Under the pieces are notes generated by a model that was given only the letters and a program-made list of their open reading frames with translations, searched no databases and was not told the DNA's origin. The translations under genes were made by a program, and so were the position numbers. A stretch of DNA of 64,000 bases from Arcobacter sp. (GTDB lineage: Bacteria; Campylobacterota; Campylobacteria; Campylobacterales; Arcobacteraceae), in the NCBI GenBank assembly GCA_020048055.1, contig JAIFNA010000003.1, positions 124,001 to 188,000 of the forward strand. Direction: 5' to 3'. Positions 1-64,000 of this stretch are shown here, piece by piece (the stretch's first letter is position 1; every line of letters begins with the position of its first letter).

Positions 1-300
1 CCACAATTTAAAGCTGGAGACACTTTAAAACTTGGTGTTGAAATTACAGAGGGTGCAAAATCAAGAATTCAGTTTTTTGAAGGAATTGTAATTGCACTTA
101 GAGGTGAAGGTGTATCTAATACGTTTACTATAAGAAAAATCGGTGCTAACAGTGTTGGTGTTGAGCGAATTTTCCCATTATATTCTGATAGCTTAAAAAC
201 TATCGAAGTATTAAGAAGAGGAAGAGTAAGAAGAGCTAAACTTCACTTCTTAAGAGCATTAAAAGGTAAAGCAGCAAAAATCAAAGAATTAAGAAACTAA
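1..300 (+). CDS. rplS: 50S ribosomal protein L19, 5' end cut off by window
   Basis: This is the C-terminal 99 codons of ribosomal protein L19, open from the first base and ending at TAA 298-300. L19 sits at the 30S-50S interface of the ribosome. The translation has the family hallmarks: the [13 protein letters not shown] stretch near the left edge, [12 protein letters not shown], then [19 protein letters not shown] and the basic tail [13 protein letters not shown]19 is usually about 115-120 residues, so only about 18 N-terminal residues are missing. A strong hairpin terminator follows 23 bases after the stop, so this is the last gene of its operon. In many bacteria that operon also carries rpsP, rimM and trmD, which would lie left of the window. 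Confidence 0.97.
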
Positions 301-323
301 TATTTTTGTTTTTGACTTTCAAG

Positions 324-351
324 GGCAAGTGTTTTTCACTTGCCTTTTTTT
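324..351 (+). terminator. Rho-independent terminator after rplS
   Basis: A perfect 8-bp stem, GGCAAGTG (324-331) pairing with CACTTGCC (337-344), closes a TTTTT loop and is followed directly by a run of seven T residues (345-351). It sits 24 bases after the rplS stop codon. Confidence 0.93.
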
Positions 352-395
352 ATGCAAAATTAAACATAAATAGTATGTGATTACCAAGTAACAAT

Positions 396-1262
396 ATGTT
401 AAAAAATTCTCCGATACAAAAAATCAATTTTAAAGATAGAGATATCTATATCAAAAGAGATGATTTACTTCATAAAGATTTTAGTGGAAATAAAGCTAGG
501 AAATTTCACTATTTTTTAGAAAATGACTTTCCAGAAATTGATACTATTGTAAGTTATGGATCAAATCAATCAAATGCGATGTATAGTTTGTCTGTTTTGG
601 CAAAATTAAAAAAATGGAATTTTAAATATTTTACAAACCATATCCCTTCATTTTTAAAAGAACATCCAAATGGAAATTACAAATATGCACTTAAAAACAA
701 CATGGAATTGATTGTTGATTTAAATTTTGATAAAGCAAACTACCAAAAAAAAGAGAATGAACTCTTTATTGATGAGGGTGGAGCAATCAGTAAAGCTAGT
801 TTTGGACTTCAGATATTGGCTGAAGAAATAAATACTTGGAAAAACAAAAATAATATAAAATATCTAAAAATCTTTTTGCCAAGCGGAACAGGAACAACTG
901 CTCTATTTTTGCAAAAGTTTACAAACGATGAAGTTATAACTTGTCCTTGTGTTGGCGATAGAGAATATTTGATGAAACAATTTAAAGAATTAGAACCAAA
1001 TCTCAAAACTTACCCAAGAATTTTGGAAACAACCAAAAAATATCATTTTGGAAAACTTTATCTTGAAAACTTTGAAATATGGAAAAAGCTAAAAAATGCA
1101 ACAGATATAGAGTTTGACCTTTTGTACGACCCGATTGGCTGGAATATATTGCTGAAAAATCTTGATAAATTCCTAGAAACTGATATTTTATATATCCACC
1201 AAGGTGGACTTATAGGAAACAAAACAATGCTCCCAAGGTATGAAAGAAAATTTGACTCATAA
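396..1262 (+). CDS. PLP-dependent deaminase/desulfhydrase (ACC deaminase family)
   Basis: This 288-residue protein belongs to the fold-type II PLP enzymes annotated as 1-aminocyclopropane-1-carboxylate deaminase / D-cysteine desulfhydrase. The expected PLP lysine is K33 in the motif FSGNKARKF. It is followed by SYGSNQSNA (53-61), which normally contacts the substrate carboxylate, and a glycine-rich phosphate-binding loop LPSGTGTTALFL near residue 165. Family members are usually 320-340 residues, so this is a compact form. The substrate cannot be decided from sequence; breakdown of D-cysteine or a related amino acid is the usual guess. It stands alone on the plus strand after the rplS terminator and converges on ribE with a 13-base gap. 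Confidence 0.8.
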   Translation: MLKNSPIQKINFKDRDIYIKRDDLLHKDFSGNKARKFHYFLENDFPEIDTIVSYGSNQSNAMYSLSVLAKLKKWNFKYFTNHIPSFLKEHPNGNYKYALKNNMELIVDLNFDKANYQKKENELFIDEGGAISKASFGLQILAEEINTWKNKNNIKYLKIFLPSGTGTTALFLQKFTNDEVITCPCVGDREYLMKQFKELEPNLKTYPRILETTKKYHFGKLYLENFEIWKKLKNATDIEFDLLYDPIGWNILLKNLDKFLETDILYIHQGGLIGNKTMLPRYERKFDS

Positions 1263-1275
1263 AAATAATTAAATT

Positions 1276-1902
1276 TTAATACTTAGCCATAATTTTATCA
1301 ATATCGTCCCAACTCATATGTGATTTATTTTCCTCTTTCGGACTAAAAATATTGTAAACGTATCGTGCAAACATATCAGTTTCAATATTGATTTTGCTAT
1401 TAATTTTATATGATTTAAACAATGTATTTTCTATGGTATGAGGAATAATCGTAAGTCTAAATTGACTCTTATTATTCGTAACATCATTAACCGTAAGACT
1501 TACTCCATCTACAGTTATACTTCCTTTTGGTATTACAAATTTGATATATTCTTTTGGCAATTCAATAAAAAAATCATGTGAATTACCATTGCTTTTAATA
1601 GCTTTTATAGTTCCAATACAATCAATATGCCCTTGAACAATATGCCCTTCAAACCTATCCCCCATCATCATTGCTGGCTCTATATGAACTTCATTTTTAT
1701 AATTTTCTATAGCTAAAACATCTTTTGACTCAGGGGAAAGCTCAACACAAAATGTTCCATTTCCAAAAGATACAACAGTTAAACACGCACCATTTATGGC
1801 TATACTATCTCCAATTTTTGGCAAATATTTTGCTTTTATTGTAAGTTTATTTCCAACAAAACTTTCAACCCTTGCAATCTCCCTAATAAGCCCAGTAAAC
1901 AT
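1276..1902 (-). CDS. ribE: Riboflavin synthase alpha subunit
   Basis: Riboflavin synthase joins two molecules of 6,7-dimethyl-8-ribityllumazine to give riboflavin and a pyrimidine product, the last step of vitamin B2 synthesis in the cytosol. The 208-residue product has the canonical start MFTGLIREIARV and two tandem lumazine-binding barrels, the second beginning near GDRFEGHIVQGHID around residue 82. Each barrel carries an INGACLTV or VDGVSLTV block. After the usual end near IETDMFARYV there is a tail of about 30 residues. It lies 8 bases downstream of a DEAD-box helicase gene on the same strand and is probably co-transcribed. No FMN riboswitch is visible upstream. Confidence 0.95.
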   Translation of the reverse strand: MFTGLIREIARVESFVGNKLTIKAKYLPKIGDSIAINGACLTVVSFGNGTFCVELSPESKDVLAIENYKNEVHIEPAMMMGDRFEGHIVQGHIDCIGTIKAIKSNGNSHDFFIELPKEYIKFVIPKGSITVDGVSLTVNDVTNNKSQFRLTIIPHTIENTLFKSYKINSKINIETDMFARYVYNIFSPKEENKSHMSWDDIDKIMAKY

Positions 1903-1910
1903 TACGAATC

Positions 1911-3323
1911 CTATCTTTTGCTTGATAAATATGATTTTGTTTTTTTAGCAAAAGTTGCTGAGTCAATTTTTTTCTTTGGTTTTTTCTCTTTAACCTTTAC
2001 AATTTTAACTTTTCCATCAATCATAACTTTATCACCGTTTTTTTGTTTTTTCTCCACCTTTGGATTGCCATCTCTTTTTGTTGTTTTTTTCTTTGTTTTA
2101 GTTTTTGGCTTGTCGTGTCCAAAGGCACCAGTAACAACTCTTTTTGCCTCTTTTTTAACAGTAATTTTTGGCGATTTTATAACATCAACCATATCTTTAC
2201 CATAACCCTCTTCGCTTACCACCAAGAACTTCATATGAAGTTTTCTTTCAATTACTTTTAAACTATAAATTTCACTTGAACTAACAAGACTAATAGCATT
2301 TCCATCAAGCCCTGCTCTTCCCGTTCGTCCAATTCTATGAATATAGTCATCAACGCTATTTGGAATATCATAATTAAGAATATACTCTAATCCTTTAATA
2401 TCAATTCCACGAGCTGTAATATCAGTTGCAACAAGCACCTGAATCTCATTGTCTCTAAATCTTTGAATTGCGACTTGTCTTTTTCCGTGAGTTTTATCCC
2501 CATGCAAACTATCACATTTAAGTCCACTTTCAAGGAGGTAGTTATAAACCTCTTCTGCTGTTTGTTTTGTTCTTGTAAAAACTATAAATTGTTGTTGATA
2601 ATTTTTTCCTATCAAATAAGACACAAGTGAACTTTTTTCATCTTTATTTATATAGTAAACAGATTGGACAATCCTATGTGTCTCTTTTTGATTTTTATCA
2701 ACATTAACACAAAAAGCACTTGTTAAAATTTTCTCACCAAGATTTTTAATACTTTCCCCTAAAGTTGCACTAAAAAGCATTGTTTGAGGTTTTGATGCAA
2801 AACTTTCAAAAATAATTGCCATCTCTTCACTAAAACCCATCTCAAGCATTGTATCAGCTTCATCAAGAACTAAAGTATTGATATGTAAAAGATTTACATT
2901 CTTTTCTTTTATATGCTCAGCCAACCTACCAGGGGTTGCAATTAAAATATCAAGAGTTTTTTTCAGTTTATTAATTTGTGGCTCCATTTTTGTTCCACCA
3001 AAAATTGTTCCAGATTTTAGTTCTGTATGGATTGCGTATTTTTTAATACTTGCATCAATTTGAACAGCAAGTTCTCTTGTAGGTACAAGTATCAAAGCTC
3101 TTGGGAGTCTAAAATCATCTGATAAATTTTTGTTAAGTTTATCAATAATTGGTAAACAAAATGCAGCTGTCTTACCACTACCTGTTGGGGCAATTGCCTG
3201 AACATCTTTATTTTTTAGGATTTGTGTGATTATTTTCTCTTGAATTGGAGTCGGGTTTTTATAGTTGCAAACCTTTAGTGCATCAAGTACTTCCTTGGAT
3301 AGGTTTAGTTCTTTAAAATTCAT
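1911..3323 (-). CDS. DEAD-box ATP-dependent RNA helicase
   Basis: A 470-residue superfamily 2 RNA helicase that uses ATP to open RNA duplexes, typically in ribosome assembly or mRNA turnover in the cold. Motifs in order: Q-motif NPTPIQEKI near residue 23, Walker A APTGSGKT near 44, PTRELAVQ, TPGRLAEH, DEAD near 154, SAT near 185, ATDITARGID and [10 protein letters not shown] near 330. The last 70 or so residues are an extremely lysine-rich low-complexity tail, likely an RNA-binding extension. It is transcribed divergently from rpsL, with a probable -10 box just upstream, and leads into ribE. A second paralogue lies at 20787-22205, with a different tail, so the two probably act on different RNAs. 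Confidence 0.93.
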   Translation of the reverse strand: MNFKELNLSKEVLDALKVCNYKNPTPIQEKIITQILKNKDVQAIAPTGSGKTAAFCLPIIDKLNKNLSDDFRLPRALILVPTRELAVQIDASIKKYAIHTELKSGTIFGGTKMEPQINKLKKTLDILIATPGRLAEHIKEKNVNLLHINTLVLDEADTMLEMGFSEEMAIIFESFASKPQTMLFSATLGESIKNLGEKILTSAFCVNVDKNQKETHRIVQSVYYINKDEKSSLVSYLIGKNYQQQFIVFTRTKQTAEEVYNYLLESGLKCDSLHGDKTHGKRQVAIQRFRDNEIQVLVATDITARGIDIKGLEYILNYDIPNSVDDYIHRIGRTGRAGLDGNAISLVSSSEIYSLKVIERKLHMKFLVVSEEGYGKDMVDVIKSPKITVKKEAKRVVTGAFGHDKPKTKTKKKTTKRDGNPKVEKKQKNGDKVMIDGKVKIVKVKEKKPKKKIDSATFAKKTKSYLSSKR

Positions 3324-3358
3324 ATTTACTCCATTTTCTATTTTAGTTATTTATCGCG

Positions 3359-3364
3359 ATTATA
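3359..3364 (-). promoter_or_regulatory. Probable -10 box for the DEAD-box helicase/ribE operon
   Basis: On the minus strand the hexamer reads TATAAT, a perfect sigma-70 -10 box, 36 bases upstream of the helicase start codon. No good -35 hexamer is seen, which is usual for Campylobacterota promoters. A small palindrome, ATCGCGAT, lies between it and the gene. Confidence 0.55.
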
Positions 3365-3414
3365 CAATCATTTAAAGAAAAACCACTATAAAAAATTGTT
3401 TTTATTTTTTTTAA

Positions 3415-3434
3415 GGATATTTTAGATAATATCC
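3415..3434 (+). promoter_or_regulatory. Probable rpsL promoter within an inverted repeat
   Basis: GGATATT (3415-3421) and AATATCC (3428-3434) form a perfect 7-bp inverted repeat. The segment TTTAGATAAT (3421-3430) resembles an extended -10 element, so the repeat overlaps the likely RNA polymerase contact site. Transcription starting near 3437-3440 would give a leader of about 140 bases before rpsL. Whether the palindrome is an operator or chance in AT-rich DNA is not known. Confidence 0.4.
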
Positions 3435-3476
3435 GAAACTTTTTTCAGAAAAACAAATTTATATTTCCATCTGAGA

Positions 3477-3539
3477 TTAGGTAGTATTGAGATGATTATT
3501 TCATCTTCGGGTGACTACAAAAACCCAAAAGAAGCCTAA
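3477..3539 (+). ncRNA. Structured 5' leader of the rpsL-rpsG-fusA mRNA (putative)
   Basis: Nested complementary segments lie just upstream of rpsL. TTAGG (3477-3481) can pair with CCTAA (3535-3539), GTAGT (3481-3485) with ACTAC (3514-3518), and AGATGA (3490-3495) with TCATCT (3501-3506) around a TTATT loop. A competing pairing also exists: CTTC and GGGT (3505-3512) with ACCC (3523-3526) and GAAG (3531-3534). The inner helix and the competing helix share bases 3505-3506, and the GTAGT/ACTAC helix crosses the competing one. This is what one sees in switchable or protein-binding ribosomal-protein leaders. Autoregulation by S7 or S12 is known for the str operon of other bacteria; that this leader does the same is inference. 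Confidence 0.45.
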
Positions 3540-3577
3540 ACGACTCAATCGTTTAAACCAAATTATAAAGGAAAACA

Positions 3578-3988
3578 ATGCCTACAATCAATCAATTGAT
3601 TAGAAAAGAGCGACAAAAAGTTGTAGTGAAGTCAAAATCACCTGCACTTGCTAATTGTCCACAAAGAAGAGGAGTATGTACAAGAGTATATACAACAACT
3701 CCAAAAAAACCTAACTCGGCTTTAAGAAAAGTTGCAAAAGTTAGATTAACAACAGGATTTGAAGTTATTTCATACATCGGTGGAGAAGGTCATAATCTTC
3801 AAGAACACAGTATCGTACTTGTAAGAGGCGGTAGGGTAAAAGATTTACCAGGGGTTAAATACCACATCGTAAGGGGTGCTTTAGACACTGCTGGGGTAAA
3901 TGGAAGAACTGTATCTAGATCTAAATACGGAACTAAAAAAGCTAAAGCTGGCGCTAAAGGTGCTGCAACTACTGGTAAAAAGAAATAA
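3578..3988 (+). CDS. rpsL: 30S ribosomal protein S12
   Basis: S12 lines the decoding centre of the small ribosomal subunit and helps control translational accuracy. The 136-residue product has the invariant [11 protein letters not shown] segment (41-51) and [13 protein letters not shown] near residue 85-97. The lysines changed in streptomycin-resistant mutants of other bacteria are the sensitive wild-type residues here. The usual length is 123-128, so the basic Ala/Gly/Lys tail from about residue 122 is slightly extended. It is the first gene of rpsL-rpsG-fusA, the classic str operon order, with a good AAAGGA ribosome binding site at -6 and a structured leader upstream. No tuf gene follows fusA in this window. 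Confidence 0.98.
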
Positions 3989-3995
3989 GGATTAG

Positions 3996-4466
<471 letters not shown>

Positions 4467-4475
4467 GAAATTAAA

Positions 4476-6590
4476 ATGGCAAGAAAAACACCACTTAATA
4501 GAATTAGAAATATTGGGATTGCTGCGCACATCGATGCTGGTAAAACAACAACTACTGAAAGAATTTTATTCTACACAGGTGTATCTCACAAAATTGGTGA
4601 GGTACATGATGGTGCTGCTACAATGGACTGGATGGTACAAGAACAAGAAAGAGGTATTACAATTACTTCTGCTGCAACTACTTGTCACTGGACACACCCA
4701 AAAACAAAAGAAGATTTACAAATTAACATAATAGATACTCCAGGACACGTTGACTTTACAATCGAAGTTGAGAGATCTATGAGGGTTCTTGATGGTGCTG
4801 TTGCTGTATTCTGTTCAGTTGGTGGAGTTCAGCCACAATCTGAGACAGTTTGGAGACAAGCTAACAAATATAGAGTTCCAAGAATGATATTTGTAAACAA
4901 AATGGATAGAACAGGTGCGGATTTCTTCATGGTTGAAAAACAAGTTGATGAGAGATTAAAAGCAAATCCAGTTCCAATTCAAATTCCAATCGGAAGCGAA
5001 GAAAACTTTAAAGGTATTATTGATTTAGTACAAATGAAAGCTATCCTTTGGGACGAAGATGCTGCGATGGGTTCTAATTATCACACAGAAGAGATTCCTG
5101 CTGAATTATTAGATCAAGCAACTGAATATAGAGAAAAAATGGTTGAAGCTGCTGCTGAAGCTATTGATTCTTTGATGGAAAAATATCTTGAGGGTGAAGA
5201 ATTAACTGAAGATGAGATTACAGCTGGTCTTAAAGCTGGTTGTCTTGATATGAAAATTACACCTATGACTTGTGGAACTGCATTTAAAAATAAAGGTATC
5301 CAAACTTTACTTGACGCTGTTGCTATGTATCTTCCAGCTCCAACTGAAGTTGAAGATATAAGAGGTGAAACTCAAGATGGTGAAGCAGTAATTGTTCCTT
5401 CGACTGATGATGGCGAAGTTGCTGCACTAGCATTTAAAATTATGACCGACCCATTTGTTGGGCAATTAACATTTGCAAGAGTTTATAGAGGTATCCTAGA
5501 ATCTGGTACTTATGTAATGAACTCAACTAAAAACAAAAAAGAGAGAATCGGAAGATTAATGAAAATGCATGCCAATAATAGAGAAGAGTGTTCTCAACTT
5601 TATGCTGGTGAAATCGGTGCAGTTGTTGGTCTTAAATTTACAATTACAGGCGATACTTTGGCTTCTGAGAAAGATCCAGTTATCCTTGAAAGAATGGAAT
5701 TCCCAGAGCCAGTTATCTCTGTTGCAGTTGAGCCAAAAACAAAAGCTGACCAAGAAAAAATGGGTATTGCTTTAGGTAAACTAGCTCAAGAAGATCCATC
5801 ATTTAGAGTAAATACTGATGAAGAATCTGGTCAAACTATTATTTCGGGAATGGGTGAATTACACCTTGAAATCCTTGTAGATAGAATGAAAAGAGAATTT
5901 GGTGTTGAAGCTGAAGTTGGTGCTCCACAAGTTTCTTATAGAGAAACAATTAAAAATGCTGTTCAACAAGAGTACAAATATGCTAAACAATCTGGTGGTA
6001 AAGGTCAATATGGACATGTTTATCTCAAAATTGAGCCAATGACTCCTGAAGAAACTAACGAAAAAGGTTTTGAATTCGTAAATGAAATCAAAGGTGGAGT
6101 TATTCCAAAAGAATATATTCCTGCAGTTGAAAAAGGATGTTTTGAAACTATGAGTGCTGGTATTTTAGCTGGTTACCCTATGGTTGATATTAGAGTTACT
6201 GTTTATGACGGTTCTTACCATGATGTTGACTCATCTGAGATGGCATTTAAACTTGCTGCTTCTATGGGATTCAAAGCTGGTTGTAGACAACCTGCTGCAC
6301 AAGCAATTATCCTTGAGCCAATGATGAGAGTTGAAATCGAGACTCCTGAAAATTATATGGGAGATGTTATAGGTGACTGTAACAAAAGAAGAGGACAAAT
6401 TCAATCAATGGATGAGAGAGCTGGCGTTAAACTAGTTGTTGCACTTGTTCCACTTGCTGAAATGTTCGGATATTCAACGGATTTAAGAAGTATGTCTCAA
6501 GGTAGAGCTACATATTCTATGATTTTTGATCAATATCAAGAAGTTCCAAGAAATGTTTCTGAAGAGATTCAGAAAAAAAGAAATTCATAA
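4476..6590 (+). CDS. fusA: Elongation factor G
   Basis: EF-G is the ribosomal translocase, a GTPase that moves tRNA and mRNA by one codon per cycle. The 704-residue product is full length. Visible GTPase motifs are the P-loop [10 protein letters not shown] (17-26), [10 protein letters not shown] (switch I), DTPGHVDF near 89-96 and NKMDRTGAD near 143. Domains II to V follow, including the [15 protein letters not shown] block of domain IV. It is the third gene of the rpsL-rpsG-fusA operon and is closed by a strong terminator 24 bases downstream. A long plus-strand frame at 4354-4731 that overlaps the rpsG/fusA junction is a shadow and is not annotated. Confidence 0.98.
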
Positions 6591-6614
6591 CATATAGTTG
6601 TTATGAATTTTATT

Positions 6615-6647
6615 AAAGAGTGGATAGCAATATTCACTCTTTTTTTG
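6615..6647 (+). terminator. Rho-independent terminator after fusA
   Basis: A 12-bp stem runs from AAAGAGTGGATA (6615-6626) to TATTCACTCTTT (6631-6642) with one G-T wobble. It is capped by a GCAA tetraloop, which belongs to the stable GNRA class, and is followed by T residues to 6647. This ends the str operon before adk. Confidence 0.93.
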
Positions 6648-6713
6648 TTATTCACTAAGTTGATTGCGTAATAATAAAATCGATTTAGTTAAAAACAAAA
6701 CAAAGGACAAAAG

Positions 6714-7283
6714 ATGAAAAAACTATTTTTAATTATTGGGGCACCAGGAAGTGGAAAAACAACAGATGCTGAGTTAATAGCTGCTCGACATGATGATATA
6801 ACACATTATAGTACTGGTGATATGTTTAGAGCTGAAGTAGCAAGTGGAAGTGAACTTGGTGCTATTATCAATGGTTATGTGAGTGCTGGAAATCTTGTAC
6901 CAATTGATATAGTTATAAATACAATAGTGTCTGCTATAAAAAAAGCACCAACTCCAACTGTTGTAATTGATGGATACCCTAGAAGTACAGAACAAATGGA
7001 AGAGCTAGACAAATATTTGGCTAACGAAACAGAAGTTGAACTTGTAAATGTTATCGAAGTTGTAGTAAATGAAGAAGTTGCAAGAGATAGAGTATTAGGA
7101 AGAGCAAGAGGTGCCGATGATAACAATGAAGTATTCAATAATAGAATGAAAGTTTACACAGATCCTTTAGCTGATATTCAAAACTTTTATGAAGGAAAAA
7201 ATCTTTTAGCAAAAATTGATGGTGAAAGAACAATTGAAGTTATTGTTGATGATATGGATAGATTTATTCAAAGTAAAATCTAA
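6714..7283 (+). CDS. adk: Adenylate kinase, short form
   Basis: Adenylate kinase interconverts ATP + AMP and 2 ADP and keeps adenine nucleotides balanced in the cytosol. The 189-residue product has the P-loop GAPGSGKTT (9-17), the AMP-site stretch YSTGDMFRAE, the IDGYPRS block near residue 90 and the RGADDNNEVFNNRM segment. It lacks the long LID insertion (and zinc cysteines) of the 215-residue long-form enzymes, as is normal in Campylobacterota. The gene has its own transcription unit after the fusA terminator, with an AAAGGACAAAAG ribosome binding region. A molybdopterin-binding-like gene follows 9 bases after the stop. Confidence 0.96.
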   Translation: MKKLFLIIGAPGSGKTTDAELIAARHDDITHYSTGDMFRAEVASGSELGAIINGYVSAGNLVPIDIVINTIVSAIKKAPTPTVVIDGYPRSTEQMEELDKYLANETEVELVNVIEVVVNEEVARDRVLGRARGADDNNEVFNNRMKVYTDPLADIQNFYEGKNLLAKIDGERTIEVIVDDMDRFIQSKI

Positions 7284-7292
7284 TACCAAACT

Positions 7293-8042
7293 ATGAACTT
7301 TTATAGCGTTATTATAGGAACTGAACTTTTAAATGGGCGTCGTAGTGATTCCCATTTTGCATTTTTCAATAGTGAACTTTTAAAAAGAGGCTGGGCGCAC
7401 AAAGGTTCATTTACAATAAAAGATGAGCCAGAATTTATTAATTCTGTTTTTCAATTAATCAAGAATGATCCAAAAAGTGTAATGTTTAGTTTTGGCGGGA
7501 TTGGTGCTACTCCTGATGACTATACAAGAAAATGTGCCGCAGATGTATTTACAAATGGTACAACAGAGATAAACGAAGTTGCAAAAGAAGCAATAATAGA
7601 GCGATTTGGCGATAACGCCTACCCGCATCGTATCAATATGGCTACACTACCATTAAATTGTGGTTTGCTTAAAAATGTAGTTTCAAATGTACCAGGATTC
7701 TATATAGAAAATAGATTCTTTTTTGTGCCTGGTTTTCCATCTATGGCACAACATATGATATTGGAAGCTTTAGATAAATTTTATCCACTTAATAATGAAA
7801 AAAATTTTAGACTTACTCTTAGTGCTTATGTAAGTGAAAATGATTTAGTTTACACGATGGAGAGTATTTCATCAGATGTCGATATGTCCTCTTTACCAAT
7901 AATAGATGGTGATTTAAGATACACTGTAATCTCAATATCATCAAATTCGGAAGAGTTATCTAGCGCTGAATTTAATAAATTTGTAGATTATTGCGAGCGA
8001 AATAATATTAAATATATACTTGATGATATAAAAAAGATTTAA
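7293..8042 (+). CDS. CinA/MoaB-like molybdopterin-binding domain protein
   Basis: This 249-residue protein has the MoCF-biosynthesis (MoaB/Mog/CinA N-terminal) fold: an early IIGTELLNGRRSDSH block (7-21) and the signature FSFGGIGATPDDYTR (65-79), which matches the GGxGxTxDD loop that binds molybdopterin or nucleotides. The C-terminal PncC amidase domain of full CinA (about 400 residues) is missing. Such stand-alone domains are annotated as competence/damage-inducible protein A, but their real reaction is uncertain. It follows adk by 9 bases, so the two are likely co-transcribed. Its stop overlaps the end of the convergent gene at 8039 by 4 bases. Confidence 0.75.
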   Translation: MNFYSVIIGTELLNGRRSDSHFAFFNSELLKRGWAHKGSFTIKDEPEFINSVFQLIKNDPKSVMFSFGGIGATPDDYTRKCAADVFTNGTTEINEVAKEAIIERFGDNAYPHRINMATLPLNCGLLKNVVSNVPGFYIENRFFFVPGFPSMAQHMILEALDKFYPLNNEKNFRLTLSAYVSENDLVYTMESISSDVDMSSLPIIDGDLRYTVISISSNSEELSSAEFNKFVDYCERNNIKYILDDIKKI

Positions 8043-8296
8043 TTTAGAAATTTTTTGATATTTTGATGATTGTCAATTTGTTTTTTTAAGTTATCTTTGT
8101 ATGTTTTTAGAAAATTTATATTTTTATAAAATAACTCTGATAGTGCTATGAGTTCCTCAAGAGTAAGCTCAAATTCATTATCTGAAATATATTGCTCGCC
8201 CCACTTAAGAAGCAAAGGAGCCTTCTCTTCGTCATCTAAAGAATCAATATAGACTAATTCTTGATATGCTTTTAAAGACCAGTCTCTTCTTTCCAT
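8039..8296 (-). CDS. Small protein downstream of fliS, possible FliT-like chaperone
   Basis: The 85-residue product is predicted to be largely helical, acidic in its first half and lysine-rich at the end. No named family is recognised with certainty. Its position is informative: it overlaps the 3' end of fliS by 25 bases at the end of the flgK-fliD-fliS group, where many bacteria place fliT, the small helical chaperone of the FliD cap. Size and helical character fit FliT, but no diagnostic residue proves it. The stop codon overlaps that of the convergent CinA-like gene. Confidence 0.6.
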   Translation of the reverse strand: MERRDWSLKAYQELVYIDSLDDEEKAPLLLKWGEQYISDNEFELTLEELIALSELFYKNINFLKTYKDNLKKQIDNHQNIKKFLN

Positions 8297-8628
8297 GCGT
8301 CAATTAGCCCTTTAACTACTTTGGTAACCTGTTCAATAGATGATAAATTATTATCAATTCCAGCACTAAAGAGAGTTTCTATTTGATACAAATATAAACC
8401 ATCAAGATAGTATGCTATATCACCACCTTCAAAATCAAGTATGTTTCTTAGCTCATCAAATATAGCAATTGATTTATTTATGTATTTGAATTTTTCCTCA
8501 ATATTATCATTTTCTATCGCTTCTTTTACAAAAGATAAATATTTCAAAAGCCCTTCATAAAGCTTAAGAATTAACATATAAGGGTCTTCTGTTACTGCTG
8601 CTTGTTGATTATAGACATCTAATCCCAT
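8272..8628 (-). CDS. fliS: Flagellar export chaperone FliS
   Basis: FliS binds the disordered C-terminus of flagellin in the cytosol and delivers it unfolded to the flagellar type III export gate. The 118-residue product has the typical early Y-x-x-Q motif (YNQQAAVT, residues 6-13), the conserved helix LILKLYEGLLKYL around residue 19-31 and a C-terminal LIDAWKEE helix. It lies 66 bases downstream of fliD and overlaps the small gene after it, so the cap, the chaperone and the small protein are translated from one mRNA. A GGAG ribosome binding site precedes the ATG. No flagellin gene is in the window. Confidence 0.93.
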   Translation of the reverse strand: MGLDVYNQQAAVTEDPYMLILKLYEGLLKYLSFVKEAIENDNIEEKFKYINKSIAIFDELRNILDFEGGDIAYYLDGLYLYQIETLFSAGIDNNLSSIEQVTKVVKGLIDAWKEETGL

Positions 8629-8694
8629 TTATAACTCCAATTTTAAAAAGAATTATTTTATAATAAGTAACCTTAAGTATCTATCGCAATATAA

Positions 8695-10050
8695 TTAGTT
8701 GCCAGCTGCTGATTGTTCAATCATCATCTTAAGTCCACCAAATGCAGCCTCCATCTGAGTAATCATGGCCGTATAAGAAGCAAATTGTTGAGACATAAGA
8801 GAATATTTACTATCTAGTAATTCTTGTGCTTTTGTTTTATCTGCCTCAAGTTTTGTTTTATTATTAGCCATCGTTTCACCATATTTTGTCATTAATCCAT
8901 CAAAGCCATCTAGATCATCTAAATACTCTTTTAAGTATGTGCCGATACCAGGTTTTTCTGCAACGCCAACAAACAGTGATTTGAGTCCATCAATATCATC
9001 AGATACAGCTTTACCCAATATTGTACTATCAACAGATAGCTTGCCGTACTGATCTAGTGAGAATCCGTAATTAAATACATTTTTATCCTCATCAACACCA
9101 TAATTAGCAAATAGCGCATTTTTAATGTTTCCCATAACTAACTTTAAACTACCTATGTCACTAATTGGTGAGTCTTCACTAAACTGCTCCTGATCAATTA
9201 AAGATGATAAGGCATTGTATTTATCAACAAAATCATTTATACCAGTTGTGATGCCACTTTTATCTTCTTGAATTGAAATGGTTGAAGTGCCAAGAGAAAC
9301 CGCAGTCATAGTAAGATTTCCCTGTATTGTTATAGTGTTTGATGATACATCATATTCAATTCCATCTACGGTTGATTTCATATTTTGTGCAGATAAAACT
9401 TTATTGCTACTCTCCGACAATCCTAAATCAACACCTGTTTGGGTGATTGTAAGTGCATTGGAGGTTCCACTATCTTTGCTTTTAACAACTAATTTAAAAC
9501 TTGAATCGCCAACCTGCTCCACAGAAGCAGTAATTTGACTATTTTTATTAATCTCTTCTGCTAACTGCTGATATGTTTTGCCAACAGTAGAAAATTCAAA
9601 AGTTGTTTCACTCTCTCCTCCAATTCTAATGGAAATTTTATCTCCACTATCATTACCATTAGCAATTTGAACGGTTTTGTCGCCGAAACCATTTGATTGA
9701 TAAACATCTCTTTGAGCCAATTGTGTTACTGTTACACTATTTGTTCCAGCCGAAAGACCAGAAACATCAAGTGCATTAAAAACAGCAGATGTACCAGTTG
9801 TACTTGCTGTAACTTGCTCGAAAGCATTAGCTGTACTTTTGTATAAATCAAAATTTGACATTGTCGTAAGTAAATCTTTTATTTTAGATTCAACATCTTG
9901 TATTTTTTCTAGTTCTTTATCCCAAGATTCTAATTTCTTTGTGTATGGATCAATTTTTGATTTACCTTCTGCCGTTTTAAGCTTGTCTATTAATTCTTGA
10001 CTTAAGCCATTTGAGCCACTTGAGCCTAATCCTAAAATTCCTGTTGCCAT
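8695..10050 (-). CDS. fliD: Flagellar filament cap protein FliD (hook-associated protein 2)
   Basis: FliD forms the cap at the tip of the growing filament and folds incoming flagellin. The 451-residue product is Ser/Thr/Asn-rich and cysteine-free. It starts with the family's glycine-rich MATGILGLGSSGSNGL, has the heptad-rich N-terminal helix (LDKELEKIQDVESKIKDL region), the FNALDVSGLSAGTNSVTVTQLAQ block near residue 92-114, and ends with the C-terminal coil around QQFASYTAMITQMEAAF. No signal peptide, as expected for a type III export substrate. It lies 26 bases after flgK with an AAGGGG ribosome binding site; the short gap holds no promoter, so it depends on the flgK promoter. Confidence 0.93.
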   Translation of the reverse strand: MATGILGLGSSGSNGLSQELIDKLKTAEGKSKIDPYTKKLESWDKELEKIQDVESKIKDLLTTMSNFDLYKSTANAFEQVTASTTGTSAVFNALDVSGLSAGTNSVTVTQLAQRDVYQSNGFGDKTVQIANGNDSGDKISIRIGGESETTFEFSTVGKTYQQLAEEINKNSQITASVEQVGDSSFKLVVKSKDSGTSNALTITQTGVDLGLSESSNKVLSAQNMKSTVDGIEYDVSSNTITIQGNLTMTAVSLGTSTISIQEDKSGITTGINDFVDKYNALSSLIDQEQFSEDSPISDIGSLKLVMGNIKNALFANYGVDEDKNVFNYGFSLDQYGKLSVDSTILGKAVSDDIDGLKSLFVGVAEKPGIGTYLKEYLDDLDGFDGLMTKYGETMANNKTKLEADKTKAQELLDSKYSLMSQQFASYTAMITQMEAAFGGLKMMIEQSAAGN

Positions 10051-10076
10051 CTCTTACCCCTTAATTGAATAATTAT

Positions 10077-11903
10077 CTATCTTTTCATTCCCAAAATTGT
10101 TTGAAGCATCTCATCTACAATTGTAATAAGCTTAGCATTTGCCTCATATGCTGATTGAAACTTGATTAAATTAACCATCTCATCATCTTTATCAACCTTA
10201 ACTAATTTATCATACGTCAGTGTTAATGATTCAGTAACTGCAATTTGAGTATCCTTCATATAATCCACATTTTCTTTGTCAGCAGAAACAGCAACTCGTA
10301 TATTTTGATAAAACTTTGAAAATGATGTTGCATTTGTACCATCAATTTTAATATTTTCATTCCAATGAATTGTCGATAAATAATCCAAATCAGCCTGAGC
10401 TAAATTTCCAACTTTAGAACTATTAAAACTCAGTGTTTTAACATCAGAACCTTCAAAAAGGCCTATCCTTTTCATAATACTTTTATCTTTGTGGAGCAAT
10501 GATGCCTCTTCACCAGTAATATATTTACCTTCACCTTCAAAAATATAAGCTTCAGCAGTATCTGAAATGGCTTTTGCAAAATTATCAAGCATCTCTTTAT
10601 ATTTTGAAAATTTATTTTCAGATGAAGTCGTATCTGTATTGTTTAGAATTGATTTTATTTTTCCGCTTTCAACTGGTATCTCTTCATTGAATATTTCCAG
10701 ATGAATATCATTGTCACCCTTAAGGCTTATTTTTGTATTTTTTTCAACCAAATTTGAAATTTGATATGAATTTATATCTGTTACAGCATTATCATTTGCA
10801 ATCATTCTTCCATCAAAAGTTCCATCAGTCCCTTTAACTTTTGACTCAATAATCAAATATCTATCGACATTACCTGGCAATTGTGGAAATTTATTCCCAT
10901 TTTCATCAGTAGAGTATTGTCCGTTATAAGCAACTACATTATTGCTCATCCCCGTTGTATTATTTATCTTGTAAGCCATCGCTCTTACTATATTAGTATT
11001 ATCAACAGTAAACGTTCCATATTCATCAGTAATAGAATCTCCAGATTTTACAGTAACAGATAAATCTTTATTGAAATAATAAGTTAAACTATCAGCTGTT
11101 GCTCCAGTTCCATCCCATGTTGGCTTAACTAAATTACTTTCATGCAAATCTGTTGAATAAACATCTTTTTGCGCAACACTATTATCAACAATATTAACTT
11201 CATGGATGTTTGTATTGTATCTAACTGCCGTAACACCACCAGTCTTAAGAGAATAAGATTCACTTCTGTCAACATTTATTTTTACATATTCCGATAATCT
11301 TGACTCAAGCTGGTCTCTTTTATCTAGTAGGTCATTTGATGGGTGTATTTGATTTTGAATAAGCTGATTTACAGCTCCTATATCATGTAAAATTCCATTA
11401 ATTTCATCAACATTATCATACAAAAAATTTTTATTTATCTCTTCCCTATCTTCAATATTCGTATAAATGCTTTTTAGACTATCAACTAACATATTGCCCT
11501 GATTCGCAAGGTTAGTGCGATAAATTTCATTGTATGGATTGGCTCTTAAATCTTCTATTGCTTGAAAATATCCATCAAGCGTATTTGACATTCCACTTGA
11601 CTCTGTTTCAAAAAAGATTGATTCTATATCTGCTAGCATTGTAGAAAGCTCGTTATACTGTGAATTTTGGCTTTGTGCTTTAATTAAATTATCATAAATA
11701 TACAAATTAGTTATTCGACTTACGTCAGCAACTGTAGTTCCTCGACCAGTTAATCTACTGTCACTGTTATCAGCTTGCTTGATGTCAACTACTCTTTTTT
11801 TATAGCCGACTGTATTTTCGTTGGCTATATTGTTCATTACGTTTTCAACTTGTGTTTTTGATGAATATAGTCCAGAAAGTGCAACATTAAGTGTTTCTAA
11901 CAT
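10077..11903 (-). CDS. flgK: Flagellar hook-filament junction protein FlgK
   Basis: FlgK (hook-associated protein 1) joins the hook to the filament. The 608-residue product has the N-terminal flagellar rod/hook signature, with the ALSGLYSSKTQVENVMNNI stretch and NENTVGYKKR at residues 28-37, a central coiled region with ANPYNEIYRTNLANQG, and the C-terminal hook motif LIKFQSAYEANAKLI ending in QTILGMKR. The start and end helices pair in the export-competent and polymerised forms of this family. It is the first gene of flgK-fliD-fliS and has a perfect -10 box 22 bases upstream of its ATG. The middle domain is variable, as usual. Confidence 0.93.
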   Translation of the reverse strand: MLETLNVALSGLYSSKTQVENVMNNIANENTVGYKKRVVDIKQADNSDSRLTGRGTTVADVSRITNLYIYDNLIKAQSQNSQYNELSTMLADIESIFFETESSGMSNTLDGYFQAIEDLRANPYNEIYRTNLANQGNMLVDSLKSIYTNIEDREEINKNFLYDNVDEINGILHDIGAVNQLIQNQIHPSNDLLDKRDQLESRLSEYVKINVDRSESYSLKTGGVTAVRYNTNIHEVNIVDNSVAQKDVYSTDLHESNLVKPTWDGTGATADSLTYYFNKDLSVTVKSGDSITDEYGTFTVDNTNIVRAMAYKINNTTGMSNNVVAYNGQYSTDENGNKFPQLPGNVDRYLIIESKVKGTDGTFDGRMIANDNAVTDINSYQISNLVEKNTKISLKGDNDIHLEIFNEEIPVESGKIKSILNNTDTTSSENKFSKYKEMLDNFAKAISDTAEAYIFEGEGKYITGEEASLLHKDKSIMKRIGLFEGSDVKTLSFNSSKVGNLAQADLDYLSTIHWNENIKIDGTNATSFSKFYQNIRVAVSADKENVDYMKDTQIAVTESLTLTYDKLVKVDKDDEMVNLIKFQSAYEANAKLITIVDEMLQTILGMKR

Positions 11904-11924
11904 TTGATACCCCTTATTTGGTAA

Positions 11925-11930
11925 ATTATA
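11925..11930 (-). promoter_or_regulatory. -10 box of the flgK-fliD-fliS operon
   Basis: The minus strand reads TATAAT at these positions, giving a predicted transcript start about 15 bases before the flgK ATG. No sigma-28 box (CGATAT type) or sigma-54 GG/GC pair is seen in the 50-base gap to flgH, so this late flagellar operon appears to use the housekeeping sigma factor. Confidence 0.5.
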
Positions 11931-11953
11931 CTAGCACATTTCTTAATATTAGT

Positions 11954-12661
11954 TTAAAATGGCCATATTTTTTCTATTAGCTTGCTGCCCCATGGTTTCT
12001 CTAAAGAATCATTTCCATCACCTTCTTTGTCATACAAAACCTTCAAGTTTGCAATCTGAGATGAAAGAACAGTATTTTCTGGACTTATATCATAAGGACG
12101 AATTACTCCACTGATTGATATTGATTGTTTTTCATCATTTATCAAAAGTTCTTTGCTACCTTTTATGAAATAGTTTCCATTTTGATAAATATTTGTAATA
12201 ACAACTGAAACAACTGTTTCAAATGACTCATCATTTTTTGATGTAGCAGAACCACCAAATGAACTTGACGAGTTACTATTAAAACCTACTCCTAGATTAT
12301 TATTTAATTTATTTATTCTATTTGCTGTACCAGGAGAATTTGTAACTCCAGTAGCTGCAGCAAAGACACCACCGCCAAGCGCAGATGTTGAATCTTTACT
12401 TAAATCTTTAGTCACTTTAGAATCTTTTGAAAGTGTTTCATTAATATTAACTTGTAAAATATCCCCTATTTGCAAATCTTTTTTATCAGCAAATAGTGAT
12501 GTGCCAGCACTTGAATACAAACTTCCCTTAAAGCCAACTGCTTCTTTTTTCTCTTTAGCCATTGGAAATTGATTATCTGGTTTAGAATCTAAATCAATTT
12601 TTTGTTTTGATGCACAACCACTTGCTATTAGAAATAAAATTAAAAAAATACTATGCTTCAT
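11954..12661 (-). CDS. flgH: Flagellar L-ring lipoprotein FlgH
   Basis: FlgH builds the outer-membrane L-ring bushing around the flagellar rod. The product is a lipoprotein: after the start at 12661 comes a short hydrophobic signal ending in LIASGC, a lipobox whose cysteine is about residue 16. Downstream are the family blocks SLYSSAGTSLFADKKDLQIGDILQV, ETVVSVVITNIYQNGNYFIKGSKEL and the end KPWGSKLIEKIWPF. I chose ATG 12661 rather than the upstream TTG at 12673 because it gives a normal signal peptide. The gene overlaps the preceding 144-residue unknown by 11 bases and is the last of the run 15693 to 11954. FlgI, its P-ring partner, is encoded divergently at 15788. Confidence 0.93.
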   Translation of the reverse strand: MKHSIFLILFLIASGCASKQKIDLDSKPDNQFPMAKEKKEAVGFKGSLYSSAGTSLFADKKDLQIGDILQVNINETLSKDSKVTKDLSKDSTSALGGGVFAAATGVTNSPGTANRINKLNNNLGVGFNSNSSSSFGGSATSKNDESFETVVSVVITNIYQNGNYFIKGSKELLINDEKQSISISGVIRPYDISPENTVLSSQIANLKVLYDKEGDGNDSLEKPWGSKLIEKIWPF

Positions 12662-13085
12662 AATTACTCTCAACGATAAATTTTAAATCTATTGAGATTC
12701 TAATATTTTCTGGTGTTGATTTTACAAGAGCCAACACCCCATATCGTATAAACAATGGTTCAATATCAGTGTCCCAATCACAAACTATGTGTAATTTATC
12801 TTTTACAATTTTTATAGATTGAATTTTCTCTTGACCAATAAGATCAACACAACTTTTTGCCTCTTTCAATATGACATCTTCAACTTTTGCATTTTGTTCT
12901 AATCTTTTTTTCTCAATATCTTGATGCTCTTTTAATTGTTCACTTAAAATTGCATTATTATGTTGAAATTTTTTGCTCATTTGTAAATAGTAAAACACAA
13001 AACCACCAACCAATACTCCAAGTGCAATAAAGATTACAATAAGTGTTTTTAATCTGTTTGGTTCTTTTTTTACTATAAAAATCAT
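12651..13085 (-). CDS. Unknown single-pass membrane protein in the flagellar operon
   Basis: I do not recognise a family for this 144-residue protein. It has a basic N-terminus (KKEPNRLK), one strong membrane helix at about residues 14-33, then a glutamine/lysine-rich coil (QHNNAILSEQLKEHQDIEKKRLEQN) and a compact C-terminal domain with one Cys in SCVDLIGQ and another in IVCDWD. The topology predicts a periplasmic C-terminal domain on a short coiled stalk. It sits between fliL (11 bases upstream) and flgH (11-base overlap), so it is made with the basal body and stator parts. A role around the stator or the rod bushing is inference from position only. Confidence 0.75.
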   Translation of the reverse strand: MIFIVKKEPNRLKTLIVIFIALGVLVGGFVFYYLQMSKKFQHNNAILSEQLKEHQDIEKKRLEQNAKVEDVILKEAKSCVDLIGQEKIQSIKIVKDKLHIVCDWDTDIEPLFIRYGVLALVKSTPENIRISIDLKFIVESNYEA

Positions 13086-13096
13086 TTATTATTTTC

Positions 13097-13669
13097 TTAT
13101 TTAATCACAAATATTGTAAAAAATAACTCTTTTACAGGATTTTTATGTATTTCAGGATTTGATGCGATAGCTTCATTTATGATTGTATTTACCTCAGCTA
13201 GTAATTCCTCTTTTAACAAATCCTTTCCAGCAGAAGTCAGTAATTCTTCACTATTTCTTGCACTAATTTGATTAATTACAACATCTATAATTTCAGATTT
13301 GCTTGCTGTTACAAGTGCTTCTATTGTTGCTTCTGTACTTTTCATCGAAAATGATAGTTTTAATAATTGTGCTTTACCTTTTGAATTTGTAACATTTAAA
13401 ACCAATTCTTTAATCTCTGATTCAAAAAATACATTAGCATGTTCAGGGTCTGCTTCTGCTTCTGATGCATGTGCATCTTCTTTTGCTCCATGCTCAGTTT
13501 TGGTAGCTTCACCCTCTTTTTTTGGCTCATCAAATATGCCTTTAGAGTATAAAACATAACCTATTCCACCAACTGCACCCAAAAGGACAACAATTAAAAC
13601 GATTAAAATCAACATCATTGGATTTCCACTTTTTTTCTCTTTAACTGCAGCTTGTTCTTGTTCAGCCAT
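13097..13669 (-). CDS. fliL: Flagellar basal body-associated protein FliL
   Basis: FliL is an inner-membrane protein that forms a ring around the MotA/MotB stator and stabilises it under load. The 190-residue product has a short cytosolic head (AEQEQAAVKEKKSGN), one membrane helix at about residues 17-42, an acidic/His-rich periplasmic linker, and the stomatin-like periplasmic domain with ELVLNVTNSKGKAQLLKLSFSM and a C-terminal VKELFFTIFVIK, the usual end of the family. It lies 1 base after the MotE-like gene and 11 bases before the unknown membrane protein, so stator-related functions are grouped here. Confidence 0.9.
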   Translation of the reverse strand: MAEQEQAAVKEKKSGNPMMLILIVLIVVLLGAVGGIGYVLYSKGIFDEPKKEGEATKTEHGAKEDAHASEAEADPEHANVFFESEIKELVLNVTNSKGKAQLLKLSFSMKSTEATIEALVTASKSEIIDVVINQISARNSEELLTSAGKDLLKEELLAEVNTIINEAIASNPEIHKNPVKELFFTIFVIK

Positions 13670-13670
13670 T

Positions 13671-14171
13671 TTATTTTTTCCCCTCTATTTCTTGTTTTGA
13701 TTTGTGGTTTTTTATCATACTCATCAATTGTGTTGATGTTTTTGTATCTAATAATTTTAAAAGCTCTACAACTTTTTTATCCTTAAGTTTTATCATAATA
13801 TCAAATACATCATTAATATTTCCATTTGAAGCTATTTCGCTTAGTATACTAGCAGCAACTTTTGGTTTCATCTTGTCGTACAAAATAGTAGCTTTATCTG
13901 TGATTTTTTTATCAATCTCATCTAATATTTTTTGATTTTCTGCTTTCAATGCTTCAACTTTATCCATTTTGCTTTTTATTTGATTATTTAAATCTTCTAA
14001 CTCTTTTTTTTGTTTTTTGTATTCAGCCTCTTTAAGTTTGTAAAATCCATCCAAATCTCGCTTTAACTGAGCTAGTTCCGCTTTTTCTTTTACAAATTCA
14101 CCCTCAGGCATAACTGCACCATTTAATGATACAAATACAAAACAACCCATAATTAATAATTTTTTTATCAT
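13671..14171 (-). CDS. MotE-like periplasmic flagellar protein
   Basis: A secreted 166-residue protein: signal peptide at the start (MIKKLLIMGCFVFVSLNGA), a long coiled coil (residues about 25-95 rich in K, E and L), and a C-terminal domain MKPKVAASILSEI...LLKLLDTKTSTQLMSMI like the N domain of MgtE. That combination is the one found in MotE, a periplasmic chaperone of the stator in alphaproteobacteria, and in related Campylobacterota proteins. Start at 14171 is preferred over 14183 because GGTGG precedes it and its ATG overlaps the upstream stop as ATGA. It sits directly before fliL, supporting a motor function. Confidence 0.7.
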   Translation of the reverse strand: MIKKLLIMGCFVFVSLNGAVMPEGEFVKEKAELAQLKRDLDGFYKLKEAEYKKQKKELEDLNNQIKSKMDKVEALKAENQKILDEIDKKITDKATILYDKMKPKVAASILSEIASNGNINDVFDIMIKLKDKKVVELLKLLDTKTSTQLMSMIKNHKSKQEIEGKK

Positions 14172-14572
14172 TTTTCCACCCATTTTGACTGCATATATTC
14201 ACCAGCAATCAACTCATCATTTTTCTCTTCTTTTTTAATTTTAGCTTTTTGCTCTTGTTTTAATATATATCCATATTGCTCTAATTCTTTTTGACATTCC
14301 ATTATTATTTTATCTAACCCACTGATCTCGGCTTGCAAAAATCTCTTTTCTCTTTCCAGTTTTGAAAGTTCAAATCTCATAGAGTTTTTATGAATCTCTA
14401 AAACTTTAAAATCACCAATAGCACCAAATGGTTTGACACTTGCTGTTGATAAGTGAAACTTTGTCTCTTTCGTTTTTTCATCAATATCAAAAATTTTTCC
14501 TACCAACTGTTTTTTTTGAATTAGCTGTTGATTTAATTGAAGTGATTTGAAGTTAAAAAGTTTTTTTATCAT
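14168..14572 (-). CDS. FliJ-like coiled-coil flagellar protein
   Basis: A 134-residue, almost wholly helical, Lys/Glu/Gln-rich protein. Two coiled-coil stretches are visible, around residues 10-35 and 60-110 (RFELSKLEREKRFLQAE), separated by a short loop with PFGAIGDFKV. Size, charge and place in the operon fit FliJ, the central stalk of the flagellar export ATPase that also escorts chaperones, but FliJ sequences diverge so strongly that this stays a structural guess. It is preceded by fliQ (17 bases upstream) and overlaps the MotE-like gene by 4 bases (ATGA). Confidence 0.6.
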   Translation of the reverse strand: MIKKLFNFKSLQLNQQLIQKKQLVGKIFDIDEKTKETKFHLSTASVKPFGAIGDFKVLEIHKNSMRFELSKLEREKRFLQAEISGLDKIIMECQKELEQYGYILKQEQKAKIKKEEKNDELIAGEYMQSKWVEK

Positions 14573-14589
14573 AAAATCACTTTGTATAC

Positions 14590-14859
14590 TTACTCTTTAG
14601 GATTTCCAAAAACCAATATTAAATCCCACAATTCCATTGTATAGGTAGTTATTTGATCTCCTATCCATGGAAGTGATAAAACGATAAAAATAGATACTAT
14701 TATAACTTTTGGAACAAAAGATAAAGAAGCATCACTTATTTGAGTTACTGCTTGAAAAATGCTAATCAAGACACCAATAACCATACTCACAACCAAAGAT
14801 GGCAAAGCTAATATTAAAATAATTTTAACTGTTTGTTGAGATATCCCCATCAAGTCCAT
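14590..14859 (-). CDS. fliQ: Flagellar export gate protein FliQ
   Basis: FliQ is one of the inner-membrane subunits of the flagellar type III export gate (FliP5-FliQ4-FliR1). The 89-residue length is standard, with two membrane helices (about 16-38 and 52-72) and the family blocks ILALPSLVVSMVIGVLISIFQAVTQI, here best recognised by SIFQAVTQI, and SFVPKVIIV. The end WDLILVFGN is also typical. It follows a 91-residue unknown gene with a 1-base gap. Its partner fliP lies far away at 31343, so the gate genes are scattered, as is common in Campylobacterota. Confidence 0.93.
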   Translation of the reverse strand: MDLMGISQQTVKIILILALPSLVVSMVIGVLISIFQAVTQISDASLSFVPKVIIVSIFIVLSLPWIGDQITTYTMELWDLILVFGNPKE

Positions 14860-14860
14860 C

Positions 14861-15136
14861 TTAATTATCCTTGAGTTTTATAGTAATCTCAATACTTTTA
14901 TTAGCAAGTAGTCCATTCATTAATTTAAGCAATTCATCAGCATTTGAAATAGCCCCACCTACATTAAGATGTAACACTTCAGGCACATTTGATTCTTCCA
15001 TTGTCTGGAGTTTCTTTGTATGCAAAATTTCATCAGTCTTAAATACCTCACGACTGACTACATTGTCATTCAAACTGCAATTATTATTGCTAAAAATATC
15101 GATTAAATCTTTTTCTAAAATATCTTCAATTTCCAT
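14861..15136 (-). CDS. Unknown 91-residue protein in the flagellar operon
   Basis: No family recognised. The product is acidic in its first third (MEIEDILEKDLIDIF), with a single Cys, a variable middle, and a C-terminal block EVLHLNVGGAISNADELLKLMNGLL that looks like a small alpha/beta unit ending in alternating charged residues. No membrane helix and no signal peptide, so it should be cytosolic. A GGAGAG ribosome binding site precedes the ATG. It is placed between a 177-residue unknown (23 bases upstream) and fliQ (1 base downstream); this suggests a flagellar assembly role, but nothing in the sequence defines it. Confidence 0.7.
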   Translation of the reverse strand: MEIEDILEKDLIDIFSNNNCSLNDNVVSREVFKTDEILHTKKLQTMEESNVPEVLHLNVGGAISNADELLKLMNGLLANKSIEITIKLKDN

Positions 15137-15159
15137 CGCTACTCTCCGTTGCCAAAAAA

Positions 15160-15693
15160 TTATTTTTTTAAATCTTCAAACATATTATTTTCTATATCAC
15201 ACTCTAAAAGTTCATCAATATCTTTTAGAGATAATAAATCTCTCTGTATCATTCTCTCTTGGTTATCTAGCTGTTTATCATCTTCAAAATCATCTGGTTT
15301 TAATTTTGGATCAAAAAACTGCGATAACTGATTTAATTCATCACCATTTTTCACTTTTTCACACTGTTGTTGCTCCATAGTGATTCTATTTTGTATGAAG
15401 CTTATCATACTATTTATAGAATTAAAGCAGACATCACCTATTCCGTATTTATCAATAAATACCTTTTCAATTGATTCAGAGGAGTATAAAAATCTAAATT
15501 TTCTTGTAAATAAACTATCTTTTAAAATTTTATCTTCGTCTATGATAAAAATTTCCCTAGGTCTTGCTTCTATAATTGATTTTAGTTTTAAAGGTGTATT
15601 TACAGTCTCAATCTTTACTCCCAATCTTGCTTTAACAAGAATTGATTCGATTTTATTTTTAAATTTAGAAGCACCATAAATATAAATAATCAA
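15160..15693 (-). CDS. Unknown protein, first gene of the minus-strand flagellar operon
   Basis: A 177-residue soluble protein starting with TTG behind a good GAGGG ribosome binding site. The first half alternates beta strands and helices (MIIYIYGAS..., REIFIIDEDKI, VEKVFIDKYGIGD-like) and resembles a receiver or Rossmann-like fold; the motif FIIDEDKI resembles the strand-acid pattern of receiver domains. The second half is an acidic helical tail rich in Asp, Glu and Leu (LKDIDELLECDIENN). I cannot name a family. It leads the run of flagellar genes down to flgH and is divergent from flgI across a 94-base gap, so a regulatory or scaffold role in flagellar assembly is possible but unproven. Confidence 0.7.
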   Translation of the reverse strand: MIIYIYGASKFKNKIESILVKARLGVKIETVNTPLKLKSIIEARPREIFIIDEDKILKDSLFTRKFRFLYSSESIEKVFIDKYGIGDVCFNSINSMISFIQNRITMEQQQCEKVKNGDELNQLSQFFDPKLKPDDFEDDKQLDNQERMIQRDLLSLKDIDELLECDIENNMFEDLKK

Positions 15694-15787
15694 GTAAATT
15701 TCCCTCTTCGTATTTCTAAAAATAATATCAAATATTTATAAAATTTCAGATAAAATAGGGAAAATCCAACCAAGGTAACAAAGTAAA

Positions 15788-16840
15788 TTGAAACTTTTTT
15801 TATTAATATTATTATTTATTTTAAATACTTACGCTCAAACAATCAAAGATGTATCCAATATAGTTGGGATACGAGAAAATCAACTTATTGGTTATGGATT
15901 AGTTGTCGGATTACCTGGAACTGGTGATAAAAGTAAATTTACCATGCAATCATTGCAAAATCTCCTTCGAAACTCTTATGTAAAAATCCCAACATCTTCA
16001 ATTAATTCAAAAAATATCGCAACAGTGATGGTAACAGCAGTTCTTCCGGCATTTGCAAGACAAGGCGATAAGATTAAAATAAATGTTTCATCAATTGGCG
16101 ATGCCAAATCTATAAATAGTGGTGAACTTCTACTTACTCAACTAAAAGCGGTTGATGGGAAAGTGTATGCTCTCGCTCAAGGGAAAATTATCTCAAATCC
16201 AAATAGTCAAACAACAGGCTACATTTATGATGGAGCTACTATTGAAAATGAACTTGAGTTTTCACTTAAAAATGAAAATACGGTAACTCTAAGTTTATTT
16301 AAAAATGATGCCAAAACTGCATCATTAATCGAAACAAAAATCAATAGAACCTTTGGAAACAAAATAGCTTTAGCAACTGATACAAGAACTATCTCAGTAA
16401 AAAAACCGCAAGATGTTTCAATTGTAAGCTTTATTGCACAAATTGAAGATATTGAGCTTGAAACAACTCTTCAAAAGAAAATTATTATAGATATAGCAAG
16501 AGAGATAATTGTTGCGGGATCTGATATTAAAATAAAACCAATAACAGTAACTCAAAAAGATTTCACAATCAAAATTAAAAAATTACCATTAAATGACACT
16601 GACTTTAAAGATCAAACAAAAAATCCCGGTGTTGATATTGGCGATGGAGTTGTTGTTGGTGACAAACCGGTTAATATAAATCTAAATAATGCTCTTGTAA
16701 ACTCATCAAATGATCCAACCGTATCTGACCTTATGCGTGCGATGAAAGTTATGAAAATAGAGATTGGTCAGATAATAAAAACATTGGAGATGTTAAAAGA
16801 ATTAAATGCAATTGATGCAAAATTGGAGTTGATTAAATAA
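15788..16840 (+). CDS. flgI: Flagellar P-ring protein FlgI
   Basis: FlgI forms the periplasmic P-ring around the rod. The 350-residue product starts with TTG, with a short Sec signal (MKLFLLILLFILNTYA) directly followed by the family's conserved QTIKDVSNIVGIREN and LIGYGLVVGLPGTGDK. Other matches are FARQGDKIKINVSSIGDA, GGELLLTQLKAVDG-like SGELLLTQLKAVDG and the C-terminal DLMRAMKVMKI/LNAIDAKLEL. AAGGTAACAAAGT supplies the ribosome binding region. It is divergent from the flgH-containing operon, and its stop overlaps the fliM start (TAATG), giving translational coupling between an external ring part and a switch protein. Confidence 0.95.
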   Translation: MKLFLLILLFILNTYAQTIKDVSNIVGIRENQLIGYGLVVGLPGTGDKSKFTMQSLQNLLRNSYVKIPTSSINSKNIATVMVTAVLPAFARQGDKIKINVSSIGDAKSINSGELLLTQLKAVDGKVYALAQGKIISNPNSQTTGYIYDGATIENELEFSLKNENTVTLSLFKNDAKTASLIETKINRTFGNKIALATDTRTISVKKPQDVSIVSFIAQIEDIELETTLQKKIIIDIAREIIVAGSDIKIKPITVTQKDFTIKIKKLPLNDTDFKDQTKNPGVDIGDGVVVGDKPVNINLNNALVNSSNDPTVSDLMRAMKVMKIEIGQIIKTLEMLKELNAIDAKLELIK

Positions 16841-17943
16841 TGGCTGAGTTCTTAAGTCAAGATGAAATTGATGCATTATTAGGCATCGCTGAAGATGGTC
16901 AAACAAATTTAGATGATGTAGCACAAACAAAATCTACACCCAAAGAGAAAAGTTACACAATATATGACTTTAAAAAACCAAACACAATTACAGTAGATCA
17001 GCAAAAAGCATTTGAGGCACTACATGAAAAATTAGTTAGAACAACAGTAACAGACCTTTCATCAATGATGAGAAAAATTGTCGAAGTTAAAGTCTCATCA
17101 ATTGAGCAGATGACTTATGGTGAATTTATCCTATCAATTCCACCAATTACAAGTTTAAATACACTTTCAATAAAACCACTTGAAGGTAGGATTGTAATTG
17201 AATGCAACCAAGGCATTAGCCATAAGATAATAGCTGAACTATTAGGAAATGGAAGAAGTTACTCTCCAACAAATCAAGACAAAGAATTAACAGATCTTGA
17301 AGTTGAAGTTCTTGGACACTTTTATACCCTACTTGTTAGTAATTTAAAATTGACTTGGGATGAAATAGCAACTATAAACTATAAAATAGAATCGCGAGAT
17401 ACAAATGCAAATGCTATACAAGTTATTTCTGATCATGAAGTTGTTTTATTAGTTGTTATAGAAATTACAATTGATGATGAGATTGGAAATGTTTCAATCT
17501 GCTACCCTATTGCTTACATAGAACCACTTTTAAATAAAATAGTTGGGAAACTACTAGGTAGTGGTGGAAGTAAAAAAACAAGCAAAAAGAAAGATTTGAA
17601 TACTCTGATATCTGGAGCAAGAATGGATGTTGAAGCGGTTCTTGCTGAAACTCAACTATCAGTACTTGAACTTTTAAATCTCAAACAAGATGATATTATA
17701 GTTTTTAATAAAAATGCGACAAGTTCATCTGCAAAAGTATATATAAATAAAAAAGAGAAATTTGCAGCGATCGCAGGGATTTCAAATAATAGAAAAGCTG
17801 TTCAAATTGAATCAAATGTAGATCATGAAAAAATGGAAACCCTAGAGAAGTTAAGAACCTTGCGAGAAGAGAGAGAAACTAGGCAAAAAGAGAAAAATGA
17901 AAGAATAGCAAGGCTCCTTGAAACAAAAGGCGATTATATATAA
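16840..17943 (+). CDS. fliM: Flagellar motor switch protein FliM
   Basis: FliM is the middle part of the C-ring, binds phospho-CheY and sets the direction of rotation. The 367-residue product begins with the CheY-binding peptide LSQDEIDALL (residues 4-13). The middle CheC-like domain (about 40-240) carries SSMMRKIVEVKVSSIEQMTYGEF and the C-terminal SpoA domain follows, with LDVEAVLAETQLSVLELLNL-type sequence near 265-290. A charged coil (REERETRQKEKNERIARLLE) extends the C-terminus past the usual length of about 330-350. It is coupled to flgI, and pseB follows by 21 bases, which joins motor and flagellin-glycan genes in one transcript. Confidence 0.93.
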   Translation: MAEFLSQDEIDALLGIAEDGQTNLDDVAQTKSTPKEKSYTIYDFKKPNTITVDQQKAFEALHEKLVRTTVTDLSSMMRKIVEVKVSSIEQMTYGEFILSIPPITSLNTLSIKPLEGRIVIECNQGISHKIIAELLGNGRSYSPTNQDKELTDLEVEVLGHFYTLLVSNLKLTWDEIATINYKIESRDTNANAIQVISDHEVVLLVVIEITIDDEIGNVSICYPIAYIEPLLNKIVGKLLGSGGSKKTSKKKDLNTLISGARMDVEAVLAETQLSVLELLNLKQDDIIVFNKNATSSSAKVYINKKEKFAAIAGISNNRKAVQIESNVDHEKMETLEKLRTLREERETRQKEKNERIARLLETKGDYI

Positions 17944-17949
17944 AATTAA

Positions 17950-18956
<1,007 letters not shown>

Positions 18957-18957
<1 letters not shown>

Positions 18958-20087
18958 TGGATTTTATCCCTTATGGGCGACAATTTATAGATGATGATGA
19001 TATAGCTTCTGTTGTTGATGTTTTAAAATCACCATTTCTAACAACTGGACCAAAAATTGAAGAATTTGAAAATGAAATCTGTAACCAAACAGGAGCATCT
19101 TATGCAGTTGCTTTAGCAAATGGAACAGCTGCACTACATTTAGCTTCACTTACTTTATTAAGCAAGGGCGATATTGTCCTGACTACTCCAAATAGTTTTT
19201 TAGCAACTTCAAATTCTATACTTTATGTCGGTGCAACTCCAAAATTTATAGATATTTGCGAAGATGGAAATATTGATTTGGATCTTTGTGAACAAGAACT
19301 CAAAAAAAATAACAAAATAAAAGTGCTTTATGTTGTACATTTTAGTGGAAATCCAATAAATCAAAATAAACTAAAACATCTAAAAGAGACCTACAATATC
19401 AAGATTTTAGAGGATTGTGCTCATAGTTTAGGCGCTAGTTTTGATGGGATAAAAGCTGGAAGTTGTCAGAATAGTGATTGTTCAATACTATCTTTTCACC
19501 CTGTAAAACATATAACAACAGGAGAAGGTGGAGCTATTACAACCAATAATTACGAAACTTATCAAAGATTACTAAGTTTAAGAGGTCATGGAATGGTGAA
19601 ATCATTAAATATGAAACCTTGGGAATATGAGATGAGAGAGCTTGGTTTCAACTATCGACTAAGTGATTTTGGGTGTGCTTTAGGGATTAGTCAATTTAAA
19701 AAACTAGATAACTTTATAAAAAGACGCCATGAAATTGCCAAAATATACAATGAAGCATTTTTAAATACCGTTGTAAAACCACTTTATCCTTTTAATAAAA
19801 ATTCATCATATCACTTATTTGTAGTTATGGTTGATTTTAGGAAGCTTACCATCACCAAAGAGAAGTTGTTTTTCAAAATGAAAGAAGCGAATATTGGACT
19901 ACAACTTCACTATATTCCAATAAACAAACAGCCGTATTATAAATCTTTAGGATATGGCAATGAGATTACACCCGTGATGGATAAATATTACGAACAATGC
20001 TTTTCCCTTCCAATGTTTCCATCACTAAAAATTGATGAGCAAAATTATGTAATTTCAACCATTTTAGAGCTATTAAATGAAAAATAA
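18957..20087 (+). CDS. pseC: UDP-4-amino-4,6-dideoxy-N-acetyl-beta-L-altrosamine transaminase
   Basis: PseC is the PLP aminotransferase of the second pseudaminic acid step; it aminates the 4-keto sugar made by PseB with glutamate as donor. The 376-residue product belongs to the DegT/DnrJ/EryC1 family: FIPYGRQFIDDDDI at the start, ALANGTAALHLA near residue 54-65, an EDCAHSLGA segment with the PLP-stacking region, and the cofactor lysine in SFHPVKHITTGEGG near residue 185. C-terminal YRLSDFGCALGISQ is also typical. It overlaps pseB by 1 base and pseF by 11 bases, so the three enzymes are translationally coupled. Confidence 0.93.
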
Positions 20088-20790
20088 AGCGATTGCAATA
20101 ATCCCAGCACGAGGTGGAAGTAAAAGAATTCCAAGAAAAAATATTAAACTTTTTCATGGTATTCCACTGATTGCTTATAGCATCAAAGTAGCACAAGATA
20201 GTGGGCTTTTTTCCAAAGTTTTAGTTAGCACTGATGATGAAGAGATCGCTAGTGTTGCTATGGAATATGGGGCATTTGTCCCGTTTGTAAGACCTGCCGA
20301 ACTTAGTGATGATTTTATTGGAACTGGAGCTGTTATAAATCACGCCATACAATGGCTAAAAGTGAATAACTTTGAATTTGATTTTATATGTACAATCTAT
20401 GCAACCGCTCCACTACTAAAAAAAGAGTATTTACAAAAAGGATATGAGCTAATCAAAAATAGTGATGCAAAAATGGTATTTAGTGCAACTTCAATGCCAT
20501 TTCCAATCCAAAGAACATTTAAACTCACAAAAGATGGAAGATGTGAAATGTTTACACCAGAATATTTCACCTCAAGAAGTCAAGATTTAGAAGTTGCCTA
20601 TCAAGATGCAGGGCAATTTTATTTTGAAAATCCAAATAAAAATTTCAATGATATACCTTTTGGGAAAGACAGTATCCCACTTATTTTACCAAGATATTTG
20701 GTTCAAGATATCGATACACTTGAAGATTGGGAAAGGGCTGAATTTATGTATCAAGCCATCTTAACCCAAGCAAGTAAAAGGGAAAATTAG
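20077..20790 (+). CDS. pseF: Pseudaminic acid cytidylyltransferase
   Basis: PseF activates pseudaminic acid with CTP to give CMP-Pse, the donor for flagellin glycosylation. The 237-residue product is a CMP-sialic acid synthetase-type enzyme with the N-terminal nucleotide loop [15 protein letters not shown] (8-22), [13 protein letters not shown], and the [20 protein letters not shown] block that follows in the PseF/NeuA group. PseH, PseG and PseI, needed for the middle steps, are not in the window. The gene ends at TAG 20788-20790, overlapping by 4 bases the stop of the convergent helicase, inside a shared hairpin. Confidence 0.92.
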
Positions 20791-20803
20791 TACTTTTTCC
20801 CTT
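20777..20803. terminator. Hairpin over the overlapping stop codons of pseF and the helicase
   Basis: AAAGGGAAAA (20777-20786) can pair with TTTTTCCCTT (20794-20803), with one offset position, around the sequence holding both stop codons. It has no T-run beyond the stem on either strand, so the A/T arms themselves would have to serve. It can act as a two-way 3' end for the convergent genes. Confidence 0.5.
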
Positions 20804-22205
20804 GTGAGAATTTTGTATTTTTTTGTGGTTTTGAGTCTGTTTTGCTATGACTTCCATAACTTTTTTGCCCTCTATCGTCACTATGAGTTGATTTTTTATC
20901 TTTTTCCCACGGTTTTCTATCTTTATTATTATCCCTTTTTGGTTGTCCATCTTTTGTAGAAATCGCCGATGCTCCACCATTTCTAGCATTTCTTTCAGTT
21001 CTTATTTTTTGGTCTCTTGAAGGGTTATTTCCTCTTCCTCTTTGTGGTTTAACTTCAGCTACATAAACTTGTTTTGATGTAAATCCATCTAAAGTTATCT
21101 GTTTTATCTCTTGTTTTATAAGTCTTTGAATTCCATTTAGATACTCAAGTTCCTCTCCGCAAACCAGTGATATTGCACTTCCAACATTTCCAGCTCGTCC
21201 AGTTCGTCCAATCCTATGAACATAATCCTCGCTAATATTTGGCAGTTCAAAATTCACAACATGAGGCAATAAATCAATATCAATCCCCCGTGCTGCAATA
21301 TCTGTTGCAACTAAAACTCTCACACTTCCACTCTTAAAATCCTCTAGCGCCTTTGTTCGAGCACCTTGTGATTTGTTTCCATGAATCGCAGAAGCCGTTA
21401 TCTCTTTACCTATCAAATACTCACAAAGTTTATTTGCTCCATGTTTTGTTCTTGTAAAAACCAAAACTTGTTTCCAACTACCATCTTTTATCAGGTGAGC
21501 TAAAAGCTCCCGTTTTTTCTCTTTATCCAAAATATAAACAGCTTGAGAAATCCCTCCGCCAGTTTCATTTCTACGAGCCACCTCAAGTAACACTGGGCTA
21601 TTTAAAAGATTATCCGCCAATTCTTTTATCTCATCTGAAAAAGTAGCCGAAAAAAGTAAATTTTGTCGATTTTTCGGGAGCAGCGCAAGAACTTTTTTTA
21701 TATCATTTATAAAACCCATATCGAGCATTCTATCTGCTTCATCAAGTATTAAAAATTCTATTTTACTCAGATCAATCGTTTTTTGTCCAACATGGTCAAG
21801 TAGTCTTCCAGGAGTTGCCGTTAAAATATCTACACCTTTTTTAAGCGTTGCAATTTGTGGATTTATCCCAACTCCACCAAAAATTACAGTTGATTTTATT
21901 GGTAAATATTTTCCGTAAGTCTCTACACTTTGCCCAACTTGCGCTGCTAATTCTCTTGTTGGAGTTAGTATCAATGCACGAATGTGTTTTTTTTCATTTG
22001 ATGATGTTTTTTGACTTAGAAGTTCAAGTAAAGGCAAAGTAAATCCAGCAGTTTTCCCAGTTCCTGTTTGGGCTCCAGCTAAGACATCTTTTTTTTGAAG
22101 TATCACTGGAATAGCTTTTGATTGGATTGGTGTTGGGTTTAGATAACCCTCTTCGTTAAGTGCTTTTAAAATAGGTGCAGATAAACCTAATGTTGAAAAT
22201 GACAT
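20787..22205 (-). CDS. DEAD-box RNA helicase, RhlE-like
   Basis: A 472-residue RNA helicase of the RhlE/DeaD type. Motifs: [14 protein letters not shown] at the start, [11 protein letters not shown] (Q-motif), [10 protein letters not shown] near residue 43-52, [44 protein letters not shown] and [10 protein letters not shown]. This set, with [11 protein letters not shown], is characteristic of RhlE. From about residue 390 the tail is Arg/Lys/Gly/Asn-rich ([12 protein letters not shown] and similar), likely an RNA-binding region. It is separate from the paralogue at 1911, whose tail is pure lysine-rich. It stands alone, with a 99-base gap upstream. Roles in ribosome maturation or RNA decay are family knowledge, not shown here. 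Confidence 0.92.
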
Positions 22206-22304
22206 TTTTTCCCTTGTGATTGCCTCAACTTATGAAGCTTAATTTTATGGGAGTTTATTATATTTTTACAAAATAAGAGATTTTGAGATTTTAAACACTC
22301 TTAT

Positions 22305-24071
22305 TTACTGAAAAAATCCAACTTTATGTTCTTTGTCAAACATATTTTTTTTCTCTTTTTCAATTTGCTCAACAAAATCTTCAGTTGTAAAAAATGGCTC
22401 ATCTAAAACAGCTATTTTGTAAGCTGTATTTTTTACAATCATCTCAATTTGTCCACCAGTTAAATCAAAATTAGCCAACTTTTCAATATCAATTTTCCCT
22501 TTAGTAGGTAAAACAGATGGGAGCATTTTACTCCAAAGCTTAGTTCTTTGCTCATTTGTAGGTTTTGTAAATTCAATTTTATAGTTAAACCTTCGACTGA
22601 ATGCTTTATCGATACTTTCAAGTAAATTTGTAGTTGCTATTAAAATTCCATCAAATTTCTCAATTTGTTCTAGGAAAATATTTTGCATTTGATTGTGCAT
22701 TTTTTCACTTCCACTAGAATTTCCAGTAACTCTGTTGCTTAAAAATTGATCTGCTTCATTTAGCAAAAGTATCGGTTCTGATTTTGTTTTGACACACAAC
22801 TCTTTGTAACTATCAAATATTTTTCGTACATTTTTTTCACTCTCCCCAACATACATTGATAAAATTTTACTACAATCAAAACTCAAAATTTGCTTTTTCA
22901 TAGATTTTGCAATTGCTAAAGCCGTGATGGTTTTACCAGTCCCAGCAGCTCCATAAAATATTATTCTCGCATCAATCCCTTTTCTTTTATCTTTAATTCC
23001 CCAATCTTTTAGTCTATTTACAACTGTTTTATCAACTTGTTTTAAAAGTGCTTTTAGTGTTTCTTCGGTTTTTGGATTTAAAACAATCTCATCTAAATCT
23101 TTTTTAGGCTCAATTAATTCAAATGTTTCTTGCTCCCCAATTAACATATCAAGTTTAATTTTTTGTTTTCTTTTATCTTTTTTATTTGGATGTGAGATTT
23201 TATAAAGTATCTGTTCAGGGATAAAAAAGTTACGATTTATCCCACCAAATGGTGTTAGCATCTCATCATAATCAATCAACCCTTTACCTATTAGATTTCC
23301 ACTCTCTTCAAGTAAGCTTCTATGTTTTATCTTCTCGTAATCATCACTTGAGATAAGATTTATAAGTGAAGTCATATCGCGAATTGACTCATCTCCGCCA
23401 CTATACTCCTCTTTTAAAAGTGCCAAAAATAACATTTGTTCTTTCTCTTCAAGTGTATGTTCTTTAAAAAAACTTTCAAGCATAATTTCAACTTTTGTAG
23501 CTGCAATTCTCTCTTTTATCCTATTTTCCAACAAGTTAAGTTTAGATTTTAACCTATTGATATTTGGTGAATTTGGCTCAAAATTGTGTTTTACAACATT
23601 TAATTTTTGTGCTAAATCTATCTTAAAAAACTGATCTTGCAAATATTCCAAATGGTCATTGTATTCTTTGATTTCTGGCAAAACCAAATCCAAACTCCCA
23701 ACTTCAAGTAGTTTTAAAAATGATGAACTAAGTGAAATTGCACTATTTAAAAGCTCAAGATTAGGCAATTCACTCACCTTAATGGGCATCATATTTGCTT
23801 GAACTATCCAACCAAGCTCAAGGAGATTTTTAATAAGGGCGATTTTAGGAAGATGTAAAAACTCTTTTGTATCGTAAAAATCACCAAGTAAATCAACAAC
23901 CATCATTGTTGTGTTTCCACTTACATAATATTTTGTAAGTGCTTGAAGGAGTATGGCTTCTTCTTTATTGCACTTGAGTTGAACGAAAATATCAAGTGCT
24001 TCTATCTCATTTGTTGTTAAAAAATCTATTGTGTTTTTCATATTTGTATTTATATCCAATCTTATATCCAT
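22305..24071 (-). CDS. AAA+ ATPase with duplicated N-terminal helical module
   Basis: A 588-residue protein with one AAA+ module at the C-terminus: Walker A GAAGTGKT (374-381), Walker B LLLNEAD (435-441), sensor 1 ATTN (479-482), arginine finger SRRF (492-495) and a C-terminal GGQIEMIVKNTAYK sensor-2 helix. The Walker B Asp is replaced by Asn (N438) while the catalytic Glu is kept. The N-terminal 300 residues contain two similar helical units, around 21-75 (KYYVSG) and 200-250 (KEEYSGG), which may be substrate-binding arms. The client is unknown. Its first codon overlaps the panC stop region by 10 bases, so it is translated after panC. Confidence 0.8.
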   Translation of the reverse strand: MDIRLDINTNMKNTIDFLTTNEIEALDIFVQLKCNKEEAILLQALTKYYVSGNTTMMVVDLLGDFYDTKEFLHLPKIALIKNLLELGWIVQANMMPIKVSELPNLELLNSAISLSSSFLKLLEVGSLDLVLPEIKEYNDHLEYLQDQFFKIDLAQKLNVVKHNFEPNSPNINRLKSKLNLLENRIKERIAATKVEIMLESFFKEHTLEEKEQMLFLALLKEEYSGGDESIRDMTSLINLISSDDYEKIKHRSLLEESGNLIGKGLIDYDEMLTPFGGINRNFFIPEQILYKISHPNKKDKRKQKIKLDMLIGEQETFELIEPKKDLDEIVLNPKTEETLKALLKQVDKTVVNRLKDWGIKDKRKGIDARIIFYGAAGTGKTITALAIAKSMKKQILSFDCSKILSMYVGESEKNVRKIFDSYKELCVKTKSEPILLLNEADQFLSNRVTGNSSGSEKMHNQMQNIFLEQIEKFDGILIATTNLLESIDKAFSRRFNYKIEFTKPTNEQRTKLWSKMLPSVLPTKGKIDIEKLANFDLTGGQIEMIVKNTAYKIAVLDEPFFTTEDFVEQIEKEKKNMFDKEHKVGFFQ

Positions 24072-24883
24072 AAATTATCGATCAATCTAGTTGTCCCAAT
24101 TTGAACAGCAACCAAAATAATTGTATTTTTTAATTCAACTTTTTTTAGTTGTTTTAACTCTAACGAAACCACTTCAATATACTCAATTTTTATACCATCA
24201 AGTGTCGCAAACATAACATTCTTAATCTCATCAATATTCATATTGCCACCAACAATAAGTTTTGTAGCATTTTGAAGACTTGCTGAAATTTTTAGTGCTT
24301 CTTTTTTTTCACTATCACTTAAATATGCGTTTCTACTACTAAGCGCTAAACCATTCAAATCTCTTATTAATGGGCAATCTACGATATTTATTGGTAAAAA
24401 AAGATTCTCAACCATCTGTTTTATGAGTATAACTTGTTGCGCGTCTTTTCTTCCAAAATAAGCATTAGTTGGACGAACAAGATTAAAAAGCTTGAGGACA
24501 ATTTGAAGCACACCATCAAAATGTGTAGGTCTTTTAAAACCATCAAGTACAAAACCTCGCACATTTGGTGCTTTTATAGTTACCTCATCACTCCCGTAAA
24601 TCATATTTATATCTGGCATAAACAAAATATCAACTCCAGCAAGTGTGCAAATTTTCTTATCTGCCTCATCTTTTTTTGGATATTTTGCAAAATCTTCACC
24701 AGCTAAAAACTGAGTTGGATTTACAAAAATAGAAACAATAACTATCTCATTTTCCCCTCTAGCTTTTTTTATAAGTGAAATATGCCCTTCATGTAATGCC
24801 CCCATTGTTGGGACAAATCCTATCGATTTTGTCGTACTTTTCGTAAAAGCTTGTAGTTCTTTTTTATCTGTAATAATTTTCAT
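24062..24883 (-). CDS. panC: Pantothenate synthetase
   Basis: PanC condenses pantoate with beta-alanine using ATP, the last step of vitamin B5 synthesis and so a step toward coenzyme A. The 273-residue product has the HIGH-like PTMGALHEGHISLIKKA (25-41, catalytic histidines), FVNPTQF near residue 55, GRKDAQQ with the conserved lysine near 148-154, and SSRNAYLSD near 178-186, which replaces KMSKS. All active-site blocks are present. The gene is the first of its group and overlaps the AAA+ gene that follows. panB and panD are not in the window. Confidence 0.96.
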   Translation of the reverse strand: MKIITDKKELQAFTKSTTKSIGFVPTMGALHEGHISLIKKARGENEIVIVSIFVNPTQFLAGEDFAKYPKKDEADKKICTLAGVDILFMPDINMIYGSDEVTIKAPNVRGFVLDGFKRPTHFDGVLQIVLKLFNLVRPTNAYFGRKDAQQVILIKQMVENLFLPINIVDCPLIRDLNGLALSSRNAYLSDSEKKEALKISASLQNATKLIVGGNMNIDEIKNVMFATLDGIKIEYIEVVSLELKQLKKVELKNTIILVAVQIGTTRLIDNLWI

Positions 24884-24936
24884 GGGGCGGATTATAGCTT
24901 ATGGGGGGTTAAAAATCTAAAAGACTAATTTTAAAA

Positions 24937-25536
24937 TTACAAAACCATAACTCTCCACTTTTTGTAGTACGCAATAACTCGCAAAAATACCCCAAAAATA
25001 AAAATAATTCCTAGGGTAAAATATGATAGAAAATTGTAGAAATCCAAACCATAGACAAGAAGTCCAACAAGCAAAGATACAGTCCCATAAAATCCTGTTT
25101 TAAAAATAAATGGGACTTCGTTGATTATGACATCTCGCACAATTCCACCGCCGACTGCTGTTACAAATGAAAGTGCCAAAATACCAGTTAGATTGAAGTT
25201 GTGTTCAATCGCAATTAATGCACCAGTTATACTAAAAGAAACAAGCCCAATACTATCACTTACAATAAAAATAAGTTTATTTTCAATCGAAGCTTTTTTG
25301 TGGAATTTAAAAAGTATAAGTAGTATCAAAACGATTAAAACTATAATTGCTGGATAATCGTGAGAAAAAGTGTATGGAACTTTATCAACAGCGATATCTC
25401 TTATGATTCCACCACCAAGTGCAGTTAAAAAAGTAGCGACCAAAATCCCCAAAAGGTCAAGTTTATTTCTAACGGCTACAAAAAATCCACTTACCGCAAA
25501 AGCAACGATTCCTATATACTCAGCTATTTCAAACAT
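24937..25536 (-). CDS. TRIC/YicG-family membrane channel protein
   Basis: A 199-residue inner-membrane protein of the UPF0126/TRIC family, whose members form trimeric cation-selective channels. It is a tandem duplication: each half has about three membrane helices and one copy of the glycine signature, GGGIIRDIAVDKVP near residue 42 and GGGIVRDVIINEVP near residue 126. A seventh helix ends the protein, followed by a short basic tail (YYKKWR). Several TRIC proteins carry potassium; the ion here is not known. It overlaps the 3' end of the purN-like gene by 13 bases, so the two are co-translated. Confidence 0.88.
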   Translation of the reverse strand: MFEIAEYIGIVAFAVSGFFVAVRNKLDLLGILVATFLTALGGGIIRDIAVDKVPYTFSHDYPAIIVLIVLILLILFKFHKKASIENKLIFIVSDSIGLVSFSITGALIAIEHNFNLTGILALSFVTAVGGGIVRDVIINEVPFIFKTGFYGTVSLLVGLLVYGLDFYNFLSYFTLGIIFIFGVFLRVIAYYKKWRVMVL

Positions 25537-26084
25537 CTAAGTGCCTCCAAAATAGCTACTTTTTCTAAATCTTTGATTTTAGATTCAAGTGTCTCAGCAG
25601 TTTCAAATTCGTTTAATTGAAGTTCTTTTTGTAAAATAATTTCCCCCTCATCATAATGCTCATCGACTTTATGAATTGTAACTCCACTTATTTTCTCATT
25701 GTTAGCTATTACAGCTTCATGGACAAATCGTCCATACATTCCAACTCCACCATAAGATGGAAGAAGTGCTGGGTGTGAATTGATTATAAAAAAATTATTG
25801 GCTAAATATGGTGATATTTTTTTCATATATCCCGCTAAAAGTACATACTTACAATTGTATCTTTTTAGTAAATTGGATATTTCCAAATCAACATCACAAA
25901 CAATAGATTGATTTACTACAAAGTTTGGAATTTGATTGTTTTTTGCTTTTTGTAAAACTGGTGCAGAGGTGTTGTTTGAGATGATTAATGAGATACTAAA
26001 TGGTAGTTCTTTATTTTGTGAAGCGTCATAAAGTGACTCAAAAATAGAGCCATTATGAGAGGCTAAAATAGCTAAATTTTCCAT
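25524..26084 (-). CDS. purN: Phosphoribosylglycinamide formyltransferase-like protein
   Basis: PurN transfers a formyl group from 10-formyl-THF to GAR, the third step of purine synthesis. The 186-residue product keeps the catalytic trio of the formyltransferase fold: N and H in INSHPALLPSY and D in HKVDEHYDEGEII. The 5' motif is LASHNGSIFESL, which replaces the usual SGxGSNxQ loop that binds the phosphate of GAR; Asn and Ser are still there. That variation makes PurN likely but leaves room for a relative with another substrate. Divergent from purB across a 106-base gap with promoters, so two purine genes sit back to back. Confidence 0.82.
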   Translation of the reverse strand: MENLAILASHNGSIFESLYDASQNKELPFSISLIISNNTSAPVLQKAKNNQIPNFVVNQSIVCDVDLEISNLLKRYNCKYVLLAGYMKKISPYLANNFFIINSHPALLPSYGGVGMYGRFVHEAVIANNEKISGVTIHKVDEHYDEGEIILQKELQLNEFETAETLESKIKDLEKVAILEALRCLK

Positions 26085-26140
26085 CTAAAACCTTTTAAAT
26101 TATTTTGGCTCGAACTCTACACTAAAACCACTTTTGATAA

Positions 26141-26146
26141 TATAAT
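26141..26146 (+). promoter_or_regulatory. -10 box upstream of purB
   Basis: TATAAT lies 45 bases before the purB ATG in the gap shared with the purN-like gene. The AT-rich context is typical of Campylobacterota promoters. No PurR-type operator was recognised. Confidence 0.5.
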
Positions 26147-26190
26147 AATAAGAGTTTAGATAACATACCAAAAAAAATTTATTAGGATTT

Positions 26191-27522
26191 ATGATGGTAG
26201 AAAGATACGCAAGAGAGCAGATGAGTTCAAAATGGACACAACAAGCAAGATATGCAGCGTGGCTAGAAGTTGAAAAAGCAGCGGTAAAAGCTTGGAATAA
26301 ACTGGGACTAATTCCTGATGAGGATTGTAAAAAAATTGTAGAAAATGCTACTTTTTCAGTTGAGAGAATTGAAGAGATTGAAGCTGTTACAAAACACGAT
26401 TTAATTGCATTCAATACAAGTGTAAGTGAGAGTTTAGGTGAAGAAAGCAGATGGTTCCATTATGGAATGACAAGCTCAGATGCAGTTGATACAGGTGTTG
26501 CTATTCAAATGAGAGATTCTTTAGAAATCATCATTGAAGATGTGAAGATGCTTATGGAATCTATCAAAAAAAGAGCAATGGAACACAAAATGACTTTGAT
26601 GGTTGGTAGAAGCCATGGAATTCACGGAGAGCCTATCACTTTTGGTTTAACTTTAGCTGTTTGGTATGATGAAGTAGCACGACATCTTTTGAATCTTGAA
26701 CAAACAATGGAAGTTATCGCTGTTGGTCAAATTAGTGGAGCTATGGGTAACTTTGCTCACGCGCCACTAGAACTTGAAGAGTACGCAATGAGCGAACTTG
26801 GACTTAAACCAGAGCCTTGCAGTAATCAAGTAATTCATAGAGATAGATATGCAAGACTAGCAACGGCGTTAGCATTATTAGCTTCATCTGTTGAAAAATT
26901 TGCAGTTCAAGTAAGACATTTACAAAGAACAGAAGTTTATGAATGTGAAGAGTATTTCGCAAAAGGTCAAAAGGGAAGCTCAGCGATGCCTCACAAAAGA
27001 AATCCAATTTTAACCGAAAACATAACGGGGCTTGCTAGAATGGTAAGAGCTTATGTAACTCCTGCTTTAGAAAATGTTGCTTTGTGGCACGAAAGAGATA
27101 TTTCTCACTCTTCAACTGAAAGATTTTGGTTACCAGATGCATTTATTACAACTGACTTTATGCTTCACAGAATGAATAGTGTTATTGCAAATTTAACTGT
27201 AATGCCTGAAAATATGATGAAAAACTTAAATCTAACAGGCGGATTAGTATTTTCACAAAGGGTCTTGCTTGAACTTCCACTAAAGGGTGTAAGTAGAGAG
27301 GATGCGTATAGAATCATCCAAAGAAATGCCATGAAAGTTTGGGAAGAGATACAAATAGGAAAACCAACTACAAATGAAAAAGGTGAGTCTTTATATCTTC
27401 AATATCTTTTAGCAGATGATGAGTTAAGAAATTCACTTTCAGAAGAGCAAATTAGAGAGTGTTTTAGCTTTGATTATTACACAAAAAATGTGGACAAAAT
27501 TTTCGATAGGGTTTTTAAATAA
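26191..27522 (+). CDS. purB: Adenylosuccinate lyase
   Basis: PurB cleaves fumarate from SAICAR and from adenylosuccinate, serving both purine synthesis and AMP formation. The 443-residue product has the fumarase/aspartase superfamily signature GSSAMPHKRNP near residue 266-276, which holds the catalytic serine loop. Other blocks are TKHDLIAFN, FHYGMTSSDAVDTG near 91-104 and MVGRSHGIHGEP (catalytic His). It starts at the first of two adjacent ATG codons, with AGGA 5 bases upstream, and is followed by a strong terminator. It is a single-gene unit beside purN, facing away from it. Confidence 0.97.
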   Translation: MMVERYAREQMSSKWTQQARYAAWLEVEKAAVKAWNKLGLIPDEDCKKIVENATFSVERIEEIEAVTKHDLIAFNTSVSESLGEESRWFHYGMTSSDAVDTGVAIQMRDSLEIIIEDVKMLMESIKKRAMEHKMTLMVGRSHGIHGEPITFGLTLAVWYDEVARHLLNLEQTMEVIAVGQISGAMGNFAHAPLELEEYAMSELGLKPEPCSNQVIHRDRYARLATALALLASSVEKFAVQVRHLQRTEVYECEEYFAKGQKGSSAMPHKRNPILTENITGLARMVRAYVTPALENVALWHERDISHSSTERFWLPDAFITTDFMLHRMNSVIANLTVMPENMMKNLNLTGGLVFSQRVLLELPLKGVSREDAYRIIQRNAMKVWEEIQIGKPTTNEKGESLYLQYLLADDELRNSLSEEQIRECFSFDYYTKNVDKIFDRVFK

Positions 27523-27524
27523 AT

Positions 27525-27558
27525 AAAAAGATGCGGAATATTTATCCTGCATCTTTTT
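27525..27558 (+). terminator. Rho-independent terminator after purB
   Basis: AAAAAGATGC (27525-27534) pairs perfectly with GCATCTTTTT (27549-27558) around a 14-base loop that itself begins GG and ends CCT. The T tract is the end of the 3' arm. It lies 2 bases after the purB stop; on the other strand it could also stop reading from the tRNA. Confidence 0.85.
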
Positions 27559-27663
27559 AAGATTCACACTAATCCTTAATTTGATATAAATTATTCTTTG
27601 TTTGAGAATAACTTAAAACTGTTATTTTTGAGTTTAGAAAGTCTATTTAATGGGATTTGTAAG

Positions 27664-27740
27664 TGGTGGGTCATCCAGGACTCGAACCTGGGACCACTCG
27701 GTTATGAGCCGAGTGCTCTAACCAACTGAGCTAATGACCC
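27664..27740 (-). tRNA. tRNA with CAT anticodon (tRNA-Met, elongator)
   Basis: The minus strand folds into a full cloverleaf of 77 bases with encoded CCA (27664-27666). Acceptor stem GGGTCAT/ATGACCC, D arm GCTC/GAGC, anticodon stem CTCGG/CCGAG around CTCATAA, and T arm CCAGG/CCTGG with TTCGAGT all pair. The anticodon is CAU. The first pair is G-C, so it is not the initiator; elongator Met is most likely. An Ile2 tRNA, whose C34 becomes lysidine, has the same anticodon and cannot be fully excluded. It stands alone between purB and bioD. Confidence 0.93.
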
Positions 27741-27771
27741 TTATGAAGAACCAGCTGGTTTTTGGACTGGG

Positions 27772-27777
27772 ATTATA
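27772..27777 (-). promoter_or_regulatory. -10 box of the tRNA gene
   Basis: TATAAT on the minus strand lies 32 bases upstream of the tRNA 5' end. The transcribed leader would contain the 12-base palindrome AACCAGCTGGTT (27749-27760), which would be removed by RNase P. Confidence 0.5.
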
Positions 27778-27843
27778 AGTTTTACTCGATTAAATACACC
27801 TTAAAGCAATACTAATAATAAACTTTTAGATACAATCTGCAAT

Positions 27844-28461
27844 ATGAAAGAGATATATTTTATAACAGCGACCAATACAAATGTTGGAAAAACAAAAGCA
27901 TCAGAGATATTTTTGAAAAAATTCGCATCAAGTGGAAAAAAAGTTGGTTATTTTAAACCGATTGAAACTGGTGTTTTTGATATTCCAGAAGACGGGAGCA
28001 AGATGCTTAATCTAGCAAAAAGTTTAAATAGTGATTTTGACCTATCAATTAATGATGTTGTCCCATTTCAATTCAAACTTCCAGCCGCTCCATTTGTTGC
28101 AAGTGGTGGCATTAATATTGATATAAATACAATAAAAGAGAAAATGACAAATCTGCTTTTATTTTGTGATGTTTTAATTATTGAAGGGGCTGGTGGACTT
28201 ATGGTTCCAATTAATAAAGATTATTTTATGATTGATTTAATAAAAGAGATAAATCCGGATGATACATTTTTGATTGTTCCATCAAATTTAGGCTCGATCA
28301 ACGAAACTTTACTATCAATAAATGCTTTAAAATCGATGCAAATTAAACACACTTGGTATATCAATTTATACATTGATAAAGAGGATTTTCCAACAGTTAC
28401 ACTGCCATTTTATAAAGCATATTTCGATAAACTACATTTTTTAAATCAAGGGGTCAAATGA
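27844..28461 (+). CDS. bioD: Dethiobiotin synthetase
   Basis: BioD closes the ureido ring of biotin by ATP-dependent carboxylation of 7,8-diaminopelargonic acid. The 205-residue product has the P-loop TNTNVGKTKAS (10-20), the FKPIETG block near residue 38-44 with the substrate lysine, QFKLPAAPFVAS, and IEGAGGLMVPIN near residue 114-125, which is the family signature. It is slightly shorter than typical (220 or so). It leads a plus-strand run, overlapping the PgbA-domain gene by 4 bases (ATGA). Other bio genes are not in the window, so bioD is detached, as often in Campylobacterota. Confidence 0.93.
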   Translation: MKEIYFITATNTNVGKTKASEIFLKKFASSGKKVGYFKPIETGVFDIPEDGSKMLNLAKSLNSDFDLSINDVVPFQFKLPAAPFVASGGINIDINTIKEKMTNLLLFCDVLIIEGAGGLMVPINKDYFMIDLIKEINPDDTFLIVPSNLGSINETLLSINALKSMQIKHTWYINLYIDKEDFPTVTLPFYKAYFDKLHFLNQGVK

Positions 28462-29186
28462 AAATAATATATACAATCTTTGCGTTAACGATATCGCTTT
28501 TTGCAATTGAGCAAACTGAAAAAATATCCAAAATAGAAACTATAAGTCAAGACAAAAAAGAAGCAACAATCAATCTAGGAAACCTACTTATTGGACAAAG
28601 CGGAATTATAATAAATACAGACATTAAAAATAAAAATGTTATTTTAGATTATGCAACCGTTATTGACTCAGACACAAACAACTCTAAAATAAAATTTCTA
28701 AATCAAGAAATTATTGAACAAAATGCTATTCCTAAAACAAAATTACTTCCTAGAGTGGGCGATAGTTTTATTATAAATCATCTCTATAAAAATGCAATTA
28801 TAATTGCGCCAAACTATAAATCACAACAAGAGATTAAAAAACTATATCCAAACTTTACATTTATAAATAGTAACATATTTGGTGGGTACTTAAAAATCAA
28901 TAATACTCCAGTTCCATCAAAAGAGGATATAACTTCTTTTGCACACCAAAACGATTTAGGTATTATTTTTTTGATTGAAAATAACAATATCAATATCATC
29001 GATGCTATCTCATTTAATGTTTTAGAAAAAAGTACTTTAAGTGTTGATGACAATACAACAATAAAACCATTTTATACAAATGTTGAAGATATAAAGAATT
29101 CAACATTTACCTTTTTTAAACCAGAAAATATCGGAGATTACAACACATATTATAAAACACTATTAGGAGCTACAAATGGAAAATAA
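28458..29186 (+). CDS. PgbA N-terminal domain protein (exported)
   Basis: A 242-residue exported protein with a short signal (MKIIYTIFALTISLFA). The rest resembles the N-terminal domain of the Helicobacter pylori plasminogen-binding protein PgbA: GNLLIGQSGIIINTDIKNKN, a central RVGDSFIINHLYKNAIIIAPN, FINSNIFGGYL, TPVPSKEDITSF and IKPFYTNVED. The H. pylori protein has a long Lys-rich tail that binds plasminogen, and this one stops short of it. So plasminogen binding should not be assumed; the domain is conserved in free-living relatives and may have an envelope role. It overlaps bioD by 4 bases and glcD by 11. Confidence 0.7.
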   Translation: MKIIYTIFALTISLFAIEQTEKISKIETISQDKKEATINLGNLLIGQSGIIINTDIKNKNVILDYATVIDSDTNNSKIKFLNQEIIEQNAIPKTKLLPRVGDSFIINHLYKNAIIIAPNYKSQQEIKKLYPNFTFINSNIFGGYLKINNTPVPSKEDITSFAHQNDLGIIFLIENNNINIIDAISFNVLEKSTLSVDDNTTIKPFYTNVEDIKNSTFTFFKPENIGDYNTYYKTLLGATNGK

Positions 29187-30558
29187 ACATATTTTAGCAC
29201 TGCAAAATATTGTTGGTGAAGAAAATATCAAAAGTGATAAAGCTCACATGATAGCTTATAGCTACGATGCAACTAGAACAAGATTTGAGCCAGACGCAGT
29301 TCTTTTTCCAAGAAATAAATACGATATTAGCGCTATTTTAAAATATTGTAATGAGCATAAAATTATAGTTGTTCCAAGGGGTGCTGGAAGTGGATTTACA
29401 GGTGGAGCATTACCTGCTAGTGGAGGGATTGTTCTTTCACTCGAAAGACATATGAATAAACTTCTTGAGATTGATATGGAAAATATGGTTGCTGTTGTTG
29501 AACCTGGGCTTATAAATATGGATTTACAAAAAGCCGTTGAGGCTGTTGGATTATTTTATCCACCAGATCCTGCTAGTGAAGAGTACTCAACACTTGGTGG
29601 CAATGTAAGTGAAAATGCTGGTGGTATGAGAGCTGCAAAATATGGGATAACAAAAGATTATGTAATAGCTTTAGAGGCTGTTTTACCAAATGGTGAAATT
29701 ATTAGAGCTGGTAAAAAAACAATCAAAGACGTAGCTGGATACAATATAGCTGGTATTTTAATAGCTAGCGAAGGCACATTAGCTGTTATCACCGAAATCA
29801 CTCTAAAACTTATTCCAAAACCAAAATACAAAAAAACATATATGGGGATTTTTCCGAGCGTAACAAGCGCGATGAATGCCGTATTTAAATCTTTAGCAAG
29901 TGGTGCAAACCCTGTTGCGATGGAATTTTTGGATTCTTTAGTTATAGAAGCTTTAAGGAAAAAACTAAAAGTTGACCTTCCAGAGTTTGCAGGGGGAGTA
30001 CTAGTTGGGGATGTAGATGGAAGCTTACCTGATGAAATCACATATCAATTGGAAATCTTAGAAAAATCATTTAAAGAAAATGGCGCATCTGATTTTATAG
30101 TTGCTTCAAACGATGAAGAAGCTAAAAAACTTTGGTATGCAAGGAGAAATGCGAGTCCTGCTGTTACGATTTTTGGTACAAAAAAACTCAATGAAGATAT
30201 TTCAGTTCCAAGAAGTAAGCTACCAGAAGCACTCGAAGCTATCTATGCTATTGGTGACAAATATGGGTTTAAAGTTCCTTGCTTTGGACATGCAGGAGAT
30301 GGAAATATCCATGTAAATGTTATGGTTAAAGATAAAAATAACACCAAAGAGATGGAAGATGGACATAAAGCAATTGAGGAGATTTTCCAACTCGTAGTTG
30401 ATATGGGTGGAACCTTAAGTGGTGAACATGGAATTGGAACATCTAAAGCACCATTTATGCATATTGCTTTTACGCAAGCAGAAATGGAGCTTTTTAGAAG
30501 CATCAAGAAAGCATTTGACCCAAATAATATTTTAAATCCTTTTAAAATGGCTCTTTAG
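29176..30558 (+). CDS. glcD: FAD-linked glycolate/D-lactate oxidase subunit
   Basis: A 460-residue flavoprotein of the GlcD/D-lactate dehydrogenase family, which oxidises 2-hydroxy acids and passes electrons to the quinone pool. The PCMH-type FAD domain has VPRGAGSGFTGGALP near residue 75-89 and the EYSTLGGNVSENAGGMRAAKYG block near residue 135-156. The C-terminal substrate domain has CFGHAGDGNIHVNVM and GTLSGEHGIGTSKA, both classic. Glycolate oxidase normally also needs GlcE and GlcF; neither is adjacent. It may therefore be a one-subunit lactate enzyme or have a partner elsewhere. It overlaps the PgbA-domain gene by 11 bases and is followed by a BrkB-family gene. Confidence 0.85.
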   Translation: MENKHILALQNIVGEENIKSDKAHMIAYSYDATRTRFEPDAVLFPRNKYDISAILKYCNEHKIIVVPRGAGSGFTGGALPASGGIVLSLERHMNKLLEIDMENMVAVVEPGLINMDLQKAVEAVGLFYPPDPASEEYSTLGGNVSENAGGMRAAKYGITKDYVIALEAVLPNGEIIRAGKKTIKDVAGYNIAGILIASEGTLAVITEITLKLIPKPKYKKTYMGIFPSVTSAMNAVFKSLASGANPVAMEFLDSLVIEALRKKLKVDLPEFAGGVLVGDVDGSLPDEITYQLEILEKSFKENGASDFIVASNDEEAKKLWYARRNASPAVTIFGTKKLNEDISVPRSKLPEALEAIYAIGDKYGFKVPCFGHAGDGNIHVNVMVKDKNNTKEMEDGHKAIEEIFQLVVDMGGTLSGEHGIGTSKAPFMHIAFTQAEMELFRSIKKAFDPNNILNPFKMAL

Positions 30559-30560
30559 TA

Positions 30561-31346
30561 GTGTTTGAAAAATTAAAATTTGACAAAACAGCTTTGTTTG
30601 GCGCAATAAAAAAGATTTATACTTTTTTTGATGATGATACATTTCATTATGCAGCCAGCCTTAGCTTTTTTACTATTTTTTCAATGCTTCCTATTTTAGC
30701 TTTATTGATCGCAGTGATGTCAACTTATGAAATTTTTGCATCACAAATTGAACTTTTTTTATTTTATATACTTGATTTTGTAAATCCCACTCACTCTGAA
30801 GACGTAATCAGTGGAATTGAGCATTTTCTATCAAATATTGACAAATTAGGAACTTTAGGATTTTTTTATCTACTTTTTGTATTTACAATGTTTTTTAAAG
30901 ATTATGAAAACATAATCAGTAAAATCCACCAAACAAGCGAAAGATCATTTGTTGCAATGTCATTTTTATACATCAGTTTTTTATTTTTAATACCACTTAG
31001 CTTAGTTGTTTTTGCATTTATTTCAACATTTATAGACAATAGCTTTACACAAGTTATATTGGAATTTATCTTTGGAATGCTATTTATGACTTTGTTATTT
31101 AAAATCTCAATCAATAAATTTGTTTCTCTAAAAGCATCTATTATTTCTGCTTTTGTAACTTTAGAAGTTTTAAAATTTACACAATTTATGTTTATTTATT
31201 ACATAACATACTCCACCACATATGCAACGATTTATGGGACACTTAGTGCTATTGTATTTATGTTTTTGTGGATTTATATCTCTTGGATTATTTACCTTTA
31301 TGGTGTTAAGTTATGTCACAAACTAAATCTTAGGTATACAAAATGA
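30561..31346 (+). CDS. YihY/BrkB-family inner-membrane protein
   Basis: A 261-residue membrane protein of the YihY (virulence factor BrkB) family, starting with GTG 2 bases after glcD. About six membrane helices are visible. The family blocks are DDTFHYAASLSFFTIFSMLPIL near residue 23-44 (the A-x-xS-L-xF-ffxSxxP pattern) and the C-terminal TTYATIYGTLSAIVFMFLWIYISW near residue 220-243. Despite the name RNase BN, the family is not a nuclease; transport or lipid roles are proposed. It overlaps fliP by 4 bases (ATGA), so an unknown membrane protein and an export-gate gene are translated together. Confidence 0.85.
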   Translation: MFEKLKFDKTALFGAIKKIYTFFDDDTFHYAASLSFFTIFSMLPILALLIAVMSTYEIFASQIELFLFYILDFVNPTHSEDVISGIEHFLSNIDKLGTLGFFYLLFVFTMFFKDYENIISKIHQTSERSFVAMSFLYISFLFLIPLSLVVFAFISTFIDNSFTQVILEFIFGMLFMTLLFKISINKFVSLKASIISAFVTLEVLKFTQFMFIYYITYSTTYATIYGTLSAIVFMFLWIYISWIIYLYGVKLCHKLNLRYTK

Positions 31347-32071
31347 AAATTTTTATTGTTCTTATATTACTAATTAGTGGTCTTTTTGGAGCTGATGGTG
31401 CTCCGCTTATAAATTTAAGCGTTGCCCAAGTTGAACAACCAGAACAATTTGTAAAAACAATAAATATTGCAATTATTTTAGCCCTATTTGTACTTGCCCC
31501 ATCATTGCTTTTGATGGCAACAAGCTTTACAAGACTTATTATTGTTTTTGGACTTTTAAGACAAGCACTCGGACTTCAACAATCACCACCAAATCAAGTA
31601 ATCATCTCATTAGCACTAATTATGACTTTTTTTATTATGCAACCATATGGAAAAAATGCATGGGACAATGGTATAAAACCATATATGGAAAAAACAATCC
31701 CTTATGAAGTTGCAATTGAAAAGAGTGTAAAACCATTTAAAGAGTTTATGTTAAAAAACACAAGGGAGAGTGATTTGGCACTATTTTATAGAATAAAAAA
31801 AGAACCAAATCCGCAAACACTTGATGATGTTTCAATCATCACCCTTATGCCTGCATTTATGATTAGTGAACTTAGGACCGCTTTTGAGATAGGATTTTTA
31901 ATATTTTTACCATTTTTGGTTATAGATATTATTGTTTCATCTATTTTGATGAGTTTAGGGATGATGATGCTTCCGCCTGTTATGATAAGTTTACCAGTTA
32001 AGCTTGTATTTTTTATTATAATTGATGGTTGGTTTGTAATTATTGGAAATCTAGCACAATCTTTTAAATGA
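31343..32071 (+). CDS. fliP: Flagellar export gate protein FliP
   Basis: FliP forms the core of the flagellar type III gate with FliQ and FliR. The 242-residue product has a cleavable signal (MKIFIVLILLISGLFGADG), which is a special feature of FliP. Conserved blocks are SFTRLIIVFGLLRQALGLQQSPPNQV near residue 66-91 and LMPAFMISELRTAFEIGFLIFLPFLVID near residue 170-197, then SILMSLGMMMLPPVMISLP and the end LFDGWFVIIGNLAQSF-like. Four membrane helices are clear. It sits far from fliQ (14590), between a BrkB-family gene and ftsI. Confidence 0.95.
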   Translation: MKIFIVLILLISGLFGADGAPLINLSVAQVEQPEQFVKTINIAIILALFVLAPSLLLMATSFTRLIIVFGLLRQALGLQQSPPNQVIISLALIMTFFIMQPYGKNAWDNGIKPYMEKTIPYEVAIEKSVKPFKEFMLKNTRESDLALFYRIKKEPNPQTLDDVSIITLMPAFMISELRTAFEIGFLIFLPFLVIDIIVSSILMSLGMMMLPPVMISLPVKLVFFIIIDGWFVIIGNLAQSFK

Positions 32072-32137
32072 CACCAAAGTAAGAAAAACAGTTGAGTCAA
32101 ATCAAAAACATTACAAACCACAACAAATAGGACTTCT

Positions 32138-34003
32138 ATGGAGCTTGATGAACAAAATTTAAAACGGATAAAAAAAAGTGTATTTACTATCCTTTTTATT
32201 TTTTTAGCCTTTGTATTTTTAATATATTTTGTATCATCAACAGTTGATGAATACAGAAAACTACCATCACTTACAACATCAAAACTTGATCTTTCTGTTC
32301 GTGGTGATATTTTAAGTAAAGACAATTTTAAAATCGCAACTTCAAGAAAAATCTATACAGCAAGCATTGACACAAGAGCTTTGGATTTGAGTAAAAAAGA
32401 ACTATTTATAAAATTATTTTCAATTTATAGTGATATGGATGAGACTATCTTAAGGGAAAAAATCGAAAACTCATTAAGAAAACCAGGACACCTAACAATA
32501 AGTAGGGATATATCTTCAAGGGCTGCAAAAAACCTAAAACTTTTAGGGAGAAAACTAATTGTACTAAAAGTATTTCATGAGATAAAAATTAAAAATAGTA
32601 GTGTTGTATTTGGACTTAATATTTTTGAAACAGGCGAAACACGAGATTACCCATACAATGACACCCTAACTCCTGTCATTGGGCATCTTAGAAAAGAGAT
32701 AGATAACCATGATAAAACAAGAATAAGTGGAATTAAGGGGCTAGAAAAAAGTTACAACATTGAACTAAACAATATAAGAAATGGTATATTAAAAGGGGAA
32801 AGAGACATCTCTTCAAATATTATTTTCAATAGTGACTCAAAAATCACAACAAGAAAAGATGGAAATGCACTTGTTTTAAATATTCCCTTAAGGCTACAAA
32901 AAAATATTGAATTAATGCTTGATATTTACAAAGAGAAATTAGGAGCTGATGAGATTATAATCTCAGTTATGGATTCAAGAAGTGGTGATGTTTTATCGTT
33001 AGCATCATCAAATAGATTTAATCCAAGATTTATAAGAGCCGAAGAGATTGGTAATCTTAACATTAGTGCAATCGAATACCAATATGAACCAGGCTCAGTT
33101 ATAAAACCAATCGCAATATCTCTTGTTTTAGAAAGAAATAAAGCTAGTCTAACGGAACTAATAAACGCACACAACAATGGTTCAGTGAATGAAAAAGGGG
33201 AATATCCTAGGGGTGAGATACATATTGGTGATTGGGATATTTCAGATGACCATCAATTTACCAAGAATATGCTAACTATTGAAGATATTATTATAAATTC
33301 AAGCAACATTGGAACACTAATTTTAGCAAATAGATTAACAGGTAAAGAGCTACTTGATGGTTACCATTTATTTGGCATAAATGAAAAAAGTGGGATTGAT
33401 TTGCCTTACGAAAAAGCAGGAACTTTGCCAACTCTACATCAGCTTTCTTCTGGTGAGCAAACAAGAAACTTAAATATTTTCAAATCAACAATATCTTATG
33501 GACAAGGCATGACAACAACCTTTATGCAGCTAGTTAAAGCATACAATGTATTTAATAATGATGGTTATCTTGTATCACCAACAATTGTACAAAAAGAGAT
33601 AAAACAACAGCCAGTTAAAATTATTTCAAAAAAAACAGTAGATACAATGAAAGGATTATTAATCAAAACAGTTCAAGAGGGAACCGGGAGAAATACAATC
33701 TATGAAGGACTTGAGATTGGTGGTAAAACAGGAACGGCAAATACTGTTGGTAAAGGTGGTTACCAAAAAAAATATATCAGTAGCTTCTTTGGCTTTGTAA
33801 ATGATAAAGAGCATAAATATACAGTAGGTGTAACAGTAAATAACCCAATAAGCACTGGGGAGCATTGGTACTACTACTACGCTGCTAATTCAGCTGTTCC
33901 TGTATTTAAAAAAATAATTGAAATTATGGTGAAATTAAACTACTTAAAACCGCAAATAGTTGAGCAACCAGAGCAAAGTCCATTTGAAAAGCCAAAACAA
34001 TAA
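32138..34003 (+). CDS. ftsI: Peptidoglycan transpeptidase FtsI (class B PBP, division)
   Basis: A 621-residue class B penicillin-binding protein that crosslinks septal peptidoglycan. There is one membrane helix at about residues 18-38, then the pedestal domain, with RGDILSKDNFKIATS. The transpeptidase domain carries the three active-site motifs: SxxK in EPGSVIKP (about 318-325), SxN in INSSNIGT and KTGT in GGKTGTANTVGKGG (about 535). Division-type FtsI and elongation PBP2 are separated by SRGxI versus other N-terminal blocks; RGDILSKDN is the FtsI pattern. It follows fliP by 66 bases with GGAC at the ribosome binding site. Confidence 0.85.
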   Translation: MELDEQNLKRIKKSVFTILFIFLAFVFLIYFVSSTVDEYRKLPSLTTSKLDLSVRGDILSKDNFKIATSRKIYTASIDTRALDLSKKELFIKLFSIYSDMDETILREKIENSLRKPGHLTISRDISSRAAKNLKLLGRKLIVLKVFHEIKIKNSSVVFGLNIFETGETRDYPYNDTLTPVIGHLRKEIDNHDKTRISGIKGLEKSYNIELNNIRNGILKGERDISSNIIFNSDSKITTRKDGNALVLNIPLRLQKNIELMLDIYKEKLGADEIIISVMDSRSGDVLSLASSNRFNPRFIRAEEIGNLNISAIEYQYEPGSVIKPIAISLVLERNKASLTELINAHNNGSVNEKGEYPRGEIHIGDWDISDDHQFTKNMLTIEDIIINSSNIGTLILANRLTGKELLDGYHLFGINEKSGIDLPYEKAGTLPTLHQLSSGEQTRNLNIFKSTISYGQGMTTTFMQLVKAYNVFNNDGYLVSPTIVQKEIKQQPVKIISKKTVDTMKGLLIKTVQEGTGRNTIYEGLEIGGKTGTANTVGKGGYQKKYISSFFGFVNDKEHKYTVGVTVNNPISTGEHWYYYYAANSAVPVFKKIIEIMVKLNYLKPQIVEQPEQSPFEKPKQ

Positions 34004-34054
34004 TATTTTTTTGGTACAATCGCAAAAAATTAACCAAACAAAAAAGGAGAAAAT

Positions 34055-34555
34055 ATGGCAAGAGGAAATATCAAAGAGTACAACCTATCAAAAGAGGAGT
34101 TAAGCAAATTAGCTTATGCAAAAATAACAACTTCAAAAGGGGTTATTATGATTAAATTAACTCCAGAATTTACACCAACAACGGTAGCAAATTTTGCAGC
34201 ACTTGCAAATGATAAATTTTACGATGGATTAAATTTTCATAGAGTAATAGCAGGATTTATGGCACAAGGCGGATGCCCACAAAAAACTGGTATGGGTGGA
34301 CCTGATTGGACTATCAAATGTGAAACAAAAAGTGAAGGGCAAAAACACAAAAAAGGTTCACTTTCAATGGCACACGCAGGACCAAATACAGGTGGAAGTC
34401 AATTTTTTATCTGTTTTGTATCTTGTCCACATCTTGATGGTGGGCATACAGTATTTGGAAATATTGAAGCTGATGATAGTGAAAGTTTTGATGTTTTAGA
34501 TAGCATCAAACAAAAAGACACAATCGAATCAATAGAAATCTTAGAAGCGAGATAA
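34055..34555 (+). CDS. Peptidyl-prolyl cis-trans isomerase, cyclophilin type
   Basis: A 166-residue cytosolic cyclophilin that speeds proline isomerisation in folding proteins. Family blocks are FTPTTVANFAALAND, GLNFHRVIAGFMAQGG near residue 58-73 with the catalytic Arg in FHRV, SMAHAGPNTGGSQFFI near residue 106-121 and LDGGHTVFGNI. No signal peptide, so it is of the PpiB type rather than periplasmic PpiA. An AAGGAG ribosome binding site precedes the ATG. It converges with the exonuclease gene, with a perfect hairpin in the gap. Confidence 0.95.
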   Translation: MARGNIKEYNLSKEELSKLAYAKITTSKGVIMIKLTPEFTPTTVANFAALANDKFYDGLNFHRVIAGFMAQGGCPQKTGMGGPDWTIKCETKSEGQKHKKGSLSMAHAGPNTGGSQFFICFVSCPHLDGGHTVFGNIEADDSESFDVLDSIKQKDTIESIEILEAR

Positions 34556-34560
34556 TCTTA

Positions 34561-34584
34561 TTTTGGAGTCATTTGACTCCAAAA
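34561..34584. terminator. Symmetric hairpin between convergent genes
   Basis: TTTTGGAGTC (34561-34570) and GACTCCAAAA (34575-34584) form a perfect 10-bp stem with an ATTT loop in the 31-base gap between the cyclophilin and exonuclease stops. The T-run is inside the 5' arm and the sequence after the 3' arm is A-rich on both strands, so it is not a textbook terminator but a plausible 3' end for both mRNAs. Confidence 0.55.
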
Positions 34585-34586
34585 AA

Positions 34587-35186
34587 CTACATTTTCAATC
34601 TTAAAAAAATCATAGAAGTCATAATAGCATCACTAAGAGCATCATGTTTTCCCATCATTGGGAGATTTAATTTTTTCATAATCGTATTAAATCTCAAATC
34701 AACATTCCCTTGTGGAATCCTCCCCACAACCTTATCAAAATAAAGAGCTGAAACTTCAATTTGCTCATTTGGTAACTTTATCCCTATTTTTTCTTTTGTG
34801 TATTTGTTTATCATCGCAACATCAAACTCAAGGCAATACCCAACAAGTGGGCGATTTCCAATAAAATCTAAAAACTCATATATTACTTCATCTATCTCTT
34901 TTGCATCAGCTAAGTCACACTCCCTTATTTGATGAATCTTTATAGAATTTCCATCTAGTTTTTTCTTAGGCTTTACAAATCTTTCAAACTTTTGACTTGT
35001 TAAGATTGTATTTCCTTTAATTTTAACAGCTCCAATAGAGATAATATCATCTATTTTAGGATTTAATCCCGTTGTCTCACAATCAAAACAAATATATTCA
35101 TCTCCAGTATAAGGCTCAAAAAGAGTTTCATATTTTTTATTTGTAAGTTTATTTTTATTCAAATTTTTAAAAAAATTATCAAACAT
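34587..35186 (-). CDS. DnaQ-like 3'-5' exonuclease
   Basis: A 199-residue DEDD exonuclease of the DNA polymerase III epsilon group. Exo I is FDCETTGLNPKIDD near residue 34-47, Exo II includes LVGYCLEFDVAMINKY near 115-130, and Exo III is KHDALSDAIMTSMIF near 178-192, with H-x-A-L-x-D as in DnaQ proteins (DEDDh type). A basic N-terminal extension of about 30 residues precedes the domain. It lies 8 bases after a cNMP/CBS/DUF294 gene, a pairing I recall from many proteobacteria, where the small exonuclease is not the replicative proofreader. Its true substrate is unknown. Confidence 0.87.
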   Translation of the reverse strand: MFDNFFKNLNKNKLTNKKYETLFEPYTGDEYICFDCETTGLNPKIDDIISIGAVKIKGNTILTSQKFERFVKPKKKLDGNSIKIHQIRECDLADAKEIDEVIYEFLDFIGNRPLVGYCLEFDVAMINKYTKEKIGIKLPNEQIEVSALYFDKVVGRIPQGNVDLRFNTIMKKLNLPMMGKHDALSDAIMTSMIFLRLKM

Positions 35187-35194
35187 ATACTTAC

Positions 35195-37033
35195 CTACAT
35201 CAAATTTAATTTATAATGAAAAGAGATAAACTTTTTAAATTTCTCAACTATTTTTAGCCCATCTCTTAGTAAATCTTTTTCTAAAGAATTTAACATATTT
35301 GGATTTATATAGTTATCAAGTGGCTCTTTTGCATCTATCTTTTTCAGTCTAAATTTTAGCCGTAAAGTGAGTAGCAAGTTAAATGTTTCAATAAGCTCTA
35401 AACTAAATTCCATATCGATAACATCCATACTTTGCAACTCTTTTATCCTATGAATTGTGTTTGTTTTTCTTATTTTATGTTCCAAAGATAACGCTCTTAT
35501 TCCATGAACTATTGGGAAAATTCCCCCTTTTTTAATATCAAGCTCATCTTTATGTTCCCGTTTATCAACAATAAAATTAGCAAACATCCCAAGTGGTGTT
35601 GTGAAATTTAAAACTGGTTTTGCAAAAAATGAGTGAAATACGCTAGAATCAGTTGCTTTTATAAAAAGATATTGTTTTAGATTTACAAGTAAATACTTAT
35701 CTCCAGCAACAGCAAATGCATCATAAAAAATAGCCAAATTCATATGATTTTCTTCACTAGGTGTATTTATCCAATCAAAAATTGTCTCCTCAAATTCACT
35801 TTGTGTTTTAACCCAAAATGGATTTGAAACCATGATATTTCCTGTACATCTAGGGTAACCACAATCGATAAGGTGGTTTGTAAAGTTTTGTGTAAATTCA
35901 AAAATTACCTCTTTACTTACTTTACAATCATTTGAGAGAATAAGAGCATTATCTTGGTCTGTTCTTAATATTTGCTCCTCTCTCCCCTCGCTCCCCATAA
36001 TAATAAGTGCAGCGCTTGTTTTAAGCTCTTCTGGAGCAATTAATTCAAACAATCTTTTAAATAGTTTATTATTTAGTTGGCTGATTATCTTTGCGATATA
36101 TCGCACCTTAACCCCTTTTGCATGGAGTATCCGTATTACCCTTACAAATTTTTCACTTGCAAGTTTTAACTCTTCAACATTTTGGGTATTATCAAGTTCC
36201 AAGATAACTGAATACGTATGTGAAGCAAAAAAACTAGTCAATGAAATCAAATCTAAAACACCAGTAATATTGTTCTCATCATCAACAACCACCAATCTTT
36301 TAACCCCAAACTTATTCATCTCAATTTGAGCATTAAATAAAAATTCATTTTGGTTTACAGTTTTTAGCCCCCAAGAGGTTATAATTGAAATTGGTGAATC
36401 AAAATCTATTCTATTTAAGATTATTTTTTCCCTAAAATCAGTATCTGTTACGATTCCTAGTTTCCCATCAGCACCTTTTACGATAATAGAGGATGCTTTA
36501 CTTTTTTTCATAGCTTCAACTGTATGAAAAATCGTTTTTGTATCCTCAACCATAAGAGGTTTTTGTAAATACGCATCACACACCTTTGAAATCATAAAGT
36601 TTATAAACTCTTTACTTTGTTCATTATCAACACTACTATTTAATTTTGTTGAGATTGATTGAAAGAAATACCCCTCAAGCTCCTCATTTTTATACATAAT
36701 CTCCAAGAAAATATCTCTAGGCAACGCGTAACATATTGTTTCGGTCGTTGTCTTAAAAGTGTGTTTTGCACTATTTGCAATAAGTGAAATTGGGTCAAAA
36801 TATTCACTATTTCCAAATACAGAAATAACTGTATCTTCATGAATCTCTTGCACTACACCTTTTATGATGAAATACAAAAAGAGTGGCTTCTCATCAGCTA
36901 AAAGCAAAGTTGTATTTTCTTTAAAATAGACAACATCAAGTGCTTCAAGTAGCTTATCCAATTCAAAATCATCTACTCTATTAAATGGTGAAATTTGTTT
37001 TATAAAACTTTTTTGCTCCAATAAACTCATCAT
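35195..37033 (-). CDS. cNMP-binding / CBS / DUF294 nucleotidyltransferase-like protein
   Basis: A 612-residue regulatory protein with four parts. Residues about 10-125 are a cyclic nucleotide-binding-like domain (FFIIKGVVQEIHED region); about 150-285 are two CBS motifs (VKGADGKLGIVTDTDFREK and RLVVVDDENNITGVLDL); about 300-445 are a DUF294/GlnD-type nucleotidyltransferase with MGSEGREEQILRTDQDN, which holds the G-S and D-x-D acidic residues; the rest is the DUF294 C-terminal helical domain. The architecture suggests a sensor that modifies or binds nucleotides; target unknown. It is the upstream partner of the DnaQ-like exonuclease (8-base gap) and follows a rhodanese gene by 9 bases. Confidence 0.85.
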   Translation of the reverse strand: MMSLLEQKSFIKQISPFNRVDDFELDKLLEALDVVYFKENTTLLLADEKPLFLYFIIKGVVQEIHEDTVISVFGNSEYFDPISLIANSAKHTFKTTTETICYALPRDIFLEIMYKNEELEGYFFQSISTKLNSSVDNEQSKEFINFMISKVCDAYLQKPLMVEDTKTIFHTVEAMKKSKASSIIVKGADGKLGIVTDTDFREKIILNRIDFDSPISIITSWGLKTVNQNEFLFNAQIEMNKFGVKRLVVVDDENNITGVLDLISLTSFFASHTYSVILELDNTQNVEELKLASEKFVRVIRILHAKGVKVRYIAKIISQLNNKLFKRLFELIAPEELKTSAALIIMGSEGREEQILRTDQDNALILSNDCKVSKEVIFEFTQNFTNHLIDCGYPRCTGNIMVSNPFWVKTQSEFEETIFDWINTPSEENHMNLAIFYDAFAVAGDKYLLVNLKQYLFIKATDSSVFHSFFAKPVLNFTTPLGMFANFIVDKREHKDELDIKKGGIFPIVHGIRALSLEHKIRKTNTIHRIKELQSMDVIDMEFSLELIETFNLLLTLRLKFRLKKIDAKEPLDNYINPNMLNSLEKDLLRDGLKIVEKFKKFISFHYKLNLM

Positions 37034-37042
37034 AAATCCTTG

Positions 37043-37732
37043 TTATTTTGGAACAACCGTTGTTAGATTTAACATTGTCCAACTTTCCAATCCACCTCGA
37101 TACCAATTTAATTTTTTTGCAGGATAACCAATTTTTAAAAGATTCTCAATCGCCCAAGTTGATTGTGGACACCATGCGGCATTACAAAACAAAAGAAGTG
37201 TTTTTGCATTTTTAAAATCATAAACTCCCATATTTTGTGTAACTCCGATAGCTTCCAAAACATCGCCAAATTCAGCTGGATTTTTTGTTTTATCAAAGTT
37301 TGGAAAAGGAAGATTTATAGCCGTTGGGAGTGTCAATCTTTCATACCAAACAGGAAGTCTAGCATCAACCAAAACCATATTTTTATCATTTTGAGCTTTT
37401 TGCATAAACTCCACAACTTCATACTCACCAAAAGTTTTAATTTCACTATTGATATACATTGGGGCGATTTTTCCAACTGTTGTTACAAAAGTTTTTTTGC
37501 ACTCATTTGGGACATCATTATTTGCCATATTTCCACCCCAAATAGTATCAACTTTAATACCAACATCTTTACACTTAGGACTAATATCTCTTGTAATGTT
37601 GTATTCACTTTTTACATCGTATGAGTCAGTAAAAGTTATCTTAATTGGATTCTTTTTCAAATCCAATTCTGCCCCGTTTAAAATAGCACTTCCAATGCAA
37701 ACAAAAAATAAAGTTTTAGTTAGTTTTTTCAT
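37043..37732 (-). CDS. Exported rhodanese-like protein
   Basis: A 229-residue periplasmic protein: signal MKKLTKTLFFVCIGSAILNGA, then about 100 residues without a clear family, then a rhodanese domain. The domain has VLVDARLPVWYERLTLPTAINLPF (the CH2A-like region) and the active-site loop LLLFCNAAWCPQSTWAIENL with the expected cysteine in FCNAAWC. The second Cys in this loop, four residues on, is uncommon and could form a disulfide or bind metal. The C-terminus ends RGGLESWTMLNLTTVV. Periplasmic sulfur transfer or redox work is inference. First gene of the run that contains the DUF294 and DnaQ genes. Confidence 0.85.
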   Translation of the reverse strand: MKKLTKTLFFVCIGSAILNGAELDLKKNPIKITFTDSYDVKSEYNITRDISPKCKDVGIKVDTIWGGNMANNDVPNECKKTFVTTVGKIAPMYINSEIKTFGEYEVVEFMQKAQNDKNMVLVDARLPVWYERLTLPTAINLPFPNFDKTKNPAEFGDVLEAIGVTQNMGVYDFKNAKTLLLFCNAAWCPQSTWAIENLLKIGYPAKKLNWYRGGLESWTMLNLTTVVPK

Positions 37733-37822
37733 ATTAGCCCCTTTTTAATTTTTTAACTAAATATATTTTATATGAAATCAAATAAAATCAAAGTCACATA
37801 TTTGCATTACAAAAAAATATTT

Positions 37823-37856
37823 TTGTTACCCAATTGTAACTACCTTGAGATACCCT
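37823..37856 (+). promoter_or_regulatory. 11-base-period repeat upstream of the RMD1-family gene
   Basis: TTGTTAC (37823-37829) and TTGTAAC (37834-37840) are spaced exactly 11 bases, then 10 bases separate them from TACCCT (37851-37856), a weak -10. The layout of two direct repeats followed by about 10 bases and a -10 box is the one of PhoB-type activators. The two copies also read as a GTTAC/GTAAC palindrome. Compare the sites at 38694 and 43057. Confidence 0.35.
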
Positions 37857-37883
37857 CTTAAAATTTCACAAAAAGGAAAATTT

Positions 37884-38687
37884 ATGGAAAATAAAATCCA
37901 ACAAGATATATTATTTGTGGCTGTTGAAATCCCAACAACCATACAAAGAGGTGATTTAGAAAAAGAGTTTCCAACTCTTATTTTGACAAATATAGAAAAT
38001 TCACTAGTTGGTGAAGTTGCAAACAATAAATTTTTATTTGCTTCATCATTTGGTGTTTTAACTTTTTGCAACTTTAGTCACAACGAAATAAAATCAATTC
38101 TGGCTAGATTAAATATCAAAGATGCAAACAATTACGAAACAGCGCTTATAAATCAAGATTATCCGATGATTTTGGATAATAATTTCCAAAAGCCAGAGAT
38201 AGATGCAAACACAATCAAATACAATAAATTTGACAAATCGATAGCATCAATTATCTCACTCGTCCTTTCCCAAAGTGTTGGATTGGAAAAAAGGGAAAAA
38301 TCACTTGAAGTAAAAATGGGTGAGATAAAAAAGATTTATGAAAAGATAGAAAAACTACAAATAAAAGATAGAAAAGAGCTTATGAAATTTGCAGGAAGTA
38401 TCGCAAAAGAGAGGTTTGATATCTTAAACCAACTATATTTACTTGATAAGCCAGATATTATTTGGGACGATAGTGAACTAGAATCACTCTACAATCAACT
38501 CTCATATCAACTAGAATTAAAAAACCGTTTTGAAGTAATTGAATACAAAATAACTCACTTAAAAGAATCACTTGAATTGGCAACAGACCTTGTAAATCAA
38601 AAATCTAGTGAGTATTTGGAGTGGATTATTATTTTACTTATTGGGGTTGAGATTATTTTTACAATTTATGATTTTTTCATACGATAA
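37884..38687 (+). CDS. RMD1/YagE (DUF155) family membrane-anchored protein
   Basis: A 267-residue protein of the RMD1/YagE (DUF155) family. I start it at ATG 37884, behind AAAAGGAAAA, because the in-frame TTG at 37845 has no ribosome binding site and falls in the promoter repeats. Matches to the family are SIISLVLSQSVGLEKRE, a long heptad helix (KSLEVKMGEIKKIYEKIEKL), PDIIWDDSELESLYNQL near residue 200-216 and ESLELATDLVNQKSSEYLEW before a single C-terminal membrane helix (IIILLIGVEIIFTIYDF). Function in bacteria is unknown; fungal and human relatives act in mitochondria. olsF follows after 62 bases. Confidence 0.82.
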   Translation: MENKIQQDILFVAVEIPTTIQRGDLEKEFPTLILTNIENSLVGEVANNKFLFASSFGVLTFCNFSHNEIKSILARLNIKDANNYETALINQDYPMILDNNFQKPEIDANTIKYNKFDKSIASIISLVLSQSVGLEKREKSLEVKMGEIKKIYEKIEKLQIKDRKELMKFAGSIAKERFDILNQLYLLDKPDIIWDDSELESLYNQLSYQLELKNRFEVIEYKITHLKESLELATDLVNQKSSEYLEWIIILLIGVEIIFTIYDFFIR

Positions 38688-38693
38688 CTTTTT

Positions 38694-38728
38694 GTAATTA
38701 GTTCGTAATCATATTTTAATAAGATAAT
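38694..38728 (+). promoter_or_regulatory. Pho-box-like repeats and -10 of the olsF-like gene
   Basis: GTAAT occurs at 38694-38698 and 38705-38709 and the related TTAAT at 38716-38720, all on an 11-base period. GATAAT (38723-38728) is a good -10 box, with transcription starting near 38735 and the ATG at 38750. No -35 is needed if an activator binds the repeats, which is how PhoB-dependent promoters work. The assignment to a Pho regulator is inference. Confidence 0.45.
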
Positions 38729-38749
38729 TGACAAACAAGGAGTTTAAAT

Positions 38750-40459
38750 ATGATAGATGTAAAACAAGAGATACTTGAAAAGTTTCCAAAGCTTGATACA
38801 AAATTACCGATGATAAAAAAATCAATTTTCAAACTAGCTCAAAAAATAGTCCATGAGGAGAAAATAAACGATTTTTTAAAACAAAATCAAGACTTAAATG
38901 GTTTTGAATTTGTTGAAGCAACACTTGATTATTTCAAATTTGACTTCACTTATGCTAGTAATGAAATTGAAAATATTCCCTCAACTGGAAGATTAGTAAT
39001 CGTAGCAAACCACCCACTTGGTGCACTAGATGGACTTTGTTTACTAAAACTTGTAAGCAAAGTTAGAAAAGATATAAAAATAGTAGCAAACGATTTTTTA
39101 GCTGGAGTTGAAAATCTCGACTCGCTATTTATAAAAATCGACAATTTCAAATCATCACAGACTAAAAAAAGTATAGAGCAGATTTACAAAGCTTTAAAAA
39201 ATGAAGAAGCAATTATTATGTTTCCAGCAGGTGAAGTAAGTAGAATAACCCCAACAGGGATAAAAGATGGACTTTGGCACAAAGGATTTCTAAAAATTGC
39301 TAAAAAAACTGAAAGCCCGATTTTGCCAATATTTGTAGATGGTAAAAATTCAAAAACTTTTTATACGATTTCGATTTTAAATAAAACATTTTCAACAATT
39401 TTACTTTCAGATGAGATGTTTAAACAAAAAGAGAAAAATATCAATATGAAAATTGGAAGATTGATAGAGTTTGAAAATATTGAACTTAAAAATAAAGACA
39501 CAGAGGAAACTATTAAAATCTACAAAAAACACCTCTATGGCTTAACAAAAGGGAAAAGTTTTTTTAAAACATCAAATCCAATAGCACATAGCGAAGATAG
39601 AAAAAACATCAAAAAAGAGTTAAAAAAAGCTGTGACTTTAGGCTCAACCAATGATGGGAAAAAAATATATCTTTTTACTTATATCCCAGATAGCTATGTT
39701 TTAAAAGAGATAGGGAGATTAAGGGAGATAAGTTTTAGAAAAATAAATGAGGGTGTCAATAAAAAAAGAGACACAGATAAATTTGATAAATACTACAAAC
39801 ATATAATTTTATGGGATGAAGATGAACTGGAAATTGTTGGCGCGTATCGCATTGGAGTAGCTGAAGATATTTACAAAGAATATGGATTTGAAGGATTTTA
39901 TGCTAATTCTCTATTTAAATTCAAACAACCATTTTTATCTTATATGGAAAATTCAATCGAACTTGGAAGAAGTTTTGTTCAACCAAAATATTGGGGAACT
40001 AGAGCATTAGACTACCTTTGGTATGGAATAGGAGCTTATCTTAAAAACAACCCACATATTAAATATATGTATGGACCTGTTAGCTTGAGTGCTAATTTTC
40101 CACAATACGCAAAAGAACTTTTAGTTGATTTTTATAGCACCTACTACCCATCAAAAAGAAAATTAGTTGAGCCACAAAATTCATTTTTGTATGAAACAAC
40201 AGATATTGCACTTTTAAATCCGTTTTCATTTGATGACTATAAAAACGACTTTAAACTTCTAAAAGACACACTTAAAAATATGAATGTTGTTGTCCCTACA
40301 CTTTATAAACAATACAGTGAACTTTGTGATGATGGTGGCGTTCAATTTTGTGGATTTAATATTGACCCACTCTTTTCAAATTGTGTAGATGGATTTATAA
40401 TTGTAAGTGTTGACAAGATTAAGGAATCCAAAAGAGCTAGATATATAGATACGATTTAG
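38750..40459 (+). CDS. olsF: Two-domain acyltransferase, OlsF-like ornithine lipid synthase
   Basis: A 569-residue fusion of two acyltransferases. Residues about 60-260 are a PlsC-type lysophospholipid acyltransferase with NHPLGALDG (87-95; the H-x5-D pair is H88/D94), and FPAGEVSR (158-165). Residues about 310-500 are a GNAT/hemolysin-like domain of the OlsB type: YVLKEIGRLREISFR, ELEIVGAYRIG and SIELGRSFVQPKYWG. OlsF proteins with this order make ornithine lipid alone: the C-terminal half N-acylates ornithine and the N-terminal half O-acylates the product. These phosphorus-free lipids replace phospholipids when phosphate is scarce. The gene has an AAGGAG site and its own repeat-bearing promoter. 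Confidence 0.75.
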   Translation: MIDVKQEILEKFPKLDTKLPMIKKSIFKLAQKIVHEEKINDFLKQNQDLNGFEFVEATLDYFKFDFTYASNEIENIPSTGRLVIVANHPLGALDGLCLLKLVSKVRKDIKIVANDFLAGVENLDSLFIKIDNFKSSQTKKSIEQIYKALKNEEAIIMFPAGEVSRITPTGIKDGLWHKGFLKIAKKTESPILPIFVDGKNSKTFYTISILNKTFSTILLSDEMFKQKEKNINMKIGRLIEFENIELKNKDTEETIKIYKKHLYGLTKGKSFFKTSNPIAHSEDRKNIKKELKKAVTLGSTNDGKKIYLFTYIPDSYVLKEIGRLREISFRKINEGVNKKRDTDKFDKYYKHIILWDEDELEIVGAYRIGVAEDIYKEYGFEGFYANSLFKFKQPFLSYMENSIELGRSFVQPKYWGTRALDYLWYGIGAYLKNNPHIKYMYGPVSLSANFPQYAKELLVDFYSTYYPSKRKLVEPQNSFLYETTDIALLNPFSFDDYKNDFKLLKDTLKNMNVVVPTLYKQYSELCDDGGVQFCGFNIDPLFSNCVDGFIIVSVDKIKESKRARYIDTI

Positions 40460-40467
40460 TCGTATCT
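40447..40467. other. Hairpin over the convergent stop codons of olsF and the small gene
   Basis: AGATACGA (40447-40454) pairs with TCGTATCT (40460-40467) around TTTAG, which holds the olsF stop TAG (40457-40459); the other arm reaches the stop of the convergent gene at 40466. There is no T-run, so this is a stem at the shared 3' ends rather than a standard terminator. Confidence 0.5.
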
Positions 40468-40726
40468 AGGCTGCTGTTACAAGTGTGAGATTTATAAGTT
40501 TACTTTTGTTTACTAAGCCTCGAATATCGATAATAATAAATTTATCCCAACCAAATTGTTGAGCTACATCAAACATATAATCTCTATCTTCAATATCTTC
40601 AATATTTAATAGATCATACTCACCATCTGCTGATATTAGTACAGCTTCATATCCATTTGCTTTTGCTAATGAAATTTCATTTGCAAATTGTTTTTCAATT
40701 TTTGATAATATTTTTGTTATGACCAT
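40466..40726 (-). CDS. Small unknown protein between phoX and olsF
   Basis: An 86-residue protein with no recognised family. It starts at ATG 40726, because a strong GGAGG lies 6 bases upstream in TACGGAGGTTGACA; an in-frame ATG at 40750 sits in a hairpin and has no such site. The product is soluble, acidic in the middle (ADGEYDLLNIEDIEDRDYM) and seems alpha/beta, with DKFIIIDIRGLVNKS toward the end. No Cys and no signal. It lies behind phoX on the same strand after a hairpin, and converges with olsF with 6 bases between stops. A role in the phosphate response is suggested only by place. Confidence 0.7.
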   Translation of the reverse strand: MVITKILSKIEKQFANEISLAKANGYEAVLISADGEYDLLNIEDIEDRDYMFDVAQQFGWDKFIIIDIRGLVNKSKLINLTLVTAA

Positions 40727-40741
40727 TGTCAACCTCCGTAG

Positions 40742-40767
40742 AAAAATCATAGATTTCTATGATTTTT
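40742..40767 (-). terminator. Hairpin terminator behind phoX
   Basis: AAAAATCATAG (40742-40752) and CTATGATTTTT (40757-40767) pair perfectly around ATTT. It lies between the phoX stop and the small gene. On the minus strand the 3' arm ends in five T residues. It may end most phoX messages or act as a partial stop that lets the small gene be read at a lower level. Confidence 0.65.
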
Positions 40768-40804
40768 TGTTTTGGTAGTTTAATACCTAAAGGTTACCCT
40801 TTGA

Positions 40805-43009
40805 TTACTCTGCGATAACTCCACCATCATTTTTTGTAATCACAATAGTTGCTGATCTTGGTCTTGATGTTCCACCATCAGGCCAGTGACTTTCAAAACT
40901 GCTTGGATTAGTTAAACTTGTCGTATTTTCCCCTGGATGTTGAATATTTACAAATATTGTTTTCCCATCTGGTGTTTCAGCAATTCCTGTAATCTCACAA
41001 CCTTTTGGACCAACTAAAAATCTTTTTAAATTTGTAGTTGAAGCATTTTTACCTTTAAAGGTACTAACTGTTTGATTTGTATTTCCATTACTTGGAACAC
41101 TATTATTTACGATAGAAACATTTGAACCATCCCCATAAGAACCAGGAAGAGCCGCGAGCATCATGCAGTTTGTTTCATCCGTGTATGCACCATCATCTGT
41201 TTGTAGCCACATCAATCCTTTTGTTGCTTGACTAAAAAACAATCCATCTGGACTTGAGAAATCGTTTTCATCTGTAAGACTTGAGATATTTATTGTAGAT
41301 GCCGAATCTGCTTCTGCTCCAAATAGATATATATCCCAACTAAAAGTTGTTGCTGCTCCATTATTATCTGTTTCTTTTAGTCTGATAATGTGTCCATTAA
41401 CATTTCCTTTTTGAGTTTCTGTTCCTTTTATGTCTGTGTAATATCTAGGATTTGCCGCATTTAATCCAAATGTTTCAGAAGCACCAAAACCACTACCGTC
41501 ATATGGGGCCTTTCCTCTTTGTGAGTTGTTTGTAAGAGTAATATATACATCACCAGTTAATGGATTTACACCTGTCCATTCTGGTCTATCCATTGGAGTT
41601 GCACCAACAATATCTGCTGCAATTCTAATATTTACCAATAAATCTCCCATATCTGCGAAGATATATGTTGCATTTGAAGCTATTGTGCTATTTGAAGTTG
41701 AAAGCAAAATCCATTCCCCTATTCCAGTATCACTAAATTTTGCCACATACAATTTACCGCTATCCAAATATTTATCCCCAATATCTAGTCCATTTGCAGT
41801 TGCATCATCTTCATTCCAATTTTGGTTTGAAACATACTTATAAATATACTCATTTCTTGCATCGTCCCCCATATAATAAACCAATGGTTTACCATTTGTT
41901 ACGATTCCAGGCATTGCACCCTCATGTCCCATTCTTCCCATTGCTGTTCTTTTTCTTGGCGTTGAAGTTGGATTAAATGGATCAATCTCAACAACCCAAC
42001 CAAAAGTATTTGCAACATTTCTATAATCATCTACACCAGTTGCACCTGTTGGTGTTGTGTTCCATCTATCATAAATATCATTAGTTGTTGTGGAATTTGC
42101 CCAGCCATAACTTCCGTTATTTGCACTTGAGCCCATATATCTATCTTGCGTTGCTTTTGATTTTGCATCAAGCGTACTACTTGCAGCTCTTTTAAAATAT
42201 CCAGCCCAATTCTCCTCACATGTTAAGTATGTTCCCCAAGGAGTTAATCCACTTGCACAGTTGTTTAATGTTCCTCTTGTTGCTGTTCCGTTAGTTGAGT
42301 ATTTAGTTTTAACTAAATCATTTCCACGAACTGGCCCATTTATATCCATTGGAGTTGATGCAGTAATTCTTTTATTAAATGTTGAGCTTTTATTTAAAGC
42401 AAATCCAGAATTCCCTTTTTGTATCTCAATAACTGAAATACCGTGAGCTGATACCTCTTTATCAATTTGGGAAGCCAATCTTGAACTTACATTATAAGAT
42501 GTTGCTTGTGCTTCAGTATGTAAAAATAACTGTGTAATATTTTCATGATTCATACACAACAATCCTCTTTCAGAATTGTTCATATCTTTTGATGTTCCAC
42601 TTGTATTCATACCAAAATAAAACATACCATCGTGATGATCTCCAGCTCTTAAGCTAAAGTCTGTGTCAGTTCCATCATTATTGTAAGATGGAACTAAATT
42701 ACTAATTGGGTCTCCAACTTTATATAAAACCTTCATTGAATATGTGTCTGGAATCGACACAGTATCATTTAAATTTTTTGCAACTGGTGTAAAACCAAGC
42801 AATACATTTGCAGCAGGTAAACTAACACCATCACCACCACAACCTGTAAAATTAAGCCCAAAGAAGCTTCCAGCAGCCACAACTAAGCCACCTTTTAAAA
42901 CTGTTCTCCTTGATAGCCTTGCCTCAACAATCTCCTCTATTGAAAGGTTTAGTGAGTTATTTTTTGAAATATCGTCTTGACCGTTTGGTGATGTTGGTGA
43001 ATTTTTCAT
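40805..43009 (-). CDS. phoX: Alkaline phosphatase PhoX, Tat-exported
   Basis: A 734-residue phosphatase of the PhoX (DUF839) family, which strips phosphate from organic esters in the periplasm with calcium and iron at its site. The Tat signal is visible: SRRTVLKGG at residues 33-41, then a hydrophobic stretch ending near a Cys (TGCGG). Family blocks are GLLCMNHENI, LTPWGTYLTCEENWAGYF, RMGHEGAMP and EWTGVNPLTGDVYITLTNN, plus SPDGLFFSQ and GPKGCEITGIAETPDGKTIFVNIQHPGE at the end. In Campylobacter jejuni PhoX is the main alkaline phosphatase and depends on the PhosS/PhosR phosphate sensor. Here repeats suited to such a regulator lie upstream. Confidence 0.92.
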   Translation of the reverse strand: MKNSPTSPNGQDDISKNNSLNLSIEEIVEARLSRRTVLKGGLVVAAGSFFGLNFTGCGGDGVSLPAANVLLGFTPVAKNLNDTVSIPDTYSMKVLYKVGDPISNLVPSYNNDGTDTDFSLRAGDHHDGMFYFGMNTSGTSKDMNNSERGLLCMNHENITQLFLHTEAQATSYNVSSRLASQIDKEVSAHGISVIEIQKGNSGFALNKSSTFNKRITASTPMDINGPVRGNDLVKTKYSTNGTATRGTLNNCASGLTPWGTYLTCEENWAGYFKRAASSTLDAKSKATQDRYMGSSANNGSYGWANSTTTNDIYDRWNTTPTGATGVDDYRNVANTFGWVVEIDPFNPTSTPRKRTAMGRMGHEGAMPGIVTNGKPLVYYMGDDARNEYIYKYVSNQNWNEDDATANGLDIGDKYLDSGKLYVAKFSDTGIGEWILLSTSNSTIASNATYIFADMGDLLVNIRIAADIVGATPMDRPEWTGVNPLTGDVYITLTNNSQRGKAPYDGSGFGASETFGLNAANPRYYTDIKGTETQKGNVNGHIIRLKETDNNGAATTFSWDIYLFGAEADSASTINISSLTDENDFSSPDGLFFSQATKGLMWLQTDDGAYTDETNCMMLAALPGSYGDGSNVSIVNNSVPSNGNTNQTVSTFKGKNASTTNLKRFLVGPKGCEITGIAETPDGKTIFVNIQHPGENTTSLTNPSSFESHWPDGGTSRPRSATIVITKNDGGVIAE

Positions 43010-43056
43010 CTTTGCTCCTTTTGTTTTTTAATAAAAGAAGCTTAAAACTTGATGGT

Positions 43057-43109
43057 TACATTTAAGATACATTTTTGATTACATTTTGTCTCTGTAATCT
43101 AAATGTAAT
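43057..43109 (-). promoter_or_regulatory. TGTAA-repeat operator region upstream of phoX
   Basis: Read toward phoX, AAATGTA occurs three times (43080-43086, 43068-43074, 43057-43063) on spacings of 12 and 11 bases. Two further TGTAAT copies lie in the other orientation at 43093-43098 and 43104-43109, again 11 apart. Five half-sites in 53 bases is far from random-looking. No clear -10 was found in the 47 bases before phoX. A phosphate-responsive OmpR-family regulator is the likely ligand, by inference. Confidence 0.45.
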
Positions 43110-43160
43110 TATGATATTTAGAGGTGTTAAGTAGATTAAAACGAGATAAGCAAAACTAAA

Positions 43161-44135
43161 TTAAAGTCTAAGCCCAACAACATCTCTCACCTGCCTCATC
43201 TTTTCACAAGCGATGATTTTTGCTTTTTTAGCCCCATCACTGAGAGTATCTTTTACAATCTCTGGATTATTTAAAAGATACTCTCGTCTCTCCTTGTAAG
43301 GTTCAAAGTAGCTATTGATTTTATCCAAAAGGGTAAGTTTAAAATGCCCGTAACCTTCCCCTGGAGTTTTATATCTTTGTTGTAGCAGAAGTAACTCATC
43401 ATTTGACATAAAAAGTTTACAAAGTGAATAGATATTACAATTTTCCCACTCTTTTGGTTCATTTAACTCTTTACTATCAGTTACGATCCCCATCACTTGC
43501 TTTTTAATTACTTTTGCTTCACCAAACATATCGATAGTATTTCCATAACTTTTTGACATCTTAGCCCCATCGGTTCCCAAAACTGTTGCAACTTCATTAT
43601 CAACCTTAGCCTCAGGGATAGTTAAAATATCTCCATAGGTATTATTAAAACTATTTGCAATATCTCTTGTCATCTCAACATGTTGAATTTGATCTTTACC
43701 AACAGGGACAATTTGGCTATCAAACAATAAAATATCAGCTGCCATCAAAACAGGATATGAAAAAAGCCCATGATTTGTTGCCAGCCCTCTAGCTGTTTTA
43801 TCTTTATAGCTATGAGCCCTCTCAAGGAGTCCCATTGGTGTATGGTTTGAAAGTATCCAATAAAGTTCAAGAACTTCAGGAACATCACTTTGTACCCAAA
43901 AAGTTGATTTTTTAGCGTCCATTCCTAAGCTTAAAAAATTAACAGCTGCTTCAAAAATATTTTTCTTTAAAAAATCGCTATCTTTTACAGAAGTTAAAGC
44001 ATGATATGAAGCTATAAAAGCAAATAATTCACCGTCATCTTGCGCCTCAATCATCTTTTTTATCATCCCAAAATAGTTTCCTATATGTATCGTTCCACTT
44101 GGCTGAATGCCACTTAATATTCTTAATTTACTCAA
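43161..44135 (-). CDS. trpS: Tryptophanyl-tRNA synthetase
   Basis: TrpS charges tRNA-Trp with tryptophan. The 324-residue product is a class I synthetase with HIGH as SGTIHIGNYFG (14-24) and KMSKS as GAKMSKSYGNT near residue 194-204. Other blocks are GLLERAHSYKDK, LFSYPVLMAADILLF and VGKDQIQHVEMTRDIA, all typical. It overlaps the 3' end of the RecN-like gene by 8 bases and is the last gene of the run from 47832. No trp leader or T-box is visible, nor expected in this group. Confidence 0.97.
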   Translation of the reverse strand: MSKLRILSGIQPSGTIHIGNYFGMIKKMIEAQDDGELFAFIASYHALTSVKDSDFLKKNIFEAAVNFLSLGMDAKKSTFWVQSDVPEVLELYWILSNHTPMGLLERAHSYKDKTARGLATNHGLFSYPVLMAADILLFDSQIVPVGKDQIQHVEMTRDIANSFNNTYGDILTIPEAKVDNEVATVLGTDGAKMSKSYGNTIDMFGEAKVIKKQVMGIVTDSKELNEPKEWENCNIYSLCKLFMSNDELLLLQQRYKTPGEGYGHFKLTLLDKINSYFEPYKERREYLLNNPEIVKDTLSDGAKKAKIIACEKMRQVRDVVGLRL

Positions 44136-45669
44136 AATTCAATCCCTTTTTTATAAGTGTTTTTGCAAATACTCTTGCTTCATCTGTAATATGTTCGCCA
44201 CTTATCATTCGTGAAATTTCTACTACTCTATCATCATAACAAAGTTCATTTACACTTGAAATTTCATCTTTTTTCTCAACTAAAAAATGTTGATTTGCTG
44301 TACTACTTAATTGTGGCTGATGAGAAATAGCAAAAATTTGGTAGTTTTTTGAAAGTTTCTTTAATACTTTAGCTATCGATTCACTCTCTTTACCACTCAA
44401 ATTTGCATCTATCTCATCTAAAAAAAGTATCCCATTTGTTTCACATTCATACATACTTCGTGCTGTTAAAAGTGCTAATCTTAGACGATTAAACTCTCCG
44501 CTACTTAATTTTTTAAGCTCTGTTTTGTTTAGCAAAAAACTAACCTCATCATATCCATTTTGTGTTAGGTTTGTTTTATTTATCACGACATCTAAATTTT
44601 GCAAATACAAATCTGCTAAAAAAATATCCATATCTTGTTTTAAAATCTCACAAAACTGAACCCTAAAACCACTAAGTTTTTCACCAAGAATTTCCAGTTC
44701 TGCTGTTAGTTTTTTATAATTCTTTTCTAAAATAGCTTTTTCAAAAGTTATATTTTCATAACTTTCAAGTTCTTTTGTTTTTATTTGCTTATACTCCAAA
44801 GCCTCTTCGATGCTTCCATATTTTTTTAAAATATTTGATAATTGCTCTATTCTATCGAGTGTTTCTTCAATATTTAAATCTTCATTTGCTTCTATTTTGT
44901 CATAAAACTTTTCAAATTGGTTATTTATCTCATTAATTGCATCATCAAAAAAACTGCTATTAACTTCCAAAATCTCTAACGCTTGAGATATTTTGTTAGT
45001 GTTGTTTAAAAAAGGTTTTGCTTCATTTAAAATTTTCTCAATCTTCTCTTTTTTACTGAGGACATCTTTAAGCCCTTTTAACTCTTCATACTCCCCGATT
45101 TTAGGGTTTACTTTTGCTATCTTTTCAATCTCAAAACGAGCAAACTCTTTTAGATTTTCTAAATTTTCCTCATCTTGAGTTAGTTTTTGAAGTTTTGTTT
45201 TTATCTCTTTAAGCTCATTAAAACAATTTTTAAATTCACTATGACAAATGGTGTAATCTTCAAATTTTAATCCTCCTAAAAAGTCAAAATATTCAAGAAT
45301 ATTTTCACTTTCAAAATCGCTCGTATCTTTTAGATGCAGGTGTTTAAAAAATCCTTTAGAAAAATCATATAAATCGTTTTTTGAGATTGTTTGATTATTT
45401 AAAAAATATCTTGTTTTTGAGACACTAGTTTGTTTAATAATAAATTCTTCATCTATTAAATAATCTTCATTTTTAATATTTTGGTTTGAAACTATTATCT
45501 CGCTAAATTTTGCTTTAGCATCTTTTACCCCAAAAAGTGAAACGATACTATTAAAAAGGATAGATTTCCCAGCACCACTTGGGCCACTAAAAATAATAAG
45601 TCCATTTTTAAAAGATAACTCTACTTTGCCAAAAGATAAGTAATCCTCCAAATAAAATCTTTCAATCAA
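44128..45669 (-). CDS. RecN-like DNA repair ATPase
   Basis: A 513-residue SMC-like ATPase. Walker A is FSGPSGAGKSILFNS near residue 27-41, then long coiled coils (residues about 150-340) form two arms, and the ABC signature LSSGEFNRLRLALL near 387-400 is followed by Walker B ILFLDEIDANLSGKE. It has the RecN order, and holds broken DNA ends for recombination repair in the family. The usual length is about 550. I start it at TTG 45669 behind GGAGGAGC; the ATG at 45684 would put the ribosome site inside the gene. The TTGA start/stop overlap couples it to the 69-residue gene upstream. Confidence 0.8.
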   Translation of the reverse strand: MIERFYLEDYLSFGKVELSFKNGLIIFSGPSGAGKSILFNSIVSLFGVKDAKAKFSEIIVSNQNIKNEDYLIDEEFIIKQTSVSKTRYFLNNQTISKNDLYDFSKGFFKHLHLKDTSDFESENILEYFDFLGGLKFEDYTICHSEFKNCFNELKEIKTKLQKLTQDEENLENLKEFARFEIEKIAKVNPKIGEYEELKGLKDVLSKKEKIEKILNEAKPFLNNTNKISQALEILEVNSSFFDDAINEINNQFEKFYDKIEANEDLNIEETLDRIEQLSNILKKYGSIEEALEYKQIKTKELESYENITFEKAILEKNYKKLTAELEILGEKLSGFRVQFCEILKQDMDIFLADLYLQNLDVVINKTNLTQNGYDEVSFLLNKTELKKLSSGEFNRLRLALLTARSMYECETNGILFLDEIDANLSGKESESIAKVLKKLSKNYQIFAISHQPQLSSTANQHFLVEKKDEISSVNELCYDDRVVEISRMISGEHITDEARVFAKTLIKKGLNFE

Positions 45670-45875
45670 GAAGCTCCTCCACATAACCCTTTATAGTTTG
45701 TATTTTTGATTTTTTCTAAGTAAACCAAAGTATGCTCAAGGACTTTTTTCTCCTCAACTAATGGTTGCATTAAGATATTTTTCTCAGTTAATGAAAGCGA
45801 CTGATTATCAACCAAACTCATCACTTCAATTTTTAATTCATCTAAACGATTATTTAAAACTTCTATCATCTTCAT
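45666..45875 (-). CDS. Small coiled-coil protein between cysK and the RecN-like gene
   Basis: A 69-residue, mostly helical protein with heptad-like leucines (MIEVLNNRLDELKIEVMSL, then a second helix EEKKVLEHTLVYLEKIK) and an end NYKGLCGGAS. No family recognised; two helices joined by a turn suggest a hairpin. It begins 4 bases inside the end of cysK (ATGA) and its stop overlaps the TTG of the RecN-like gene (TTGA). The tight coupling to the RecN-like ATPase makes a partner or a translation-coupling leader for that gene possible, but that is inference. Confidence 0.7.
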   Translation of the reverse strand: MKMIEVLNNRLDELKIEVMSLVDNQSLSLTEKNILMQPLVEEKKVLEHTLVYLEKIKNTNYKGLCGGAS

Positions 45876-46792
45876 TTAAACATACCTGTACTCAAATATC
45901 TCTCTCCACTATCACAAAGGATTGTCAAGATTTTTTTACCTTTGTTTTCTATTTTAGAAGCAAATTCTAGTGCGGCAAAAACATTAGCACCACTTGAAAC
46001 TCCAACCAAAATACCCTCTTTTTTTGCTATTAACCTAGCTGTATTGATTGCGTCATTATCATCAATTTGAATTAGTTCATCATAGATGGATGTATTTAAA
46101 ATAGAAGGTACAAAACCAGCACCGATACCTTGAATTTTATGTGGCGCAGGTTGTCCGCCACTCAAAACAGGAGAGTTTTTTGGTTCAAGCGCAATAATTT
46201 TTATACCCTTTACTCTCTCTTTTAAAATTTTCCCAACGCCACTAATTGTTCCGCCTGTCCCAACTCCAGATATAAATATATCAATATCATCATCCATATC
46301 AGTTAGTATCTCTAGTGCTGTTGTTGTTTCATGTGTTAGAGGATTATCTGGGTTTGAAAATTGATTTAGAACCATACTGTTTACTTCATTTTCATTCAGT
46401 TCTTTAGCTTTTTCAACTGCACCTTTCATACCAAATTCTGGTGGTGTTAAAACTATGTTGGCACCATAAGCACTCATCATATCTCTTCTTTCAATAGACA
46501 TTGACGATGGCATAGTCAGGGTCAATTTTAATCCCATACTAGCACAAACAGAAGCTAATCCAATTCCAGTATTTCCACTTGTTGGCTCTATAATATGTGT
46601 ATCTTGATTGATTCTTCCATCAAGTAATCCACTAGTTATCATATTTAACGCTATTCTGTCTTTAACAGAACCAGATGGGTTCATAAACTCACATTTAGCA
46701 TAAACTTCACCATAAAGTTCATGGTCAAGATTTGCTAGTCTAATAATTGGTGTGTTACCAATTAAATATGCTACGCTTTTTGCTATTTTCAT
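45872..46792 (-). CDS. cysK: Cysteine synthase (O-acetylserine sulfhydrylase)
   Basis: This PLP enzyme makes cysteine from O-acetylserine and sulfide. The 306-residue product has the PLP lysine in NPSGSVKDRIALNMI near residue 38-52, the EPTSGNTGIGLA substrate loop near 69-80 (TSGNT), and the phosphate-cup SGVGTGGTISGVGK near residue 175-188. The loops also fit CysM, so K versus M is not certain. It lies 25 bases after the haem-binding gene and overlaps the small coiled-coil gene. Cysteine supply near a repair ATPase looks accidental. Confidence 0.92.
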   Translation of the reverse strand: MKIAKSVAYLIGNTPIIRLANLDHELYGEVYAKCEFMNPSGSVKDRIALNMITSGLLDGRINQDTHIIEPTSGNTGIGLASVCASMGLKLTLTMPSSMSIERRDMMSAYGANIVLTPPEFGMKGAVEKAKELNENEVNSMVLNQFSNPDNPLTHETTTALEILTDMDDDIDIFISGVGTGGTISGVGKILKERVKGIKIIALEPKNSPVLSGGQPAPHKIQGIGAGFVPSILNTSIYDELIQIDDNDAINTARLIAKKEGILVGVSSGANVFAALEFASKIENKGKKILTILCDSGERYLSTGMFK

Positions 46793-46817
46793 CGTTATTC
46801 CTTTTTATAATGCCAAA

Positions 46818-47252
46818 TCAAAATGGCGATTTACCTGTCCATTCCCGTATCATGTCTCTCTCGTTTTGTGTTAAATCAGCCTCTGGGTGTGCATACACAT
46901 AACTTCTAAGTGGCATAGCATGATATACAGCTTTGTATATTTCAGTTAATTTTGTATCTTTTTGTTCACTTGTATAACTTTCCCATACAGAAAAATTTAA
47001 CCATTTTCGCCCCAAATCTATATGTCTTGACATCGTCCAAGATATTGGAGCAATATGACTATACCAAGGCAAAACCGTATTGTTTGAATGGCAATCATAA
47101 CAACTTCTTTTAAAAACTGCCATAATTTCAGGTGGTGCTTTTATCTCTAAAGCTGGGTCTGTGTTTTTTGGTTCATCATAAGTGACAAAAAATAATTGCA
47201 TTACCAAAAAAGCACCAAGTAAATATTTTAAAATCGTTTTAATAACTTTCAT
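46818..47252 (-). CDS. Membrane-anchored haem-binding domain protein
   Basis: A roughly 144-residue protein of the Haem_bd family: a membrane anchor right at the N-terminus (MKVIKTILKYLLGAFLVM), a linker with proline and charge, then a periplasmic domain with the CxxCH haem motif in RSCYDCHSNNTVLPWYSHIAP. More family residues follow (SRHIDLGRKWLNFS, then HAEADLT-like sequence). The distal ligand is probably the Met in AMPLRSY. I prefer the ATG at 47252; an ATG at 47264 and a TTG at 47288 are alternatives that would only lengthen the cytosolic head. It overlaps the three-repeat membrane gene by 14 bases. Confidence 0.82.
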   Translation of the reverse strand: MKVIKTILKYLLGAFLVMQLFFVTYDEPKNTDPALEIKAPPEIMAVFKRSCYDCHSNNTVLPWYSHIAPISWTMSRHIDLGRKWLNFSVWESYTSEQKDTKLTEIYKAVYHAMPLRSYVYAHPEADLTQNERDMIREWTGKSPF

Positions 47253-47832
47253 CTGAATACTCATATTCTTTGGGCAATTTATCTTCAAATTGTAAAATAT
47301 TTAATTCAATAAAGAAGAAACAAACGATCCAAAGTGCAGCGTCATAAAAATCGAGCCACTCTCCATCAAGTTGCCATAAAATTGCCACAAAAAATAATCC
47401 TATATAAAGTGATACCTTTAAAAATCCCAACACTTTAACAGCAACCCTATGAAAGTTCTTTTCGTAAAAAATCTCATACTCAATAAGCAATGCAACCAAA
47501 ATCCACATCACTGCGTTAAATAAATCCAATATTCCATTTTCATCTATATAAGCAAAAGTCCCATACTCATAAGCTGAATAAACTATCAATATATAAGCTA
47601 CAAATCTTCCACCTTGAAGGAAAAGTTTTTCACTAAATGATTTGTATTCTTGATCCATTTGAGATGTTTCCCATTCTAAAAGAAAAAGCAAAACAATCCA
47701 TGCTAAAGATTCTAATCCCTCTATTATAGTTTGGTGCATAAAAAATAAAACCATATTTAAAGACAATAAACTATAAATTCCCCATTTTGCGTAAGGGAAA
47801 AGTTTTGCTGCCCTTGAATTACTATCAAACAT
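47239..47832 (-). CDS. Three-repeat membrane protein of unknown function
   Basis: A 197-residue protein with about six membrane helices arranged in three similar pairs. The second helix of each pair carries the same pattern: AWIVLLFLLEWE (44-55), MWILVALLIEYE (109-120) and LWIVCFFFIELN (167-178); W45, W110 and W168 are each followed by Glu exactly 8 residues on. The loops before these helices are also alike, with Asp/Glu and a short turn (IIEGLESL, ENGILDLFNAV, GEWLDFYDAA). I do not recognise the family. It overlaps the haem-binding gene, and both may handle the same membrane job. No evidence for a substrate. Confidence 0.8.
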   Translation of the reverse strand: MFDSNSRAAKLFPYAKWGIYSLLSLNMVLFFMHQTIIEGLESLAWIVLLFLLEWETSQMDQEYKSFSEKLFLQGGRFVAYILIVYSAYEYGTFAYIDENGILDLFNAVMWILVALLIEYEIFYEKNFHRVAVKVLGFLKVSLYIGLFFVAILWQLDGEWLDFYDAALWIVCFFFIELNILQFEDKLPKEYEYSDESY

Positions 47833-47900
47833 CTCAAGCCTCCATTATTTTAAGTCGCAAATGTTATCAAATGGCTACAAAAAAGTAGATTATAATTGGA

Positions 47901-48206
47901 CTAAAAAAAGATACCATAAGGTCTTTTCACCTCATCAACAAATTGCTCCACAGAGATATTGCGACCCTTCCTAAAAAACTCTTTCCCTTCAAAGTAAACT
48001 ATAATTGCGGGAACTGCAAAGATGTTTAATCTAGCTACAAACTCTTTTTCATCTTCAATATCAATCCTTAACATCTCAATTTTAGGAAATTCATCTTCAA
48101 ATGCTTTAAAAATCTTCGGGTGTAACGCTTTACAAACAGAACAATGCTCCCCTCCAACATACAACATAAATGCTTTTTTAGAACCAATCATCTCATCTAA
48201 ATTCAT
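47901..48206 (-). CDS. Thioredoxin-family protein
   Basis: A 101-residue protein with the thioredoxin fold reduced to its essentials: strand KAFMLYVGG, active site CSVC (22-25) in EHCSVCKALHP, helix, the MLRIDIEDEKEFVAR stretch and the cis-proline loop FAVPAIIVYFEG near residue 68-79. CSVC instead of CGPC marks it as not a standard thioredoxin. No signal peptide is visible, so it should be cytosolic. It begins 2 bases after the AddB-like gene, as the last member of the ccoN operon. A link to cytochrome or oxidase assembly is possible but unproven, because it seems to lie on the wrong side of the membrane. Confidence 0.85.
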   Translation of the reverse strand: MNLDEMIGSKKAFMLYVGGEHCSVCKALHPKIFKAFEDEFPKIEMLRIDIEDEKEFVARLNIFAVPAIIVYFEGKEFFRKGRNISVEQFVDEVKRPYGIFF

Positions 48207-48208
48207 TT

Positions 48209-50551
48209 TTAATCCTTATCACATAAAATTGTATATGGACAAAATTCACAAACTTTCTTATCATCACACATAACGAAATCTACATTTGTTGTTTTAAGTG
48301 AGATTAAAATCTCATCTAATCTTTTTAATTTCCCCTCAAGTACAATTTCATCTTTGATTGTCCCACTATTTAAATCATAATACCCGACAACCGAAACACC
48401 AAGATTTTTTGATGCTAAGTAGTAAAATTCCAATTGAAAATCAACACTTTTCTCAATCGTTTTATCTGTATCAATTTTCAAATTTGAACCAGTTTTATAA
48501 TCCAAAATAGCAAATGTACCATCTTTTAATCTATCAATCCTATCGATTTTACCTTTTAGCACAACACCATTTTGTACTATTCTAAAATTTCGTTCAAGCT
48601 CAAATATCTCCACTCCAGACTCAATCCTAAGCATCTCGTTGTGAAAGAATTTTTTTATTCTTTTCTTCCAAAGTTCAAGTTCCAAAGTTAGATATGGGTT
48701 TATATTTTGATATGTTGAAATTTGATTTATAAACTCATCAAGTGTATATTTTTTACTTTTATAATTTTGCTCCAATATATTATGGATAATATTTCCAAGT
48801 TCAAAATTTTTTGGTTTTAGTGTAATATCATGTTCATTTAATTTTAGAATATATCCAAAATAATATTTTCGCTTACACTCCAAAAAGACTTTTAAGGAAG
48901 TTGCTGACCATTCGAGCTTACTAAGATCAATTTTTTTAGTTATCTCTTTTGGCGAAATCTCTTTTTTAATATTCTTGTAGATGATATTTGAAAAGTCTAC
49001 TTTTTGAATTTTTGGAGCTTCAAATAGTTCATTAATAAATCTACTCATAGTATTTTCCCTATTTGATACATATGCAATATCAACATATTTTCCATTATTA
49101 AAGAGCTTTTGATAGTAGTATTTTTGAAGATTTTCCCTATCTTGCGGTGTTGGAAGATTTGAGAATTTTTTTACATTTGTTGATATAAATTTATCTTTTG
49201 TACTTCTTTTTGGTACAACATTATCATTAAAATCAATCACGATAACACCATCAAATTTAGTGTGTCTTGTTTCAAGTATCCCCATTACAGTTACTTTTCC
49301 TGCTTTTACATCATCAATGGTTAATTGTGCTAGTTTTGTCATAAAAATTTTAAATCCATCTTTTAGTGACAATTCATTCAAAAGGAGATTGTTAAAAAAT
49401 AAATTTTCTATAAAGAATTTCAACTCCTCTAGGTGTTTCAAAATATCGGTGTTTTTTTCATCTTTTGAAATAAACTTAAATATTTCAAAAAAACTACTTT
49501 TTTCTATCGGTTTGTTCCAAATATTTCTAATCTTCTCATCAATATACGATTTATCAAGATTAAGATATTCAACCCTTTTTTGATGCTTAGGCTCATCTAT
49601 ATTTAGATAATTATTTATTGCACTTGAAACGGTATAAGTTTGAGAGTTTTTAATGTCGCTCCCCATTGCAAAATTAAAATATCCATCATCATCAAAAAAC
49701 TTAACATATTTAGAAAACTTTTCATCTGGCAAAATTAATACAATTTTGGACGCTTCAATCCCGTTATTTACCATTTTATTTATTGAATTTTTCACCATAC
49801 CTATTTGAGTTAATCTAGTTGGTATCTCATATATCTCAATAATTTGCTCCGCTTTTTGTGATGCTTCTTGTTTAATTATTGAATTATTTGAGATATCTAT
49901 CGTGTACAAATTTCCGCTTTTTAAAGATAAGCCAAGTGTTTCAAAAAGCTCAATATTTTTATAATTAAATCTATTGATTTCAACAATAATTTTAATATTT
50001 GTAATTTGCGCCATCTCTTTAATCGTAAAAAATTCAAATGATGAAAAAAATCCCTCATAAAAGATAGTAATCTTTGAAAATTCATCCAAGAACATACTAT
50101 TTATCTGATAATCAAGTGGTAGAGTTATGTTGTCACAAAGATTATTTTGCGCTAAAACATCAATATATTTTTTGTATATTTGATTAAGTAAATCAAGGTG
50201 TTCTGCGTAAAATCCGTAAGTATCATTTCTAGTTAAATCATCTATTGTTTTAAATTCACTGTTAAGTTCATTGAAAAATTTGAAAACATAATCACTTTGT
50301 AAATAAAGTTTTTCAAACTGATTGGAGAGTCCTAATTTTTTTATATCTATTTGTTCAATTGCCAGTTGAAGATAGATTATCCTTAAGTCTTTATCAATAT
50401 GTTTTTTATTTGGTGCCGGTAAAACTACTCGATTTAATAATTCACCTATTGTTATTAGTTTTGGTAAAAGCTGATTGGTAGTTTTTGATTTAGATATGTA
50501 CTCCCTGATTGAACGATTTGTAGGGAATACTAGAAGCTCTTTAGATAGCAT
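48209..50551 (-). CDS. AddB-like PD-(D/E)XK nuclease
   Basis: A 780-residue protein resembling AddB, the nuclease half of the AddAB double-strand break repair complex. The N-terminal two thirds form a degenerate helicase-like body (VFPTNRSIREYISK at the start, IVLILPDEKFSKY). The C-terminal PD-(D/E)XK nuclease domain has LSATSLKVFLEC-type LEWSATSLKVFLECKRKYYF, the catalytic stretch GKIDRIDRLKDGTFAILDYKTG, and a late cysteine group CEFCPYTILCDKD; with C583-type Cys in FLECKRK this looks like the four-cysteine iron-sulfur staple. No addA lies next to it in this window. It overlaps the FixH-like gene by 11 bases. Confidence 0.8.
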   Translation of the reverse strand: MLSKELLVFPTNRSIREYISKSKTTNQLLPKLITIGELLNRVVLPAPNKKHIDKDLRIIYLQLAIEQIDIKKLGLSNQFEKLYLQSDYVFKFFNELNSEFKTIDDLTRNDTYGFYAEHLDLLNQIYKKYIDVLAQNNLCDNITLPLDYQINSMFLDEFSKITIFYEGFFSSFEFFTIKEMAQITNIKIIVEINRFNYKNIELFETLGLSLKSGNLYTIDISNNSIIKQEASQKAEQIIEIYEIPTRLTQIGMVKNSINKMVNNGIEASKIVLILPDEKFSKYVKFFDDDGYFNFAMGSDIKNSQTYTVSSAINNYLNIDEPKHQKRVEYLNLDKSYIDEKIRNIWNKPIEKSSFFEIFKFISKDEKNTDILKHLEELKFFIENLFFNNLLLNELSLKDGFKIFMTKLAQLTIDDVKAGKVTVMGILETRHTKFDGVIVIDFNDNVVPKRSTKDKFISTNVKKFSNLPTPQDRENLQKYYYQKLFNNGKYVDIAYVSNRENTMSRFINELFEAPKIQKVDFSNIIYKNIKKEISPKEITKKIDLSKLEWSATSLKVFLECKRKYYFGYILKLNEHDITLKPKNFELGNIIHNILEQNYKSKKYTLDEFINQISTYQNINPYLTLELELWKKRIKKFFHNEMLRIESGVEIFELERNFRIVQNGVVLKGKIDRIDRLKDGTFAILDYKTGSNLKIDTDKTIEKSVDFQLEFYYLASKNLGVSVVGYYDLNSGTIKDEIVLEGKLKRLDEILISLKTTNVDFVMCDDKKVCEFCPYTILCDKD

Positions 50552-51095
50552 TTGTTTTTATATAAAAATTACCCGTTTCATTTGCGATTTTTATTTGACC
50601 CATAATATTCCAATAAGATTTTTTATTCAAATTCATCTCTTTAGATGACTCATTTGAATTTAACAAAATTTCTTGATTAAAGTCATGAGTTGAGGGCATT
50701 GTAAATAAAATTTTTGCCTCTATATTTTTAACAATCTCTTTTGTCATTTTATCTTTTACAACAACTGAGATATTATTTTTTCCAATATGTAAAATATCTT
50801 TTCTAATTTTTCTATTTTGGATAACTCTTTGAGATAAATATATATCATCGTATGTTAAAGAATTTTCAACAAAGTCATTAATTTTAATTTCAATATCATA
50901 CTTAGCTTCAAATTTCTGATTATTTAAAATAATTTTATTAAAATTTGCATCTACATCGTGGTAGTAGCCCATAAAAGTATTGTCATTATCTTTCCCAACG
51001 CCTGCACCTAATGTCATGGTGATTGTCCACGCAATTAAAGCTATACTAAATAAAAACTTTGCAATAAAAAGTGTATATATTGTTCTTTTACTCAT
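50541..51095 (-). CDS. FixH-like membrane protein
   Basis: A 184-residue protein with an N-terminal membrane helix (IYTLFIAKFLFSIALIAWTITMTLG, about 6-30) and a long periplasmic beta-rich domain. The turn GYYHDVDANFNKI matches the FixH pattern of a helix followed by Y-x-x-x-V-D/A-N and a domain for copper loading or assembly of cbb3 oxidase. Similarity is weak in the C-terminal half and no classical copper-binding cysteines are visible, so FixH is a likely but not secure name. It overlaps the TPM-domain gene by 8 bases and the AddB-like gene by 11, within the oxidase operon. Confidence 0.6.
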   Translation of the reverse strand: MSKRTIYTLFIAKFLFSIALIAWTITMTLGAGVGKDNDNTFMGYYHDVDANFNKIILNNQKFEAKYDIEIKINDFVENSLTYDDIYLSQRVIQNRKIRKDILHIGKNNISVVVKDKMTKEIVKNIEAKILFTMPSTHDFNQEILLNSNESSKEMNLNKKSYWNIMGQIKIANETGNFYIKTNAI

Positions 51096-51756
51096 TACTT
51101 TTAGCCTTTATCTTTTTCTCTCTCATAATAATAATAAAATATAAAATTATTCCAGCAACAACGAGTGTATACATAAATACTTTCCATATTGTACTTGCTG
51201 TTTTACCTTCACTTCCAATACTTGAAAGCAAACTAATTTGTTTGTGTTCTGCTATTACATCAGCTATTTGAGCATACCCATTCAAACTAGCTGCGCTAAC
51301 TTTAGAGCTTAAAAGATTTTTATCTTTTGCTGCTAAAAGAGGTATAACATATTCATCTAAAACACTATCCTTATCGACCACACTCGCGAGATCATCACTC
51401 ATGAGTATATTTGCATATTGCTGATCTAGTGCTATTGTTAATACAACAAAGGGCTTTGTTCCATTTAGGTCTTGTTTTACTTTTAAAATTAATTCATTTT
51501 CTTTTTGCTTCATTAGAGCTATTCTATCTTTTATTGGCAACTCTGGGTCTATTCCATTATCACCCTTTACATCAAGATATATGCTAGTTCCTAGTTTTGC
51601 TTTAGCTTCATCACCAATTGAATTAATCTTTTCATAAGCTCTTTGATCTATTAAACTTCCACTGTTTAAAATAAATTCGCTGCCGTTTAAATTTGAAATT
51701 AAAAAAAGAGATGCTAAAAGCACCCCTTTTCTAATATGTTGATACATATTATTCAT
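51088..51756 (-). CDS. TPM-domain membrane protein in the cbb3 operon
   Basis: A 222-residue exported protein with an N-terminal signal (MYQHIRKGVLLASLFLISNLNG), then a TPM (YgcG-like) periplasmic domain with GSLIDQRAYEKINSIGDEAKAKLGT and LKVKQDLNGTKPFVVLTIALDQQYANI, then one C-terminal membrane helix (about 192-212) and a Lys-rich end. TPM proteins are linked to photosystem repair and membrane protein quality control; the bacterial role is unclear. Start ATG 51756 is preferred to GTG 51759. It lies 3 bases after the 30-residue peptide gene and overlaps the FixH-like gene. Confidence 0.65.
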   Translation of the reverse strand: MNNMYQHIRKGVLLASLFLISNLNGSEFILNSGSLIDQRAYEKINSIGDEAKAKLGTSIYLDVKGDNGIDPELPIKDRIALMKQKENELILKVKQDLNGTKPFVVLTIALDQQYANILMSDDLASVVDKDSVLDEYVIPLLAAKDKNLLSSKVSAASLNGYAQIADVIAEHKQISLLSSIGSEGKTASTIWKVFMYTLVVAGIILYFIIIMREKKIKAKSNE

Positions 51757-51759
51757 CAC

Positions 51760-51852
51760 TTAACCAACAAAAACTCTAGTTGAGTCAAAAAATGATAAAT
51801 ATATTGTCGCGACTGCTGAAACCACCAATAACCATGCAATAATTTTTTCCAT
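51760..51852 (-). CDS. 30-residue single-helix membrane peptide in the cbb3 operon
   Basis: A very short gene: ATG at 51850-51852, stop TAA at 51760-51762, giving 30 residues that read MEKIIAWLLVVSAVATIYL and then SFFDSTRVFVG. One strong membrane helix covers about residues 4-22, followed by a polar tail. AAGGA precedes the ATG at the proper distance (AAATAAGGATATATT). It fills the 105-base gap between the DUF4006 gene (9 bases) and the TPM gene (3 bases), as real operon genes do. It resembles the single-helix subunits of haem-copper oxidases such as CcoQ/CcoH, and may be one, by inference. Confidence 0.7.
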   Translation of the reverse strand: MEKIIAWLLVVSAVATIYLSFFDSTRVFVG

Positions 51853-51861
51853 AATATATCC

Positions 51862-52092
51862 TTATTTTTCAGTTCGCATCGTATGATTTTCTGTGCTATT
51901 CATCTTCAGCCCAGTTAAATCCTGATTGATTGTGTAATATTTTTCAGCATTGTCTTTTTGTGCAGCAATACCAAAATATGTCAAACCACCTAAAATACTT
52001 AAAAGTAATACTACGGCTACTAAATATCCAGTAATACCATGAAGGGCGAATAAGCCCCTTTCTGATTCATGCATCTCTTTATTTAAACCCAT
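51862..52092 (-). CDS. DUF4006 family protein
   Basis: A 76-residue protein of the DUF4006 family, known essentially from Campylobacterota. It has a short polar head (GLNKEMHESERGLFALHGITG), one membrane helix at about residues 22-43 (YLVAVVLLLSILGGLTYFGIAA) and a polar tail with TINQDLTGLKMNST. It sits 2 bases after ccoP and is a usual member of the ccoNOQP operon in this phylum. Its role in the oxidase is unknown; as an abundant single-helix protein it could be an accessory subunit. Confidence 0.85.
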   Translation of the reverse strand: MGLNKEMHESERGLFALHGITGYLVAVVLLLSILGGLTYFGIAAQKDNAEKYYTINQDLTGLKMNSTENHTMRTEK

Positions 52093-52094
52093 AA

Positions 52095-52988
52095 TTATTT
52101 CCCCCCTATGCTTCTAATATATTCTGCTACACCTTTAACTTGTGTCTCAGAAAGTCTTCCAGCAAAACTTGGCATAGCACCAATAATACCTTTTTTACCA
52201 TCATGTAATACAGATACCATTAAATCGTCATTGTAAGACACTAAACTAGGTGCTACCATTGGCATACCAGCTCCATCTTCACCATGACATGAGCTACAAC
52301 TTGCCCATGAAGCAGGTTTTTCACCTTTTAATCCACCAGCAACATAAGCAGCTAAAGCGTCAACATCAGCACCACTTGCCATTCCAGCAGGCATTCCACC
52401 AGGGTAAGCAGTTTTGAAATTATTTGCACCATTATTGATTACATTAACAACTTGCTCTTTTGAGATTCTTTTTGTTAAATCATGTGCTTTTCCATTGCTT
52501 CCGTCTGCTTCAACACCATGACAAGGAGCACATTGCACAAGATACACAGATTCTCCCATTGCTCTAAGTCCAGCAGCATCAATGTTTTTATTTTTCTCTT
52601 CAAATTTAGCTTGATATTCTAGTGTTTCTTCATTCCATTGACCAATTTGTGAAAATTGATTTGTTGGATAACCAACAAAGAAATACCAAAACATCCAAAT
52701 TATTGAGCCAATAAAAATTAATCCCCAACCAGCTGGAATTGGATTTGTATATTCTCCAATTCCATCCCAATTCTCTTCAACAAGCTCACCACCTGCTTTA
52801 TCATTTTTCATTTGATTAACATATTTTAATACTGTCATAGTTGAGATTGTAATTATCGCCAACCCAGCAAGCATAGTTAAATCGTTTATATAATCCTCAC
52901 CAAGACTAAAAGAGTCACCCGCTACGAAGTAAGTTCCTGTCATTAGTGCTACGATAAGGATCATTCCACCTATTACCATAGATTTCAT
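52095..52988 (-). CDS. ccoP: cbb3 cytochrome c oxidase subunit III (dihaem)
   Basis: CcoP carries two c-type haems that feed electrons to CcoO and CcoN. The 297-residue product has membrane helices near residues 4-24, 36-54 and 88-106, and then a periplasmic part with haem motifs CAPCH (153-157) and CSSCH (231-235). Distal Met ligands are likely in GGMPAGMASG and GAMPSFAG. The extra N-terminal helices are the Campylobacterota form; other phyla often have one. It lies 15 bases after ccoQ and 2 before DUF4006. Confidence 0.95.
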   Translation of the reverse strand: MKSMVIGGMILIVALMTGTYFVAGDSFSLGEDYINDLTMLAGLAIITISTMTVLKYVNQMKNDKAGGELVEENWDGIGEYTNPIPAGWGLIFIGSIIWMFWYFFVGYPTNQFSQIGQWNEETLEYQAKFEEKNKNIDAAGLRAMGESVYLVQCAPCHGVEADGSNGKAHDLTKRISKEQVVNVINNGANNFKTAYPGGMPAGMASGADVDALAAYVAGGLKGEKPASWASCSSCHGEDGAGMPMVAPSLVSYNDDLMVSVLHDGKKGIIGAMPSFAGRLSETQVKGVAEYIRSIGGK

Positions 52989-53003
52989 ATTATTTTCTCC
53001 TTT

Positions 53004-53216
53004 TTATTCTTTGTCACTCTTGTTTGGTTCCAATGGTTTAGTATCAATACTATCATTAAGTACTAGGTCTGAATATTTTTCAAAATCCCTCTCACCATTT
53101 TTTTGTCGTTTATATATAGAATAAGCATAGCTATAAAATATTACAAATACAAACAATGTTATAAAAAATTTTGCGTAACCTTGTATTGTTAATAAAGTTT
53201 CTTGATCTAAATCCAT
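53004..53216 (-). CDS. ccoQ: cbb3 oxidase subunit CcoQ
   Basis: A 70-residue protein with one membrane helix at about residues 11-32 and a basic polar tail (YKRQKNGERDFEKYSDLV). CcoQ stabilises the assembled oxidase in other bacteria. Order ccoN-O-Q-P, size and the 13-base gap to ccoO and 15-base gap to ccoP all support it. Confidence 0.85.
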   Translation of the reverse strand: MDLDQETLLTIQGYAKFFITLFVFVIFYSYAYSIYKRQKNGERDFEKYSDLVLNDSIDTKPLEPNKSDKE

Positions 53217-53229
53217 TTTTAATAACCTT

Positions 53230-53895
53230 TTATTTTAAAGAGTTCATATAAGCAATAATTGCAACAATTTCAGGAATCTTACCAGCAGCTACTGCATCTT
53301 TAACATCTTGATCTTTCATATCAGCAGCTATTAGTTTAGCTTCTTCTAAAGCACTAGCTTTAGCTTCGTCAATTGAACCTAATTTTGGCATACCTTCTTT
53401 GTCATATGGAACACCAAATACATTTTTAACTGTCACGGCTTCAGCATATGCAGTATCTACATCAGCAATGTTTGTAAACTGATGAGAATAAGCTGGCATA
53501 ACTGTACCAGGTACAACTTCAGATGGTGCCTTCATATGATTTTCATGCCAATCAGTAGTTCTGTAATTTCCAACTCTCATAAGATCTGGTCCAGTTCTTT
53601 TTGATCCCCATAAAAATGGTCTATCATAAGCATACTCACCACTTAAAGAATACATACCATATCTATCTGTTTCAGATTTAAATGGTCTAATTAATTGCGA
53701 GTGGCAAGCATTACAGCTATCCTTGATATATACATGTCTTCCAGCAAGCTCCAACATACTATATGGTTTTGCACCAACAGTTGGTTGAGATTGTTTGCTA
53801 AAATCAGGTATAACTTCTATAATACCTGCAAATGCAACTGTTAAAAATAACGCAACTGCGAAGAAAAACGGTCTTTGTTCTAACCAATGAAACAT
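53230..53895 (-). CDS. ccoO: cbb3 oxidase subunit II (monohaem)
   Basis: CcoO holds one c-type haem between CcoP and the catalytic subunit. The 221-residue product has an N-terminal membrane anchor (FFFAVALFLTVAFAGIIEVIP, about 9-30) and the haem motif CNACHSQLIRPF (61-72), followed by the family block WGSKRTGPDLMRVG near residue 95-108 and PGTVMPAYSH with the distal Met. It starts 18 bases after ccoN. Confidence 0.96.
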   Translation of the reverse strand: MFHWLEQRPFFFAVALFLTVAFAGIIEVIPDFSKQSQPTVGAKPYSMLELAGRHVYIKDSCNACHSQLIRPFKSETDRYGMYSLSGEYAYDRPFLWGSKRTGPDLMRVGNYRTTDWHENHMKAPSEVVPGTVMPAYSHQFTNIADVDTAYAEAVTVKNVFGVPYDKEGMPKLGSIDEAKASALEEAKLIAADMKDQDVKDAVAAGKIPEIVAIIAYMNSLK

Positions 53896-53913
53896 AATTT
53901 TCTCCTCCCTTTC

Positions 53914-55383
53914 TTAAGCGCCCATAGGCGAAGCATTAGCTGGTTCTTTTGTAAGAACTCGTCCAGCAGTAGCAGTTTTATACATATTGTAAGCCCACAT
54001 AAATACACCGATAAGATACAGCAATCCGCCAACAGCTCTAATTGTGTAGTAAGGATGTAATACTTCAACTGTATCAATAAATGAATAAACTAATGAACCA
54101 TACTCATCATAAGCTCTCCACATCATACCTTGAGTTATACCTGCGATCCACATAGATGTAAAGTAAAGTACGATTGCAACTGTTTGAATCCAAAATTGTG
54201 TTTCAAGTAAAGATTTAGAGTAAATCTCTCTTTTGTACATTCTTGGAGCCATATGTAATAAAGCAGCCATAACCATAAATACAACCCAACCAAGTACACC
54301 ATCATGTACATGTCCTGGAATCCAGTCTGTAAAGTGTGCAATAGCATTAACAGATTTTATAGCTTGAATTGGACCTTCTATTGTTGATAACATATAGAAT
54401 GTAGAAGCCATAACCATAAATTTAATCAATGGATTTGTTTGTAATTGTCCCCATTCACCTTTCATTGTAAGAAGCATATTAATAGCAGATCCCCAAGATG
54501 GTAAAATTAAAACAACAGACATAACAGAACCCATAGTTTGCATCCAATCTGGAACTGTACTATAGATAACATGGTGTCCACCAGCCCATAAATAAACAAA
54601 CATTAAACCCCAGAATGCAAGCATAGAAAGTTTATATGAATAAACATTTTGCCCTGATTCTTTTGGAAGAAAATAATAAATAATTGCAATAATAGGTGTT
54701 GTAAACACGAATGCAACAGCATTATGTCCATACCACCATTGAACTAGTGCATCATTTGTACCTGCATACATAGAAACCGAGTGTAACACAGAACCGTGTC
54801 CACCAGAAGCAAAATATGTTGGAATTTCCATATTGTTAAATAGATAAAGCATAGCAACTGCTAAGAATGAAGACATATAGTACCAAACAGAAACATACAA
54901 TGTTCTCTCTCTTCTAATACCAATCATACCAAACATAGCAACACCCCAAAGAACCCACCAAACAACAACTAGTAAATCCAATGGCCATTCTAGTTCAGCG
55001 TATTCTTTTGAAGTTGTAATACCACTTAATAAAGTAACTACTGCAAGTAAAATAGTAATGAAATAAAGTGCAAAATGTAATTTTGCAACTCCCATTAAAA
55101 ATGGGGACTCTTTAAGTGAAACCTTAAGAACCCTTTGTCCTACATAGTACCAAGTAGCAAATATTCCACTTAGTGTAAAACCAAAAGCAACACCATTTGT
55201 GTGTAAAGGTCTTAATCTACTAAATGTACCGTACTCTCCAGCTAAATTACTTAAAGCTGGAAATGCAAGTTGAAATGCAAGTATAACACCAACTGTCATA
55301 CCTATAATTCCAAACAGAATTGTGGCAAAAGTAAAAGCTTTTGCAATCGAGTAGTCATACTCAATTTGTGCACTGTTTTGCAT
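53914..55383 (-). CDS. ccoN: cbb3 oxidase catalytic subunit I
   Basis: CcoN reduces oxygen at a haem b3-CuB centre and pumps protons with high oxygen affinity, which suits a microaerophile. The 489-residue product has about 12 membrane helices. I see FGFTLSGIFATWYYVGQRV with LHTNGVAF at the first haem ligand, WWYGHNAVAFVFTTPI carrying CuB His, and WAGGHHVIYSTVPDWMQ and DWIPGHVHDGVLGWV with further His ligands. The ATG at 55383 is chosen because AGGAGGATATTG precedes it; the upstream ATG at 55413 has no such site. First gene of a ten-gene operon to 47901. Confidence 0.96.
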   Translation of the reverse strand: MQNSAQIEYDYSIAKAFTFATILFGIIGMTVGVILAFQLAFPALSNLAGEYGTFSRLRPLHTNGVAFGFTLSGIFATWYYVGQRVLKVSLKESPFLMGVAKLHFALYFITILLAVVTLLSGITTSKEYAELEWPLDLLVVVWWVLWGVAMFGMIGIRRERTLYVSVWYYMSSFLAVAMLYLFNNMEIPTYFASGGHGSVLHSVSMYAGTNDALVQWWYGHNAVAFVFTTPIIAIIYYFLPKESGQNVYSYKLSMLAFWGLMFVYLWAGGHHVIYSTVPDWMQTMGSVMSVVLILPSWGSAINMLLTMKGEWGQLQTNPLIKFMVMASTFYMLSTIEGPIQAIKSVNAIAHFTDWIPGHVHDGVLGWVVFMVMAALLHMAPRMYKREIYSKSLLETQFWIQTVAIVLYFTSMWIAGITQGMMWRAYDEYGSLVYSFIDTVEVLHPYYTIRAVGGLLYLIGVFMWAYNMYKTATAGRVLTKEPANASPMGA

Positions 55384-55616
55384 CAATATCCTCCTAAAAT
55401 AAAATAAAGTCACAATAATATAAATACAACCGTAACTTATCGCTCGGATTTTATCAACTCTTGTGTTAAATGAAACTGAAAAGTGTAATTATTTATTAAA
55501 AGTTATTTGTAAGTTTAATAAGGGGTAGGTGCTAATTAAATGTAACTATTTTATAATCTAATATTAAGAAATGTTGTAATAATATACATAAAAATTAGAA
55601 CTCTTAGGGGATAAAA
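55384..55616. other. Divergent promoter region between ccoN and the first FlgO-like gene
   Basis: A 233-base AT-rich gap without a gene. On the minus strand a strong AGGAGG leads ccoN, with AT-rich possible -10 elements (TATATT, TATTTATAT) upstream. On the plus strand AGGGG precedes the first FlgO-like gene, after TATAATCTAATATT near 55552. I found no full FNR-type palindrome; TTGATAAAATCC near 55450 is only a half match. Confidence 0.4.
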
Positions 55617-56285
55617 ATGTACAAACTACTATCACAATCTTTTTGCTCTGGACTATTTGTTGTTTTATTTTTGCAAGGCTGTAATCACAATACAATTGTA
55701 ATTCCAAAAGAAAAAGCAAGCACTAGCGAACTATACTACACAATAAATGATGCAATTATCTCTCTTTCCAATCAATTATCAAAAAATAATACTTTGTTAT
55801 TGAAAGATACAGGAACAATTACCGTAACTTCATTTGTTGACCTAGAGCAGTTAAATAAAACAAGTCAATTCGGTAGAGTAATTGGCGAATCATTGTTTAG
55901 CGAACTGTTTATTAGAGGCTTTAATGTTTCAGATTTTAGAGGTCAAAATGCAATAACAATTAATGCAAATGGAGAATTTTATATAACAAGAAATATTACA
56001 ATGCTTCAAAGTGAAGTATCCAATACATATATCTTGGTTGGAACATACTCAAAAATTGACCAAAATATAATCATTAATGCAAGAATATTAGACAACAAAA
56101 CAGGTAAAATTGTAAGTTCCGGAAGAGTAATGTATGCAAATGATGATTGTAGTATATTTAATATGTGCAATAATGCCCAAAGAAAAATAAAACTTGTTTC
56201 TGATGACTATAAACACTCAAGTGAAGAAAAAACCTTAAAAGAATCATCCGAAGATACTATGCCGATTAGAAAAATTAAATTCTAA
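55617..56285 (+). CDS. FlgO-family outer-membrane lipoprotein 1
   Basis: A 222-residue lipoprotein. The signal ends in LFLQGC with the lipid-linked Cys at 22. The FlgO domain follows: TITVTSFVDLEQLNKTSQFGRVIGESLF, LFIRGFNVSDFRGQNAI, then FYITRNI and YILVGTYSKIDQNIIINARILD near residue 130-160. FlgO proteins sit in the outer membrane; in Vibrio FlgO is needed for normal flagellar motility. Here there are no flagellar neighbours. It is the first of three tandem relatives and has an AGGGGAT ribosome site. Confidence 0.82.
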   Translation: MYKLLSQSFCSGLFVVLFLQGCNHNTIVIPKEKASTSELYYTINDAIISLSNQLSKNNTLLLKDTGTITVTSFVDLEQLNKTSQFGRVIGESLFSELFIRGFNVSDFRGQNAITINANGEFYITRNITMLQSEVSNTYILVGTYSKIDQNIIINARILDNKTGKIVSSGRVMYANDDCSIFNMCNNAQRKIKLVSDDYKHSSEEKTLKESSEDTMPIRKIKF

Positions 56286-56295
56286 TTCCTTTTTG

Positions 56296-56327
56296 GATAA
56301 AATCATCAAAATTTAAAGGATTTTATC
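56296..56327 (+). promoter_or_regulatory. Hairpin over the ribosome binding site of FlgO-like gene 2
   Basis: GATAAAATC (56296-56304) and GATTTTATC (56319-56327) pair perfectly (9 bp, 14-base loop) in the 43-base gap between the first two FlgO-like genes. The 3' arm begins within AAAGGA (56315-56320) and ends 1 base before the ATG at 56329, so folding would limit ribosome access. It could reduce translation of gene 2 relative to gene 1. No T-run follows, so it is not a classic terminator. Confidence 0.5.
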
Positions 56328-56328
56328 T

Positions 56329-56955
56329 ATGAGGATTGCTAATCTTATTTTCCCCTCTATTGTATATCTGATTTTTGCAGGCTGTACTACACAATCACAA
56401 AGTATCAATTCAAATTACAAATCATCTACATTTTCTTTTTTTGTTGACAAAAGGTTTAGTGACCTTGATAAAGCCGTTTCAGAAATTTCAAGTCAACTAT
56501 TATTAAATATTCCATCAGTAGCTCAAAAACAAAATAAATTTATTATCACTACATTTGTAGACCTTCATACTTTAGCAAAAACATCTCCTATCGGGAGAAC
56601 TATATCTGAGTCTCTTATAGATGAGATGCATTCAAAAAAATTTAAAATTATTGATTTTAGAACTCAAGAGGTGATTACTGTAAATGAAAATGGGGAGTTT
56701 TTACTGTCAAGAAATCTTTCCAAACTAAAAGATGAAGTTCCAGAAGCACTTATTGTTGTTGGCACATACTCACTTATAGATGAAAACACTATGGTTTTAA
56801 ATGGAAGAATTATGGACACATTTACATCAGATGTTATTTCTACAGCTAAAGTTATCTACACTTTTAAAGACTGTAACGAATTTGATTTATGTAAAAAGTC
56901 TGAAAAACCAAAAATAACACCGCCTTCCCAAATAAAAATATTGGAAGATAAATGA
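56329..56955 (+). CDS. FlgO-family outer-membrane lipoprotein 2
   Basis: A 208-residue lipoprotein with lipobox LIFAGC (Cys 19). The FlgO domain is the closest relative of gene 1: FIITTFVDLHTLAKTSPIGRTISESLIDEM, KIIDFRTQEVITVNENGEFLLSRNLSKLKDEV, and LIVVGTYSLIDENTMVLNGRIMD. The shared order and matching sequence point to duplication. It is separated by 43 bases from gene 1 and overlaps gene 3 by 4 bases (ATGA), so 2 and 3 are coupled. A hairpin hides its ribosome site. Confidence 0.82.
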   Translation: MRIANLIFPSIVYLIFAGCTTQSQSINSNYKSSTFSFFVDKRFSDLDKAVSEISSQLLLNIPSVAQKQNKFIITTFVDLHTLAKTSPIGRTISESLIDEMHSKKFKIIDFRTQEVITVNENGEFLLSRNLSKLKDEVPEALIVVGTYSLIDENTMVLNGRIMDTFTSDVISTAKVIYTFKDCNEFDLCKKSEKPKITPPSQIKILEDK

Positions 56956-57533
56956 GAATATTAAGTATTTTATTAATTACAATATTTTTCTCTGGCTGTA
57001 TATTTCAAGGCACATTGCCAAAAATAAAAAATGAAGACTCAACAGATTTTAGATTTCTAACAACTCAGCTTGTTTCAAATTCTTTTTGTTCAAAAATAAA
57101 TCAAAATTCAACACTTTATGTAACAGATTTTGTAAATGAATCTAATTTAGAAAATAAATCAGAACTTGGTTTTTTATTGTCAAATGAATTAAAAGTTGCA
57201 ATTTTAAGAAACAGTTGTGCAAAAAATGTTGCTATTAAAACTTTTAATTTGGCTCAAAATCTCAAAATTGGACAAAATGGTGCGAAAATTTTAACTCGAG
57301 ATTTAAACCAACTTAAAACTCAAACAATTGAAGATGACAAACAAATAGCAATTGGTAGCTATTCAATTACAAATAAAAAACTTATACTTTTTGTAAAACT
57401 AGTAAATCTAAAAGATGGAAATACTATCGCAACAAATAGTAGTCAAACAGAAATTACAACAGAAATTAGAGAATTAGAAGGCCTCAAAGAGATAAGAGAC
57501 ACTCCAGAGATTAAGCCTCCTTTTCACCTTTAA
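56952..57533 (+). CDS. FlgO-family outer-membrane lipoprotein 3 (divergent)
   Basis: A 193-residue lipoprotein with lipobox FFSGC (Cys 16). The FlgO core is weaker but aligned: TLYVTDFVNESNLENKSELGFLLSNELKVAI, the KIGQNGAKILTRDLNQL stretch where gene 2 has NENGEFLLSRNLSKL, and QIAIGSYSITNKKLILFVKLVNL. It has two extra cysteines (SFCSKI and NSCAKN), which could form a disulfide. It overlaps gene 2 by 4 bases and ends 6 bases before the convergent MnmD-like gene. Likely the oldest copy, judging by divergence; this is inference. Confidence 0.72.
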   Translation: MRILSILLITIFFSGCIFQGTLPKIKNEDSTDFRFLTTQLVSNSFCSKINQNSTLYVTDFVNESNLENKSELGFLLSNELKVAILRNSCAKNVAIKTFNLAQNLKIGQNGAKILTRDLNQLKTQTIEDDKQIAIGSYSITNKKLILFVKLVNLKDGNTIATNSSQTEITTEIRELEGLKEIRDTPEIKPPFHL

Positions 57534-57539
57534 TAGATA

Positions 57540-58283
57540 TTAGTCAAAATCACTAAAAGATTTACTGTTTGGGCTATTTAGCCTTTTCTTTTCCATATCA
57601 ATCCATTTCAAACCTAGCTCATTATTCTTTATATTACTTAATGAACCAATGGTACCACGCTTTTTTATTGTTGATTGATACTCATATATCATAAATCCAT
57701 TTTCATACATAGAAAACCGTACTGGGGTAGCTATAGAATATGTTGTCAAGATAGCATTACTATTACAACATTTTTTAATTTCACCAAAATACTCTTTTGT
57801 CCATAACTCTTTATTTGTATCACTGCTAAAGGCATCTTGGAATACTATATCGATATTTTTTAACTTTTTTACATACTCCCTTGCATCTCCTATGAACATT
57901 TCAATTGTAAAATTTTCATCACTATAATAATTATTTTTAGCAACCTCTAAAATTATATGTTTAATGCAGTCAAATTCTTTTGGATAATCAAAATTCAAAA
58001 GTGAACCAACAAGTTTCGCATCAAGCTCTGGTGAAAAAATATTTACTTTAATATTGAGATTATTTTTTAAAATATAATAAATTGTTCCAAAAGTGTTGTA
58101 GCCCAACCCAAAACAAATATCTAAAATATTAATTTCTTTAGTTTGACTACATAGTGTAAAAGCAGGGATAATATGTTTATATAGCGCTTCACTTAAAGCG
58201 CCATCATCTATACTATGAAAAGCTTGATTATATTTAGATGAGAAGAGGGTTTTGCTCCCATCATTTGTTATTTTATAATCCAT
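57540..58283 (-). CDS. MnmD-like tRNA wobble uridine methyltransferase
   Basis: A 247-residue SAM-dependent methyltransferase of the MnmC N-domain (MnmD) type. The family methylates 5-aminomethyl-2-thiouridine at tRNA position 34. It has NDGSKTLFSSKYNQAFHSIDDGALSEALYKHI at the start, where the family has its S-x-x-Y-x-E-x-x-H-S-x-x-GAL pattern, then ILDICFGLGYNTFG (SAM loop) and DIVFQDAFSSDTNKELWT. The FAD domain of full MnmC is absent, as in MnmD proteins. Start ATG 58283 follows GTGGGG; an upstream in-frame start at 58328 is inside the previous gene. Confidence 0.85.
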   Translation of the reverse strand: MDYKITNDGSKTLFSSKYNQAFHSIDDGALSEALYKHIIPAFTLCSQTKEINILDICFGLGYNTFGTIYYILKNNLNIKVNIFSPELDAKLVGSLLNFDYPKEFDCIKHIILEVAKNNYYSDENFTIEMFIGDAREYVKKLKNIDIVFQDAFSSDTNKELWTKEYFGEIKKCCNSNAILTTYSIATPVRFSMYENGFMIYEYQSTIKKRGTIGSLSNIKNNELGLKWIDMEKKRLNSPNSKSFSDFD

Positions 58284-58722
58284 TGCCCCACATGTGCATC
58301 TTTTTTGCCACAACCAAATCATAGTCATTAAATATTTCTATTGAGTTAGTTGCCCTAAAATCATTCTCTTCAAGCAATGTTGTCATCAAAAAAAGTTTAT
58401 TTAGATATTTTTTTGATATTAAAATAATATTTGCCGAATTTTCAAGAGAATGATATATTGTTTTTATAAATTTATTCATATCAAAATTATCTAAAAAACA
58501 ATCACATACAACCACATACTCATATTCTCTTGCAGTTAATCTAAATTTTTCAAGGTCAATATTGGAAAACTCTTTGTATGCCATTTTTCCATCAATTGAT
58601 GCAATAAAATTAAACAAGATATTGTGTATTTCAACGCAACCATTATCAATATATAAAAATGAACTGTTAGGCGATTTTTGGAATAAAGATAAAAATAGAT
58701 CTATCTCATTTTCTTTTATCAT
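58273..58722 (-). CDS. Unknown protein with a methyltransferase-like core
   Basis: A 149-residue protein that I cannot name. The middle looks like the strand-helix order of a Rossmann methyltransferase half (NSSFLYIDNG, YEYVVVCDCFLDN, ENSANIILISKKYL), but the glycine-rich SAM loop is missing. It ends YDLVVAKKMHMWGNGL, overlapping the MnmD-like gene by 11 bases. It may be a non-catalytic partner of MnmD or a separate regulator, by inference. It lies directly after luxS, with no gap between its start and the luxS stop. Confidence 0.65.
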   Translation of the reverse strand: MIKENEIDLFLSLFQKSPNSSFLYIDNGCVEIHNILFNFIASIDGKMAYKEFSNIDLEKFRLTAREYEYVVVCDCFLDNFDMNKFIKTIYHSLENSANIILISKKYLNKLFLMTTLLEENDFRATNSIEIFNDYDLVVAKKMHMWGNGL

Positions 58723-59238
58723 CTATATTCCAAGCTCGTTAATTCTTTCATCGCTAAGTTGTAATTTTTCATTATCCATTACACCAACACCATTCTTAAT
58801 CACATATTTTGCAATTTTTTTAGCATCTTTTAGTGAATGCATATCGCAAGTTCCGCATTGGTATATATTTAGCTCTGGTATGTCAGCTTCGCAACCAACG
58901 TTTAACACATCTTTCATAGCTTTTTTTGTTGCCTTTGCAACTTTTTTTTCACTAGGAGAACCAAGCAGACTCATATAAAAACCAGTTCTACAGCCCATAG
59001 GTGAACAATCTATAATTTCAACATCATCACTATTTAGATGCTCCCTTATAAATCCAGCAAAAAGATGCTCCAAAGTATGCATCCCTTTAGCACTCATTTT
59101 CCCAATATTTGGTTTATAAAGTCTTATATCGTAAACGGTAATATTATCTCCACTTTTACTTTTCATTTGTTTGGCTACCCTAACTGCTGGTGCATCCATA
59201 ATTGTGTGATCTACTTTGAAACTGTCTAATAATGGCAT
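58723..59238 (-). CDS. luxS: S-ribosylhomocysteine lyase LuxS
   Basis: LuxS splits S-ribosylhomocysteine to homocysteine and DPD, the precursor of autoinducer-2, as part of SAM recycling. The 171-residue product has the metal ligands H54 and H58 in [10 protein letters not shown] and C128 in QCGTC, the catalytic E57 and C83 in MGCRTGFY. All match the known enzyme. AAGGAG precedes the ATG. It is followed immediately by the methyltransferase-like genes, a sensible neighbourhood because LuxS clears the by-product of SAM-dependent methylation. It follows the ccoG terminator. Confidence 0.97.
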
Positions 59239-59280
59239 ATAAAACTCCTTTGTTTATAAAATATTTATATCATAACTAAA

Positions 59281-59310
59281 AAAGCCTAAGTCTATTTTGA
59301 CTTAGGCTTT
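59281..59310 (-). terminator. Terminator behind ccoG
   Basis: AAAGCCTAAGTC (59281-59292) and GACTTAGGCTTT (59299-59310) form a perfect 12-bp stem with a TATTTT loop. On the minus strand the stem is followed by more T residues (about six), which makes a proper terminator for ccoG, 32 bases after its stop. Confidence 0.92.
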
Positions 59311-59342
59311 ATAACTGACTTATAAAAATAACTTGATTTATA

Positions 59343-60725
59343 CTACTTTTTAAGCATATCACTTCGTGGATAGATAAATACAGCATCCCTTATAACAATA
59401 ACTCTTGTTGGGTCCTCTATTGCATACGCTTTTAGAGTTACAGTAATTGGTGTGTCGTGCCTAGCATCATTCACAAGTGGTTGATCTGTATGAAGCTGAA
59501 TAACTTTTTTAGCCAATTTACCCTTACTTAATTTAAACGGTTCAAATCTTTTTAGTGTAATCTTATCTTTATAAGCACCAATCACTTCTAATTGATAAGT
59601 GTAAGTCTCTTTTTGTGTATTTTGAAACAATAATACAAAACTATTTGTAACCACTCCACCTTCTTGCGTTTTATAAAGCTCGGTTGTTTTATTTACATTT
59701 AACAACATGTACTCTTTTTTACCGCCCATTACAAAAAGCATACCAACAATTACAATTAAAGCAACTGTATACATGATTGTTTTGGTCCTAATTAATTTTA
59801 AACCTTTTTTATAAATTACATCATTAGTGCTTGACCACTGCACAAGACTTTCTTTACCTAGTTTACCCATAACGCTAGTACATGCATCAACACATTCAAG
59901 GCAATTAATACACTCTAATTGTGTCCCTTTTCTTATATCTATATGTGTAGGACAAACAGTTACACAACTTTCACAAGCTGTACATTCATCACTTGGGTTA
60001 GTTAAATCTTTAACTTTAAAAACTGTTTTTTGCTTCTTGGCATCATAAATCTCACCGCCCCTTGTAGGATTGTAGATTGCTTGAATTGTATCATTATCAT
60101 AAAGTACAGACTGAACCCTTGAATATGGACACACATAAACACAAAAATTTTCTTGTAAAAAAACAACGTCATAAACCAAAAACAATGATATTCCAACAAT
60201 AAAACCAATCATTGTTGTATGCTCCATAGGATCGCTCATGTACGCAAAAAAATCGGCTGGCGGTATAAAGAACCACATAAAATCAGATGCAGCCAAAAGA
60301 GCTAAAAATGACCAAATCAAAATAGCTACAACTTTTTTAATTTTATTCTCAGATTTTGAATAATCCGGATCTTTTTGTTTGTTTTTAATCCTTCTCATTC
60401 CCAATAATTTTGTTTCAATAAAATCTCTGTAAATTACCCTAAAAATTGTTTGTGGACATGCCCAACCACACCATGCTCTTCCACCAATTGCAGTTACTGC
60501 AAAAATACCCAAAAATAACAACATTAACAAAAATGGCATCATATAAAGTTCTTGCATATCAAACACAACACCCATTAAGTGAAGTTGTTTTTTATCAAAT
60601 GAAAGTAAAAATACTTGATTTCCACCTATTTGAATAAATGGCAAGCCAACTGCTACAATACTCGCTAATGCGTATGCCCAATATCTTTTGATTCTGTACG
60701 ACATTGTTTCAATCTTCTCTTTCAT
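59343..60725 (-). CDS. ccoG: Cytochrome oxidase accessory protein CcoG (iron-sulfur)
   Basis: CcoG (RdxA/FixG) is a membrane iron-sulfur protein needed to prepare copper for cbb3 oxidase; it reduces Cu(II) to Cu(I). The 460-residue product has about five membrane helices, WCGWACPQTIFRVIYRD near residue 85-101, a VYVCPYSRVQS block and two 4Fe-4S ligand sets, CTACESCVTVCPTH and CINCLECVDACTSV, around residue 248-285. A C-terminal beta domain follows with TYTYQLEV. It lies 4 kb from the ccoN operon and is a single-gene unit with its own terminator. The other assembly genes (ccoI, ccoS) are not in the window. Confidence 0.93.
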   Translation of the reverse strand: MKEKIETMSYRIKRYWAYALASIVAVGLPFIQIGGNQVFLLSFDKKQLHLMGVVFDMQELYMMPFLLMLLFLGIFAVTAIGGRAWCGWACPQTIFRVIYRDFIETKLLGMRRIKNKQKDPDYSKSENKIKKVVAILIWSFLALLAASDFMWFFIPPADFFAYMSDPMEHTTMIGFIVGISLFLVYDVVFLQENFCVYVCPYSRVQSVLYDNDTIQAIYNPTRGGEIYDAKKQKTVFKVKDLTNPSDECTACESCVTVCPTHIDIRKGTQLECINCLECVDACTSVMGKLGKESLVQWSSTNDVIYKKGLKLIRTKTIMYTVALIVIVGMLFVMGGKKEYMLLNVNKTTELYKTQEGGVVTNSFVLLFQNTQKETYTYQLEVIGAYKDKITLKRFEPFKLSKGKLAKKVIQLHTDQPLVNDARHDTPITVTLKAYAIEDPTRVIVIRDAVFIYPRSDMLKK

Positions 60726-60792
60726 ATCTTTTCCTTACTAATAATCTAAAAAATTATATATTACTCTATCTTATGATAAGCATAAAATCTAG

Positions 60793-62202
60793 TTATTTTA
60801 TAAATTTAACTAGTATCATCCCGGCAAATTTAGTATCTTTATAAAATTCAACCCTATATATATTTCCATTTTTCTCGACCGAATATTTCTTGCCAAGTGC
60901 TCCATTCAAAATTTTTTGTTCTGTTTCAATAATCTTGGGACTTTTGTATCCAATTACATTAACTCTAAAATTTTTATTTTCTTTTATAAGAAAATCTTTT
61001 TTAACCTCAACAGTATCACCAAATTTTACATTTTTTAATACCCCATCAAGTTCCATCTTAACAGCTATTTCAAAATTTAGATGCTCAACATAATCAGCCT
61101 CTAATTTTGTTAAAATTTTATTCCCATGATAAATTGTATACTCATTGCCTTGTTTTATAATCTTAATCAATGGGTTGCTTGGAAAATATTTCACAACTCC
61201 ATTATTATCAATTGGAAAATATTTTTGTATATTTCTAATGTCCTTCAGTGGCATTTTGATATTTGTACCATCAAATAAAATCTCAATATCTTCGTTTATA
61301 ACTTTATCTATTCCAGCAAGCGACATATCAAATTTTCTTTTGTACTCTATCCCCATAATATCCATAAATTTCTCCATAGACAGAAGCTTATAATAAACCC
61401 TTTCATTTGTAGATAGACTTTTACTTGTTTCATGCCCAAACGCTGCTTTGCCATTTGTTATTGCATAATATGTCAAAGTTTTTGACATCTCTAATTCTTC
61501 ATTTGTACTTTTAAACCTTGTGTGGGTATTTTTTGTTCTATAAACATCTTCTTGATTTAGTAAAAACTTATTTGTGTGCTCAACAACTTCTTCTGAAATC
61601 GTATATAAATCGTTGTACTCTTTTACATTATGCAATAACTCTTGATCTATAACAATTGTTTGACCCCATCTTAGTGGTTGATGCAAATTATCTATAAACA
61701 TTGGTCTATAAAACCCACTTCCGTCATGTAAATTCAAGATAAGCTTTACACTATCATCTTTTATATATTGTTTTATACGCTCAACTATTTTGTATTCTGG
61801 ATCAGTCTCATTTAAATCAGCAAACTTTCGATTCATATCCCCAAAAGGTCCTCTTCCACTTTTGATAATACTGTAAAAGTTTAAATTTGGAACTATCCAA
61901 ACTGAGCCTTTTGTTATTTCATAATGAGTAGATATTATAGAGGCGGCCATAAATCCACCTGGCTCATCACCTTGTATACCACCAACAATTAATAATGTAT
62001 TATTATCTTGCTTACCTTTTTTGATAACATCAAAAGTAAACTCATCAAGCTTATCTTTATCAACTGTATTATTTTTTCCAAGAGCGGTGCTTGTTTTTAA
62101 GTCTGTAATATTTTGATTCTCTTTTACCAAACCAAACGAAGCAACATTTATGCTTACTACAAGTAAACAAATCTTAACTAACTTTAATGTGCCAAGGCTC
62201 AT
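60793..62202 (-). CDS. Csd4/Pgp1-type peptidoglycan carboxypeptidase (M99)
   Basis: This 469-residue protein is an exported zinc peptidase of family M99, which trims the tripeptide of peptidoglycan to dipeptide and sets helical cell shape in Helicobacter (Csd4) and Campylobacter (Pgp1). The signal is KLVKICLLVVSINVASFG. Zinc ligands fit the unusual Q-x-x-E plus His pattern: Q77 and E80 in VGGIQGDEPGG, and H159 in LNLHDGSGF. NRKF near residue 124 is typical. I start it at ATG 62202 behind TGGAGTTA. It overlaps the M15 gene by 29 bases, so the two peptidases are made together. Confidence 0.87.
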   Translation of the reverse strand: MSLGTLKLVKICLLVVSINVASFGLVKENQNITDLKTSTALGKNNTVDKDKLDEFTFDVIKKGKQDNNTLLIVGGIQGDEPGGFMAASIISTHYEITKGSVWIVPNLNFYSIIKSGRGPFGDMNRKFADLNETDPEYKIVERIKQYIKDDSVKLILNLHDGSGFYRPMFIDNLHQPLRWGQTIVIDQELLHNVKEYNDLYTISEEVVEHTNKFLLNQEDVYRTKNTHTRFKSTNEELEMSKTLTYYAITNGKAAFGHETSKSLSTNERVYYKLLSMEKFMDIMGIEYKRKFDMSLAGIDKVINEDIEILFDGTNIKMPLKDIRNIQKYFPIDNNGVVKYFPSNPLIKIIKQGNEYTIYHGNKILTKLEADYVEHLNFEIAVKMELDGVLKNVKFGDTVEVKKDFLIKENKNFRVNVIGYKSPKIIETEQKILNGALGKKYSVEKNGNIYRVEFYKDTKFAGMILVKFIK

Positions 62203-62935
62203 ATATAACTCCATCTGCATTATCAACTACATATCTAATATCAACATAGTTTAATTTTACTAAATTTTTAAATTCTTCCGTTTTTGCAAACTCTTCTGTA
62301 AAGTTTCCTGCACCTAAACCTTTTTTTCCAACATCAAAATCGTGAATAGCGTGATATGTATAAGCAGGTGGAGCTATAACTTTTGAAGCTCCCGAAATAT
62401 TTCCATCAAGTGAATAAATTTTATCAAGATATAAACTAATTTGTTTCGGGATAGCTCTAATTCCTGATGTTAAAACAATATCTCTGCCAACATCTTTAAT
62501 TATCCTATTGTAGTCCTCAACAGGTTTGCCTTTAAATAAATATTGGCCAGTTGAGCCAATCTTTACAGTATCTTTTTCATCTATTTCATAAGTTATATAA
62601 TCAATGATTTTTTTACCATAAAAGCCGTATTTAGTTGGGTCATCATAAAATAACTTATCCATAAAATCAAGTTCATCTTTCGTAAATTGACCTATTCTTG
62701 AAGCACTTTTTGCAACAACCAGTACTTTATCAAGAGGAACCACATTAAAATTTGCATATCCTATATGATTTTTAACTTTATTTAATCTATTTCGCAAACT
62801 CACAAGAGTCTTCCACTCATCTTTGGTGGTAAATATATCAGTATCTAGCACTGGTGGTATTGTTTCATATGCAAACATCTTAGTATTCAAAAGTGGGACA
62901 CACGCCATAAGCCCCATAAATTGTCTACGATTCAT
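62174..62935 (-). CDS. D-Ala-D-Ala carboxypeptidase of the VanY (M15) type, exported
   Basis: A 253-residue exported zinc peptidase. The start MNRRQFMGLMACVPLLNTKMFA looks Tat-like (RRQF), though it may be Sec. The M15B domain shows SGIRAIPKQISLY near residue 155-167, the zinc block APPAYTYHAIHDFDVG (H and D ligands; family S-x-H-x-x-G-x-A-x-D) and the last ligand in YEPWHIKV at the C-terminus. M15 enzymes cut D-Ala from peptidoglycan stem peptides. It is placed next to the Csd4-like gene, so the two may act in sequence: D-Ala removal first, then the M99 cut. Confidence 0.82.
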   Translation of the reverse strand: MNRRQFMGLMACVPLLNTKMFAYETIPPVLDTDIFTTKDEWKTLVSLRNRLNKVKNHIGYANFNVVPLDKVLVVAKSASRIGQFTKDELDFMDKLFYDDPTKYGFYGKKIIDYITYEIDEKDTVKIGSTGQYLFKGKPVEDYNRIIKDVGRDIVLTSGIRAIPKQISLYLDKIYSLDGNISGASKVIAPPAYTYHAIHDFDVGKKGLGAGNFTEEFAKTEEFKNLVKLNYVDIRYVVDNADGVIYEPWHIKVS

Positions 62936-63310
62936 CTATTTATTCCTTTCAAGCTGATCTTTTAAGTGTTGATAAAACTTATCTAATTTTAGTTCTAATT
63001 TACTTGTCCTCATTTTTGTACCCCATGTTGGTTCTGGAAAATAGCTGTCAGTTTCAAATCTTGCTTGAATATGAAAATGGACTTTTGGTAGATAATTCCC
63101 AAAAGAGGCTATATTTATCTTTGTTGGTTTAAAATATTTTATCATCTCTTTTTCACAAAAATCAATCATCTCCAACATCTCAACTCTAAGTTCAAAACTA
63201 CACTCACTAAATTCCTTATAGGGCTCAATTGTAAAAACTTTTACCCACGGAATCTCAAATGGTTCAATCTCAATTTTGAGATTTTTGCCAATAAAAATAG
63301 TATTTTCCAT
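62936..63310 (-). CDS. HIT-like nucleotide-binding protein
   Basis: A 124-residue protein with a HIT-type fold. The terminal motif reads KVHFHIQARF where the family has H-x-H-x-H-x-x; the third His is Gln, as in GalT-type relatives (HPHGQ). Upstream it has WVKVFTIEPYKEFSEC and LPKVHFHI, all as expected. HIT proteins hydrolyse or transfer nucleotides; the Gln version may have another reaction. The ATG at 63310 overlaps the DUF493 stop (TGATG). It is followed at once by the M15 peptidase gene. Confidence 0.7.
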   Translation of the reverse strand: MENTIFIGKNLKIEIEPFEIPWVKVFTIEPYKEFSECSFELRVEMLEMIDFCEKEMIKYFKPTKINIASFGNYLPKVHFHIQARFETDSYFPEPTWGTKMRTSKLELKLDKFYQHLKDQLERNK

Positions 63311-63573
63311 CAAATAACCATCTTTATTTTCTCATGCTCATGCAAAACTTTGTGAAAATGTGTTCTATCATCGTCATTATGTACTAAAAGTTCTATATTT
63401 AAACTTTTAAATTTACCATTACTGCTTGCTTTTGAGTGGCTAACCTTGTGTTCTCTCTCTCCGAATACATCTTTTGCAATAAGATGACCATCATGTTCAT
63501 CATGAATTACAATTTTATAACACCACTCACAAGGGTAAACAAGCTCAAGCTTATGTTTATTTAAATCTATCAT
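63310..63573 (-). CDS. DUF493 (YbeD-like) protein
   Basis: An 87-residue protein of the DUF493/YbeD family: small, alpha/beta, with [17 protein letters not shown] near the start, [36 protein letters not shown] as its main block. E. coli YbeD resembles regulatory ACT domains. It is His-rich (nine His in 87 residues) and has two Cys in CEWC, which could bind metal; this is inference. It overlaps moaC by 4 bases (ATGA). Confidence 0.82.
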
Positions 63574-64000
63574 CTATTGTATTCTCCACTTTTCCCGCCA
63601 CTTTTGTGCAACAAAGCTATTTCACTTATCACCATACTTTTATCTATCGCCTTTACCATATCATAAATAGTCAAAAGCCCTATACTAACACCCGTTAAAG
63701 CTTCCATCTCAACACCAGTTTGACCTTTTAATTTAGCTGTGACAGTAAGTCTAAAAGAGCAAATTTCATCTAGCTGTTCAACATCACAATTAATTCCACT
63801 TAATAAAAGAGGATGACACATTGGGATAAGTTCAGGTGTTTTTTTGGCTCCCATAATGCTTGCAATGACTGCTGTTTGTATCACTGGACCTTTTTTATTT
63901 TGATTTAAAACAACATTTAAAAAAGCCTCTTTTGACATAGTTATCGTTCCTGTTGCAACAGCTATTCTAGTTGTATCCTCTTTTAGAGATACATCTACCA
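63570..64000 (-). CDS. moaC: Cyclic pyranopterin monophosphate synthase, 5' end cut off
   Basis: MoaC converts the GTP-derived intermediate to cPMP, the first committed step of molybdenum cofactor synthesis. The reading frame runs off the right edge: upstream of the Met at 63938 it stays open and reads [20 protein letters not shown], which is true MoaC sequence, so the start is beyond 64000 and the ATG at 63938 is internal. Visible blocks are [30 protein letters not shown], the [31 protein letters not shown] region and the end [10 protein letters not shown]. The next gene, DUF493, overlaps by 4 bases. Confidence 0.95.

Follow-up and report, generated by a model that had tools for sequence, protein, structure and literature searches.

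A predicted Pho box upstream of the ornithine lipid synthase gene olsF in Arcobacter-like bacteria

The gene olsF in the 64-kb stretch of Arcobacter sp. DNA analysed here (the window) is preceded by two direct repeats, the half-sites of which start at 38693 and 38704 and keep the 11-bp period that marks a PhoB-type Pho box. These repeats are very probably a genuine binding site, as predicted from sequence, for a phosphate-starvation regulator. We consider it highly probable that they form the Pho box of a PhoB/PhosR-type regulator activating olsF in low phosphate, where the binding, the phosphate dependence and the lipid output are what we infer. And olsF is a predicted conserved member of such a regulon in the Arcobacter-like family, in which it would be bound by the regulator and induced when phosphate is low. 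The features concerned are the following.

38693..38709, + strand: Pho box of olsF, TGTAAT-TAGTT-CGTAAT, half-sites spaced 11 bp (base reading, footprint and matrix)
38720..38725, + strand: -10 element of olsF, TAAGAT, 10 bp past the second half-site (register kept as TANNNT in relatives)
38750..40459, + strand: olsF, bifunctional ornithine lipid synthase, 569 aa (NCBIfam NF052615, 804.9 bits, cut-off 620; Pfam acyltransferase and GNAT domains)

The source genome (G000) is Arcobacter-like, with 2.0 Mb in 18 contigs and a GC content of about 30%. Its gene downstream of the repeats had been taken for an ornithine lipid synthase in a preliminary description of this DNA, and this identification holds, the NF052615 match being at equivalog level and both acyltransferase domains being present. 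An uncultured Arcobacter MAG, at 72%, is one of the closest named OlsF matches; a match at 73% carries the label Desulfosporosinus, and this bin is probably mislabelled.

The main evidence comes from the relatives. Of 100 relatives, 56 gave an OlsF match, which in a few cases was weak or partial. The upstream DNA of 50 loci was used, and removal of near-identical upstreams left 44 as non-redundant. The element searched was GTWAY-N6-GTWAY-N10-TANNNT within 150 bp upstream of the gene. It is present upstream of olsF in 32 of the 44 non-redundant relatives and upstream of pstS in 26 of 30 cases, always with the -10 element at the same short and fixed distance of 10 bp past the second core, while each of the other repeat periods (6 to 18 were tried) and each of the other -10 distances occurs in only 0–3 olsF upstreams, and dinucleotide shuffles of these upstreams give 0.01 on average and never more than 1. 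Moreover, the 13 constrained positions are fully matched in 38 of the 50 olsF upstreams and matched with at most one mismatch in 44 of them, and in the site-anchored alignment both GTAAY cores and the -10 element stand out and the preceding columns have near-zero information. The full element is absent from some olsF orthologues, mostly those outside the family. The element thus exists, has one geometry, is conserved and keeps the company of phosphate genes, and the promoter geometry of PhoB type, which the preliminary description had proposed, is borne out upstream of both olsF and pstS. Since the same element with the same -10 distance stands before olsF and pstS in dozens of relatives, olsF is likely to be switched on when phosphate runs out. 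In one relative (G024, locus L029; G024:C1:420566-422093), olsF is separated from a copy of its usual Pho box, which lies about 1.5 kb away on the upstream side, by an ORF similar to an IS110-type transposase.

The pst cluster of the source genome was located via a PhoU match and has the order pstS-pstC-pstA-pstB-phoU; behind it lie a DUF455 gene and then the genes of an OmpR-family response regulator and a histidine kinase. The upstream regions of pstS (TGTAACCGCTTCGTAACC-N9-TATACT) and of the regulator gene (AGTAATTAAACTGTAACC-N9-TAGACT) carry the element with the spacing seen at olsF. The best NCBIfam match of the regulator is PhoB (TIGR02154; 170 bits, below the curated cut-off of 296.2) and that of the kinase is PhoR (127 bits, below the cut-off of 334); as the regulator misses the PhoB equivalog cut-off, it is called PhoB-like from its gene context. 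In the relatives, the regulator gene lacks the element, and autoregulation is therefore claimed for the source genome alone. The whole source genome was scanned by pattern, which with the fixed -10 spacing gave 11 matches versus 3 for the reversed-pattern control, namely at pstS, the regulator gene, olsF, the DUF155/RMD1 gene, a small ORF and a lipoprotein gene whose product resembles NAD and 5'-nucleotidases, together with four intragenic matches and one intergenic match without an evident target. The genome search proposed in the preliminary description thus gave the anticipated outcome, with the spaced repeats at pstS and at the PhoB-like regulator beside pstSCAB-phoU.

As for the regulator in other genomes, the pst-linked gene is present in all 23 olsF-carrying family genomes of a 61-genome sample, and the seven family genomes that lack it are all without olsF (Fisher p = 0.0005, a value without phylogenetic correction). 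Two genomes (G013 and G067) have pstS, with neither a regulator match nor the element before pstS. Another one (G074) carries olsF with the element, yet gives no regulator match at E 1e-60, and the link between regulator and element is therefore not absolute at this threshold.

The 64-kb window was scanned with a matrix built from the relatives only, and exactly four matches exceeded the threshold of 8 bits, those upstream of phoX (22.8 bits), a small ORF (22.0), olsF (16.8) and a DUF155 gene (12.3). The maximum in the reversed window was 6.5 bits. The four matches span 5.3 kb, are correctly oriented and lie each 57 to 83 bp ahead of a start codon, so that four transcription units appear to form one phosphate-starvation cluster here. 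All four are at the promoters of adjacent genes. The olsF site scores below most of its orthologous sites (lower training quartile 24.1 bits); by itself it is only fairly strong, and the case rests on conservation and on the neighbouring sites, which are given below with their genes.

37824..37856, + strand: Pho-box-like promoter of the DUF155 gene, TGTTACCCAATTGTAAC, -10 TACCCT (12.3 bits)
37884..38687, + strand: DUF155/RMND1-like gene (Pfam PF02582, 98.3 bits; ATG position)
40466..40726, - strand: small ORF for an 86-aa protein (similar proteins in G005, G007 and G017)
40777..40809, - strand: Pho-box promoter of the small ORF, AGTAATCAAAGGGTAACC, -10 TAAACT (22.0 bits; also a pattern match)
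40805..43009, - strand: phoX, PhoX-type alkaline phosphatase, 734 aa (Pfam PF05787, 436 bits)
43039..43083, - strand: phoX promoter, TGTA half-sites at 43083, 43071 and 43060 (spacings 12 and 11), -10 TAAGCT at 43039-43044 (22.8 bits for the pair 43071/43060)

The DUF155/RMND1-like gene appears, from its predicted promoter, to be under Pho control; the second half-site and the -10 element are kept in G001, G005, G006 and G007 of the same genus and in G008, and an exact copy of the full element was found at this gene in none of 12 cases. The 86-aa protein had no match in a Pfam search, and the box also lies upstream of its relatives in the three genomes listed. All four proteins have two alanines at the C-terminus, possibly as a degradation signal. 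In the small-ORF leader (40735-40770, - strand) there is a perfect AT-rich hairpin, AAAATCATAG-AAAT-CTATGATTTT, with a run of T behind it; this arrangement is attenuator-like and lies directly ahead of the ribosome-binding site. The phoX element of the window has one altered half-site (TGTATC), and among 60 relatives an orthologue of phoX exists in one only (G012), where the element also precedes it; footprinting of phoX was abandoned because the gene is too rare in the family (2 of 61 genomes). Upstream of the phoX promoter repeats, a perfect TGTAATCTAAATGTAA pair lies in the opposite direction (43093-43108, + strand), with no gene start that way and no fitting -10 element.

In eight relatives, the spaced pattern gave 110 matches versus 45 for the control. 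Among the genes preceded by the element are those for pstC, pstB, phoU, PhoH, a second phosphate-binding protein, a phnF-like regulator and ArsB (arsB), and also those for a calcineurin-like phosphoesterase, pyruvate kinase, a DUF6815 ATP-grasp protein and small proteins as well as olsF; the second phosphate-binding protein, pstC, pstB, phoU and pyruvate kinase were identified by reading their sequences. The pyruvate kinase genes of four relatives (L170, L230, L244 and L252) have the element about 60 bp upstream, which is unexpected for a phosphate regulon.

Three other explanations have to be weighed. The preliminary description had three 11-base repeats followed by GATAAT as the -10 box. Its motifs, two copies of GTAAT (38694, 38705) and one of TTAAT (38716), are all found where it had put them, the last one keeping the 11-bp register, and GATAAT is nearer to the TATAAT consensus than TAAGAT. 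However, only the first two coincide with conserved cores; the TTAAT columns (alignment positions 22-26, 0.05-0.28 bit) are nearly information-free in the aligned relatives, and the third repeat was dropped. GATAAT (38723-38728) follows TTAAT after a gap of 2 bases and not of about 10, and is 3 bp off the conserved register. Since TANNNT is aligned 10 bp past the second repeat in nearly all relatives, the -10 element of the window is most likely TAAGAT, and the arrangement of three repeats with GATAAT is unlikely. A mere accident would mean that an AT-rich genome offers TAAT-like repeats and that the function of the gene only makes them tempting. Plain TGTAA-N6-TGTAA is indeed common in the source genome (19 matches versus 11 for the control, too unspecific for a genome search until the fixed -10 spacing was added, which improved the ratio), and in 2 of 20 random Markov windows the top score (17.9 and 19.1 bits) exceeds that of the olsF site; but a single period and a single -10 distance in nearly three quarters of the olsF upstreams, against hardly any in shuffles, already refute chance, the probability of which we take as practically negligible.

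It is also conceivable that another regulator of the OmpR family, for example one for stress or the envelope, binds the element and that the phosphate genes are just some of its targets. Tandem sites with 11-bp spacing are a general feature of this family, non-phosphate targets such as pyruvate kinase exist, and the pst-linked regulator scores under the PhoB cut-off. Yet the most conserved targets are pstS, pstC, phoU, phoX, PhoH and the phnF-like gene, and the gene of the pst-linked regulator itself bears the element in the source genome and co-occurs with olsF, which makes a different regulator very unlikely. The phosphate-starvation interpretation of the preliminary description is thus supported by the element shared among pstS, the regulator gene and phoX and by its conservation at olsF and pstS, with binding and induction as its presumed parts.

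According to the Pho-box explanation, the tandem pair of 11-bp half-sites would accommodate a dimer of a PhoB/PhosR-type response regulator, probably the OmpR-family protein encoded beside pstSCAB-phoU and the PhoR-like kinase. When phosphate is low, the kinase would phosphorylate the regulator, which would then bind TGTAAY-N5-YGTAAY head to tail. The box, ending 10 bp ahead of the -10 element, would substitute for the -35 element, so the bound regulator is proposed to recruit sigma-70 RNA polymerase and to turn on olsF. Ornithine lipid would then replace phospholipid and save phosphorus. The head-to-tail dimer, the -35 replacement and the activation in low phosphate are taken from the PhoB model (PMC4415409, PMC3348028, PMC10294691).

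In E. coli, the PhoB pho boxes of pstS and phoE read TGTCATAAAACTGTCATA and TGTAATAAAAGCGTAAAC, respectively (PMC10294691). They are like the present box in the two tandem 11-bp half-sites with a TGTNA core, in the place near the -10 element instead of a -35 element and in the targets pst, phoH and phn, and the phoE site is nearly identical to the olsF site of the window. The two systems differ in the average core, which is TGTCAT there and TGTAAY here, in the gene list and in the PhoB-equivalog standing of the regulator. Other families also seem to have TGTCA-type repeats with an 11-bp period, as upstream of pstS in G061 (L140) and of olsF in a Helicobacteraceae MAG (L257), and the core of the box may therefore vary between TGTAA and TGTCA within the phylum. 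The olsF upstream of a Sulfurimonas (L255) reads TGTAACCTCATCGTAATC-N9-TATAAT. The PhosR box of Campylobacter jejuni is reportedly GTTTCNAAAANGTTTC, with GTTTC half-sites in an 11-bp period; if so, the olsF site would have the period in common and a different core, GTTTC being absent from it. PhosS/PhosR of C. jejuni is a phosphate two-component system from the same phylum, described as controlling pst and phoX (Wosten 2006, as cited in PMC3197622 and PMC9449129). Sulfurimonas gotlandica is rich in ornithine lipid, one study giving it a share of 40% among the lipids (PMC9789136). That PhoB controls olsF is already known from Vibrio cholerae, where the OlsF-type ornithine lipid synthase VC0489 is PhoB-dependent, induced and needed in low phosphate (PMC12186959); that case is experimental and from a gammaproteobacterium, whereas the present one is predicted and concerns a different phylum with its own box.

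A literature search in a limited collection found no paper dedicated to an Arcobacter Pho regulon. What is new here is the family-specific box consensus, the gene list, the predicted standing of olsF as a conserved regulon member and the occurrence of the box at genes of unknown function. On balance, it seems probable that Arcobacter-like bacteria possess a so far undescribed Pho regulon that uses a particular box, TGTAACC-N4-TGTAAYC, and would combine phosphate uptake and OlsF lipid replacement with perhaps the calcineurin-like phosphoesterase, arsenic export, pyruvate kinase and uncharacterised proteins (the 86-aa protein, a 70-aa protein, DUF155/RMD1 and ATP-grasp/DUF6815), and that four units of this kind make up a compact phosphate-starvation island in the window. 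The precise motif would assign uncharacterised genes, such as those for the DUF155 protein and the small proteins, to phosphate starvation, and phosphate-driven membrane lipid replacement can now be predicted, in concrete and testable form, for a group that is widespread among the Campylobacterota.

Follow-up and report, generated by a model that had tools for sequence, protein, structure and literature searches.

A conserved single-helix peptide encoded in the cbb3 oxidase operon of Arcobacter sp., a putative orthologue of Campylobacter jejuni CcoY

Microaerophiles such as Campylobacter and Helicobacter have the cbb3 enzyme as their high-affinity oxidase. The window, by which we mean the whole 64,000-nucleotide stretch of Arcobacter sp. 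DNA that was analysed, carries an operon for this oxidase on its minus strand. It begins with ccoN (53914-55413; COX1, E 3.5e-106, and a phmmer match to a solved cbb3 subunit N), followed by ccoO (53230-53895; FixO, 6.9e-82), ccoQ (53004-53216; TIGR02736, 7.4e-18, above the cut-off) and ccoP (52095-52988), the product of which has two haem-c domains (FixP_N, 1.5e-15; Cytochrome_CBB3, 1.6e-21). Downstream lies ccoX (51862-52092), which encodes a 76-aa DUF4006 protein (PF13179, Pfam E 3.1e-26), and then a small ORF, here called ccoY (51760-51852), encoding a 30-aa single-helix peptide, MEKIIAWLLVVSAVATIYLSFFDSTRVFVG. The following gene (51088-51759, 223 aa) gave no confident match in a Pfam scan and was recognised as a ccoZ homologue with a ccoZ profile built from other families (E 2.4e-44). 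The last gene (50541-51095) is probably ccoH, judged by its position and by weak similarity to the ccoH of a C. jejuni-like genome (24% identity over 107 columns, E 0.002, in a single BLASTP comparison). All these genes are read from the minus strand, and the order ccoN-O-Q-P-X-Y-Z-H matches that of the C. jejuni-like locus L208.

On either side of the operon there are other genes. Two adjacent paralogues with a FlgO domain (PF17680, 1.4e-33 and 4e-30) lie on the plus strand at 55617-56285 and 56329-56955, divergent from the cbb3 operon. Directly 3' of ccoH, at 48209-50551 on the minus strand, is the gene for a 780-aa protein with a PD-(D/E)XK nuclease domain (3.4e-31); a 779-aa gene occupies the corresponding place at locus L124. 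In C. jejuni, ccoH is adjoined by cj1482c, whose product has been described as perhaps a DNA helicase (PMC8267372).

The initial annotation had proposed a 30-residue membrane peptide at 51760-51852 and left its strand unstated. The ORF does exist and is on the minus strand, where 30 codons and a TAA run from 51852 to 51760; the plus-strand frame at the same positions is interrupted by stops and is not open. The AAGGA site mentioned in that annotation is also present, at 51859-51863 on the minus strand, 6 nt 5' of the ATG, as a Shine-Dalgarno sequence overlapping the TAA of ccoX. The gene is tightly packed: 9 nt separate the ccoX stop from ccoY, and the next ORF begins 0 nt after ccoY if its GTG is counted and 3 nt after it if its ATG is taken. 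The 19-residue hydropathy of the helix reaches a maximum of 2.3. The peptide had been described as lying next to ccoP, and here the description needs correction, as ccoX (DUF4006) stands in between.

ORFs of this size are common in the window, which holds 302 of 25-40 aa, and for this reason we rejected any argument from a bare 30-aa ORF. The same number is what would speak for ccoY being a chance open reading frame. Among the 302, however, only ccoY combines an ATG and a Shine-Dalgarno sequence with a helix of such hydrophobicity. When the 746 ORFs of the window were searched with a profile built without sequences of family f1, to which the window peptide itself belongs, ccoY ranked first (E 6e-10; the runner-up had 0.54), and its score with this profile exceeded that of all 5000 shuffles of its own sequence. 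Selection was examined in a set of 30 sequences, 29 of them distinct, consisting of the window sequence and 29 relatives found by tblastn. All 30 have an ATG, 30 codons and a stop, with AAGG upstream in every one. The uncorrected pN/pS in the reading frame was 0.39, whereas the two shifted frames gave 0.91 and 1.58 and the antisense strand 0.87; the ratio is biased downward by the choice of relatives through protein similarity, and the comparison between frames uses the same sequences. Differences fell on codon positions 1, 2 and 3 in proportions of 32, 18 and 50%. It is clear that ccoY is a real coding sequence under purifying selection. This codon-level selection and the phylum-wide conservation described below already refute a chance origin, to which we give practically no credence.

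Conservation at the same position in relatives was the test set beforehand for the initial annotation. We collected 89 ccoX loci from 89 genomes of 11 families, namely the locus of the genome that holds the window, those of the best 30 ccoX matches and 58 chosen to span genera; the picker demanded a hydrophobic ORF of fewer than 60 aa starting between -30 and +70 from the ccoX stop. An ORF of 29-41 aa with one hydrophobic helix was found 3' of ccoX in 84 of the 89 loci, so that non-conservation is clearly excluded. It starts at -29 to +18 nt relative to the ccoX stop in 83 loci and at +66 in one. Among the misses, the contig of L063 stops 233 nt past ccoX, and in L065, L075, L097 and L071 another gene, which we take from its sequence to be ccoG-like, follows ccoX directly; in each of these four loci the small ORF comes immediately behind the ccoG-like gene and ahead of ccoZ. 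A search of named loci (the best 80 of 268) gave a CcoY match with E <1e-3 in 78 of the 80. Of the exceptions, L180 lies where the contig runs out after just 65 nt, and L186 contains a recognisable candidate (E 0.0017). The idea of a conserved single-helix protein of the cbb3 operon was thus borne out.

We noticed a ccoG-like gene of about 480 aa, polyferredoxin-like by sequence, between ccoX and ccoY at loci L120, L121, L122 and L123. The insertion was seen in family f8 (genera g25 and g36) and in one of the two f11 loci that were read; because of it, genes for copper handling and genes for subunits are mixed there.

The family consensus opens with [ED]K, continues through a hydrophobic stretch in which A and T/S are conserved to a W or Y, and closes at the extreme C-terminus with V-x-T-P-N-H-L-[FY]-[VI]-G; the consensus of the whole C-terminal end is W-x-V-x-T-P-N-H-L-[FY]-[VI]-G-COOH. 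The window peptide ends in S-F-F-D-S-T-R-V-F-V-G, and the Arcobacteraceae type has approximately [FY]xDxx[RK][VI][FY][VI]G in place of TPNHL[FY][VI]G. In family f2, which is presumably Helicobacter-like, the TPNHL motif is mostly lost and CcoY ends in sequences like FIPDMFLHLV, with position and length kept (loci between L064 and L119); the altered C-terminus may possibly reflect a change of contact surface. These f2 sequences were aligned by position in our 30-row alignment, A1. Family f3 appears to be Campylobacter-like, as judged from a primer match at locus L024. Scans of the window peptide against Pfam and NCBIfam gave no family at E<=10. With the 30 rows of A1, one row per Pfam/NCBIfam family was matched (best E 0.0058 / 0.0016), and these matches were taken as chance. 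Weak matches of the ccoX profile to the PDB, the best of them (0.0053) to an unrelated calcium channel, were likewise taken as chance. A gene missed by gene callers had been suspected, and the suspicion holds in that no Pfam or NCBIfam model matches the peptide; it fails in that the annotation of C. jejuni includes the counterpart, cj1485c. With no such model in the releases searched, CcoY would be missing from structural models of the enzyme and from its annotation.

The distribution of the gene was followed in 397 genomes of the phylum Campylobacterota. A plain tblastn with the peptide gave matches in 92 of the 397 at E<=10, and outside family f1 all of them were above 0.01 except that in G392; profiles and position were therefore used, plain tblastn being too weak beyond f1. 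The ccoX gene was found in 380 genomes. A CcoY profile match at E<=1e-3 was obtained in 352, all of which carry ccoX, and 31 further genomes had a match between 1e-3 and 1, some of these by chance. Scores above 1e-3 were given by 28 ccoX-positive genomes, mostly of family f2; when six of them (G016, G046, G048, G070, G158 and G231) were read by position, the ORF was there in all six. None of the 17 genomes without ccoX had CcoY at 1e-3. In these 17, the only genomes in which ccoN was searched, 15 had no ccoN match, and in the other two (G229 and G388) ccoN lies close to a contig end.

The bc1 gene qcrB (PF00033) was detected in 384 of the 397 genomes. CcoY at 1e-3 occurred in none of the six genomes with qcrB but with neither ccoN nor ccoX, a narrow test since nearly all the other genomes carry qcrB. 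Four genomes in which qcrB was not detected keep both ccoX and CcoY; all four are multi-contig assemblies. The presence of CcoY tracks the oxidase gene ccoN and not qcrB. Related genomes are not independent, and for this reason a Fisher value was left unused.

In C. jejuni, cj1485c encodes a protein of 33 residues with a central helix and lies between ccoX (cj1486c) and ccoZ (cj1484c) (PMC8267372). Nine of nine primers taken from that study have exact matches at locus L024, where the two for the cj1485c deletion flank the 33-aa ORF. Sequence homology of the window peptide with the Cj1485 family was found by way of intermediates, with E 1.2e-6 for a profile lacking f1, f2 and L082. The profile of the Campylobacter family f3 alone still ranked the window peptide first of the 746 ORFs, with E 0.0084 and 11.5 bits, barely above the 10.1 bits of the best of 5000 shuffles. 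Because direct similarity to Campylobacter is weak, the orthology rests on the intermediate families and on gene order. By synteny and profile we identify the window ORF as ccoY, the orthologue of cj1485c: both genes lie between ccoX and ccoZ, their products (30 and 33 aa) have one helix, and a profile is shared through intermediates, although identity in A1 is 31% and the function was assayed in C. jejuni only.

What is known of the C. jejuni gene comes mostly from the same study. Deletion of cj1485c significantly lowered oxidase activity without abolishing it, added copper did not rescue the activity of the mutant, and the gene was named ccoY; cj1486c (ccoX) is essential for the activity (PMC8267372). 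Elsewhere, cj1485c is listed as a down-regulated 'putative periplasmic protein' (PMC7099621). Among open-licence PMC papers, as far as their accessible text goes, the name ccoY was found in PMC8267372 only. The new subunit that the initial annotation had suggested is therefore not new, since its counterpart CcoY/Cj1485 has already been published (PMC8267372). To what was known of the gene we add its phylum-wide distribution, the C-terminal motif and its association with ccoN and not with qcrB, which were not found in print in open-licence PMC papers. The alignment, the motif and the co-occurrence extend the result from one organism, C. jejuni, to a general form that can be tested in harmless relatives.

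Other small proteins of terminal oxidases offer a comparison. CcoM of Pseudomonas stutzeri is an extra single-helix cbb3 subunit (PMC8267372) and, with 36 aa (PMC10433244), similar in size to CcoY. A search of the PDB with the CcoY profile gave no chain at E<=10, in a library from which the CcoM chain may be absent. CioY of C. jejuni (34 aa) and CydX of E. coli are also small one-helix partners of terminal oxidases that annotation often misses (PMC11955535), but CioY partners the bd-type CioAB and is encoded 3' of cydB, whereas CcoY belongs to the cbb3 operon, and the locus sets them apart. CcoQ (FixQ) is a small membrane subunit encoded in the same operon as CcoY. Identity of ccoY with CcoQ/FixQ was ruled out, as there was no FixQ or TIGR02736 match at E<=10 and the window has a ccoQ of its own.

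We consider it very probable that the ORF is an orthologue of ccoY and that its product is a one-helix membrane peptide acting as an accessory subunit in stabilising or assembling the oxidase. CcoY would sit in the inner membrane with its charged N-terminal [ED]K end probably in the cytoplasm, as the charge suggests, and its conserved C-terminal end probably at the periplasmic face. Together with CcoX it would most likely pack against CcoNOQP, and it may stabilise the active oxidase or help to assemble it in the way CcoM does in Pseudomonas; CcoZ may connect the oxidase with bc1. In the cbb3 oxidases of Campylobacterota, CcoY is most likely an accessory subunit with a single helix. A further proposal, which we advance tentatively and with somewhat more doubt than confidence, is that CcoY, with CcoX and CcoZ, is a universal stoichiometric core subunit defining a distinct Campylobacterota cbb3 type, CcoNOQPXYZH, the Helicobacter-like enzymes included, and that TPNHL[FY][VI]G-COOH docks on the periplasmic cytochrome domains and is needed for the enzyme's stability.

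The main rival to an accessory subunit is a transient assembly factor that would act, for example, in copper or haem insertion or in CcoP docking and would be left outside the finished oxidase. In PMC8267372, the proteins listed from mass spectrometry of C. jejuni native bands are CcoN, O, P, H, Z and X, and CcoY is not among them; this absence would fit such a factor, as would the lowered rather than abolished activity of the deletion mutant and the fact that in four loci ccoX is separated from ccoY by ccoG, an assembly gene related to copper. However, a hydrophobic peptide that trypsin can cut at one or two sites is probably easily missed, so that its absence from the list says little, and the failure of copper to restore activity in the cj1485c mutant (PMC8267372) argues against a role of this kind, which we regard as possible, at well below even chances. 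A function of CcoY chiefly as a bridge, joining the oxidase to bc1 (Qcr) in a supercomplex with CcoX and CcoZ, seems to us less probable again and on the whole unlikely. Such a role is proposed for CcoXYZ in PMC8267372, where CcoZ and CcoX shared a band with Qcr and Cco proteins, yet CcoY was missing from all six genomes that have qcrB without ccoN and ccoX, and the four multi-contig genomes without detected qcrB kept it along with ccoX.

It might also be supposed that the ORF merely couples translation of ccoX to that of ccoZ and that the C. jejuni phenotype is polar. The tight junctions on either side and the Shine-Dalgarno sequence overlapping the ccoX stop would suit a coupler, and the deletion may have acted through polarity on ccoZ or ccoH, because complementation of the cj1485c mutant was not found in the available text of PMC8267372. 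A mere coupler is nevertheless very unlikely, since purifying selection acts on the amino-acid sequence, the C-terminal motif is conserved, and the ORF stays beside ccoZ where ccoG splits ccoY from ccoX.

Some genomes showed further copies or unexpected types of the gene. G336 and G373 have two copies of ccoX each, with a second CcoY next to the second ccoX, which suggests a second cbb3 operon that retained the small genes. Two genomes that by placement or by name belong to a different family have a CcoY of the Arcobacteraceae type, at L082 (G392, family f4) and at L136 (Sulfurovum sp. bin170); either the whole operon was transferred or the contigs were mis-binned.
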